From Chitinophaga pinensis (GTDB lineage: Bacteria > Bacteroidota > Bacteroidia > UBA7662): a DNA stretch of 37,936 nucleotides. The first letter of the stretch is position 1; the number at the start of each line of letters is the position of its first letter. Shown piece by piece: positions 1 to 37,936 of the stretch. The notes beneath the pieces are model-generated. The model made no database searches. It was not told the origin of the DNA and worked only from the letters and a program-made list of their open reading frames with translations. Location: positions 1 to 37,936 of the forward strand of contig CAMCHJ010000002.1 in NCBI GenBank assembly GCA_945874665.1, in the 5' to 3' direction. The translations under genes were made by a program, and so were the position numbers.

Positions 1-1
1 C

Positions 2-409
2 GTGTTGCAAACACAATATGACCGTAGCCACACAGTTTCTATTGAAGGAAAACCTGAATTATTCCTTACAACGGATAACCCTGCTGTTGGAGACAAATCA
101 AAATTGAACCCCGAAGATTTATTGGTTACAGCTATTTCATCCTGCCATATGCTATCCTACTTGTATCTCTGTGCAATAGAAGGAATTGTAATTACAGCTT
201 ACACCGACAATGCAACAGGTATACTGATTGAAAAGACAAGTGGTGGCGGAAATTTTAAAGAAGTAACTTTAAATCCAATATGTTATGTTGCAGATAAAAG
301 CACCATCGAAAAAGCTATCGAATTGCACCACAAGGCTCACGAAATATGCTACATAGCCAATTCTGTGAATTTTGAAGTAAAGTGCAATCCAACCTGCAAA
401 ATAGATTAA
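2..409 (+). CDS. OsmC-family peroxiredoxin-like protein, N-terminus cut by window edge
   Basis: The 135 visible residues match the OsmC/Ohr fold family, whose members use a cysteine pair to reduce organic hydroperoxides in the cytoplasm. Residues 36-52 carry the family core (NPEDLLVTAISSCHM), with Cys48 as the likely peroxidatic cysteine. Cys116 in HEICYIANS is the likely partner. The GTG at position 2 is probably not the true start: OsmC proteins normally have about 20 more residues before the segment seen here, and the frame is open to the edge. The next gene starts 109 bases downstream on the same strand. The family call is secure; the exact substrate is unknown. Confidence 0.88.
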   Translation: MLQTQYDRSHTVSIEGKPELFLTTDNPAVGDKSKLNPEDLLVTAISSCHMLSYLYLCAIEGIVITAYTDNATGILIEKTSGGGNFKEVTLNPICYVADKSTIEKAIELHHKAHEICYIANSVNFEVKCNPTCKID

Positions 410-518
410 AGAATCATATGAATGTTTGCACCGCACAGACAAAACCAATAACAGTAAATGTTTCAGCAAACATCAAAGCGCAATTTTTATTATCGTAGAA
501 AACTAAAAACAAAGTAAA

Positions 519-1325
519 ATGACAAGGAAATTCTTCGTGACTATGCTTGCAATAATAACGTTTGTAAATATTGCAAACGCTCAAGTGAAAAATGAACCGA
601 AAGATACATTAATAGTAAAACCTGAAATATTTAATAGTTTAAAAAAGGCAGAGCCAGGCGATATTGAATCTGGTACGCCGATGATGTTAAATCCTTCTAC
701 TACTCCAATGTATTATGAAAATTTTATATTGATCAAAGAAGGTGATTTTATAAAAATAATGTTGTCAGGGGATTATATTCCAGAGCCCTATATTGACAGT
801 AATAAAGTAGTAAAGGCCTTCTTGTTAAGAAAAGCAACAGAGCTTGAGAAGGAGCAAATGAAGCAAATGCAAGCTAATATGCAAAATCCCGGACAAAATA
901 AAAGTGAATTAATTGGAAAAGAGGCATTCCCATTTTCAGTGACAGATATTTCCGGCAAAAAGTACTCGCTTGATAAGTTAAAAGGAAAAGTAATTGTTAT
1001 CAATTTTTGGTTCGTTGAATGCAAACCATGCGTAATGGAAATTCCAGAGCTAAATGACTTAGTTGATAAATATAATGGAAAGGAAGTGGTTTTTCTTGGT
1101 TTTGCCACTAATGACAAATCGAAAATTGAGAATTTTTTAAAAACAAAAACCTTTAAATACAACATAATTGCTGACAGTAAAGAGGTAGCAGGACTATATA
1201 AAGTGAATTCTTATCCAACCCATTTAGTAATAGATACGAATTCTATAATCTCAAACTATATGATTGGCTTAGGGCCGACTACTGTCAAAGACTTAGATAA
1301 GACAATTGAATCACTCTTAAAATAA
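519..1325 (+). CDS. Secreted TlpA/ResA-type thioredoxin-fold protein
   Basis: This 268-residue protein begins with a Sec signal (residues 1-21, ending NIANAQ). Residues 22-125 form a region of unknown fold. Residues 132-268 form an AhpC/TSA-TlpA thioredoxin domain. The active site is at residues 163-171, FWFVECKPC, with the CKPC redox pair at Cys168 and Cys171; the cis-proline loop is the later NSYPTHLVID. Family members sit in the periplasm and reduce or resolve cysteines in exported proteins or heme apoproteins. The substrate cannot be read from context. The gene lies in the AT-rich left region among unrelated same-strand genes, with no operon partner. Confidence 0.88.
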   Translation: MTRKFFVTMLAIITFVNIANAQVKNEPKDTLIVKPEIFNSLKKAEPGDIESGTPMMLNPSTTPMYYENFILIKEGDFIKIMLSGDYIPEPYIDSNKVVKAFLLRKATELEKEQMKQMQANMQNPGQNKSELIGKEAFPFSVTDISGKKYSLDKLKGKVIVINFWFVECKPCVMEIPELNDLVDKYNGKEVVFLGFATNDKSKIENFLKTKTFKYNIIADSKEVAGLYKVNSYPTHLVIDTNSIISNYMIGLGPTTVKDLDKTIESLLK

Positions 1326-1673
1326 CCATGCCTTACAGCGCTCAAGCGCATCCCGATAAGATTAGGCGCCTGTGCGCGGCACTTTAACTGCAAGGCTTCA
1401 AAGTTGGCTGTGATGAAACAAATTTTTCCTACAGGCTCTTTAATTAATATAACTGTGCCATCCTCAGCAATCGGATACATCAATATATTCATCAAAAGTG
1501 CGTTATTCGATTGAACAAAAAACAGTCAATAGCTGAAAAATGAACATACAAAACCAAATGGACACCTGTCACATTATACTGTATGGAAATGGCACCTCAG
1601 TGATTGAAAACCAAGCGATGTCTCGGTCAGCCTTTTTAAACGTAGATTTATCCAAATCACATAATCACCCACG
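1326..1673. other. 348-base gap with no convincing gene
   Basis: This stretch has no recognised gene. A minus-strand frame from 1495 down into the TlpA gene gives about 58 residues over the gap, but it resembles no family I know and then runs antisense to the TlpA gene. A 50-codon + strand frame from the ATG at 1540 overlaps the next gene's start and is equally unsupported. Short self-complementary pieces occur near 1340-1375 (GCGCT-CA-AGCGC and AGGCGCCT). The shared blocks found in the later spacers are not evident here. It may be a decayed gene or a diverged spacer. Confidence 0.5.
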
Positions 1674-2654
1674 ATGGCTATTCGAGGTCTAATTTTATTG
1701 CTTTTTTCGGTTATCTCTTTCTTGGGGTATGCCAAAGATTTACGTCCTCAGGATTTGAAAATTACGTTGGAGCAGCTTCCTGTTTTAGAACACCAAACGA
1801 ATATAATCCCGCTGCGAATAACCATTCAGAATGTTTCAAATCATCGTGGTAGCATTCTTGTTCCGTATGCCCAAAACTATGGAAAACCTCTTTTTCAACT
1901 ACGTGTTTATGAAATCGACCAAGCGGGTCAATATAATTTGGTTTATACCTCTCAAGATTTTTTGGATATGGACACCTCAAAATATAAAACAGAGGGTAGT
2001 TTTTGGCAATTGGAACCAAATGAGCGGTATTCCTTGCCTTTGTTTGTAAACGACGCCCAAAATGCCAGATTGCGATTTGAATCATCCATTCAAATTCCTG
2101 ATTTGAAAAAGGGGAAATACGCATTTCAAGTGCTTTACTGTCCAGAAAATTCTTCGTTTTTCAAGTATGCATTTCGCCAAATTACAGACACAGACCCTAT
2201 TCCCGAAGATGATGTAGATAAATATCCAGATCATTTTATTTGGGAGGGGAGTTTTGCAAGCAATTTTTTGGAGTATCCGTTTGAAATTTTGCCAAAACTT
2301 GTCGTTTATGAGCCAACAAAAAGTGCGTTATGCCGTGCTGTGAGGAAAGAAAACTGGAGCAAGGTGAAGAGAATTTGGAGTAATCGTGACAAAAACAAAT
2401 CAGACAATTGCGTCTTATGGGTTTATAATGGGGCACAGTCGATTCAGGCCTCACTACCAGCATATACAGGACACGAAGTGATCTTTTACACAGATTCCGG
2501 CATCAAGTATGTAACGTTTACTTATCAAGTAGGCAAAATTTACCGCTTACGATCACGTATGGCTTGGCTGTTTTATGCAACAGGTTTCAGACGACCTCCT
2601 TTCAAAACTTCCAAAGTGAATTGGAGCAAGTTGATTCAAGTTGAAGAAATTTAG
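1674..2654 (+). CDS. Secreted protein of unknown function
   Basis: The 326-residue product has a clear Sec signal (residues 1-20, hydrophobic LILLLFSVISFLGYA) followed by KDLRPQDLKITLEQL. The body alternates short beta-type segments typical of immunoglobulin-like exported proteins, for example the NIIPLRITIQNVSNHRGSI segment and a later YAFQVLYCPE strand, so a beta-sandwich is plausible. I recognise no catalytic motif or named family. The start was chosen because the signal peptide begins directly at this ATG. The gene is followed at 2660 by the first spacer carrying shared blocks. Real gene: likely. Function: unknown. Confidence 0.7.
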   Translation: MAIRGLILLLFSVISFLGYAKDLRPQDLKITLEQLPVLEHQTNIIPLRITIQNVSNHRGSILVPYAQNYGKPLFQLRVYEIDQAGQYNLVYTSQDFLDMDTSKYKTEGSFWQLEPNERYSLPLFVNDAQNARLRFESSIQIPDLKKGKYAFQVLYCPENSSFFKYAFRQITDTDPIPEDDVDKYPDHFIWEGSFASNFLEYPFEILPKLVVYEPTKSALCRAVRKENWSKVKRIWSNRDKNKSDNCVLWVYNGAQSIQASLPAYTGHEVIFYTDSGIKYVTFTYQVGKIYRLRSRMAWLFYATGFRRPPFKTSKVNWSKLIQVEEI

Positions 2655-2659
2655 TATAA

Positions 2660-2879
2660 ATGGCGTTGATGCTGGATTTATTGCAAAATGTCGCGCTGTG
2701 ATTAACGGAGTAAATGGACAATAGAATGACAGCACAATGCATAAAAAGCAATCGCTTAATACAGATTTTGCGTCAAGCGGGGTGGCGTGCAAACTTGGAG
2801 CGTTGTTCTTTTATTGTACTTTATTGCTAAATTCAAGCGATGAAGTTCGAAGCCCGCCTTTCGCCAAGCCCGAAAACCA
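2660..2879 (+). repeat. Cassette-like spacer A (shared blocks)
   Basis: The non-coding spacer between the secreted unknown and the Ntn-hydrolase carries three blocks also seen in later spacers. ATGGCG lies at 2660-2665, just after the upstream stop. TAAATTCAAGC lies at 2828-2838. A block at 2846-2879 reads TTCGAAGCCCGC, then CCAAGCCCGAAAACCA, and ends 10 bases before the next start codon. Similar blocks in similar order occur at 4220-4323, and in part at 5428-5571 and 6441-6477. The order (end of gene, block, filler, block, start of gene) suggests modular gene-plus-spacer units. Confidence 0.5.
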
Positions 2880-2888
2880 TTTTGAAGA

Positions 2889-4190
2889 ATGCGGATTAAC
2901 AAAACTTATATAATTCTATTTGCCTTTCTTAGTTTAGCACTCTTTGGGTATAAGATTCAAGCATGTAGTATGTATAAAATCACCGTTGATGGAAAAACAA
3001 TGGTTGGTTGTAATGAAGATGCCTGGAGAACAACTTCAAGCATCTGGTTTGAAAATGCTAAAAACAGCCGTGAATATGGCGCAGGCTTTACAGGGTCAAG
3101 ACAGGTAGGAGCAAATAGAACTGCCCCTCAATCAGGAATGAATGAAAAAGGACTTGCATTTTCTCGATTGGCAGCATATTACCCAAAGCAAAAAAAAACA
3201 TTTACAAATAGACTTATAATCGGAAATGAAGTTGATTACCTGACAAGCATCTTACACAAATGTGCAACTGTGAAAGAAGTCAAGAAATATATTGAACAAT
3301 ACGACCATAGTGTGTTTTTAGATGATGTGTTTATCTATGTCGACAGCTCAGGTAGTTATTTGATTGTAGAGCCATATACATTAATAGAAGGTAATGAATC
3401 GCATTATGTACTCTCTAATTTTTGTCCATCGATTACAGACCGTGAACAAGCAAGACAACTCGAACGCTACAGAAATGGAGAAGATTTTTTAAATAATCGT
3501 GAAGTAAATGCCTCTTTATCTTTTTGTAAAGACCTTTCAGACACAATGCATGTTTGCAGAAGCAGAAATGGAGATGGCACACTTCTTACTTCTATTTGGG
3601 ACACACAGGACAAATTGGTTAACCTATACTTTTACCACTCGTTTGATACCACCGTACAATTTAATTTGACTGCAGCCTTGGCGAAAGGCGACCACACCCT
3701 TAGTATCCCCGATTTATTTCCAAAGAACTCAGAATTTGAAAGACTTGCTAACTATAAGACTCCTCATAATACTCCTATTTTTAGAATCTCACTTGTAGTC
3801 TTAGTTGGAATTTTAACCTTTTTCGTCCTTCTCATAGGCCTTTTCTTAATCAGGAATAATAGCATAGGAATCTCTATCAGGGCAGCAATACTCATAGCGG
3901 GGATGAATTTATTATTGGGAGGCTATTTGTTTGTATTAGCTACCAATCTATACATCTACTATTTTGATGCGCCTTACATCCATTACAGTTCAAATTTAAT
4001 AAGTGCCTCATCCTACATGCCGTTTTTACTACTCTTGACTATTGTTCCTTTTACCTTATATACCTTAAAACAAAGTAAATCAATCAAAACAAAACTTTGG
4101 ATAAAGGCCATGTTAGTCTCTAATAACATGATTTATATTGTGTTAATTTTAGCATTTGGGTATTGGGGCTTGTTTAATATTTGGAATTAA
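2889..4190 (+). CDS. Ntn-hydrolase (choloylglycine hydrolase/penicillin acylase-like) with C-terminal membrane domain
   Basis: Residues 1-25 form a signal peptide ending IQA, so cleavage would expose Cys26 as an N-terminal nucleophile (CSMYKITVDG). This is the hallmark of the choloylglycine hydrolase/penicillin V acylase/C45 group, which cuts linear amides. Family-type positions follow: Asp44 in GCNEDAW and Asn85 in SGMNEKGLAFS. After about residue 295 come four predicted membrane helices (about 298-321, 328-355, 371-391 and 402-430), which would tether the enzyme with its catalytic domain outside the cytoplasm. Total length is 433 residues against about 320-350 for stand-alone enzymes. The substrate is unknown; N-acyl lipids or amino acids, bile acids or acyl-homoserine lactones are family possibilities. 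Confidence 0.82.
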   Translation: MRINKTYIILFAFLSLALFGYKIQACSMYKITVDGKTMVGCNEDAWRTTSSIWFENAKNSREYGAGFTGSRQVGANRTAPQSGMNEKGLAFSRLAAYYPKQKKTFTNRLIIGNEVDYLTSILHKCATVKEVKKYIEQYDHSVFLDDVFIYVDSSGSYLIVEPYTLIEGNESHYVLSNFCPSITDREQARQLERYRNGEDFLNNREVNASLSFCKDLSDTMHVCRSRNGDGTLLTSIWDTQDKLVNLYFYHSFDTTVQFNLTAALAKGDHTLSIPDLFPKNSEFERLANYKTPHNTPIFRISLVVLVGILTFFVLLIGLFLIRNNSIGISIRAAILIAGMNLLLGGYLFVLATNLYIYYFDAPYIHYSSNLISASSYMPFLLLLTIVPFTLYTLKQSKSIKTKLWIKAMLVSNNMIYIVLILAFGYWGLFNIWN

Positions 4191-4219
4191 GAAAAAGCAT
4201 TCAACTGCATCTATAACTT

Positions 4220-4323
4220 ATGGCGGGGAAGTGGTAAATTCAAGCTTTTTACATTTAAGTAAGTTTGGTGCTAGCATACGGTCAAATGCTTCGAAATCCG
4301 CTTCTTCACCATGCCCGAAAATG
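4220..4323 (+). repeat. Cassette-like spacer B (shared blocks)
   Basis: The spacer after the Ntn-hydrolase gene repeats the pattern of spacer A. ATGGCG lies at 4220-4225, TAAATTCAAGC at 4235-4245 (identical to spacer A), and the block TTCGAAATCCGC then CCATGCCCGAAAATG lies at 4290-4323. It ends about 58 bases before the next start. The match to spacer A is clear in both position and sequence although the flanking genes are unrelated. Confidence 0.5.
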
Positions 4324-4381
4324 TGAGCAGTCATGCTTGGGTAGGCAGCTAACTCCAAAATACCTGCAAGAAATCAACTAA

Positions 4382-5407
4382 ATGCGTAAGGAACTTTTCA
4401 AATTTATTAAGTACGCTTTGCTGTTATGTGTAGCAGCATGTTTACTTATCGCCTTCATTCCTAGCGTTTATGATGTTCCTCAGTTACAAAAACGTAAAAA
4501 CACGCAATATTGGGATTTACCAACAGGTTCTAAGATTGCCTACACTTTAGTAGCTGCCAAAGGCACAAAGAAACCGCATCCGATTATTTATTTGCACGGA
4601 GGACCTGGAGGATTTGTCTCAAACAGCCACATTAAGTCATTAGCACCGCTTTCAGAAGACGGCTACGACATTTATCTATATGACCAAATCGGTAGCGGGC
4701 TATCAGACAGATTGACAAACATCAAGGAGTATACTGCTGACCGACACAAAAAAGATTTGGAAGAAATCATAAAGAAGATAGGCGCAGAGCAAGTAATCCT
4801 AATCGGACAATCATGGGGTGCTATACTTGCTATATTATTTATAGCTGACAATCCACAAAAAGTTCAGCAGGTTATTTTCACAGGGGCGGGGCCTATTCAA
4901 CCATTTCGTGTGGATTTGCGAAGCACCACCCCACCTGACAGTTTGAACTTGAGGAACCCACCTTACTCAAACAAACAGGCCAATGAAAAATCAAAAAGCG
5001 TCCGAACTGCTGTGGTAAGCTTTTGGGCAAAAGCCTTCGGCAAAAAACTTGCATCTGATAAAGAGGCAGATGATTTTCAAACGCATCTTAATCAAGAATT
5101 GAACAAAGCAACCGTATGTGATACTTCCAAAGCATTGAAAGCGGAAGGTGGAGGAGGTTTTTATGTGCAAGTAATGACCGTGCAGAGCTTCAGTGAAACC
5201 AAAGACCCAAGACCAAAACTTAAAGGCCTGAAAATGCCTATCCTGATTATGAAATGACAGTGCGACAATCAACCATGGGTCTACATGCATGACTATTTAG
5301 AGCACTTTCCAAATTGCCAATTAAAAATTATCCCCGATGCAGGTCATGCTATTTCAGTGGAGCAACCGGAACTTTATCTAAAAACTATGCGTGACTTTTT
5401 GAATTAG
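4382..5407 (+). pseudogene. Alpha/beta-hydrolase (S33-like) interrupted by an in-frame TGA
   Basis: The frame codes for an alpha/beta-hydrolase: an N-terminal membrane or signal segment (residues 10-26), the oxyanion motif HGGPGG (72-77) and the nucleophile elbow GQSWGA with Ser144. At codon 292 (5255-5257) there is a TGA. The same frame then continues without another stop for 49 codons to a TAG at 5405-5407. That tail contains QCDNQPW with the expected catalytic Asp295 and DAGHAISVEQPE with catalytic His322. A GGA-to-TGA change would explain it, since relatives have glycine before this Asp. The truncated 291-residue product would lack two of three catalytic residues. Other genes here stop at TGA, so general recoding is unlikely; read-through or a base-call error remain possible. 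Confidence 0.85.
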
Positions 5408-5420
5408 TACATACATTGCC

Positions 5421-5580
5421 AACAGCTATGGCGTACAATCGCATGAACCACTGACACGGATTTTGCTTCATTTGGCGTACAGCGCAAATAAAAACAGCTG
5501 CGTGAATAATAAACTTTGGCGCTGGTCTCCAGCTTTGGCTTCATAATCCTCCAACCTAAAGTCCGAAACCCTTAGCTGTT
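5421..5580 (+). repeat. Cassette-like spacer C with terminal inverted repeat
   Basis: The spacer between the hydrolase and the methyltransferase has ATGGCG at 5428-5433 after the gene end, and a TTCATAATCC...GTCCGAAACCC block at 5540-5571 before the next start. Its ends form an exact 8-bp inverted repeat: AACAGCTA at 5421-5428 and TAGCTGTT at 5573-5580. This would bring the two ends of the single-stranded spacer together, as in recombination sites of the integron attC type. Sequence match to classical attC cores is weak, so this is a suggestion only. Confidence 0.45.
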
Positions 5581-5606
5581 ATTTTAAAACAACCGATTTT
5601 AGAAAA

Positions 5607-6416
5607 ATGAACACAGACCAAAAGTATATAGAAATAAACCGGCAGTCTTGGAATAACAGAACCGACATACACATACAATCGGAATTTTACGACCAAGCCG
5701 GGTTTCTGAAAGGGAAAAACTCTCTAAATGACATTGAGCTAAACTTGCTTGGCAACATAAAAGGAAAATCGATTTTGCATTTACAATGTCATTTTGGACA
5801 AGACACAATTTCGTTAGGAAGACTTGGTGCAGACGTTACCGGCGTTGACTTGTCGGACAAAGCCATTGACCGTGCAAAACAAATTACAAAGGACACAAAT
5901 TCAAATGCAAAGTTTATTTGCTGCGATGTTTACGACTTACCAAACCATTTAAACGAAAAATTCGATGTGGTATTTACAAGTTATGGCACCATTGGTTGGT
6001 TGCCTGACTTGGACAAGTGGGCCAAAATTATATCCCGGTTTTTAAAGCCAAATGGACAGTTTGTATTTGTAGAGTTTCATCCTGTTGTTTGGATGTTTGA
6101 CGATAACTTTGATAAAATTAGTTACAGATATTTTAATTCTGGAGCCATTATAGAAACAGAAAATGGAACTTACGCAGACAAAAAAGCAGACATAACCCAA
6201 TCCTATGTAATGTGGAATCATGGTTTAAGTGAAGTAATAAACAGCTTAATTAGTAATGGGCTTGAAATCAATGCTCTTGACGAATTTGATTATTCGCCAT
6301 ACAACTGCTTCCAGAACACCCTAGAGTTTGAACCGAATAAATTTAGAATTGAGCATTTAAATAACAAAATACCAATGGTTTATTCAGTAATAGCGACAAA
6401 TAAAAACAATAGGTGA
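5607..6416 (+). CDS. Class I SAM-dependent methyltransferase
   Basis: The 269-residue protein has the Rossmann-type methyltransferase order. Motif I is at residues 56-66 (ILHLQCHFGQD), the ribose-binding acid is Asp81 in VTGVDLS, motif II/III lies at about 103-125 (KFICCDVYDLP and FDVVFTSYG), and a post-motif strand at about 150-160 reads FVFVEFHPV. It resembles the small stand-alone methyltransferases common in Bacteroidota accessory regions. It should be cytoplasmic because no signal is seen. The methyl acceptor is not inferable; neighbours are unrelated. It is the last gene of the AT-rich left region, and its end is followed by spacer D. Confidence 0.88.
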   Translation: MNTDQKYIEINRQSWNNRTDIHIQSEFYDQAGFLKGKNSLNDIELNLLGNIKGKSILHLQCHFGQDTISLGRLGADVTGVDLSDKAIDRAKQITKDTNSNAKFICCDVYDLPNHLNEKFDVVFTSYGTIGWLPDLDKWAKIISRFLKPNGQFVFVEFHPVVWMFDDNFDKISYRYFNSGAIIETENGTYADKKADITQSYVMWNHGLSEVINSLISNGLEINALDEFDYSPYNCFQNTLEFEPNKFRIEHLNNKIPMVYSVIATNKNNR

Positions 6417-6440
6417 TATTCGTTTTCAAAAAGCGGCAGT

Positions 6441-6477
6441 TTGGCGCTTTCATGAAAGCACAGCATTAAATCCAAGC
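6441..6477 (+). repeat. Cassette-like spacer D (partial)
   Basis: After the methyltransferase stop, TTGGCG (6441-6446) and TAAATCCAAGC (6467-6477, one base different from spacers A and B) recur in the expected order. The downstream CCGC...CCCGAAA block is missing, which fits the right-hand end of the shared-spacer region. Confidence 0.35.
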
Positions 6478-6617
6478 CTTTTTAAATAGTTCTGAAAAGC
6501 CCCACCCTCAGGGTAGCTGCAAGCCCTTGCACATCAACCTGTGCTTGTATAGATAATTTATTGTCTTTCAAATAGATAAAAGATTGTACTAACTACAAAA
6601 TGTATTTGAATTCAAGC

Positions 6618-6637
6618 TGATTTTAGTGCTAAAATCA
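6618..6637. promoter_or_regulatory. 20-bp palindrome upstream of eutBC-like gene
   Basis: TGATTTTAG and CTAAAATCA form a perfect 9-bp inverted repeat around a TG spacer, about 105 bases before the ATG of the lyase gene. A second small repeat (GTAC-TTTA-GTAC) follows at about 6647-6658. The size and symmetry suit a dimeric regulator site; a small hairpin is the alternative. No regulator gene is next to it. Confidence 0.35.
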
Positions 6638-6742
6638 AACCATTTCGTACTTTAGTACATCGTGCTGGTACTCGAGTGGAATGATCCTATCGCCCACGGC
6701 GCAACCCATAATGTTAAAAGTGATAAATGATATCCCCAGCTC

Positions 6743-9121
6743 ATGAATAAAACCAGATTTGGCTTCCATCACAGTAAGGCAAAGGAGACTCCGAAGCAAC
6801 ATTTAGCCTTTTCTAACTACGTTCCTCGCCGAGATTTCCTGCTTCAACTGGGATTGGTGGGCATTTCGATGATGCTTACCAAGGTTCATGTTTTCGGTAT
6901 GCCGGCCTTTCCGAAAAATCGGCTCATTGACTTTAAGGCCTCGCTAAAGGAGGAGGATATTTTCACATACATCCGTCGAATCACAGGAGGATTCGACATA
7001 CTGCTTTACAAACAGTTGGTTGGTGCGGCCAATGAATTCAAAGAAGGCGATGAAATTGCGGGCATTGCCGCTGCTCATGAGGGTGCTAGAAAAATGGCAC
7101 GCGAGCTTATCGCCAATACGCTGATTTCTGATGTTTTCGAACATCCCCTTTTTAAGGACGAACAGTATGACCTCATTCAAAGCACTACTGTACATGACGA
7201 GAAAGTGATGGGCATGAACTTCCGTCAATTAAAAGCATTTCTCCTTGAATCAGATGAAGCCGCCATCAAAATCATCATGCCTTCACTTTCAAGCGACGTT
7301 ATTGCATTAACTGTAAAACTCCTAACCAATGACGAATTAATACGTATTAGCAGCAAAGTCTTTAATCCACTACCCAACAGTAACATTGGAGCAAAAGGTT
7401 ATGTTAGTGCACGCGTGCAGCCAAATTCGCCGACGGATAACATCGAAGATATAGTATGGCAGGTATTTGATGCTTGGTCATATGGAGTAGGCGATTTGGT
7501 GCTTGGAACCAACCCCGTTTCGAGTGACCCGATTATGGTGGCACAAATCGAAGCGGCGCTTCACGATTTGCTTGTTACGTTCGAGTTGGAGCATACAATG
7601 CCGAATTGCGTGCTTTCACATATTGACATTCAATCGCATGTTGAAAATATACAGCCAGGCACCACTGGTATTTGGTTTCAAAGCCTCGCAGGTACGGTTG
7701 ATGCCAATCAAACCTTTGATGTGACCATAGAAAAAATGCAGGCACATGCCGATGCTCGGACAGGCAACCCCTATGGGCTTTATGCCGAAACAGGCCAAGG
7801 GGCCGACGCCACCAACGGCCATGGTGAAGGTTTTGATATGGTTGTACATGAGTCACGCAAATACGGCTTCTTGCGAGCTTTAAAGCAACGCATGAATAAG
7901 CAAAAAATCAACAATACCGAGCCTTGGGTATTTCTCAATGATGTAGCTGGCTTTATTGGACCAGAGGTATTTAGGACCAAAGAGCAACTTGTTCGTTGTT
8001 GCCTAGAAGACTTGGTAATGGGCAAGCTGCATGGGCTTACGATTGGGCTCGACATCTGCACGACGCTACACATGGACGTTACCCTAGATGATCTTGATTG
8101 GTGCATTGATCAGATTATGCCCGCCAATCCCGCCTACTTTATGGCCCTTCCAACGAAAAACGACCCAATGCTCAGCTACCTCACCACCTCTTTTGCCGAC
8201 CATGTGCGGGTGCGTGAGCAATTTGGCTACAAGGTAAATGATGCGATGTGGGCGTTTTTTAAGCGCATCGAAGTCATTGGCATCGACAATAAGCCCGCCG
8301 CAAATTTTGGCCAACCTAACCACGTTTATTTGCGCTATTGTAGAGCAAAAGGCGATATGCGCCCCGATGAAGCCATCTTGATGGAAGGCAAAGCTGCCAT
8401 GGACCGCATCCGCAAACGAGGCGTGCCTATTGCCGAAGGACACGGGGAAAAATTTTGGCAAATGCCCCCGTCATTAGACACGGAAATTCGGGAGCTATAT
8501 AAAGACGCCAAATATTGTTTATGGACTGAATGGGAGCTTGCCTATCTGCAGTCTATCAGAAATGCCATTGTAATATCATCGATGTCGAGCGACAGAATTG
8601 ACTATGTATATCATCCTGCTAGTGGTGAGCGCATTTCGCCTGAGAGTGTATTAGTCATACAAAGTCTCCGCAAAAAACTCAAAAAGAACCCCGCTGATGT
8701 GCAGATTATCATTTCCGACGGCTTGAACACCCGATCACTTATGGATGAAGAGCACCTCGAAACATTCCTGCCTGCCATCTACAAGAATTTGGCTGCACTC
8801 AATTTAACTATTGCTGAAGCGCCTATTGTGATTCGGAACGGACGTGTGCGCGCTGGCTACGAAGTTGGGGAGCACCTTTTTGGCAAAGCGGGAATGAGCA
8901 AACATTGTATTGTTCATATCATTGGCGAGCGGCCTGGTACCATGCACCGCAATTTCTCAGTCTATATTACTGCAGCACCCGCATCCACTTGGAATTACCA
9001 TGGCAAAGTCGATCACGATATTACACGTGTTATTTCAGGCATCAGCAATACAGCCTATTTGCCAAAAGCCGCAGCAACAGAAGTGACCGCGATTGTTGCG
9101 AAACTGATGGATGCAATGTAG
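6743..9121 (+). CDS. Ethanolamine ammonia-lyase, EutB-EutC fusion with Tat-like N-terminus
   Basis: This single 792-residue chain holds both subunits of adenosylcobalamin-dependent ethanolamine ammonia-lyase, which converts ethanolamine to acetaldehyde and ammonia. The EutB part spans about residues 78-505. Residues matching known EutB active-site positions are present: Arg224 and Gln226 in SARVQPN, Asn257 in GTNPV, Glu349 in AETGQG and Asp437 in GLDICTT. The EutC part spans about 580-792, with DVQIIISDGLN (652-662) and IGERPG (727-732). The usual EutC N-terminal GRAG motif is not clear, and a linker of about 70 residues joins the halves. EutB and EutC are normally separate proteins of about 453 and 295 residues. 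The N-terminus has a twin-arginine pattern (PRRDFLLQLGLVGISMML, residues 28-45), suggesting export. No eutA, eutH or shell genes are nearby. Confidence 0.93.
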   Translation: MNKTRFGFHHSKAKETPKQHLAFSNYVPRRDFLLQLGLVGISMMLTKVHVFGMPAFPKNRLIDFKASLKEEDIFTYIRRITGGFDILLYKQLVGAANEFKEGDEIAGIAAAHEGARKMARELIANTLISDVFEHPLFKDEQYDLIQSTTVHDEKVMGMNFRQLKAFLLESDEAAIKIIMPSLSSDVIALTVKLLTNDELIRISSKVFNPLPNSNIGAKGYVSARVQPNSPTDNIEDIVWQVFDAWSYGVGDLVLGTNPVSSDPIMVAQIEAALHDLLVTFELEHTMPNCVLSHIDIQSHVENIQPGTTGIWFQSLAGTVDANQTFDVTIEKMQAHADARTGNPYGLYAETGQGADATNGHGEGFDMVVHESRKYGFLRALKQRMNKQKINNTEPWVFLNDVAGFIGPEVFRTKEQLVRCCLEDLVMGKLHGLTIGLDICTTLHMDVTLDDLDWCIDQIMPANPAYFMALPTKNDPMLSYLTTSFADHVRVREQFGYKVNDAMWAFFKRIEVIGIDNKPAANFGQPNHVYLRYCRAKGDMRPDEAILMEGKAAMDRIRKRGVPIAEGHGEKFWQMPPSLDTEIRELYKDAKYCLWTEWELAYLQSIRNAIVISSMSSDRIDYVYHPASGERISPESVLVIQSLRKKLKKNPADVQIIISDGLNTRSLMDEEHLETFLPAIYKNLAALNLTIAEAPIVIRNGRVRAGYEVGEHLFGKAGMSKHCIVHIIGERPGTMHRNFSVYITAAPASTWNYHGKVDHDITRVISGISNTAYLPKAAATEVTAIVAKLMDAM

Positions 9122-9260
9122 AAGTTAACAAGTATATTCGACACCTTAAATCCGTAACAGGGCGGCAGTTAATGGTTCTAGAAATCGATACCTAAACTGC
9201 AGCTTATGAAAATAAAGATCAGACCCTAACTTGTTAGCAGTGTGGCACAACCAAATAAAA

Positions 9261-10919
9261 ATGAAAAACAAACCAACACCAGCAATCACCACCCTCACCC
9301 GCGCTATGGCTACGTGCATGGTTTTTTTAGCAATTTTACAATCCCCTGTTTCGAGCCAGGCACAACTGATAACAGACGATTTTGAAGGAAATGGCAATAT
9401 CACAACCTGGTATGGCGACAACTGCAGCCTGAATACAAGCTTCGCAAACCCACACCCGCAAGGCCTCAACACATCGGCTAACGTACTAAAATACCACGAC
9501 CAAGGCAGCCAATTCGCCAACGCACGCTTTGACGTGCCCACTAACTTGGACCTGGCTAATCAACATACCTTTTCCCTAAAAATATATGTGCCCAGCAGCA
9601 GCATCACCGGCAATGCACCCAATCAAGTTTCGTTAAAGCTTCAAAATGGCGCCAGCAACACGCCTTGGGCCACACAATCTGAAATCATTAAGCCAGTGGT
9701 GTTAGACCAATGGCAAATCCTCCATTTTGATTTTTCAAACGATCCGTATATCAATTTAGACCCCAATTCACTGCCACCGATACAACGCACAGACTTTAAC
9801 CGCGTACTCATTCAGGTAAATGGTGAAAACAACTCATTTCAGGTCATGGCTTATCTGGACGACATTTTTTTTAACGGCACCTTACCTACTCCCTCGCCTT
9901 ATACCCAGTTGGTTTGGTCGGATGAGTTTAACGGCAATGGACAAATAGACACTTCCAAGTGGTTTCACCAAACCCAATTGCCAAACATTGGAAGTTGGTA
10001 TAATGGCGAAATTCAGCATTACACCAATCGCTTAGCCAATAGCTTTGTAAGCAACGGATCATTGCACATTTCGGCTAAAAAAGAAAATTTCACAAACCAA
10101 GGACATACCAAAACACATACCTCAGCCCGTTTAAACTCAAAATTTGCCTTCACTTATGGGCGTGTCGAAGTGCGCGCCATCCTGCCTACCGGCATAGGTA
10201 CGTGGCCTGCTATTTGGATGCTTGGCAAAAACATTGATGAAAATGGGGCTTATTGGGACAATAACGGGTTTGGCACCACTCCTTGGCCAGCTTGTGGCGA
10301 AATTGACATCATGGAACATTGGGGTAACAATCAAAATTTTGTTCAGAGCGCTATGCACACGCCATCCAGCTTTGGTGGTACCATCAACAAGGGAGGCCAA
10401 ATGATACCCACTGCAAGTAGCGCTTATCACGTTTACGAACTCGAATGGAGTCCTACCAAAATGGTGTTCAGCATTGATAACCGCGTACATTATACTTATG
10501 ACCCACCGGTTAAAAACGCCAGTACATGGCCTTTCACAACCGACCAATATTTACTTTTGAATATTGCCATCCAACCCAGCATACTGCCCAGCTTTACGCA
10601 AAGCGATATGATTGTAGATTATGTGCGCGTTTATCAACTAGATGTTACCAGCGTGGCTGAAATCGCAGGCCGGCAGCCGTTATTGGTCTATCCAAATCCC
10701 GTTAACGATGCGGTCACCATTGAACTCCCCAATATCCCCAACCAGGTTGTTACTGTACGGCTGTTCAACACACAAGGACAGCTTCTTAGGGATCAAAAAA
10801 TTGCCTCAGAGCAACATTTGATAGTACTCAATCAACTGGAAGCTTTACCCACAGGCCTGTACCACCTGCTGATAGAAACCGACAGCGGTCGCCACTTCGC
10901 TAAATTCAATAAAAAATAG
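9261..10919 (+). CDS. Secreted GH16 beta-glucanase (laminarinase-like) with T9SS sorting domain
   Basis: The protein starts with a signal peptide (MKNKPTPAITTLTRAMATCM then a hydrophobic run, cleaved near SSQAQ). The ATG at 9261 is preferred over an upstream in-frame TTG at 9231. Residues 37-205 look like a carbohydrate-binding beta-sandwich. Residues 218-460 are a GH16 domain with the catalytic signature GEIDIMEHWG (346-355): Glu347 nucleophile, Glu352 acid/base. GH16 enzymes cut beta-1,3 or mixed-linkage glucans such as laminarin. The last 75 residues (VYPNPVNDAVTIELP through GLYHLLIET) form a type A T9SS sorting domain, so the enzyme is exported across the outer membrane. No SusC/SusD pair is nearby, so it is not in a typical utilisation locus. 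Confidence 0.93.
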   Translation: MKNKPTPAITTLTRAMATCMVFLAILQSPVSSQAQLITDDFEGNGNITTWYGDNCSLNTSFANPHPQGLNTSANVLKYHDQGSQFANARFDVPTNLDLANQHTFSLKIYVPSSSITGNAPNQVSLKLQNGASNTPWATQSEIIKPVVLDQWQILHFDFSNDPYINLDPNSLPPIQRTDFNRVLIQVNGENNSFQVMAYLDDIFFNGTLPTPSPYTQLVWSDEFNGNGQIDTSKWFHQTQLPNIGSWYNGEIQHYTNRLANSFVSNGSLHISAKKENFTNQGHTKTHTSARLNSKFAFTYGRVEVRAILPTGIGTWPAIWMLGKNIDENGAYWDNNGFGTTPWPACGEIDIMEHWGNNQNFVQSAMHTPSSFGGTINKGGQMIPTASSAYHVYELEWSPTKMVFSIDNRVHYTYDPPVKNASTWPFTTDQYLLLNIAIQPSILPSFTQSDMIVDYVRVYQLDVTSVAEIAGRQPLLVYPNPVNDAVTIELPNIPNQVVTVRLFNTQGQLLRDQKIASEQHLIVLNQLEALPTGLYHLLIETDSGRHFAKFNKK

Positions 10920-11081
10920 GCCCTGCATTACAAACAAAAATCGGTTAGCAGGTATAATTTTCTTTTGTTTTGGATTAAATGAACAGCAGCAATCCCATGC
11001 AGCAAGCAAGTAAATTAGAAAGCATGCTATCCATAACAGAACTTTATTGGAAAGCTATAGGTTATGTACCCATTGAACTAA

Positions 11082-13403
<2,322 letters not shown>

Positions 13404-13430
13404 TTTTTATCGGACGGTCGTCCTATTTAA

Positions 13431-13454
13431 GAGCCAAACCTTCCGGTTTGGCTC
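13431..13454 (+). terminator. Hairpin terminator after katG
   Basis: A perfect 10-bp stem (GAGCCAAACC / GGTTTGGCTC) closes on a TTCC loop 27 bases after the katG stop and is followed by a short T-rich stretch (TTTGCGTTT). The T tract is weak, but stem strength and position support transcription termination. Confidence 0.8.
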
Positions 13455-13599
13455 TTTGCGTTTAGAAGACTTGCAAAGCCCATAAAGGGAACGCAACGTG
13501 CTTAGAGTCTCCTGATGTTATGCAGCTGCTGCTCTCCGATAATATATTCAACAAAGGACTGCCATTTCTTTTTTAGCTTAGCAAAGCCAATCACAGCTT

Positions 13600-14160
13600 A
13601 TGTACAAGTCGCTACTATTTCTACTAGGTTTTTCCCTGCTAATCAGCTGTAAAAACGCAGCCGAAAAATATCCTAAGGGTACAAATACCCTCTCAAATAA
13701 CGCCGACAGCATTGCCGTTACCCAAACCCTCAACCATTTTCACGCGGCGGCAGGTCGCTCCGATTTTGAGGGCTACTTCAACTTTTTTACCGAAGATGCC
13801 ATTTTTATAGGTACAGATGCCACTGAGCGCTGGGACAAGGCCGGTTTTCAAGCCTATGCCCGAGCACCCTTTGCTGCGGGCAGAGGCTGGAATTATGTAG
13901 CCGTTGACCGCCACATTTACCTCAGCGCCAACCGAGAGCAAGCCTGGTTCGACGAATTGCTCGACGCCCCCTATGCCAAAATAGCCAGGGGCAGCGGGGT
14001 GCTTGTTAAAACAACAGCAGGCTGGAAAATCCAACAGTATGTATTGTCGATGACGATTCCAAATGCCCTCAGCGACAGCGTTGTGCAATTCAAATCAGCT
14101 ATTGAACAAGCCCTGCTCGATAGTCTCGAGCGGCACTCCAATCAAACAACTCCCCAATAG
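13600..14160 (+). CDS. NTF2/SnoaL-like lipoprotein
   Basis: The 186-residue product has a lipoprotein signal with lipobox LLISC (Cys17), so it is probably membrane-anchored on the periplasmic side. Residues 38-155 look like the NTF2-like/SnoaL fold of the DUF4440 type: an initial helix with LNHFHAAAGRSDFEGYFNFF, then TEDAIFIGTDATERWDKAGF, then strands ending with GWKIQQYVLSM. Such proteins are often ligand-binding or minor enzymes, and the fold alone gives no function. The katG terminator separates it from the gene upstream, and AlkB-like starts 69 bases downstream. Confidence 0.78.
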   Translation: MYKSLLFLLGFSLLISCKNAAEKYPKGTNTLSNNADSIAVTQTLNHFHAAAGRSDFEGYFNFFTEDAIFIGTDATERWDKAGFQAYARAPFAAGRGWNYVAVDRHIYLSANREQAWFDELLDAPYAKIARGSGVLVKTTAGWKIQQYVLSMTIPNALSDSVVQFKSAIEQALLDSLERHSNQTTPQ

Positions 14161-14229
14161 GCATCCTTCGAGCTAAATCATCGGCTGCCTCCAAGTATCT
14201 TCGGTCAGTTAATTGCTTACATTCGTAAA

Positions 14230-15291
14230 ATGAAAAAGTGGCCATACCTATTTGTGTATTTAACGCCTGCAGTAGTAGCCTACTCCTTGTTGGCTGAAAA
14301 TTGGCAGACATGGGTTTCGGTACTGGTTTTATTTGGACTCCTGCCACTGATCGAACTCTTTACCAAAGGCAGTACCACCAATTTGCAGGAAGCAGAGGAA
14401 GTGGTACGCAAGTCTGACCGCTTTTACGACTGGCTACTCTACAGCTTGGTACCGCTGCAGTACGTGCTCCTGTTGGTGTTTTTGCTGCGCGTGCAGGACA
14501 TAGGCTTGACGACTACAGAGCTGGTTGGCCTTACCCTCTCCTATGGCATGGCTTGTGGTATTTTGGGTATCAACGCGGCACATGAGCTGGGGCACCGCGC
14601 CACCAAACACGAACAAAACATGAGTAAAATTTTATTGCTCAGTACGCTTTACATGCACTTTTTTATCGAGCACAACCGCGGACACCATAAAAAAGTAGCC
14701 ACACCCGAAGATCCAGCCTCGAGCCGGTTCGGTGAATCGATCTATGCCTTTTTTCCACGTAGCATCGGCAACAGCTGGTTATCGGCTTGGCACATTGAAG
14801 CCACGAAGCTTCAAAAATTAGGCAAGCAATTTTGGAGCTGGGAAAACGAAATGTTGCGTTTTCAGGTCTGGCAACTCGCACTGCTTACCGCCATAACCTT
14901 GTTTTTTGGTTGGATGGCTTTGTTGCTTTTTGCAGCCGCCGCATTGGTTGGTATTTTGCTCCTCGAAGCGGTAAACTACATCGAACATTATGGCTTAAAG
15001 CGCCAGCAAACCGACAAAGGCTACGAGCGTACCTTGCCCATCCATTCCTGGAACTCGAACCACCCGATGGGCAGATTGGTGCTGTTGGAACTATCACGCC
15101 ATTCCGATCATCACTTTTTGGCCAGTCGCAAATACCAAGTACTGCGGCACTTCGACGAAAGCCCGCAAATGCCCACCGGCTACCCCGGTATGATTTTACT
15201 TGCCTTGGTGCCGCCCCTCTGGTTTAGGGTGATGCACCGTGCCATTGCCCATTACCGAAAAGGAAAAGATGGTTTGGCATTGGCCAATTAA
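14230..15291 (+). CDS. AlkB-type membrane non-heme diiron hydroxylase (alkane 1-monooxygenase family)
   Basis: The 353-residue integral membrane protein carries the eight-histidine pattern of the AlkB/XylM group: HELGH (118-122), EHNRGHH (147-153), NYIEHYG (249-255) and RHSDHH (290-295). The NYxEHYGL box is particularly typical of alkane hydroxylases. Membrane segments lie at about 5-20, 28-42, 67-87, 97-115, 215-247 and 318-334. The enzyme would insert oxygen at a terminal methyl or related carbon of a hydrophobic substrate in the inner membrane. No rubredoxin or reductase gene is adjacent, so electron donors must be elsewhere. The exact substrate is unproven. Confidence 0.9.
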   Translation: MKKWPYLFVYLTPAVVAYSLLAENWQTWVSVLVLFGLLPLIELFTKGSTTNLQEAEEVVRKSDRFYDWLLYSLVPLQYVLLLVFLLRVQDIGLTTTELVGLTLSYGMACGILGINAAHELGHRATKHEQNMSKILLLSTLYMHFFIEHNRGHHKKVATPEDPASSRFGESIYAFFPRSIGNSWLSAWHIEATKLQKLGKQFWSWENEMLRFQVWQLALLTAITLFFGWMALLLFAAAALVGILLLEAVNYIEHYGLKRQQTDKGYERTLPIHSWNSNHPMGRLVLLELSRHSDHHFLASRKYQVLRHFDESPQMPTGYPGMILLALVPPLWFRVMHRAIAHYRKGKDGLALAN

Positions 15292-15320
15292 AAGCCACCT
15301 TCCTTACCTACCTTTACAGC

Positions 15321-15512
15321 ATGAAAAACACGCAGCTCTTTATTGTTTTTGCGCTGATGACCGGCACGGTTTGGTCGGGGTACTACACTGTAATCAGCTG
15401 GAACTCCGGGCTGCAATGGCGTGTAATAGCCTCCACAACAGCCTTAGTAGGCTTCTTAAGCCTGAGTGCTTTGTACATCCACTATTTGCTTACCGACAAA
15501 CCCCGAAAATAA
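15321..15512 (+). CDS. Small two-helix membrane protein
   Basis: This 63-residue frame starts 29 bases after the AlkB-like gene. It has two hydrophobic segments (about 5-24 and 35-57) and a charged end, TDKPRK. The residue pattern is that of a real membrane protein rather than a chance frame. I recognise no family. Position suggests co-transcription with the AlkB-like gene and the TSUP gene. Confidence 0.55.
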   Translation: MKNTQLFIVFALMTGTVWSGYYTVISWNSGLQWRVIASTTALVGFLSLSALYIHYLLTDKPRK

Positions 15513-15624
15513 AACGCTGGAAACCACAAATCATTTTTGATTGCGCCAAGCATTGGCCCCAAATGCTGCCATTTATCGTCGCGCAGCAACAAAAATGAGG
15601 TGGTATTTTCGTAACCTTGCAAGC

Positions 15625-16419
15625 ATGGATCTGCTTAGTTTTTTAGGTGAATACAGCACCATAACGCTCGTTACTTTAGCGCTTTTAGCCTTTGTGGCTG
15701 GCTTTTTAGATGCCGTAGTCGGTGGTGGCGGCCTCATTCAATTACCTGCCTTACTCATTCAATTGCCGCAAACGCCAGTGGCAACACTCTTGGGTACCAA
15801 TAAAATCGCTGCTTTGGCAGGTACTTCAGTAGCCGCTGTGAGTTATGCCAAACGCATTCGTTTCGATTATAGACTATTGGCATTGCTGTCGCTAATGGCC
15901 TTCGTTAGCGCGTTTTTAGGAGCAAAGGCCGTCACTTACCTCGACAGTAACGCGCTCAAACCACTCATTCTCATTATTTTGGTGGTAATGCTGGTGTATA
16001 CCTATGTAAAAAAGGACCTCGGTCATGCCCCTACCAAACAACTCTCTCCTACAAAACAAGCCATATACGGCAGTTTGCTCGCGCTTTTGGTGGGTTTTTA
16101 CGACGGCTTTTTTGGTCCTGGAACGGGTAGTTTTTTCGTACTTGGTTTTGTTCTGATCCTCGGCTTCGAATTCATCAGAGCTTCTGCCTATGCCAAAGCC
16201 ATTAACGTAGTAACCAACCTTTCGGCCTTGATCGTATTTGTTAGTGCTGGCCACTTTATCTTACCCTTAGCCATTTTAATGGCCATTTGTAATATGCTGG
16301 GCAACGTCAGCGGCACCCGCATGGCATTTAAACGGGGTAATGGTTTTGTTAGAATTGTGTTTTTGGTGGTGGTAGCACTGATGATTACCAGGTATGCGTA
16401 TGATATTTTTAGCTGGTAA
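15625..16419 (+). CDS. TSUP/TauE-SafE family membrane permease
   Basis: The protein has the duplicated TSUP pattern: the first half reads AFVAGFLDAVVGGGGLIQLPAL and the second repeats it as GFYDGFFGPGTGSFF. The family exports or imports small anions, mostly sulfur compounds such as sulfite or sulfoacetate, across the inner membrane. About eight hydrophobic helices are seen in 264 residues, a normal length. I chose the ATG at 15625 (MDLLSFLGEY) because upstream in-frame starts at 15541 (TTG) and 15595 add a charged, non-family N-terminus. The transported compound cannot be told from its neighbours. Confidence 0.88.
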   Translation: MDLLSFLGEYSTITLVTLALLAFVAGFLDAVVGGGGLIQLPALLIQLPQTPVATLLGTNKIAALAGTSVAAVSYAKRIRFDYRLLALLSLMAFVSAFLGAKAVTYLDSNALKPLILIILVVMLVYTYVKKDLGHAPTKQLSPTKQAIYGSLLALLVGFYDGFFGPGTGSFFVLGFVLILGFEFIRASAYAKAINVVTNLSALIVFVSAGHFILPLAILMAICNMLGNVSGTRMAFKRGNGFVRIVFLVVVALMITRYAYDIFSW

Positions 16420-16424
16420 GTTGC

Positions 16425-16466
16425 TTGCTGCCTGCCTCTTATGAGCTCGTTGGTGGCAGACAGCAA
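16425..16466. terminator. Stem-loop at the end of the TSUP gene
   Basis: TTGCTGCCTGCC (16425-16436) pairs with GGCAGACAGCAA (16455-16466) at 11 of 12 positions around an 18-base loop. It begins 5 bases after the TSUP stop. There is no clear T tract, so it may be a weak terminator or an mRNA 3' end structure. Confidence 0.4.
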
Positions 16467-16596
16467 TGTTGGTTCGCAAATGGCCCAATAACTATGCTAA
16501 TCTATTGTTTCTGCGCAACTTTTTTCAATTTTCGGGTAATTGTTAGGAAGCCGCAGTAGGCCTTGGTAAATTGCCGTCAGATTCCAAAATGCTCAA

Positions 16597-18942
16597 ATGT
16601 CTGTAGATTTTAACAACCCCCTCGCTGAAAAAGTATTGCAACTGGTAAACCATACCCGTGAAAACATCTTTTTAACAGGAAAAGCGGGTACAGGCAAAAC
16701 TACCCTCTTGCGGCACATCATTGCCCATAGCCACAAACAGCTGCTCATTACTGCCCCTACAGGTGTAGCCGCCCTCAATGTGGGTGGTGTAACGCTGCAT
16801 TCACAATTCCAATTGCCTTTTGGGGGCTTTTTGCCCATTCAAGGCGAGCCTGTTTTGCAGGGCAATTTAAAATTCGAAACCGCGCAAAGCATTCCCCGCC
16901 ACACACGCATGCGCAACGAAAAACGGCAGGTCATTAACAGCGCAGAGCTGCTCATCATCGACGAAATAAGCATGGTACGCGCCGATATGCTCGATGCCAT
17001 CGATACCATGTTGCGCTATGTGCGCAGGAACCAAGAGCCTTTTGGCGGCCTCCAGCTATTGCTCGTTGGCGATATGATGCAATTGCCGCCAGTAGCTAAA
17101 AATGAAGAATGGGAGGTTTTAAAGCAGCATTACAAAACACCCTACTTTTTTGAGGCGCAAGCCTTGCATAAAAAACCACCTGTTTACCTCAAGCTCGAGC
17201 AGGTTTACCGCCAAACCGATTCGCAATTCACCGATTTACTTAACCGATTGCGCTATAACCAATTGGTGGAAGCTGACTACCAGTGGCTCGATCATAAAGT
17301 GCAGCCGCAGTTTAAGCCGCAGGATGGCAAAGCTTGGATTACCCTCACCACGCATAACCAACAAGCCGATCGTATTAACCAAGGGGCTTTGGCTGACCTC
17401 AAAAGGCCCATTTTCAGTTTTGAGGCAGAAGTGAAAGGTGAATTTCCCGAGCTCATGTTTCCATGTGAATCCAAACTGCAACTTTGTGAAGGTGCACAAG
17501 TGATGTTTATGCGCAATGATAGCAGCGGAGGTAACCGATTTTTTAACGGCAAACTAGCACGGGTAAAAAGTATAAGCAGCAAACATATCTTGGTAAGCTT
17601 TGAAGATCAATCTGAATTAGAAGTGGAGCGCATCAGTTGGCCAAACATCCGCTATAAAACCGAAGCAGATACACACAGGGTGATGGAAGAAGAAATTGGC
17701 AGCTTCGAGCAGTATCCATTGCGATTGGCCTGGGCCATTACAGTGCACAAAAGTCAGGGGCTCACCTTTGACCGGGCCATTTTAGATGTGCAGCAGGCTT
17801 TTGCGGGTGGACAAGCCTATGTGGCCATGTCGCGCCTCCGATCCGCAGAGGGTTTGGTACTCAATAGCAAATTCCCACGGGCGGCTGTGCCCATGTCGGA
17901 ACGCTTGCAGAGCTTCGAAACCGCCCCACGACAAGCACCTTCGCAGGAACAAATCGGGCAGCTGTCGGTACAATACCTCCACAATTATTTATTCAACTGC
18001 TTAAATTACAGACCCTTGCTAAACAGCTGGCGCAGGCATTTAGAAACATACAATAAAAACGATGTGCGCTCGCAAAAGCAGGCACATAAAGCCTGGGTGC
18101 TTGACATACTGCGGCAATTGGAACCCCTCGAGGCGTCCAGCAAAATCGCTCAGAATGATGTCAATAACTGTTTTAAAATACAACCACCCGCCTTGGGGCA
18201 GCTCAAAGAACTACTTGCCGGTGTTTTGCAAAATACCGAGCCGCTGCTGCGGTCGTTGAGCTGCCAAGTCCTGATCCAACAGCAGGAAGTTTCAGCTGAA
18301 AAAGGCATGAAAACCTATGCTAACGAACTAGAAGAACTCGATGCGCAGCTGTTTCGGCAGTGGGAGCTGTTGGTAAAAGCCCCGCTGCTGTTGCAATCAG
18401 TTACTGGCGAAACACCGCTCGATAAAAACCGACTTTTGGCAGCAGCCAACAGCGACTGGCGTACTGCTTTGCGAGCCACCTTCAACAAATTGCATCCAAC
18501 CAAAACCAACTCCAATAAAAGCACTTCAAAAAAGAAAGGCAGCACGAGTAGTGGCGCTCCAGCAGCTGAATCCCTGGGCGCCGATCATCCTATTCTTGGC
18601 AAAATCCCCCAAAAAGGCGAAAAAATAAGCAAAGAAGCCAATTTACAAGCCACCAGTCTGCTTTACCGAGAAGGCAACACCATTGAAGAAATTGCCTTGA
18701 AACGTAATTATGCGCGCAGCACCGTTCAAATGCAATTGCAGGATGCCGTAGAAGCTGGTCTATTAGAAATACGTTATCTGGTACCCAAGCAGCGCTGCGA
18801 AGAAATACTTGAAACCTTGCCCAGCATCCGCGAAATGAAACTCAACGAAATGCGCGAGGTGGTGGATACCCGTTTCAGTTTCGAAGAACTGATGTACGTA
18901 CGCGCTGCAGCACGTTACGAAGCGAGTTTGGGAATTTCCTGA
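16597..18942 (+). CDS. Pif1/RecD2-like superfamily 1 helicase with C-terminal helix-turn-helix
   Basis: The 781-residue protein has Walker A GKAGTGKTT (28-36), Walker B LLIIDEISM (118-126) and later SF1B motifs, including the LVGDMMQLPPV segment and WAITVHKSQGLTFDRA near residue 375, so the helicase core is complete. A Lys/Ser/Thr-rich linker covers about 625-675. Residues 677-781 form a helicase-associated helix-turn-helix (EEIALKRNYARSTVQMQLQDA) of the type found after RecQ/RQC-like proteins in Firmicutes and Bacteroidota. Such helicases unwind 5'-3' and help at replication obstacles or G-quadruplexes. The HTH likely adds DNA binding. It stands alone before a convergent gene. Confidence 0.9.
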   Translation: MSVDFNNPLAEKVLQLVNHTRENIFLTGKAGTGKTTLLRHIIAHSHKQLLITAPTGVAALNVGGVTLHSQFQLPFGGFLPIQGEPVLQGNLKFETAQSIPRHTRMRNEKRQVINSAELLIIDEISMVRADMLDAIDTMLRYVRRNQEPFGGLQLLLVGDMMQLPPVAKNEEWEVLKQHYKTPYFFEAQALHKKPPVYLKLEQVYRQTDSQFTDLLNRLRYNQLVEADYQWLDHKVQPQFKPQDGKAWITLTTHNQQADRINQGALADLKRPIFSFEAEVKGEFPELMFPCESKLQLCEGAQVMFMRNDSSGGNRFFNGKLARVKSISSKHILVSFEDQSELEVERISWPNIRYKTEADTHRVMEEEIGSFEQYPLRLAWAITVHKSQGLTFDRAILDVQQAFAGGQAYVAMSRLRSAEGLVLNSKFPRAAVPMSERLQSFETAPRQAPSQEQIGQLSVQYLHNYLFNCLNYRPLLNSWRRHLETYNKNDVRSQKQAHKAWVLDILRQLEPLEASSKIAQNDVNNCFKIQPPALGQLKELLAGVLQNTEPLLRSLSCQVLIQQQEVSAEKGMKTYANELEELDAQLFRQWELLVKAPLLLQSVTGETPLDKNRLLAAANSDWRTALRATFNKLHPTKTNSNKSTSKKKGSTSSGAPAAESLGADHPILGKIPQKGEKISKEANLQATSLLYREGNTIEEIALKRNYARSTVQMQLQDAVEAGLLEIRYLVPKQRCEEILETLPSIREMKLNEMREVVDTRFSFEELMYVRAAARYEASLGIS

Positions 18943-19003
18943 GGCTTTGAAAGCGCTAGTGGTGTCACAAAAGCAATGTAAGAAGCGTCCTCTATCCTAG
19001 CAT

Positions 19004-19047
19004 TAGCATGCGCTCAAACCTCACTTTACGCATGCTATGATGAGGTT
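19004..19047. terminator. Overlapping inverted repeats between convergent genes
   Basis: Two interlocking inverted repeats occupy the 123-base convergent gap. TAGCATGCG (19004-19012) pairs with CGCATGCTA (19029-19037). AACCTCA (19017-19023) pairs with TGAGGTT (19041-19047), followed on the + strand by ATTTTTAG. The second hairpin with its T run could terminate the helicase transcript. The two pairings interlock, so they are mutually exclusive as simple hairpins or form a pseudoknot. Confidence 0.5.
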
Positions 19048-19065
19048 ATTTTTAGCACAAAGCTT

Positions 19066-20115
19066 TCAATTACCATCTCGAATAAATACAATTGCCCGTT
19101 CCACCATGCTATCAAATCCTTGTACAGCTGCCGCTGGGTCTAAATCTACTTGTATGTGCGGAGGCACGCCGTCTTCCCAATTGTAGCGCTCGTTATTGGC
19201 ATTGGTTTCAAAACTGAGGGCTTGTCCCACCGAAAACCGGTAACTCCAGCCGTTTCGCAAGCCAGCACCGTGCGGTAACCCTAAGCCACCTCCCGTGGTG
19301 TCGCCAATAATGCGTGCATTTGGCAAGGCACGCATCTGTAAGGCAAACATACTGGTAGCACTATAACTACCACGGTTGGTGAGCAGTACAACCCTTCCTG
19401 TAAAACGCTTTTCGCTGCTCGAAGGGATGACTTTGATGGTGGTTTCGGGACCAAAATCGTTGGGACCAGGGCCATTTTTGAGGCGATTATAGTGACTGAT
19501 GCGTTCTGCATCAACCAAACGACCAGATAACTGATACACATTGTTGATCAAACCCCCACCATTCGAGCGCATGTCAATGATAATGCCGTTGGCGCCTTGA
19601 AAACGCTCAAAAATGAAGTCGAGATCAGCATCGCTAAACGTCGAACTGAAACTGCGGTAGGTCATTAAGCCCACTTTTACACCTAAAGTATCAAGCACCG
19701 TATGCTGAAAAGGGCCAGTAATAAAGTGCTTGTCGGGATAACGACGTAAATAATTTTCTAACAAGAGTCGGCCATCAAAATTTTCGGGACTGTTTAAAAA
19801 AACCGGGTAATAATTCGAAAAACTGAAGGGCGCAAATACATTCGCATGACCGTCGCGCAGTTCGTTCATCATACCTTCGAGCACTCTGAAAAGCTCGATA
19901 TCGGTCATGCCGGGCACCACGCGCGGACTGTATTTGTTGTAAACCGCCTGCCAATCGAGGCCCTTATACTGCATGAAGCTGTATTTGACCTCAATTTGCT
20001 CCCACAATTCTTCAAAAACTTCCCGCGGCTCGGCCGATGGTTGATCACCCACAAAAGCTTTGCTGCAGCTCATTAATCCGGCTGCCAATAAAAGTATGTA
20101 TGCTATATTTTTCAT
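19066..20115 (-). CDS. S41-family (C-terminal processing-like) peptidase lipoprotein
   Basis: The 349-residue protein has a lipobox, GLMSC (Cys17), and an N-terminal three-helix region at about 28-95 (VFEELWEQIEVKY and MMNELRDGHANVF) typical of Bacteroidota S41 peptidases. The protease core has GIIIDMRSNGGG (177-188) and RGSYSATSMFA (248-258), with Ser252 as likely nucleophile. No separate PDZ domain is obvious between them; the segment at 100-145 may be a degenerate one. It would act in the periplasm, anchored to a membrane, on unfolded or C-terminal segments. Its start overlaps the preceding gene's stop by four bases (ATGA), so it is co-translated with the envelope protein gene. Confidence 0.88.
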   Translation of the reverse strand: MKNIAYILLLAAGLMSCSKAFVGDQPSAEPREVFEELWEQIEVKYSFMQYKGLDWQAVYNKYSPRVVPGMTDIELFRVLEGMMNELRDGHANVFAPFSFSNYYPVFLNSPENFDGRLLLENYLRRYPDKHFITGPFQHTVLDTLGVKVGLMTYRSFSSTFSDADLDFIFERFQGANGIIIDMRSNGGGLINNVYQLSGRLVDAERISHYNRLKNGPGPNDFGPETTIKVIPSSSEKRFTGRVVLLTNRGSYSATSMFALQMRALPNARIIGDTTGGGLGLPHGAGLRNGWSYRFSVGQALSFETNANNERYNWEDGVPPHIQVDLDPAAAVQGFDSMVERAIVFIRDGN

Positions 20116-21023
20116 CGGAGGTCTTTGTTAGCGTCTAATCTGAACATATATGAAAACATCAAGGCACCAGCAGCCGTGCGCACTGGCTGGTCTTGGTAAT
20201 TGTACTGATAACCCTGCCAATGATAACTCATTTGCAAACGATTACCGTTTCGCAGCGGATACTGGGCATACAGGCGACTGTTCATATAAAAATACCTACC
20301 CACAATCCCAAATTGGGTATTTTCCATAAAGTCAATAACGCCTGTACTGATTGGGTCGTTGCCCACACCATCTAAAACACCCACAAAAGGCGGTCTTGAA
20401 TTGAGAGCCATCAAAGGCAAATCAATCTCCCAGCCAAAACGCAATGTGCGCTCTTGGATTTTACGAATCTTAAATATCCACCACTTTTGTTCACTTTTAG
20501 TACGCAAGGTTACGGGTAACTCTAATCGTGAGCGAACACCCAAGCCACTGAGCACATCGTAGCCCAAGGCACCATTGCCAAAGGAAGTGTTAGGACGAAA
20601 CATGCCGTAAAACTGCGCAGCAGGACCAAAATGCCAGTTAAGCCGGGATTTTTCGAAAGGGACGTGAAATAAAAAAGCGGCGGTATGATTTATTAGGATA
20701 GTCGCAGCGGTACTGCCTCCCCAGCCACTGCCATCGGTTGCCGCACCAAATTGCACCATGCCATCCACAACGAACAGTTTTCGAAGGGTACGGAGTTCAT
20801 ACGATTGAAACAGCCCTGTACTGATGCCATTAAAAGCGCGTTGTGAAGATAATTGATCGCGGTAAGCCACTGCACCTAACCCTCCACCGGTAGTGAGAAA
20901 ATGATTAACAGGTACTTTTTGACCTTTGTATTTCCAAAAAACAGGCGGATTAGCCTGCGTTGGTGCACTCATAGCAGCTAAGGCAAATAGTAAAAGCCAA
21001 GCCCAAAGCTTCGTATATCGCAT
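20112..21023 (-). CDS. Predicted outer-membrane beta-barrel protein of unknown function
   Basis: Translation from the ATG at 21023 gives MRYTKLWAWLLLFALAAMSA, a good Sec signal. The longer frame from 21095 adds 24 residues without a signal and is not preferred. The mature part alternates aromatic and small residues in short strands (for example FGIVGRYFYMNSRLYAQYP and RLQMSYHWQGYQYNY) and ends in a strand-like FSYMFRLDANKDLR, consistent with an outer-membrane barrel of about 12 strands. I recognise no named family. A TTGTCA-TT-TGACAA palindrome lies about 80-95 bases upstream (21105-21118). Confidence 0.65.
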   Translation of the reverse strand: MRYTKLWAWLLLFALAAMSAPTQANPPVFWKYKGQKVPVNHFLTTGGGLGAVAYRDQLSSQRAFNGISTGLFQSYELRTLRKLFVVDGMVQFGAATDGSGWGGSTAATILINHTAAFLFHVPFEKSRLNWHFGPAAQFYGMFRPNTSFGNGALGYDVLSGLGVRSRLELPVTLRTKSEQKWWIFKIRKIQERTLRFGWEIDLPLMALNSRPPFVGVLDGVGNDPISTGVIDFMENTQFGIVGRYFYMNSRLYAQYPLRNGNRLQMSYHWQGYQYNYQDQPVRTAAGALMFSYMFRLDANKDLR

Positions 21024-21143
21024 AAGAGGTGTTTTAATGTAAATATAGTCCAAAACAAAGCAGTGTCCATTCGATGCCAAGGGTATTGTAATCATTTTGC
21101 GTTTTTGTCATTTGACAAGAACCAAATAAGATATCCCAAACAC

Positions 21144-21806
21144 CTAATTCACAACATAATTCGTAAATCGCACCAAAATCACTGCTGGTCGATTAGGGTC
21201 TTTGTCGGCGGCTCCCTCCTTTTTGCCTTTATGCAAATCAGCCATCATGGCCTTGGGTATTTTCATGCTTTGGATGTCCATGGTGAACTGAAGTAAGTCG
21301 GGCAAGCCGAATTTTTTTTGACTGCCATACGTGTAATCGATGAGCACCGTGCCGCTGCTTCGGTATGTTAACTGTGAGCGCATCACCAGCTTTTGTACAG
21401 GATCAATCCATAACTTGGCCAATATTAAATCGCCCGTTGGGTCACCCGGAAGTATGTTCACGATGCTATTTTTTACACCTTTCAACACTTCATCTCCCGT
21501 TTTTACGGCTGTAAAATCAGAGGTATCGCTGATGATTTTTCCAAAATCAGCAAAACCTTGCTTAGGCAAAACCGCCAAACTACGCGAATCAACCTTGAGT
21601 TTGTCGGGCTGCGTAAAATTCACCTTTGCATCTACCGAACGCATGCGTAGGTTGGGAATATCAGCATCGATATGCACATCAGCAGCATATTTCTGCACCA
21701 ACTTCATCTTGGCATAAACGGCTTTTACGAGCTCCGGGCCGCGGTCTTGTGCCAGAATAGGCGCAGAAATGACGAATAACAACAAGATAATCTTCACTGA
21801 CTTCAT
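21144..21806 (-). CDS. LolA-like outer-membrane lipoprotein-sorting protein
   Basis: The 220-residue product has a Sec signal (residues 1-19) and the LolA/LolB-like half-barrel pattern: ELVKAVYAKMKLVQKYAADVHIDADI, then a strand with KVNFTQPDKLKVDS, and later AKLWIDPVQKLVMRSQLTYRSSG. LolA proteins carry lipids or lipoproteins across the periplasm, but many Bacteroidota paralogues sit next to ABC exporters and probably carry other hydrophobic cargo. The start overlaps the permease gene by four bases (ATGA), so it is translationally coupled with the exporter. Confidence 0.78.
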   Translation of the reverse strand: MKSVKIILLLFVISAPILAQDRGPELVKAVYAKMKLVQKYAADVHIDADIPNLRMRSVDAKVNFTQPDKLKVDSRSLAVLPKQGFADFGKIISDTSDFTAVKTGDEVLKGVKNSIVNILPGDPTGDLILAKLWIDPVQKLVMRSQLTYRSSGTVLIDYTYGSQKKFGLPDLLQFTMDIQSMKIPKAMMADLHKGKKEGAADKDPNRPAVILVRFTNYVVN

Positions 21807-22645
21807 GAAAGTATGTCTTTACGTTTGAAATGATAAGTAGCAATGCCCAGCAGCACCACGATGTGTGCCACCAGGATAAGGGCCGAAATACGGATGGCAG
21901 CATAATCTACTGGATCTTCAAAAAAACTGCGCCAGGCGGCCATGTGCGTGGTAAATAAAAACGGCCTTATCGCATCAAAAACTGGCACATCCAGTGTGCC
22001 AATGAGGGTAAACAGCATAATGATGGCCATGGTGGCCACAATAGGACCAATGCTGTTATCCGAAAAACAGCTGAGTGTAATGCTGAGTGTGGCAATTGTA
22101 AGCAACGATAAATACGCAATGCCAAAACCGCATAAAAAGCGCCACAACACATCGTCTTGTGACAAAACTACTAGGCCATCGCCGTTGAGCACCATCAAAT
22201 CACCGGGACCAAACATCAAATTACTGACGCCCAAGGCCATTACGCCGAGCCACAATAAGATTAAGAAAGTGTACAACCCACCGGCCACAAACTTCGAGAG
22301 CAAAATCTGCGTCCGTGATATAGGCCGGGTGGCTAGCATTCGTAGACTCCCCATGGCAGCCTCCCCCGAAATGAGGTCGCCGGTTACCAAGGCAATAAGC
22401 AGCGGAACATGAAAAATGAGCATTTGTAATACGATAAAACCCATCAAATTGCCGTTGAGGATATCGCCTTCAAACAACAACGATTGCTCAAAACCCGCCG
22501 TGATAAATGAAATATAAGTCAGGCCGTCGACCTTCATCGCAAACAAAATCACCCCTACCAAAACAGTAATGGCCACCAAACCCAAGTAAGAGCGTGGCTT
22601 GGCAGCGATTTTGATAAATTCGTTATAAATAGCTTTGCCGAACAT
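21803..22645 (-). CDS. ABC-2 type exporter permease
   Basis: The 280-residue membrane protein has six predicted helices (about 19-36, 66-88, 117-140, 170-192, 200-217 and 251-271). Between helices 2 and 3 it has the conserved ABC-2 segment TGDLISGEAAMGSLRMLATR (88-107), followed by RPISRTQILLSKF. It forms the channel half of the exporter whose ATPase is encoded immediately upstream, with a one-base overlap. The cargo is unknown; the linked LolA-like protein hints at a lipid or lipoprotein. Confidence 0.9.
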   Translation of the reverse strand: MFGKAIYNEFIKIAAKPRSYLGLVAITVLVGVILFAMKVDGLTYISFITAGFEQSLLFEGDILNGNLMGFIVLQMLIFHVPLLIALVTGDLISGEAAMGSLRMLATRPISRTQILLSKFVAGGLYTFLILLWLGVMALGVSNLMFGPGDLMVLNGDGLVVLSQDDVLWRFLCGFGIAYLSLLTIATLSITLSCFSDNSIGPIVATMAIIMLFTLIGTLDVPVFDAIRPFLFTTHMAAWRSFFEDPVDYAAIRISALILVAHIVVLLGIATYHFKRKDILS

Positions 22646-23553
22646 CAGTTGTTGACCAGTTTAAGGAAATAATCTTCCAGTTTACGTTTGCTTTCGATGG
22701 CATAAATGAGCACGCCCTGGCTTTGCAGCCAGTTGTTAATCACCGGCACTTCTTCGCGATTGATTTGCAACGTGAGTCGGTTGTCTTGCTGTTCGCGGAC
22801 CAGCACTTCGGGCTTTTGCTGCAGAAGGGCCACCGCGGCGGGGGCATCATTTACTTCGAAAGTAACTACCAATTCTTCGGCATTGAGCAGCTCCCTTACC
22901 GATCCTTCAGCCAAACTCCGGCCTTTGTTAATAATCACCATGCGGTTGGCAATGAGCTCAATCTCCGACAATAAGTGCGACGACAAGATGATGGTTTTAC
23001 CCTGTTCGCGGCTCAATTGCAAAATAAGTTCTCGGATATCGATGATGCCTTGTGGATCGAGACCGGTTGTAGGCTCATCGAGCACTATGAGTTCGGGTTG
23101 GTGCAGCAGTGCTTGTGCGAGACCAAGCCGCTGCCGCATGCCGTGCGAAAATCCACCTAGTTTGTCATTTGCCCGCCCATCGAGACCCACAAAAGCGAGC
23201 ATCTCATCGATGCTGCGCTTGCTTATATCAGCACCCGATGCTCGTCCAAAAATTTCCAAATTACGGCGTGCGGTCAGATATTTGTAAAAATCGGGCTTTT
23301 CGACAATGCAGCCGATTCTTTGCAATATTTCACGCCGATGTGATGCCAATGGCATTCCAAAAAGCGACAAAGTACCGCTATCGGCGCTAATCAAACTCAA
23401 TAAGATGCGGATGGTGGTGCTCTTACCTGCACCGTTAGGGCCTAAAAAGCCAAAAACATCCCCGCGATGTACCTCGAAATTCACTTCATGCAGGGCTTGG
23501 AATTTACCGTAGGCTTTGGTGAGGTGACGGACTTCTACTATGGAATCAGACAT
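22645..23553 (-). CDS. ABC transporter ATP-binding protein
   Basis: From the ATG at 23553 (MSDSIVEVRHLTKAYG) the protein has Walker A GPNGAGKST (38-46), the signature GFSHGMRQRLGLAQAL, Walker B LIVLDEPTTGLDP and the switch His in ILSSHLLSE. An in-frame ATG 11 codons upstream adds a non-family stretch and is rejected. The C-terminal 80 residues form the small accessory domain usual for ABC-2 exporter ATPases (CcmA/NatA type). It powers the adjacent permease. The 11-bp hairpin at 23581-23609 lies 28 bases upstream of the start codon. Confidence 0.93.
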   Translation of the reverse strand: MSDSIVEVRHLTKAYGKFQALHEVNFEVHRGDVFGFLGPNGAGKSTTIRILLSLISADSGTLSLFGMPLASHRREILQRIGCIVEKPDFYKYLTARRNLEIFGRASGADISKRSIDEMLAFVGLDGRANDKLGGFSHGMRQRLGLAQALLHQPELIVLDEPTTGLDPQGIIDIRELILQLSREQGKTIILSSHLLSEIELIANRMVIINKGRSLAEGSVRELLNAEELVVTFEVNDAPAAVALLQQKPEVLVREQQDNRLTLQINREEVPVINNWLQSQGVLIYAIESKRKLEDYFLKLVNN

Positions 23554-23580
23554 ACAAAAGATTACTATAATAACAGCAGC

Positions 23581-23609
23581 ATTCACTTTTGGTTCTCACA
23601 AAAGTGAAT
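23581..23609. promoter_or_regulatory. 11-bp perfect inverted repeat before the ABC operon
   Basis: ATTCACTTTTG (23581-23591) and CAAAAGTGAAT (23599-23609) form a perfect 11-bp inverted repeat with a 7-base spacer, 28 bases upstream of the ABC ATPase ATG. No T tract follows on either strand, so it is not a typical terminator for the gene ending at 23694. An operator for a dimeric repressor or a 5' leader hairpin is more likely. Confidence 0.5.
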
Positions 23610-23693
23610 TGCATTGGAAAAATAACTACCCTTTCTCAAGGTTTCATCAAAACCTTAAAATCTGTCATTCAATGCCTTTCGCAGCTAAAATGT

Positions 23694-25436
23694 TTAAGGC
23701 TTTTGGGCTTCAAATGGCATGAATGTAGCCAGGTTATCAATCTCTAAGGCCTTAAAAATTAGATCGTTCCAATAAAGCATTCCTTTTTGATTGTTGCCAA
23801 TCATCACCTCCTTAAAAAACCGCTCCGAAAGCACTTCTGCTTCGGCGACCGAAAGGGCGTACGCCTCTAAGAAAGCTTCCTCGCTCCGAACGGTTTGTAG
23901 CAGCCGTTGCTCCAACTTTCTACGCTCCATTTCCATCAAATCAAAATACATATTGATAAAGCAGCGCGCCGCTTTGGTCATAGGCAAATAAAAATAACTT
24001 TGATAGGGGTCAAAAATGGTGGTTGTTATCCAATGTAAGGTATCGGCTAGCGGATTCAGATCCATAAACAAATGTACTTGCAGGTGGTAATCATCTACCC
24101 GTACATCTCGCTTATTTGTATCAAAAGGCAGTGGCCGGTCTACCTGGTTAAAAATAATGCGCTTTCGAGCATCCCAACGCACATAAGGCGTTTCAAGTAA
24201 ACCGCGCTCTCCTAAAGTACCGGCTAAGTCCACATTGGTTAAACTGCGGACATCAGCAAAAAAGGCCTCATTTTCGCCGTGCTGGTCGTTAATGCGTACC
24301 TCATCACCTTTGGTCCAAAACGCAGCATTGTACGGAAAGGCGTTGATGCGCATATAATCCGATGGTACGTTTTCACCTTGTGTAAAACGTGGTAACACAA
24401 ACGGAGCCTCGTAGCGATAGGGTAATAAAACCGCTTTGGTTGCCACTTTATAAAACTCACCCCGTCGATTGGCGTAATTAATCCGATAATCAAAACTCAC
24501 CCGTTGTAAGCGAGGTGCCCCATTTGCATGCTCAAAAGCTCTTTCAATCTCGAAATCAACGCCTTGAATCTGATCGTCTGGAAAAAGCGGCAAAAAAGGG
24601 TACATGCTGGCATTTTCGCATTTAAGTTGCAGTTGCAACAAGTTGCCCCGGTTTACATCTACCCAAGCCCTGCCTTCAAAGTATTTACGTGCCTCTTTGC
24701 GTGGTTTGAAGCGGATAATGACAATCGAATCGCCCATTTCGTTACGATAAGCCCCTTCACTCAATAAAAAATAACGCTTTTTGAGCTGCGCAGCCCCAAG
24801 TTCGAACGGACCTGTGGGGAAGTACCTGTTTGACTTAAAAGTATGCATCATCCGCAGCGCATCCGAACTTTGAATGCTCGCAAAAAGTCGGTTTTGAATA
24901 GGCTGCAAAGCAATACGCCCAGCTTTAAGCTGCAAGTCAACCACATCGGCACCAATAAAACTAGCGTTGTAAAAGCCTTCCACCAGCTCCACTTGATGCG
25001 TGTCTACCTGTGTTCGCAGTTCAAAATAGGCCCGGGCCTCCTGTTCTAGCTTGCCAGCCTGCAGCTTACATTTACGGAGCAAATCGTAGAGATACAACTC
25101 CTCTTTAGCCACTATCACTACTTCCCTTAATTGTTGCACGCTAAAATCAAGGTGTAATTGATAAAAGCTTCTGTGCGGCAAAATGGCCAAATGCAGCGTT
25201 TTATAGCCTATAAATCGCACCAATAAACTATCGTCACCAGCCGCCAACAGCAACCGAAAATAGCCTTGCTCATTACTAACGGTACCCAAACCGCTCTGGT
25301 TGGCAATGATGCCGGCATAAGCCACAGGCTGACCGTCGGCCGCTTGCAACACCCGGCCTTCAATCAGCTGCTGGGCATGCACGATCGGCCATTGTGCCGT
25401 CACAAGCAACAGCATTGTGTAAAACCAGATTTTCAT
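23694..25436 (-). CDS. Carboxypeptidase-regulatory-like domain protein, DUF5686-type envelope protein
   Basis: From the ATG at 25436 (MKIWFYTMLLLVTAQ) a signal peptide ends near VHAQ. Residues 22-100 form a carboxypeptidase regulatory-like beta-sandwich: IEGRVLQAADGQPVAYAGI, GTVSNEQGYFRLLL, LLVRFIGYKTL. The rest alternates helices and strands (ELYLYDLLRKC; YFEGRAWVDVNRGNLLQLQL) as in DUF5686-like envelope proteins, but it is shorter and lacks the expected C-terminal barrel. The frame upstream begins only with TTG at 25448 and is not favoured. The product is probably exported to the periplasm or outer membrane. Function unknown. Confidence 0.72.
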   Translation of the reverse strand: MKIWFYTMLLLVTAQWPIVHAQQLIEGRVLQAADGQPVAYAGIIANQSGLGTVSNEQGYFRLLLAAGDDSLLVRFIGYKTLHLAILPHRSFYQLHLDFSVQQLREVVIVAKEELYLYDLLRKCKLQAGKLEQEARAYFELRTQVDTHQVELVEGFYNASFIGADVVDLQLKAGRIALQPIQNRLFASIQSSDALRMMHTFKSNRYFPTGPFELGAAQLKKRYFLLSEGAYRNEMGDSIVIIRFKPRKEARKYFEGRAWVDVNRGNLLQLQLKCENASMYPFLPLFPDDQIQGVDFEIERAFEHANGAPRLQRVSFDYRINYANRRGEFYKVATKAVLLPYRYEAPFVLPRFTQGENVPSDYMRINAFPYNAAFWTKGDEVRINDQHGENEAFFADVRSLTNVDLAGTLGERGLLETPYVRWDARKRIIFNQVDRPLPFDTNKRDVRVDDYHLQVHLFMDLNPLADTLHWITTTIFDPYQSYFYLPMTKAARCFINMYFDLMEMERRKLEQRLLQTVRSEEAFLEAYALSVAEAEVLSERFFKEVMIGNNQKGMLYWNDLIFKALEIDNLATFMPFEAQKP

Positions 25437-25766
25437 GATGTTATTCAAATAACGGTAAGTGCAAATAGCCTATTGGAAGATGAAATTACTCGTTTTTATT
25501 TCTTCTGCATAGCCATCTCTTCCTGTGCACACGCTGCTAAAGTACGCATGTCTCTGATGGGTAAACACCAAAAAGCTGAAGTTACAAATCGAAAACAGCC
25601 ATTAAATGCCTTTAGTAGTTTTTTGTAATGGTCCAACCTGAACCTACAGCAGTCTTTTGTTTGGTTTCAATTGATAATCCTCTTGAAGAAAAGTATCTTT
25701 ACCTATTCAGAAAAGCGCCTTTCAACCAAATGATTGCAGGTGCAATGCTATTTTATTTTTGTTCTT
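25437..25766. other. 330-base divergent intergenic region
   Basis: This gap separates the minus-strand envelope gene from the plus-strand TlpA-like gene and must hold both promoters. Short open frames crossing it have no support. I see a candidate -7 box for the + strand gene at 25754-25761; nothing convincing was found for the minus-strand gene. Confidence 0.5.
25734..25761 (+). promoter_or_regulatory. Candidate Bacteroidota promoter for the TlpA-like gene
   Basis: TATTTTTG at 25754-25761 matches the Bacteroidota -7 consensus TAnnTTTG exactly, with a TTG at 25734-25736 about 17 bases upstream as a partial -33 element. The chosen ATG at 25767 would lie almost at the transcription start, giving a very short or leaderless mRNA. 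Confidence 0.35.
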
Positions 25767-27068
25767 ATGAAGCAATACCTCCTAACTATTGCCTTACTGC
25801 TGAGCAGTTCAGCTTTAATATACGCCACTTCTATCCGTGGCAAGGTGCTGGCACCGGCCGGTACCACCTTGTACTTGTATGATTATCGGCTGCATGTATC
25901 AGACACGGTTGGAGAAGTGAAAAGCGGCCTGGACAGTCTGTTTTTAATGCCCCTGCCTAAAAATGCCTACCACGGCTTTTACCGCTTGGTGTGGGAAGGT
26001 GGTTTTGTGGATGTATTGTATGCTGGCGAAGCCATTAGTTTTGAACAAACACATGCTAATGAATTCAACATTCTGCGAGGTAGTCATTGGCAAACTTACA
26101 GGCAAACTAAAGAACGTTTACGGCGTCTGCGCGACAATCAAAGCCGTTTAACTCAGCTAATCGAAGCGTATGAAGGTGAAAGTCGAGCACTTATAATTGC
26201 CAGTAAACAAATCAAAAAGCTAGCAAAAGCAGAGGCTAGACTGGTCAAAAGCATCCAAACAAACAACAACTTTGCCTATCGGCACCTTCGATTTGAACTG
26301 CCATTTTTGGCTACCAATCCAACCACCATGGCTGCCACCTACACGCGAGAACAATACCTAGATTTACTTGATCTCAGCGATACCGTGCAATTGCATTTTA
26401 ACCTGGTGCCGCAAATGTTGGTTGCTTACTACCGTTTGTTCGAACCTACAGAAAATGAAGATGAGGAAGTGCTTGCGATTAGTTTTATCAATCGGGTGTT
26501 CGATAAACTCGAACTTCATCCCATGTATTTTTATGGCGTGGCCGATTTTTTAAGGATTGGATTTCAACAAATGAACCAACCCCGTGCCCTACAACTCATT
26601 GCCCAAAAGGTAGCCACTCAAAATGCCTGCGCCAATCCCCAGCAACATGAGCGCCTGCTCCCTATACGCATGGCGCCTGGTGCTGCGGCACCTGCCTTAA
26701 CAGACTTGGTTAAAGCAGATGGAAGCACTGTGAACACGCAAGCGGTGGCTCCTGGTATATTGGTGTTTTGGACAGCCGATTGTCCCCACTGCTTGCGCGA
26801 CCTACCGCCCTTGCACCTCTGGCTCAAAAATAACCATCCCCAATTAGGGGTTACCGCGGTTGCCCTTGATGCTTGGGAGACAGGCTGGAAAGCGGAACTA
26901 TTGCAGCTCGAGGGCTGGCAGCACCTCCGAGACCCTAAAGGTTGGGGTGGAGCTACCTCTGAAAACTACCTCCTGAGTGCGACTCCGTTTTTTGTACGAA
27001 TCGACAGCAATGGCAAAATCATAGATACCTATCGCAGCGAGGCAGCTTTACGTAAATCGCTGGAATAG
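25767..27068 (+). CDS. Secreted TlpA-family thioredoxin-like protein with long N-terminal domain
   Basis: The ATG at 25767 gives MKQYLLTIALLLSSSALIYA, a Sec signal; the longer frame from 25734 is not preferred. Residues 22-110 resemble the beta-rich N-terminal domain common in Bacteroidota TlpA proteins (DUF4369-like). Residues 110-285 are helical. Residues 300-433 form a thioredoxin fold with FWTADCPHC, the CPHC pair at 339-342, and a cis-proline in SATPFFVRID. The C-x-x-C sequence CPHC is as in DsbA, whereas most TlpA proteins have CxPC. It probably acts in periplasmic thiol exchange; partners are unknown. It converges on the saccharopine-reductase-like gene 66 bases away. Confidence 0.82.
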   Translation: MKQYLLTIALLLSSSALIYATSIRGKVLAPAGTTLYLYDYRLHVSDTVGEVKSGLDSLFLMPLPKNAYHGFYRLVWEGGFVDVLYAGEAISFEQTHANEFNILRGSHWQTYRQTKERLRRLRDNQSRLTQLIEAYEGESRALIIASKQIKKLAKAEARLVKSIQTNNNFAYRHLRFELPFLATNPTTMAATYTREQYLDLLDLSDTVQLHFNLVPQMLVAYYRLFEPTENEDEEVLAISFINRVFDKLELHPMYFYGVADFLRIGFQQMNQPRALQLIAQKVATQNACANPQQHERLLPIRMAPGAAAPALTDLVKADGSTVNTQAVAPGILVFWTADCPHCLRDLPPLHLWLKNNHPQLGVTAVALDAWETGWKAELLQLEGWQHLRDPKGWGGATSENYLLSATPFFVRIDSNGKIIDTYRSEAALRKSLE

Positions 27069-27134
27069 GCAGCTGCTTTGGATAATTCATTGGGTGCAAG
27101 TACGCTTAATTTGCGCTTAAACGAGTCCCTAAGG

Positions 27135-28187
27135 CTACAACCACATGCAACCCTCTACCTCGGTAATCAACTCTGAGCCATACTGCATCGCGGGCGTTCT
27201 GAAACCAGTTGATGTATTTCCTGCTAGCACCTTACCTGCTATCAGAACTGCGGTTTGGGCGGTCAATAGATAGGTTTCGTTTACCCGCAGGCGTTGCTCC
27301 AAAATTTCACCAGCCGCATTGCTCACCTGGCCATATACCAATGCATAGCCATTCTGATTTTGCTCGGCATTTGGGCCCGTTACTTTTTTGTCGACCTGCT
27401 TCTGCAACAAATTGCGAACCCACTGCATCCGCAATAACGGATTAATGATAGGCAATAACTTGAGCCACGGAAAAAGTCGCGCGCTTCCCCCCGTATAAGT
27501 AGTTATATTGGGAATGCCAGTGCTGAGCCATGCCGTGCACAAATCGCCCCAAGGAATAGAGATGACAAAGCGCTTTTTCAGCCCAAAATCTATCCATTTT
27601 CCGTGTTTGGCCATCGGAGCATCTACTAATTTTCCGGCACGACGTTCGTGACCACCCGTGCCGAGTCGCTCTACTGCCGACGTGAGCGTGCCGTGCGAAA
27701 TGCCGCCTCCTATGGTCACAAAGGCCAATTCGAGGGTATCGGCATCAGGCATTTGTGCTTTGAGTCGGTTGGCTACGCAATCGGTCGGTACCACATCGAA
27801 ACCAACGCCGGGCATCACCATGATACCAGCCTTTTGGGCAGCCGCATGTCTGCTGTACAGCATTTCAATCACGGCCAATTCACCGGTGATGTCTAAGTAA
27901 TGGGTGCCCGCCGCTTCACAAGCCACAATCATTTGTTTGGCAGTACGCGAAAAAGGACCCGCACAATGGATAACGAGTACCGCTTCTGTCAAAACGGCCT
28001 TTAACCCAGCAGCATCATCCAGCGATACTTGTTTGTAAGGCAAGGCCAACGCTGCTCCCAAAGCCTGCAAAGGCGCAGCAGAACGACCTGCCAAAAGCAC
28101 TTTGTAACCTGCCTTTTGGGCCTGTTCGCTCACCAATTTGCCGGTGTAACCGTAAGCGCCGTAAATCAAAATATCGTAGGTGCGCAT
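27135..28187 (-). CDS. Saccharopine dehydrogenase-like / trans-acting enoyl reductase-like NAD(P)-binding protein
   Basis: The 350-residue protein opens with a Rossmann motif, ILIYGAYGYTGKLVSEQA (6-23), the GxxGxxG variant of saccharopine reductase-like proteins. CAGPFSRTAKQMIVACEAAGTHYLDITGE (75-103) is the conserved second block of that family, and VMPGVGFDVVPTDCVA (123-138) follows. Members reduce or oxidise imines or act as enoyl reductases. It is the third gene of an operon, one base after the flavin reductase-like gene, which favours a role in catabolism of the same compound. No signal or membrane helix except a weak hydrophobic stretch near 240. Confidence 0.85.
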   Translation of the reverse strand: MRTYDILIYGAYGYTGKLVSEQAQKAGYKVLLAGRSAAPLQALGAALALPYKQVSLDDAAGLKAVLTEAVLVIHCAGPFSRTAKQMIVACEAAGTHYLDITGELAVIEMLYSRHAAAQKAGIMVMPGVGFDVVPTDCVANRLKAQMPDADTLELAFVTIGGGISHGTLTSAVERLGTGGHERRAGKLVDAPMAKHGKWIDFGLKKRFVISIPWGDLCTAWLSTGIPNITTYTGGSARLFPWLKLLPIINPLLRMQWVRNLLQKQVDKKVTGPNAEQNQNGYALVYGQVSNAAGEILEQRLRVNETYLLTAQTAVLIAGKVLAGNTSTGFRTPAMQYGSELITEVEGCMWL

Positions 28188-28188
28188 C

Positions 28189-29079
28189 TTAAAAACTCAT
28201 TACCAAAGCCAGAGCGTCTTCTACCCTGCCCTCCTCAATCCAGCGATGGGCCAGTTGGTGCAAGTGAAATTCGAGTGATTCGGCATGCAGAGAAAACCTG
28301 CGGTAAGCCTCTTGCACCTCGGCATCTTGCATTACCTTTTCGCGTTGGTCGGCCGTGGGTAGCTTTTCTACGTTGCCCAACTGACCCAGGTCGTTGCCGC
28401 TGAGCTCGCGACTCATACGTACGGTTTCTGGTAGCGCATCTACCCCAATACCTTTGGTGGTAAGGGGTTTGGCCACGGTAAACAAGCCGGCATTGCTGCG
28501 GCTGTACCAATCGCCACCCAAGCGCGATACTTGGTCGATTTTATAGGGATCAATGCGGCCAGCTTGATCGAGTACTGCTTCTTTTACATGGATTTTGATG
28601 ATTTCGCAAATCACCAAATTGCCAGCGCCACCTTCGGTGCCAAGGGCTTTTACCTCCAACACCTTGCACTCGAGTTGCACCGGCGATTCGGCCACACGCG
28701 GCGGCTTCACCAAATCGGAAGCTTCCATGCTAAAACCAGCCTTTACAAACTCATTTACGCCTTTTTCGTATTCAGTACTGGCCAGCGATGTTTGCTGCAC
28801 CATGTCGTAACTCACAATATTAATGGTGCATTCAGGTACCTCCAGCACATTTTCGAGCGTATGCTTGATGGTATTGTCGCGGACCCTACGGGCTGGCGAA
28901 AAAATAACCACTGGGGGATTGCTGCTGAAGATGTTGAAGAAGCTAAAAGGACTCAAGTTCACCTTGCCAGCGGCGTCAACGGTGGCGGCAAAGGCGATTG
29001 GACGAGGTGCTACAGCCCCTTGCAACAAAGCCTGTAAAGCGGGTCCCGCTAAATCTGCCGGCAAAATGCTTTTGTACAT
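28189..29079 (-). CDS. Flavin reductase-like (FMN-binding split-barrel) protein
   Basis: The 296-residue protein has the split-barrel start, LLQGAVAPRPIAFAATVDAA (18-37), followed by GKVNLSPFSFFNIFSSNPPVVIFSP, which holds the flavin-binding loop. The family includes NADH:FMN reductases and flavin-dependent oxidoreductases of the DIM6/NTAB group. The extra C-terminal 90 residues (VQEAYRRFSLHAESLEFHLHQ) are helical and not catalytic in known members. It is middle gene of a three-gene operon with one-base gaps on both sides. Confidence 0.87.
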   Translation of the reverse strand: MYKSILPADLAGPALQALLQGAVAPRPIAFAATVDAAGKVNLSPFSFFNIFSSNPPVVIFSPARRVRDNTIKHTLENVLEVPECTINIVSYDMVQQTSLASTEYEKGVNEFVKAGFSMEASDLVKPPRVAESPVQLECKVLEVKALGTEGGAGNLVICEIIKIHVKEAVLDQAGRIDPYKIDQVSRLGGDWYSRSNAGLFTVAKPLTTKGIGVDALPETVRMSRELSGNDLGQLGNVEKLPTADQREKVMQDAEVQEAYRRFSLHAESLEFHLHQLAHRWIEEGRVEDALALVMSF

Positions 29080-29080
29080 C

Positions 29081-30088
29081 TTATTTCTTTTTGAGGGCCA
29101 TGATCGAAAAATTCGATTCTTCGCGCACGATGGTGTTTATAAGCGTACCCAAACCAGTGATTTCCATTTTCACCACATCACCTTCTTGCAGCCACTGCGG
29201 TTTAAAATGCTCCGGATCGAGGCGCTTGCCCGTGCCGTTGAGCTCGAGGAAACAACCCGTGCCAACGGTACCCGAACCAATCACATCGCCAGGTAGTATA
29301 TCGACGCCATAAGCGCAACGTTCAATAATTTCTGCGAAGGTCCAGTCCATATCGGCCACATTGCCCTCCGATACCAATTTGCCATTCACCCAGCACTTCA
29401 TGCCTAAATTGTAGGCCGCGCCGGTGTGACCAGGTTTGGCTGCCACTTTGAAAGGCGCCAATTCATCGGGCGTAACCAACCAAGGGCCAATAACGGTACT
29501 AAAATCTTTGCCTTTGGCGGGCCCAAGATTGAGCAACATTTCTTCCATTTGCAAAGTACGGGCACTCATATCGTTCATAATCATGAAGCCAGCAATGTAG
29601 TCGTCGGCCTCGGCAGCCGGCACATTACGCCCAGATTTACCAATCACTACGGCCACTTCGAGCTCAAAATCGAGGTTCAAAAAATGGTCGGGCATGCATT
29701 GTATTTCACCTGGGCCTTGCACGGCATTGTGGTTGGTGAAGTAAAAAATCGGGTATTCGTCAAATTGCGGAATCATTTCCACGCCCCTGTTGCGGCGGGC
29801 AGCCTCCACGTGCTGGCGGAAGGCGTAGCCATCTCTGCATGAAGTAGGGAAAGGCACGGGAGCCAACAAAAAATCTTCTGGAACCTCTTGCGGCTCAGCG
29901 GTCAAACTGCCGTTTTTCAGGCCAGTTTCCACTGCTTTGGCAGCTTCCATGGCCACTTCTCCGGCAAATAAAAACTCACCCATGGTATAGGGGATGTTGG
30001 TATCAATTTGGTGGAGATCATAAATTTGACCGTCGAGGTACAAGCCCAAGCGGGCATCGGTATCGTAGAGGTAAGAGACTAGTTTCAT
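29081..30088 (-). CDS. Fumarylacetoacetate hydrolase (FAH) family protein
   Basis: The 335-residue enzyme has the FAH metal site: Glu142 and Glu144 in LDFELEVAVVIG and Asp173 in MIMNDMSART, with a catalytic-type His93 in RDGYAFRQHVEAAR. The C-terminal fold GDVIGSGTVGTGC also matches. FAH-family enzymes cut C-C bonds of acylpyruvate-type compounds or decarboxylate and hydrate them in aromatic catabolism. First gene of the operon, so the pathway probably ends or passes through a beta-diketone. It could be true fumarylacetoacetase (tyrosine/homogentisate route), but no hmgA or maleylacetoacetate isomerase gene lies nearby. Confidence 0.9.
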   Translation of the reverse strand: MKLVSYLYDTDARLGLYLDGQIYDLHQIDTNIPYTMGEFLFAGEVAMEAAKAVETGLKNGSLTAEPQEVPEDFLLAPVPFPTSCRDGYAFRQHVEAARRNRGVEMIPQFDEYPIFYFTNHNAVQGPGEIQCMPDHFLNLDFELEVAVVIGKSGRNVPAAEADDYIAGFMIMNDMSARTLQMEEMLLNLGPAKGKDFSTVIGPWLVTPDELAPFKVAAKPGHTGAAYNLGMKCWVNGKLVSEGNVADMDWTFAEIIERCAYGVDILPGDVIGSGTVGTGCFLELNGTGKRLDPEHFKPQWLQEGDVVKMEITGLGTLINTIVREESNFSIMALKKK

Positions 30089-30102
30089 GCTGAAAATTTA
30101 GG

Positions 30103-30110
30103 CAAAGTTA
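30103..30110 (-). promoter_or_regulatory. Candidate -7 box for the FAH operon
   Basis: Read on the minus strand this is TAACTTTG, an exact TAnnTTTG match, 15 bases upstream of the FAH gene start codon. No strong -33 TTTG is at the ideal distance, so confidence is limited. Confidence 0.38.
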
Positions 30111-30143
30111 GTCTTTTTGAGGCAAAAACAGGAATGGGCTGCC

Positions 30144-30620
30144 TCAGCCCTGTGCTGCATAACGACTGAGTCGCGCGATAAAAAACAACAAAAGCACCAC
30201 ATCCACCAGCAGGGCCGTAACCATTACCAAAAGCAGGAAGGCAGGCGGCACTTGGCTGCTGTAAAGATAAAGCATCGCGGCCAGCACCAGCTGCATCCAG
30301 CTGTTGAGTAGGCGAAGCAACAGGCGGACTTGACGTTGTGTTTTTTCGTAAAAGGTGGGTTGGATGGCGAAGGGCAGACTGATAGGCCAGTCAGATTTCT
30401 GAATTCTAAAAACGAGGTACATCACCAGCAGGCCGATGCCAGGCAAAACCATCAGGGGCCATTCACCTAGCAAGGTGGCATGCTCTACCAAAAAATGATT
30501 ACTGAAACCTCTAAAACTGAGCAAAAGAGCTGCTCCAAAGCACAAAAGGGCTGCAAAATCTAGCATACGTTCGGTAGTGCTCGATGGCATGGTGCTAAAA
30601 CGAGGCCCTTCGTTGCTCAT
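30144..30620 (-). CDS. Four-helix integral membrane protein of unknown function
   Basis: The 158-residue protein has four hydrophobic helices (about 20-36, 53-71, 104-120 and 125-147) separated by charged loops, including FYEKTQRQVRLLLRLLNSW. The pattern suggests a small DUF-type membrane protein; no family is recognised with confidence. Its ATG overlaps the stop of the aminotransferase gene by four bases (ATGA), so translation is coupled. Confidence 0.68.
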   Translation of the reverse strand: MSNEGPRFSTMPSSTTERMLDFAALLCFGAALLLSFRGFSNHFLVEHATLLGEWPLMVLPGIGLLVMYLVFRIQKSDWPISLPFAIQPTFYEKTQRQVRLLLRLLNSWMQLVLAAMLYLYSSQVPPAFLLLVMVTALLVDVVLLLFFIARLSRYAAQG

Positions 30621-31819
30621 AACCTTGCTTGTTGATATTCGAGTTCAATGCCCTCTAAAACTACGTCCAAGGCCTCTTTTAGTTCTTGCAGGGAGATGGT
30701 GAGCGGTGGCGCGAGCCGCATGCTGCGGTCGTTGAACAAAAACCAATCGGTAATCACGCCCGCCTCTAAACAACGGTCAATTACCGCTTTATTGAAGGCA
30801 AAACTACCCAAATCTACAGCCAGCATCAGTCCTTTGCCCGTTACCCGCAAAATAGCAGGATGCTGCAACATCTGTAGCATCAAGGCATTTTTAGCAGGCA
30901 CTTGGGAAATCAATTGTTCGTCGTGCAGCACATCAATAACAGCACAAGCCGCTGCTGCACAAACGGGATTGCCGCCAAAAGTAGTAATGTGACCAAGGAT
31001 GGGGTCGGTTTTAAAACTCGCCATAATTGTTGCAGATGCAACAAAAGCCCCAATGGGTAGGCCGCCACCGAGCCCTTTAGCCAAGGTTACAATGTCGGGT
31101 TGGATGCCATAATGCTCAAAACCGAACATTTTGCCAGTGCGTCCCATGCCGGTTTGGATTTCATCCAGTATCAGCAAGGCGCCAACTTCGCTGCAGCGCG
31201 CGCGCAGGGCTTGCATCCAAGGCGTACAGGGCGTTTGGTAACCAGCTTCGCCTTGTACACTTTCTACAATGACGGCCGCTGTATGCTCGGTAATGCGCTG
31301 CAGCTCAGCAGTAACATTGTAGTCTAAAATTTGTATATCTGGCAATAGCGGCCGAAAAGCATTTTTAAAGTGCTCATTGCCCATTACGCTCAAAGCGCCA
31401 TGCGTGCTGCCGTGGTAGGTGTCTTTAAAAGTAATGAGTTCAGTGCGACCGGTATAACGTTTGGCCAGCTTCAAGGCCCCTTCCACCGCTTCGGTACCGC
31501 TGTTGGTGAGGTATACATTGTCAAGTCCGGGCGGCATCACCTCAGCAATGCGCTTGGCAAGTTGCACTTGTGGCGACTGAATATACTCGCCATATACCAT
31601 CAGGTGCATGTATTTATCCACTTGTTCATGGATGGCTGCCACCACCCGCGGGTGCCGGTGACCCACATTGCTCACGCCAATGCCCGAAATAAGATCGGCA
31701 TACCGCTTGCCCTGCACATCGTACATATAAATGCCCTCAGCGCGCTCAATCTCCAATCCAAGCGGAAAATCACTGGTTTGGGCGAGGTGTTTGAGAAACA
31801 ATTGACGCTGAGTGGGCAT
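30617..31819 (-). CDS. Class III PLP-dependent aminotransferase (acetylornithine/4-aminobutyrate type)
   Basis: The 400-residue enzyme has the class III signature LLILDEIQTGMGRTGKMFGF with PLP-contacting Asp219, and Lys248 in TLAKGLGGGLPIGAF as the Schiff-base lysine. The N-terminal DVQGKRYADLISGIGVSNVGH and the NSGTEAVEGALKLAKRYTGR segment are also typical. It transfers an amino group from an omega- or alpha-amino acid to 2-oxoglutarate in the cytoplasm. It is not HemL, despite lying near hemF, because the active-site region differs. The exact substrate (ornithine, 4-aminobutyrate or another) is open. Confidence 0.9.
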   Translation of the reverse strand: MPTQRQLFLKHLAQTSDFPLGLEIERAEGIYMYDVQGKRYADLISGIGVSNVGHRHPRVVAAIHEQVDKYMHLMVYGEYIQSPQVQLAKRIAEVMPPGLDNVYLTNSGTEAVEGALKLAKRYTGRTELITFKDTYHGSTHGALSVMGNEHFKNAFRPLLPDIQILDYNVTAELQRITEHTAAVIVESVQGEAGYQTPCTPWMQALRARCSEVGALLILDEIQTGMGRTGKMFGFEHYGIQPDIVTLAKGLGGGLPIGAFVASATIMASFKTDPILGHITTFGGNPVCAAAACAVIDVLHDEQLISQVPAKNALMLQMLQHPAILRVTGKGLMLAVDLGSFAFNKAVIDRCLEAGVITDWFLFNDRSMRLAPPLTISLQELKEALDVVLEGIELEYQQARL

Positions 31820-31858
31820 GGGGCAAAGATAAACTTAATTGGGAAGATGGTACTTGCT

Positions 31859-32749
31859 TCAAGCCCAGTGTTGCGGCTGATAAAAGGCTAAAGCTGCAGC
31901 CTCTGGCGAACCAGCAGCCGGCTGGTGATTGTACTCCCAGATGGCCTCGGGCGGCAGCGACATCAAGATGCTCTCTACACGACCATTGGTTTTGAGGCCA
32001 AAGGTGGTGCCGCGGTCATACACCAAATTAAACTCGGCATAACGGCCGCGGCGGATTTTCTGCCAAGTTTTTTCGGTTTCATTCCATGGCTTGGCGCGGT
32101 TTTGCTCGGCCATATAGGTGTAGATATCGTTAAAAACATCGCCAACCGCCTGCATAAAAGCAAAAAGCGTGGCACGATCGGCAGTCTCACCCGGCCGTAA
32201 ATGGTCGTAAAAAATACCGCCAACTCCGCGCATTTCGTTGCGGTGGGCGATGGTGAAATAATCGTCGCACCAAGCTTTAAATCGCGGGTGCCACGCGACG
32301 TCAAAGCGGTCACAAATGGTCTTGAGTTGCTCGTGAAACCAGCGCACCTGTTCTTCTACAGGATAAGCAGGCGTGAGGTCGATGCCGCCGCCAAACCAAC
32401 AATCGCCCGCATCGGTTTCAAAATACCGCACATTCATGTGGATGAGGGGCACATGCGGGTTGTGGGGATGGATAACGAGGGAAACGCCTGTGGCATCGAA
32501 ACGGGAGGCAGCAGGACTCTCTTTCTTTAAAAATTCTGGCACTGGTCCGTGCACATGCGAAAAATTAACCCCGCCCTTTTCTACCAAATTGCCATTACGC
32601 AGCAGGCGCGACCGGCCGCCGCCACCTTCTTCCCGCTCCCATACATCTTCAACAAAAGCCTGGCCATCCAAACGCTCTATATTTACCGTAATACGGTGTT
32701 GCAGGCCTTTGAGCCAAGCAATAATTTCATTCAAATCAGGCTGGTTCAT
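31859..32749 (-). CDS. hemF: Oxygen-dependent coproporphyrinogen-III oxidase HemF
   Basis: The protein oxidatively decarboxylates coproporphyrinogen III to protoporphyrinogen IX in heme synthesis. It carries the family sequence SLVIHPHNPHVPLIHMNVRY (with conserved histidines), the FGGGIDLTPAYP block, and the C-terminal YDRGTTFGLKTNGRVESIL segment. I chose the ATG at 32749 because it overlaps the upstream gene's stop in the usual ATGA way; a TTG six bases upstream extends the frame slightly. The length of 296 residues is normal. It is coupled to the methionine-sulfoxide reductase gene. Needing oxygen, it fits an aerobe. Confidence 0.96.
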   Translation of the reverse strand: MNQPDLNEIIAWLKGLQHRITVNIERLDGQAFVEDVWEREEGGGGRSRLLRNGNLVEKGGVNFSHVHGPVPEFLKKESPAASRFDATGVSLVIHPHNPHVPLIHMNVRYFETDAGDCWFGGGIDLTPAYPVEEQVRWFHEQLKTICDRFDVAWHPRFKAWCDDYFTIAHRNEMRGVGGIFYDHLRPGETADRATLFAFMQAVGDVFNDIYTYMAEQNRAKPWNETEKTWQKIRRGRYAEFNLVYDRGTTFGLKTNGRVESILMSLPPEAIWEYNHQPAAGSPEAAALAFYQPQHWA

Positions 32750-33231
32750 AAACAAAGTCGGGTTAACAGCGCACTCAATTGCTCTAAATATTGCTGATCG
32801 TCTGCGTCAAAATCGTTGAGTTGATCGCTGTCTACATCCAGCACCAGGCGTACTTCGCCGTCTTTCCCAAAAATCGGAACCACAATTTCACTGCGCGAAG
32901 CACTGCTGCAGGCAATGTGGCCTGGAAAGGCATCCACATCAGGCACCAGCTGGGTGCGCTTTTCGGCCCAAGCCGTGCCACATACCCCTTTGCCAAGCTG
33001 AATTCGGGTACAGGCTAAGGGGCCTTGGAACGGCCCCAGTACCAGCATTCCGGCTTTTACCTCATAAAATCCGACCCAAAAAAAACCAAAAGCCTCTTTT
33101 AAAGCTGCGGCAATGTTGGCGAGGTTGGCGGTTAAATCGGATTCTCCTTGTACCAAGGCCTCCAATTGCGGCAAAAGCTCGGCATATCGCCCGGCTTTGT
33201 CGATTCTACTGAAAAATAGTGATTCTGCCAT
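32746..33231 (-). CDS. msrC: Free methionine-(R)-sulfoxide reductase (GAF domain)
   Basis: The 161-residue GAF protein has three cysteines at the fRMsr positions: Cys74 (LACTRIQLG), Cys84 (GVCGTAWAE) and Cys108 (HIACSSASRSEIVVP). This spacing identifies free methionine-(R)-sulfoxide reductase rather than a signalling GAF domain. The enzyme repairs oxidised free methionine in the cytoplasm using thioredoxin; trxA lies 0.7 kb away. It overlaps hemF by four bases and lies six bases after miaE, so the three are probably one operon. Confidence 0.92.
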   Translation of the reverse strand: MAESLFFSRIDKAGRYAELLPQLEALVQGESDLTANLANIAAALKEAFGFFWVGFYEVKAGMLVLGPFQGPLACTRIQLGKGVCGTAWAEKRTQLVPDVDAFPGHIACSSASRSEIVVPIFGKDGEVRLVLDVDSDQLNDFDADDQQYLEQLSALLTRLCL

Positions 33232-33237
33232 GGTGTT

Positions 33238-33819
33238 TTAATGCACGCGGTCGCCGCGCAGTTCCAATGTGGGTAACATTTCTGCCTCAAAATCAAGGTA
33301 CTCCTGCCAGCGTTTGCGAACCACTTCTTTTGGTAAAAAATGTTCGGCTAAATCCATAAACAAGCGATAATGCCCCGCCTCGCTTACCATAAATTCATGG
33401 TAAAATTGGCGCAATTCGGGCTCCAAGCATTCTATGGACAATAATCTAAATCGTTCACAAGAGCGAGCTTCAATGAGTGCGCAGGTGAGCAACTTTTCTA
33501 GCAACACTAAATCTTCGGTGAGTCCCTTGCGCTGAAATGCCAAGAGCTTGTTTACGTATTCATCTTTACGTTTTTTGTCGAGTTTCACGCCACGCGCCTT
33601 CATCTCTTTGAGCACCCTGCGAAAATGGCCCCATTCTTCCGCCACAATCGGCGATAGTTTATCTACAAGCACCTCCCTGTCGGCATATTGCACAATGATT
33701 GATATGCAGGTGGTGGCGGCCTTCTGCTCACAAAAGGCATGGTCAATTAAAATATCGCCGATACTTTTTTCGGCTATGTTCACCCAACGCGGGTCGGTGG
33801 GGAGTTTGAGTCCTAACAT
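33238..33819 (-). CDS. miaE: tRNA-(ms2io6A)-hydroxylase MiaE
   Basis: This diiron ferritin-like protein hydroxylates the isopentenyl side chain of ms2i6A37 in tRNA. From the ATG at 33819 (MLGLKLPTDPRW) the iron ligands are Glu31 (AFCEQKAA), Glu62 with His65 (EEWGHF), Glu117 (LIEARSCERF) and Glu147 with His150 (SEAGHYRLF). The 193-residue length is normal. A start six codons upstream at 33837 adds MCIFVS and is not favoured. First gene of a likely operon with msrC and hemF. Confidence 0.93.
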   Translation of the reverse strand: MLGLKLPTDPRWVNIAEKSIGDILIDHAFCEQKAATTCISIIVQYADREVLVDKLSPIVAEEWGHFRRVLKEMKARGVKLDKKRKDEYVNKLLAFQRKGLTEDLVLLEKLLTCALIEARSCERFRLLSIECLEPELRQFYHEFMVSEAGHYRLFMDLAEHFLPKEVVRKRWQEYLDFEAEMLPTLELRGDRVH

Positions 33820-33861
33820 GCTCACAAAGATACACATGCCAAGCCCAAGGCCGGAAACAAA

Positions 33862-33883
33862 AAAACCGGCCTAAGCCGGTTTT
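33862..33883 (-). terminator. Intrinsic terminator after trxA
   Basis: A perfect 9-bp stem AAAACCGGC / GCCGGTTTT closes on a four-base loop. Read on the minus strand it is followed by a run of T (GGCCGGTTTTTTTG). It sits 18 bases after the trxA stop. This is the strongest intrinsic terminator in the window. Confidence 0.92.
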
Positions 33884-33900
33884 ATATGCATTTGTTGCGC

Positions 33901-34221
33901 TTAGCTCAATTGAGCGTCGAGCTTTCCTTTGAGGATGTGCTTAGGCACAGCACCAACTTGCTTGTCTACAATTTCGCCATTTTTGAATACCAACAAAGTT
34001 GGGATGTTGCGGATGCCAAATTTAGTAGAAATGCCTGGGTTGCTGTCTACATCGACTTTGCCAATAACGGCTTTGCCTTCATATTCACCTGCGAGTTCTT
34101 CTACAATGGGACCCACCATGCGGCAAGGACCGCACCATTCTGCCCAAAAATCTACCAAAACGGGCTTGTCGCTCTTGAGCACCAGCTCGTCAAAATTGCT
34201 GTCTGTTAATTCTAATGCCAT
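33901..34221 (-). CDS. trxA: Thioredoxin TrxA
   Basis: A 106-residue thioredoxin with the classic active site VDFWAEWCGPCRM (Cys31/Cys34 region) and cis-proline in IRNIPTLLVF, and no signal peptide, so cytoplasmic. It donates electrons to ribonucleotide reductase, methionine-sulfoxide reductases (such as msrC nearby) and peroxiredoxins. It lies on the same strand as dnaE, as is common in Bacteroidota, but here an ORF6N gene separates them. Confidence 0.97.
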   Translation of the reverse strand: MALELTDSNFDELVLKSDKPVLVDFWAEWCGPCRMVGPIVEELAGEYEGKAVIGKVDVDSNPGISTKFGIRNIPTLLVFKNGEIVDKQVGAVPKHILKGKLDAQLS

Positions 34222-34292
34222 TTTATTGCTTATTTTATGGAGATATAAGTTTTATGGCAGCAAGATAGTTCAATTTTCAATTTACTGACATG

Positions 34293-34361
34293 CTATTTCG
34301 CGATTTGCAGCTGATGAAGGAGGTCTTGAGTAAAAGAGTCCATGCGTGAAAAAGGAAACCA
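34293..34361 (-). pseudogene. Displaced C-terminal tail of the ORF6N gene (+2 frame)
   Basis: Minus-strand translation in the +2 frame of the ORF6N gene reads WFPFSRMDSFTQDLLHQLQ and then IAK and a stop at 34293. In related ORF6N proteins a WFAFSxMD segment directly follows the LKDLGK at the C-terminus. Here the main frame stops after LGKRLW at 34376. The two are separated by a 26-base segment where about three bases are expected, as if a 23-base insertion had shifted the frame. Confidence 0.7.
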
Positions 34362-34375
34362 TGGTTCGACGTAGC

Positions 34376-35197
34376 TCACCACAAGCGTTTGCCTAAGTCT
34401 TTTAAGGAGGCTCCAAAATGATATAATTGTTGCTCGTCAATAATTAAAAATCGGTCGTGCGCCAAGGACATCTTTTCGCACTTCAAACCACCATATTGGG
34501 TATTAAACAAAGCTATATCAGTCAAAAAAGAAGACTTAAAATGCTTACTATACATAGTTAGCTGTACCTCTTTTTGCTTTTTGGTAAATAAGGTCAAGGT
34601 GTTTTCGTCCAAATAATTATCAATGAGAACAATCGATTTTCGGGCTGATCGCACCAGCTGGGAAATAAATACACGCGCATCAAATACTTGTCCATCATAA
34701 AATATCCCTTGTTGTTTGGTGGGATAGCCTGCTTCCAAGGCTTTAAATACTTGTTCAAAATGCTGATCTGCCTCGAGTTGCTTTTTTTCAACAAGCTGCA
34801 AACGCTGAAAAATAGCTGCATGACTGATCAAGTACTTCCGCATTTCTACAAAAGCCTCCATGATCTGAATACTTACTTTAACTGCGACATCGCTTTTTAA
34901 TACTGCCGACAACATGGCCACCCCTTGCTCTGTGAATACGTGGGGTTGATGTCGGCGGCCGCCATGGGGACCTAAACTTGACATCACAATTTGTGATGTC
35001 AAGTTTTGAAGCAGCTCAAAACTAACTTCAAACCTAAAATGAGCAGGGAAACGCTCAATATTTCGCTTGACGGCCTGATTTAAAACACGTGTTTCAACCC
35101 CGTAAAGCGTAGCCAAATCACTGTCGAGCATCACCTGCTGTCCATTTACAGTGAAAATACAATTTTGAATTTCCTGAATACTTAATAACGATTGCAT
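34376..35197 (-). CDS. ORF6N-domain protein with PLD-like C-terminal half, C-terminus truncated by frameshift
   Basis: Residues 10-95 form an ORF6N DNA-binding domain (FTVNGQQVMLDSDLATLYG and HVFTEQGVAMLSAVL), found in phage and plasmid regulators. Residues 115-155 are a coiled coil. The C-terminal half (FISQLVRSARKSIVLIDNYL and AHDRFLIIDE) resembles the phospholipase-D-like fold with a degenerate HKD motif. The protein ends GASLKDLGKRLW, but relatives continue into WFAF, a stretch found in another frame at 34293-34361. Function is unknown; a role in phage or mobile-element regulation is inferred. It interrupts the trxA-dnaE neighbourhood. Confidence 0.88.
   Translation of the reverse strand: MQSLLSIQEIQNCIFTVNGQQVMLDSDLATLYGVETRVLNQAVKRNIERFPAHFRFEVSFELLQNLTSQIVMSSLGPHGGRRHQPHVFTEQGVAMLSAVLKSDVAVKVSIQIMEAFVEMRKYLISHAAIFQRLQLVEKKQLEADQHFEQVFKALEAGYPTKQQGIFYDGQVFDARVFISQLVRSARKSIVLIDNYLDENTLTLFTKKQKEVQLTMYSKHFKSSFLTDIALFNTQYGGLKCEKMSLAHDRFLIIDEQQLYHFGASLKDLGKRLW
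34974..35006. repeat. 33-bp palindrome inside the ORF6N gene
   Basis: AAACTTGACATCACAA (34974-34989) and TTGTGATGTCAAGTTT (34991-35006) are exact reverse complements with one T between. It codes for NLTSQIVMSSL in the ORF6N domain, so it is within a coding frame. Chance occurrence of 16 perfect pairs is very unlikely. An operator for the protein's own DNA-binding domain or an mRNA hairpin are possible. Confidence 0.9.
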
Positions 35198-35312
35198 AGC
35201 ATTGGTGCCCCAAAAAGGACCGCACCTTCCTAAAATACAACAGGATGTTAATCAGGACAAATCAAAAACACAAAATGCGCAGAAAACGAAACAAAAGGCT
35301 TAAAACACAACA

Positions 35313-37936
35313 CTACTCGCTCAATTCCACCACCAAAGGCATTTTTTCGAGGACCTCCAACAAAGCATTCTCTGGATTTACCCGTATGCTGCGCGATCGC
35401 ATGTCTACTTGCAGTTTTTCTTGCTCGTCAAACAGCTTTATGTGCAGTTTTACACTGCCTTGATGCGCTGCAAAAACAGCACTCAAATCGTCCATGAGCT
35501 TTGGGGTAACGTCTTGCATGCGCATGCGCACAATGAGCTGTTTAAACCGCTTTTCACGCAAATCGGCCAATAAATCCAAGCTGTTCACCCGTAAAAAGTT
35601 CACTTCTTTGCCTTCTTTGTTGGTAAACGAATCAAACTTGGTTTTTATGAGTAAAGACTTACCCACTTCCATCAAATGCTTGTGCTTGAGGGCAAATTCA
35701 CCTTTTAAACGCAGCTTACGTACCGTATCATAATCCTCTACCGTAAAGGTGATGTTTTCATTGTTGGTGCGTGGATCTTGAAAATACTGTACATCGGTAA
35801 TTAAACCTGCTACCGTGAGCTCCCGCCCAATCTCATCTTCAAGGTTGCGTAAACCCGCATTACAAAATTTTTGTATGTCGTATTTAAAAGCATCGAGCGG
35901 ATGCGCGGTGATAAAAATACCCACCACCTCTTTTTCCTTCTGCAGTTTTTCGAGTAAAGGCCATGGTTCGCAGGCCAAAATTTCTGGTTCGGGAATGTTG
36001 CTCACGCCTGCATCACCAAAAAGTGACGTTTGCGCCTGCATTTTCAAGGTTTGGTATTGGTTGCCAAAACGAATGGCTTTTTCTATAAGCGTACTGCCGT
36101 CTTCGTTGTTGAAAAACAACCTGCGGTTACCTTCCACACCTGCCAGCAAATCAAAGGCCCCGGCCTGTGCCAATCCTTCGAGCGCTTTTTTATTGGCTTG
36201 ACGCAAATCCACCCTTTTACAAAGGTCAAAAATGGTGCGGAAAGGCCCATTTGATTGCCTTTCATTGACGATGGCTTCTACCGCTCCCTCACCTACGCCT
36301 TTGATACCACCTAATCCAAAACGGATCTGGTTGTCTTCGTTTACGGTAAAGCGGTACGACGATTCATTGATATCAGGCCCCAATACATCCGATCCAATGC
36401 GGCGACACTCTTCCATGAAGAAAGTTACCTTGGCAATATCATTGAGGTTATTACTGAGCACCGCCGCCATGTATTCAGCTGTAAAATTGGCTTTTAAGTA
36501 GGCGGTTTGGAAAGCCACCACAGCATAGCAGGTAGAGTGCGACTTGTTAAAGGCATAAGCGGCAAAGTCTTCCCAGTCGCTCCACACCTTTTCGGCAATT
36601 TTGGTATCGTGACCATTGGTTGCACAACCTTCTAAAAACTGCGGCTTCATCTTATCGAGCTTCTCACGCAGTTTTTTACCCATCGCCTTGCGGAGCTCGT
36701 CGGCCTGCCCTTTGGTGAAGCCCGCTAATTTTTGACTCAACAGCATCACTTGCTCCTGATATACGGTAATTCCATAAGTATCCTTCAGATACTCCTCCAT
36801 GGCGGGTAAATCATAGGTGATTTCTTCGCGCCCATGCTTGCGGTCAATGAAGTTTGGAATGTACTTCAAGGGACCCGGTCGATACAGGGCGTTCATGGCA
36901 ATGAGGTCGTCAAACTTATCGGGTTTGAGCTCCTTCATGTACTTTTGCATGCCCACACTTTCGTACTGGAAAATGCCTACCGTATCTCCTTTTTGAAATA
37001 ATTCGTAGGTTTTCAGGTCGTCAAGGGGAATGGCATCCGGGTCGATGGTGATGCCATGCTTTTCTTTGATGATTTCAATGGCATCGTTAATGATGGTAAG
37101 CGTGCTCAAACCTAGAAAGTCCATTTTGAGCAAGCCAGCCGACTCTGCCACATCGTTATCAAACTGGGTTACAAGTTTAATTTCAGCATCTTGCGCCAAT
37201 TTTACCGGCACAAAATTGGTGATGTCTTCGGGGGTAATGATTACGCCACAGGCATGGGTGCCCGTGGTTCGGATGGCGCCTTCCAAATTACCGGCTTGGC
37301 GCAATACACGCCCAGTGAGGTTGTCGCCCTGCACCAAAGCCAAAAATTCCTTAGCACGATTATATTCATCGGCCGCTAGCTCTTTTTTGTTCTCCTCCAA
37401 CAACTGCGGCTGATTTACCAAAGTACGCATGGGGGCTTTGGAGAATGCCTTGATCTGTATGATTTCTTCCGGAAAGGTTTTGGCCAATACATCGGCCTCA
37501 GCCAACGATAATTCTAAAGCCCTAGCAGAGTTGCGAATAGCTGATTTGGCCGCTAGCGTACCATAAGTGATGATTTGGGCTACTTGTTTTTCGCCATATT
37601 TATCGATTACGTAACGCATTACTTTACCCCGACCGCGGTCATCAAAGTCTATGTCGATATCAGGCATGCTTACCCGATCGGGATTCAAAAATCTTTCGAA
37701 GAGTAAGTCGTAATGTATGGGGTCTACGTTGGTAATGCCCGTGCAATAGGCCACCACAGAACCAGCTGCGGAGCCCCTTCCCGGCCCTACCGAAACGCCC
37801 ATTTCACGGGCCTTTGTGGTAAAATCTTGTACAATGAGGAAATAACCCGGGTAGCCCGTTTTGCGGATGGTTTCTAACTCAAAGTCGATGCGCTCCCGAA
37901 TCACATCCGTAATTTCTGGATAACGTTTTTTCGCAC
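35313..37936 (-). CDS. dnaE: DNA polymerase III alpha subunit DnaE, 5' part beyond window
   Basis: The frame stays open to the right edge: residues before the first GTG at 37904 read KKRYPEITD, which matches the DnaE segment ahead of RERIDFELETI, so the gene starts outside. The visible part includes GPGRGSAAGS, the catalytic acids in MPDIDIDFDD, the helix-hairpin-helix region, FAAYAFNKSHSTCYAVVAFQ, and a C-terminal OB-fold (ELTVAGLITDVQYFQDP). The PHP domain is beyond the window. This is the replicative polymerase; it is a core gene. The stop is at 35313, 115 bases before the ORF6N gene. Confidence 0.97.
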   Translation of the reverse strand, partial: AKKRYPEITDVIRERIDFELETIRKTGYPGYFLIVQDFTTKAREMGVSVGPGRGSAAGSVVAYCTGITNVDPIHYDLLFERFLNPDRVSMPDIDIDFDDRGRGKVMRYVIDKYGEKQVAQIITYGTLAAKSAIRNSARALELSLAEADVLAKTFPEEIIQIKAFSKAPMRTLVNQPQLLEENKKELAADEYNRAKEFLALVQGDNLTGRVLRQAGNLEGAIRTTGTHACGVIITPEDITNFVPVKLAQDAEIKLVTQFDNDVAESAGLLKMDFLGLSTLTIINDAIEIIKEKHGITIDPDAIPLDDLKTYELFQKGDTVGIFQYESVGMQKYMKELKPDKFDDLIAMNALYRPGPLKYIPNFIDRKHGREEITYDLPAMEEYLKDTYGITVYQEQVMLLSQKLAGFTKGQADELRKAMGKKLREKLDKMKPQFLEGCATNGHDTKIAEKVWSDWEDFAAYAFNKSHSTCYAVVAFQTAYLKANFTAEYMAAVLSNNLNDIAKVTFFMEECRRIGSDVLGPDINESSYRFTVNEDNQIRFGLGGIKGVGEGAVEAIVNERQSNGPFRTIFDLCKRVDLRQANKKALEGLAQAGAFDLLAGVEGNRRLFFNNEDGSTLIEKAIRFGNQYQTLKMQAQTSLFGDAGVSNIPEPEILACEPWPLLEKLQKEKEVVGIFITAHPLDAFKYDIQKFCNAGLRNLEDEIGRELTVAGLITDVQYFQDPRTNNENITFTVEDYDTVRKLRLKGEFALKHKHLMEVGKSLLIKTKFDSFTNKEGKEVNFLRVNSLDLLADLREKRFKQLIVRMRMQDVTPKLMDDLSAVFAAHQGSVKLHIKLFDEQEKLQVDMRSRSIRVNPENALLEVLEKMPLVVELSE

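Follow-up and report, generated by a model that had tools for sequence, protein, structure and literature searches.

The stretch of DNA analysed here, which we call the window, comprises bases 1-37,936 of contig C2 (176,479 bp) of a Bacteroidota metagenome-assembled genome (2.29 Mb, 35 contigs, 96% complete). Position 1 is the end of contig C2, and the DNA to the left of the array described below is missing from the assembly. According to the list of open reading frames and Pfam matches, the first 7 kb contain six genes, from an OsmC-like gene to a methyltransferase gene, all of them on the + strand, as the preliminary description of this DNA had stated. This description also called the stretch AT-rich, and GC content is indeed 0.34-0.40 in positions 1-7000 against 0.42-0.52 further right in the window. 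Besides the genes of the OsmC-like protein and of a thioredoxin-fold protein, there is a gene at 1674-2654, ahead of S2, that has no Pfam match, and no left end of its unit was found. The next three genes each lie between two of the spacers considered below. The gene at 2889-4190 encodes 433 amino acids with weak similarity to acyl-CoA:6-APA acyltransferase (AAT; PF03417, E 0.0017, below the cut-off), that at 4382-5407 an alpha/beta hydrolase (PF00561; open frame 4382-5257), and that at 5607-6416 a methyltransferase of 269 amino acids (PF13649 and PF08241). To the right of the array lies an EutB-EutC fusion that is absent from the other 16 genomes of the family at E <= 1e-100, and for this reason the synteny comparison of the insertion site failed.

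The spacers behind these genes had been described as four related sequences that share blocks in the same order. The core of this observation stands, since the spacers share sequence beyond chance. Local alignment gave the pair S2/S3 a score of 32, whereas 200 dinucleotide shuffles reached 27 at most. S3/S5 and S2/S5 were borderline, as 2 and 5 of the 200 shuffles, respectively, scored as high, and the remaining 12 of the 15 spacer pairs had no significance alone. A plain alignment of the six window spacers left their structure invisible; it emerged only with sites of relatives added. An Rfam search of positions 1-9500 returned just sub-threshold matches to unrelated families. When positions 1-6742 were compared by BLAST with 17 genomes of the family, pieces of the spacers matched clustered places in relatives, above all contig C35 of genome G006 and contig C16 of genome G016. 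These places are arrays of co-oriented genes separated by spacers of the form TGCTAACAGGCGTTTGGC...GCCAAGCGCCAAAACGTTAGCAG. Nineteen such sites from relatives display a mean column identity of 71% and a near-constant length of about 133 nt, with the motifs AACA and CGTTA invariant.

From these 19 sites, none of them from the window, a covariance model (R1) was built. It detected three sites on the + strand of the window, all scoring far above chance: S2 at 2754-2885 (54.8 bits, E 9.4e-11), S3 at 4199-4330 (39.1 bits, E 3.3e-7; left arm shortened) and S4 at 5449-5578 (40.2 bits, E 1.9e-7), with E-values computed over the window. In the search of the whole genome, the respective E-values were 5.5e-9, 2.0e-5 and 1.1e-5, and an unfiltered search gave S3 43.4 bits with a start at 4211. 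The S4 region (5448-5588) is 74% identical to a site on contig C16 of G016 (BLAST, family genomes). The fourth spacer of the earlier account resolves into two weaker relatives with approximate ends, the probable site remnants S5a (+ strand, 6417-6549; local alignment score to a relative's site 78, R1 4.1 bits) and S5b (+ strand, 6589-6720; 108, R1 10.1 bits). The spacers S0 (410-518) and S1 (1326-1673) are not sites; their alignment scores were 24-28, against the 78 and 108 of the S5 remnants. The boundaries of the sites also revise the reported blocks. The TAAATTCAAGC block and the CCGC...CCCGAAA block fall inside the repeated element. The copies near 2660 and 5428 of the ATGGCG said to follow directly after each stop fall outside it, and this motif is therefore no feature of the element.

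The whole genome contains only seven R1 matches at E <= 0.01, one of which is weak. Beyond the window these are C9:87679, C9:88414 and C9:89043, close to the end of that contig, and C5:115349, the weak one, with 31 bits. The first two sites on C9 flank a ParD/ParE pair. Positions 6621-6701 of S5b are 83% identical to the site at C9:87708 (BLAST, E 2.9e-14). A BLAST search of S4 against the same genome had returned no real second copy; R1 later located the other sites.

The consensus fold of the 19 relatives' sites comprises 16 base pairs, 13 of which changed on both sides in a free MAFFT alignment. Across 106 sites, the arms pair in 91.7% of cells compared to 54.6% in shuffles, and all 16 pairs changed on both sides, in an alignment fitted to the structure. 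The bottom strand folds more stably in 76 of the 106 sites and the top strand in 29, a mild bias of the kind that attC sites display. As in attC sites, R'' and R' cores enclose an imperfect hairpin in the relatives, and the window sites that R1 detected have mutated cores.

Joining of cassettes at G|TT predicts that each cassette begins with an R' half complementary to the R'' half at its end. Such complementarity across the intervening gene is what we observed in relatives. At four variable positions, the R' of a site was complementary to the R'' of the next site in 62 of 71 neighbouring pairs. The two cores of a single site were complementary in 11 of 111 cases, and the comparison in reverse gave 4 of 71 (10 of 121 sites had no readable core and were left out). 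The hydrolase gene of the window provides a second line of evidence, as a homologous cassette with 79% identity occurs on contig C6 of G016. The homology starts at window position 4330 and G016 position 196535, in each genome on the final base of the modelled site, and stops just within the next site region, and the neighbouring genes differ between the two loci. The same spacer with different genes between, which the preliminary description had proposed to look for, is thus seen in other genomes, and the spacers are neither restricted to orthologous loci nor comparable to shuffled sequence. The proposal that these are integron-cassette-like units with spacers unlike classical attC gains support from the R1 scores, the varied genes and the hydrolase cassette.

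The recombinase that the preliminary description had proposed to look for left of position 1 does occur in relatives beside such arrays. In genome G006, a 369-residue tyrosine recombinase adjoins the array, upstream of it and on the same strand. An alignment of four such proteins (A3) was searched against 395 Bacteroidota genomes, with matches in 117 of them at E <= 1e-50. Among the best 40 matches, which we treat as the main type (down to 366.9 bits, the next match scoring 347.7), 33 were followed by R1 sites on their own strand, and in no case did a site lie on the opposite strand. Of the seven integrases without a site, five have less than 480 bp of contig downstream, and the other two (L189 and L198) lack a downstream site although the sequence is available. 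A further 40 lower-scoring recombinases were selected by hand among the remaining matches, three of them (L237-L239) since nearby sites had already been seen, so that the share with sites (22 of 40) is a biased rate. Eleven of these had sites downstream on the same strand, 18 had none, and 11, with open frames of 246-321 residues, had sites upstream on the opposite strand, in a divergent layout. The 108 R1 matches in 80 loci of named records were without exception on the integrase strand. A downstream site was found in 40 of the 80 loci (36 of the 42 with at least 1.5 kb available) and an upstream one in two. The named records include Flavobacterium psychrophilum DSM 3660, F. cucumis, F. succinicans and Paenimyroides aquimaris.

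The relatives also possess an attI-like junction beside the integrase gene. An exact 9-nt complement of the first R'' lies between the integrase stop and the first site in 31 of 33 loci, while 9-nt cores taken from other loci match in 2 of 1038 comparisons. In 26 of the 31 loci this junction is located 66-123 nt after the integrase stop, and a TATAAAnnA-like motif precedes it. The short divergent integrase type has a matching junction in 8 of 11 loci.

These observations bear on a simpler explanation, namely that a scattered hairpin repeat, of the REP or MITE kind or acting as a regulatory 3' element, happens to occupy the spacers and involves no cassette recombination. The hairpin shape, the scattered single copies (for example on contigs C3 and C11 of G005 and C40 of G006) and the decayed state of the window copies would fit such a repeat. 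However, a passive repeat predicts neither matched ends in 62 of 71 neighbouring pairs, nor 108 of 108 matches on the integrase strand in named loci, nor an attI junction in 31 of 33 loci. On the basis of integrase linkage, matched cassette ends and the attI junction, we set this explanation aside as very improbable.

The linked integrases differ from canonical integron integrases. The spacing from the catalytic-lysine motif to HxLRH, measured by text pattern, is 58-59 residues in 38 of 39 main-type integrases (one of the 40 yielded no value), 100 residues in 20 of 20 canonical IntI, and 64-66 residues in four Xer sequences, two of which are the same gene. Two outliers, 130 residues in one of the 39 main-type and 124 in one of 11 short-type proteins, probably reflect a wrongly assigned lysine motif. 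The linked integrases thus lack the insertion of about 41 residues (I2) of canonical IntI. The four that were scanned score 185-208 bits with TIGR02249, below its cut-off of 265, and the XerC-like protein of the genome under study scores 102. In a tree of 103 sequences (L169 and L227 were left out of 105), the canonical IntI and IntI1 form one group (support 100/100), and 38 of 39 main-type sequences form another (99/95). The short divergent sequences group with four others with weak support (93/66).

An AlphaFold model of the integrase (28-row alignment A5, mean pLDDT 84, pTM 0.52) is rich in beta structure in its N-terminal part (roughly residues 1-72). The best Foldseek match of the model is the integron integrase VchIntI4 (2a3v, E 5.8e-17), followed by archaeal Xer and XerA. 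The domain arrangement predicted by the model is uncertain because the TM-scores, calculated by query length, reach only about 0.4. The linked integrase is related to IntI and XerA, and mostly carries an extra N-terminal beta-rich domain.

At E <= 0.001, R1 matched 179 of the 395 Bacteroidota genomes, with matches in 100 of 171 genera; the numbers of sites recorded per genome in this survey are at-least values, of at most 8 each, obtained with stricter filters. Within the family, 8 of 17 genomes had matches at E <= 0.01. Canonical IntI occurred above the TIGR02249 cut-off in 105 of the 395 genomes, which raises the question of whether this known integron integrase built the arrays, with the insertion-less recombinases as bystanders. 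Yet only 1 of 20 canonical IntI loci, selected among the matches from the 105 genomes, had an R1 site within about 10 kb, compared to 33 of 40 for the insertion-less type, and no canonical IntI matched at the cut-off in the 17 family genomes. Furthermore, it is the insertion-less gene that the attI junction adjoins. Considering the rarity of sites at canonical loci and the lysine-to-HxLRH spacing, we regard a canonical IntI as a highly doubtful maker of these arrays.

Least probable of all are modules of the dif type driven by XerC/XerD. In their favour, the only tyrosine recombinases found in the genome under study, a 96%-complete assembly, are two Xer-like proteins. Nevertheless, dif sites measure 28 bp, while the sites described here form hairpins about 133 nt long whose arms covary. 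The integrase linkage, the matched cassette ends and the attI junction speak against such modules as well. In addition, recombinases of Xer length in the family do not lie near the sites, as judged by eye, whereas recombinases with the N-terminal extension are found near sites in G003, G005 and G006.

The copy in the window appears to be decayed rather than active, which qualifies its first description as a series of cassette-like units. S2 (R'' TAATACA), S3 and S4 have the R' cores ACCATTTT, TGTGAGCAG and CCTTAGCTG, respectively, in place of CGTTA-type ends; they show no preference for bottom-strand folding, and their cassette ends no longer match each other. The hydrolase gene is interrupted at 5255-5257 by an in-frame TGA, in a position occupied by glycine in the relative, so that the open frame stops at this codon instead of reaching 5407. 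No attI-like motif was found in the window and no tyrosine recombinase on contig C2, in line with the absence of a visible integrase noted previously for this DNA, which begins at the contig end. Considering the mutated core sites and the nonsense codon in one gene, the array of the window probably recombines no longer. We infer an integrase-less, decaying array, and decay would also be the reason for the low R1 scores in the window. The integrase may have been lost, or it may lie in the unassembled DNA left of position 1, as the layout of G006 would suggest.

Collectively, we assign a probability of about 0.88 to the reading that the window contains a degenerate, integrase-less piece of a cassette array from a kind of integron widespread in Bacteroidota. 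Against it speak the missing integrase and attI in the window, its mutated R' cores and unmatched cassette ends, and the low R1 scores of S5a and S5b. The small number of R1 matches in this genome, the two main-type integrases without a downstream site (L189 and L198) and the mildness of the bottom-strand bias, which S2-S4 lack, also count against it. Under the proposed mechanism, each unit would be a cassette made up of a gene and, behind it, an attC-like site of about 133 nt. In relatives with intact arrays, one strand of the site would fold into an imperfect hairpin within the cell. The linked tyrosine recombinase would perform the strand exchange, joining cassettes between the G and the TT of the R' core. 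The first cassette would be joined into attI, usually 66-123 nt past the integrase gene, and the resulting array would run in the direction of this gene; a second, shorter form of the integrase is divergent from its array.

The wider system appears to work like an integron, as a variant without an I2-bearing IntI. It resembles sedentary chromosomal integrons (IntI-attI-attC) in its cassettes of a gene and an attC-like site, in the R''/L''/L'/R' order, in the G|TT junction, in an attI beside the integrase gene and in the presence of toxin-antitoxin cassettes (the ParD/ParE pair on C9). It differs from them in that its integrase has no I2 insertion, in that its sites are near-constant in length, and in that R1 found no match in one class 1 integron stretch, which was the sole test against classical attC. 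Moreover, the main-type integrase is co-oriented with its array, whereas classical integrons usually have a divergent layout, which was also seen in the one class 1 integron stretch examined. Clusters of attC sites without an integrase are known as CALIN (available text of PMC9024848). The array in the window is similar in that contig C2 carries its attC-like sites but no integrase. A CALIN comprises two or more attC sites with no integrase in their vicinity, and the window has three R1 sites. It differs from CALIN in its Bacteroidota-type sites, and the missing integrase may reflect the contig end at position 1, which the array meets.

The insertion is described as essential for the function of integrons in the available text of a classification of tyrosine recombinases (PMC8138268), which links no attC arrays to the insertion-less members of its integron-like subgroup. 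Similarly, an IntI-specific additional domain is listed among the defining characteristics of integrons in the available text on archaeal integrons (PMC9668308). Bacteroidota are named among the phyla with integrons in the accessible part of The Natural History of Integrons (PMC8618304). According to the portion available of PMC9024848, integrase-only elements alone had been found in Bacteroidetes before IntegronFinder 2.0, and one complete integron of the phylum is named there, that of Salinibacter ruber. Among the open-licence papers that our searches listed, no title or abstract described such arrays in Bacteroidota, or integrases of this phylum that lack the insertion and are associated with attC sites; preprints and subscription papers may differ. 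We consider it likely that Bacteroidota possess phylum-wide integrons that standard searches mostly miss, with their own type of attC site and attI, integrases without I2 and a different recognition of folded attC sites.

These findings have implications for the understanding of integron recombination. As the linked integrases are devoid of the I2 domain, the recognition of folded attC sites would have to use other means. If the proposal is true, candidates for this recognition would be a conserved T-G or C-G pair in the arm, the asymmetric loop next to the R core and the additional domain at the N-terminus of the integrase. Should the linked integrases act as we infer, the IntI-specific domain would be dispensable for recombination of the attC type, and the origin of folded-attC recombination from Xer-like enzymes would become directly testable. 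The system would also open up a large and unsurveyed pool of cassettes, including those of Flavobacterium species that carry the integrase.

Canonical IntI, the integrase that bears the I2 insertion, scored above the TIGR02249 cut-off in 105 of the 395 Bacteroidota genomes sampled. No site matching R1, the covariance model of attC-like sites, was found near it at 19 of the 20 such loci examined (L260-L279). Among the Bacteroidota-type integrases, which lack this insertion, those of family f19 (L191-L197) displayed a frame of about 490-500 aa, and the L191 member carried the WSxxxRxW-like N-terminal motif twice, as if the N-terminal domain had been doubled. Integrases of this type were also present on two contigs titled as Rhizobium and Bifidobacterium breve MAGs (L307 and L331), which are probably mislabelled or mixed bins.

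Elsewhere in the genome under study, two better preserved sites flank a ParD/ParE toxin-antitoxin pair (positions 15885-16419 of locus L046; contig C9, about 87.9-88.4 kb). In the degenerate array of the window, the alpha/beta hydrolase gene contains an in-frame TGA at 5255-5257, a position occupied by glycine in the homologue of a relative. To the right of the array, a single protein with a twin-arginine-like start (6743-9121) matches EutB and then EutC, the subunits of ethanolamine ammonia-lyase, here fused. At a threshold of E <= 1e-100, none of the 16 remaining genomes of the family contained a counterpart of this protein.

The methyltransferase of the array (5607-6416) displayed 63-69% DNA identity to homologues in several family genomes. 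These homologues are located at places without R1 sites, suggesting that the cassette gene may be a captured chromosomal gene.

What the first reader, a model, noticed from the sequence alone, without database searches (positions are those of the whole stretch)
6743..9121. Single-chain EutB-EutC ethanolamine ammonia-lyase with a twin-arginine signal
Both subunits of an adenosylcobalamin enzyme that is normally an (EutB-EutC)6 assembly are fused, EutC's N-terminal motif region is altered, and the N-terminus carries RRDFL followed by a hydrophobic stretch. Export of a folded, cofactor-loaded radical enzyme by the Tat route would be remarkable. There are no eut shell, reactivase or transporter genes nearby.
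Basis: partly seen in the sequence, partly recalled or inferred. Interest (0 to 1): 0.75.

Follow-up and report, generated by a model that had tools for sequence, protein, structure and literature searches.

The report
Ethanolamine lyase built for export
This gene encodes a one-piece, vitamin-B12-type ethanolamine-splitting enzyme that, like nearly all of its close relatives in at least six bacterial phyla, carries an address label sending it out of the cytoplasm, which would be a new setting for this radical chemistry.

Summary
ORF 6743-9121 is one 792-residue chain, EutB (72-529) joined to EutC (523-792), preceded by a twin-arginine signal (RRDFL, residues 29-33). The RR pair survives codon changes in relatives. 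The genome has TatC and a PduO adenosyltransferase, one EutB gene, and no EutA reactivase. The main result lies outside the window: the gene belongs to one strongly supported clade of fused EutBC proteins (Bacteroidota, Balneolota, Planctomycetota, Myxococcota, Gemmatimonadota, Desulfobacterota-type, some Pseudomonadota). Nearly every complete member has an export signal, but its type switches repeatedly between Tat, lipoprotein and plain Sec. In a domain-based sample of 887 genomes, 26 of 28 clade members carry a signal, against 0 of 29 other EutB proteins. Eight EAL catalytic positions are kept, all but one invariant. Best reading: a family of extracytoplasmic ethanolamine ammonia-lyases, here Tat-exported, doing the usual reaction outside the cytoplasm instead of inside a microcompartment. 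Export is well supported by comparison; activity and cofactor loading outside are inferred. The fusion was reported in Pelobacter carbinolicus (PMC3543383); I found no report of export in the papers held. Signal-less relatives are also fused, so the location is the novelty.

The parts
6743..9121 (+). Fused eutBC gene, 792 codons plus stop
   Evidence: ORF; Pfam EutB + EutC; only EutB copy in the genome
6743..6826 (+). Signal n-region, residues 1-28: disordered, fast-changing
   Evidence: pLDDT below 50; nearly all codon changes amino-acid changing
6827..6841 (+). Twin-arginine motif RRDFL, residues 29-33
   Evidence: R29 at 90% or more of 65 sequences; kept under codon changes
6827..6877 (+). 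Signal h-region, modelled as a helix (residues 29-45)
6890..6898 (+). Likely signal peptidase I site, residues 50-52 (V-F-G; relatives have A-F-A, C-F-A, V-R-A, A-F-S): cleavage after residue 52 is inferred
   Evidence: aligned relatives; inference from the -3/-1 rule
6956..8329 (+). EutB domain (radical TIM barrel), residues 72-529
   Evidence: model matches 3abo_A with Z 40.5, rmsd 2.2, 429 residues
7412..8143 (+). Span of the catalytic residues R224, Q226, N257, S314, E349, F404, D437, M467 (E. coli EutB R160, Q162, N193, S247, E287, F329, D362, M392)
8309..9118 (+). EutC domain, residues 523-792, corresponding to EutC residues 57-287; the first ~56 EutC residues (microcompartment targeting region) are absent
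   Evidence: 5ysr_D, Z 23.8, rmsd 2.8, 230 residues

Best explanation
The gene encodes an extracytoplasmic ethanolamine ammonia-lyase. The chain is exported by the Tat translocon through an RRDFL signal that is probably cleaved after residue 52. It assembles into an EAL-like enzyme with EutB and EutC covalently joined and, using adenosylcobalamin, converts ethanolamine to acetaldehyde and ammonia in the periplasm (in lipoprotein-type relatives, attached to a membrane). Placing the reaction outside the inner membrane would free ammonia from ethanolamine headgroups while keeping acetaldehyde away from the cytoplasm, a spatial alternative to the Eut microcompartment. Tat members can in principle carry AdoCbl out already bound. 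Sec members must fold and load outside, so AdoCbl would have to be available there. Shown: the gene, its domain structure, conserved catalytic residues, conserved export signals, TatC and adenosyltransferase in the genome, no EutA. Inferred: actual export, cleavage, cofactor binding, substrate, activity, physiological role.
For: Export signals are a clade-wide trait: in a domain-based sample of three phyla (887 genomes searched, 56 with EutB), 26 of 28 clade members have one and 0 of 29 others (Fisher p 3e-14, ignoring relatedness). On the tree the no-signal state needs only two changes, while signal type changes many times (all labels together 13; earlier tree). Tat and Sec types separate cleanly by hydrophobicity (0.92-2.38 versus 2.48-3.28). 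The RR pair is kept under codon changes. TatC is found in the window's genome and in 17 of 18 other clade genomes. Of eight EAL catalytic positions, seven are invariant in the clade, M392 being I in two members; the fold matches E. coli EAL. Sec-type loci lie beside a polyamine-type binding protein and BtuC/BtuD/BtuF-like transporter genes, and some beside aldehyde ferredoxin oxidoreductase, fitting an amine substrate, cobalamin need and aldehyde product. A PduO adenosyltransferase is present.
Against: No experiment shows export or activity. SignalP/TatP not run. Known AdoCbl radical enzymes inactivate and need ATP-driven repair (EutA), which a periplasmic enzyme could hardly use; but A. baumannii EAL works without EutA (PMC9426561). 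AdoCbl supply in the periplasm is undocumented here. The gene context in Bacteroidota gives no functional link. Two clade members (L100, L104) lack a signal and L014 has a degraded one, so export is not absolutely required. RK-type signals are less certain Tat signals.
Confidence: 0.62

Rival explanations
1. The protein is exported but acts mainly as a cobalamin-capturing or storage protein, comparable in role to the BtuG surface lipoproteins of Bacteroides, rather than as an enzyme.
For: Sec-type relatives sit beside BtuC/BtuD/BtuF-like genes; several members have lipoprotein signals; surface B12-capturing lipoproteins are known in Bacteroides (PMC6143338, listed).
Against: The barrel residues that bind substrate and drive radical chemistry (R160, Q162, N193, E287, F329, D362 of E. 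coli) are invariant across the clade, which a mere binder would not need.
Confidence: 0.13
2. The enzyme stays inside or is only anchored to the cytoplasmic face; the N-terminal helix is an uncleaved membrane anchor or a misleading sequence.
For: A. baumannii EAL, without any signal sequence, was seen at the cell membrane (PMC9426561); L100 and L104 lack the N-terminus.
Against: Different kinds of classical signals (Tat, lipobox, Sec) replace each other on the tree, and lipoboxes and typical cleavage sites imply translocation; a cytoplasmic anchor would not need a twin arginine.
Confidence: 0.12
3. The protein is an exported AdoCbl radical lyase whose natural substrate is a different amino alcohol than ethanolamine.
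For: The clade is distant from canonical EutB (identity of the model to E. coli EutB 27-28%) and the local gene context in Bacteroidota does not point to ethanolamine.
Against: All substrate-contact residues listed for EAL are kept; a polyamine-type binding protein and an aldehyde oxidoreductase lie nearby in some members.
Confidence: 0.13

Closest known systems
Canonical ethanolamine ammonia-lyase EutB/EutC (E. coli, Salmonella; PDB 3abo, 5ysr)
   Same: Both domains, the same fold (Z 40.5 and 23.8) and the same catalytic residues.
   Different: Single chain; no EutC N-terminal targeting region; export signal; deep separate clade; no EutA, shell or eut operon.
Fused EutBC of Pelobacter carbinolicus (Pcar_0491, Pcar_0467; PMC3543383)
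   Same: Fused subunits, no eutA, neighbours that include a periplasmic binding protein and cobalamin transport genes, as in the Geobacter-type loci here.
   Different: The passages I read discuss fusion and context but not export; its sequence was not examined here. The window's copy is Tat-type and has no such neighbours.
Acinetobacter baumannii EAL (PMC9426561)
   Same: Works without microcompartment and without EutA; seen at the cell membrane.
   Different: Two subunits without a signal sequence; not reported as exported.
Reductive dehalogenases (RdhA)
   Same: Cobalamin-type enzymes carrying Tat signals (27 of 29 RdhA in PMC4918011): precedent for Tat export of a corrinoid protein.
   Different: Unrelated fold with Fe-S clusters; not adenosylcobalamin radical enzymes (own knowledge).

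Membership tests
Ethanolamine ammonia-lyase (EutBC) | EutB and EutC domains above curated cut-offs | tested here: met
   Pfam 426.4 and 105.5 bits against cut-offs 25 and 25.8; NCBIfam EutB 555.2 against 554, but EutC equivalog 78.5 against 230 not reached
Ethanolamine ammonia-lyase (EutBC) | Catalytic and substrate-contact residues of EutB | tested here: met
   R160 Q162 N193 S247 E287 F329 D362 M392 all present; invariant in the clade except M392 in two members; the roles of residues other than E287 are own knowledge
Ethanolamine ammonia-lyase (EutBC) | EAL fold in both domains | tested here: met
   AlphaFold model pLDDT 86, pTM 0.84; matches 3abo_A and 5ysr_D
Ethanolamine ammonia-lyase (EutBC) | AdoCbl-dependent deamination of ethanolamine; hexameric assembly | not testable with these tools
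   needs purified protein
Tat substrate | Twin-arginine motif RRxFL before a moderately hydrophobic stretch | tested here: met
   RRDFL at 29-33; hydrophobicity 2.03, inside the Tat range and below all Sec members
Tat substrate | Tat translocase in the genome | tested here: met
   TatC E 5.6e-60; TatA/B not searched
Tat substrate | Signal peptidase cleavage site | tested here: inconclusive
   V-F-G at 50-52 with small residues at the same place in relatives; no predictor available
Tat substrate | Tat-dependent transport in the cell | not testable with these tools
   needs reporter or fractionation experiments
Eut microcompartment system | EutC N-terminal targeting region | tested here: not met
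   EutC homology starts at EutC residue 57; targeting role of that region from PMC9426561
Eut microcompartment system | EutA reactivase | tested here: not met
   only FtsA found
Eut microcompartment system | Shell genes | tested here: inconclusive
   none among the window ORFs scanned; not every window ORF and not the rest of the genome was searched

The most novel reading that the evidence does not exclude
A whole branch of ethanolamine ammonia-lyases carries out adenosylcobalamin radical catalysis outside the cytoplasm; Sec-exported members must take up AdoCbl in the periplasm, implying an extracytoplasmic AdoCbl pool and a way to live without ATP-driven reactivation.
Probability: 0.5. Interest if true: 0.85.

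Novelty: new variant of a known kind. Interest (0 to 1): 0.74.

Why it matters
AdoCbl radical enzymes are thought of as cytoplasmic or microcompartment enzymes that need fresh coenzyme and ATP-driven repair. A widely distributed clade that is exported by whichever route the lineage uses would change that picture, suggest a second solution to acetaldehyde toxicity, and raise the testable question of how AdoCbl reaches the periplasm. It also gives Bacteroidota and Planctomycetota a possible way to use ethanolamine from phospholipids outside the cell.

Tried and rejected
Chance RR motif: rejected by conservation and by the neighbour-ORF control. Wrong start codon: the next Met after residue 1 lies downstream of RR, and relatives with different starts keep RRDFL. 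Export as a by-product of fusion: rejected, since signal-less fusions exist. Sampling bias of the window-seeded search: checked with domain-based samples of three phyla. EutA in the genome: the hit is FtsA. A riboswitch between 4000 and 12000: no Rfam match. Promoter and terminator scan: no more than shuffles give. Literature on exported EAL: nothing found in the papers held, which misses most subscription journals. A malformed 20-residue scan of L083 was useless.

Full report
What is there. ORF 6743-9121 encodes 792 residues. Pfam identifies EutB (89-517) and EutC (600-790), the latter entered at profile position 50. It is the only EutB in the genome, a 2.29 Mb assembly in 35 contigs, 96% complete; its nearest relatives are Bacteroidota. 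The AlphaFold model made with 64 homologues has pLDDT 86 and pTM 0.84. Residues 1-28 are disordered, 29-45 form one helix, 40-57 are poorly ordered, and the folded body begins near residue 60-70. Residues 72-529 match the E. coli large subunit (3abo_A, Z 40.5, rmsd 2.2) and 523-792 match the small subunit from its residue 57 on (5ysr_D, Z 23.8). So the two subunits are joined almost directly and the front of EutC, which targets the Salmonella enzyme to the microcompartment (PMC9426561), is missing.

The signal. RRDFL at 29-33 precedes a moderately hydrophobic stretch. Between the window and its relatives the first 28 codons change almost freely (0-3 synonymous against 9-24 amino-acid changes), while the arginine pair is kept through different codons. 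Relatives show small residues at the place of V50-F51-G52 (A-F-A, C-F-A, V-R-A, A-F-S), a plausible signal peptidase site (inference). The genome has TatC.

The clade. A scan seeded with the window protein gave 68 loci. Of the 66 rows with a complete N-terminus used in the first tree, 45 were classed by hand as Tat-type (RR or RK), 12 as lipoprotein-type and 8 as Sec-type, with one degraded (L014). The RR rule alone matched 49 of 70 homologues and 13 of 464 neighbouring ORFs. Because that scan was seeded by the window, I then sampled three phyla by EutB domain alone (887 genomes, 56 with EutB). EutB proteins fell into a canonical group with strong Pfam scores and a divergent fused group. In the divergent clade 26 of 28 have an export signal; among the other 29, none (Fisher 3e-14, not corrected for relatedness). 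The tree of 102 sequences makes the export clade one branch (SH-aLRT 100, quick search). The no-signal state needs two changes: consistent with one gain at the base and one loss in the L100/L104 pair. Signal type switches repeatedly, 13 changes over all labels, of which starred branches force at least six for Tat. Changing the route while keeping the destination is strong comparative evidence that the destination matters.

Chemistry. Of eight catalytic or substrate-contact positions known for E. coli EAL, seven are invariant in the clade and the eighth (M392) is I in two members. In EutC the motifs SDGL, GRV and GERPG are kept. Binding of AdoCbl and activity were not tested. In Sec-type (Geobacter-like) loci the gene lies among a PotD-like binding protein, an ABC ATPase closest to corrinoid transporters, a periplasmic binding protein and a BtuC-like permease, plus MoxR and DUF58 genes; in another Sec group the upstream gene is an aldehyde ferredoxin oxidoreductase. 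This resembles the neighbourhood described for P. carbinolicus (PMC3543383). The window itself shows no such neighbours.

Cofactor question. The genome has a PduO-type adenosyltransferase and methylmalonyl-CoA mutase, so AdoCbl is probably made. A Tat substrate can leave folded with cofactor, as Tat-type corrinoid dehalogenases are thought to do (PMC4918011). A Sec substrate cannot, so those members must bind cofactor outside (inference from the known mechanism of Sec). No EutA was found in 17 of 18 clade genomes beyond short FtsA-like fragments, of which the window genome's was identified as FtsA. The exception is Polyangium (G304), where a true EutA lies next to a second, signal-less fused EutBC while the exported copy is on another contig. 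A. baumannii EAL shows that EutA is dispensable for some enzymes (PMC9426561).

Assessment. The fusion is known and not unique. The new element, as far as the papers held show, is a large clade of EALs with conserved export signals of changing type. I give about 0.9 that the clade is exported, about 0.65 that it is a working AdoCbl-dependent lyase outside the cytoplasm, and 0.62 for the whole account including ethanolamine as substrate and Tat for this copy. Limits: many loci come from metagenome bins; the trees are quick searches with one support measure; signal classes were assigned by simple rules and by eye; no dedicated signal predictor was available.

Noticed in passing
window 11106-13403 (+): KatG-type catalase-peroxidase with its own Sec-type signal ([21 protein letters not shown]), two genes downstream; possibly an exported peroxidase.
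   Followed up: partly
L096, L099 (Planctomycetota): A separate kind of fused, signal-less EutBC in which the catalytic aspartate (E. coli D362) is alanine while the other catalytic residues are kept.
   Followed up: partly
L115, L116, L117 (Desulfobacterota): An independent fusion of canonical-type EutB and EutC (about 55% to E. coli EutB), 705-706 aa, no signal.
   Followed up: partly
L134 / G304:C213 and G304:C184 (Polyangium): Two fused EutBC in one genome: a signal-less one right after a true EutA, and an exported Tat-lipoprotein type on another contig.
   Followed up: partly
L047 3042-13298, also L050, L052, L042, L045: Conserved run of genes around Sec-type EutBC: PotD-like binding protein, outer-membrane-like Gcw_chp protein, BtuC/BtuD/BtuF-like genes, MoxR ATPase and DUF58/VWA protein.
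   Followed up: partly
L100, L104 (Planctomycetota): Pair of clade members that start at the EutB domain without any signal; likely secondary loss.
   Followed up: partly
window 9231-10919 (+): GH16 glycosidase with a type IX secretion sorting domain, next gene downstream.
   Followed up: no
window 2889-4190 (+): Protein with an N-terminal C45 acyltransferase-like region (weak, E 1.2e-5) and a hydrophobic C-terminal half; function unclear.
   Followed up: no
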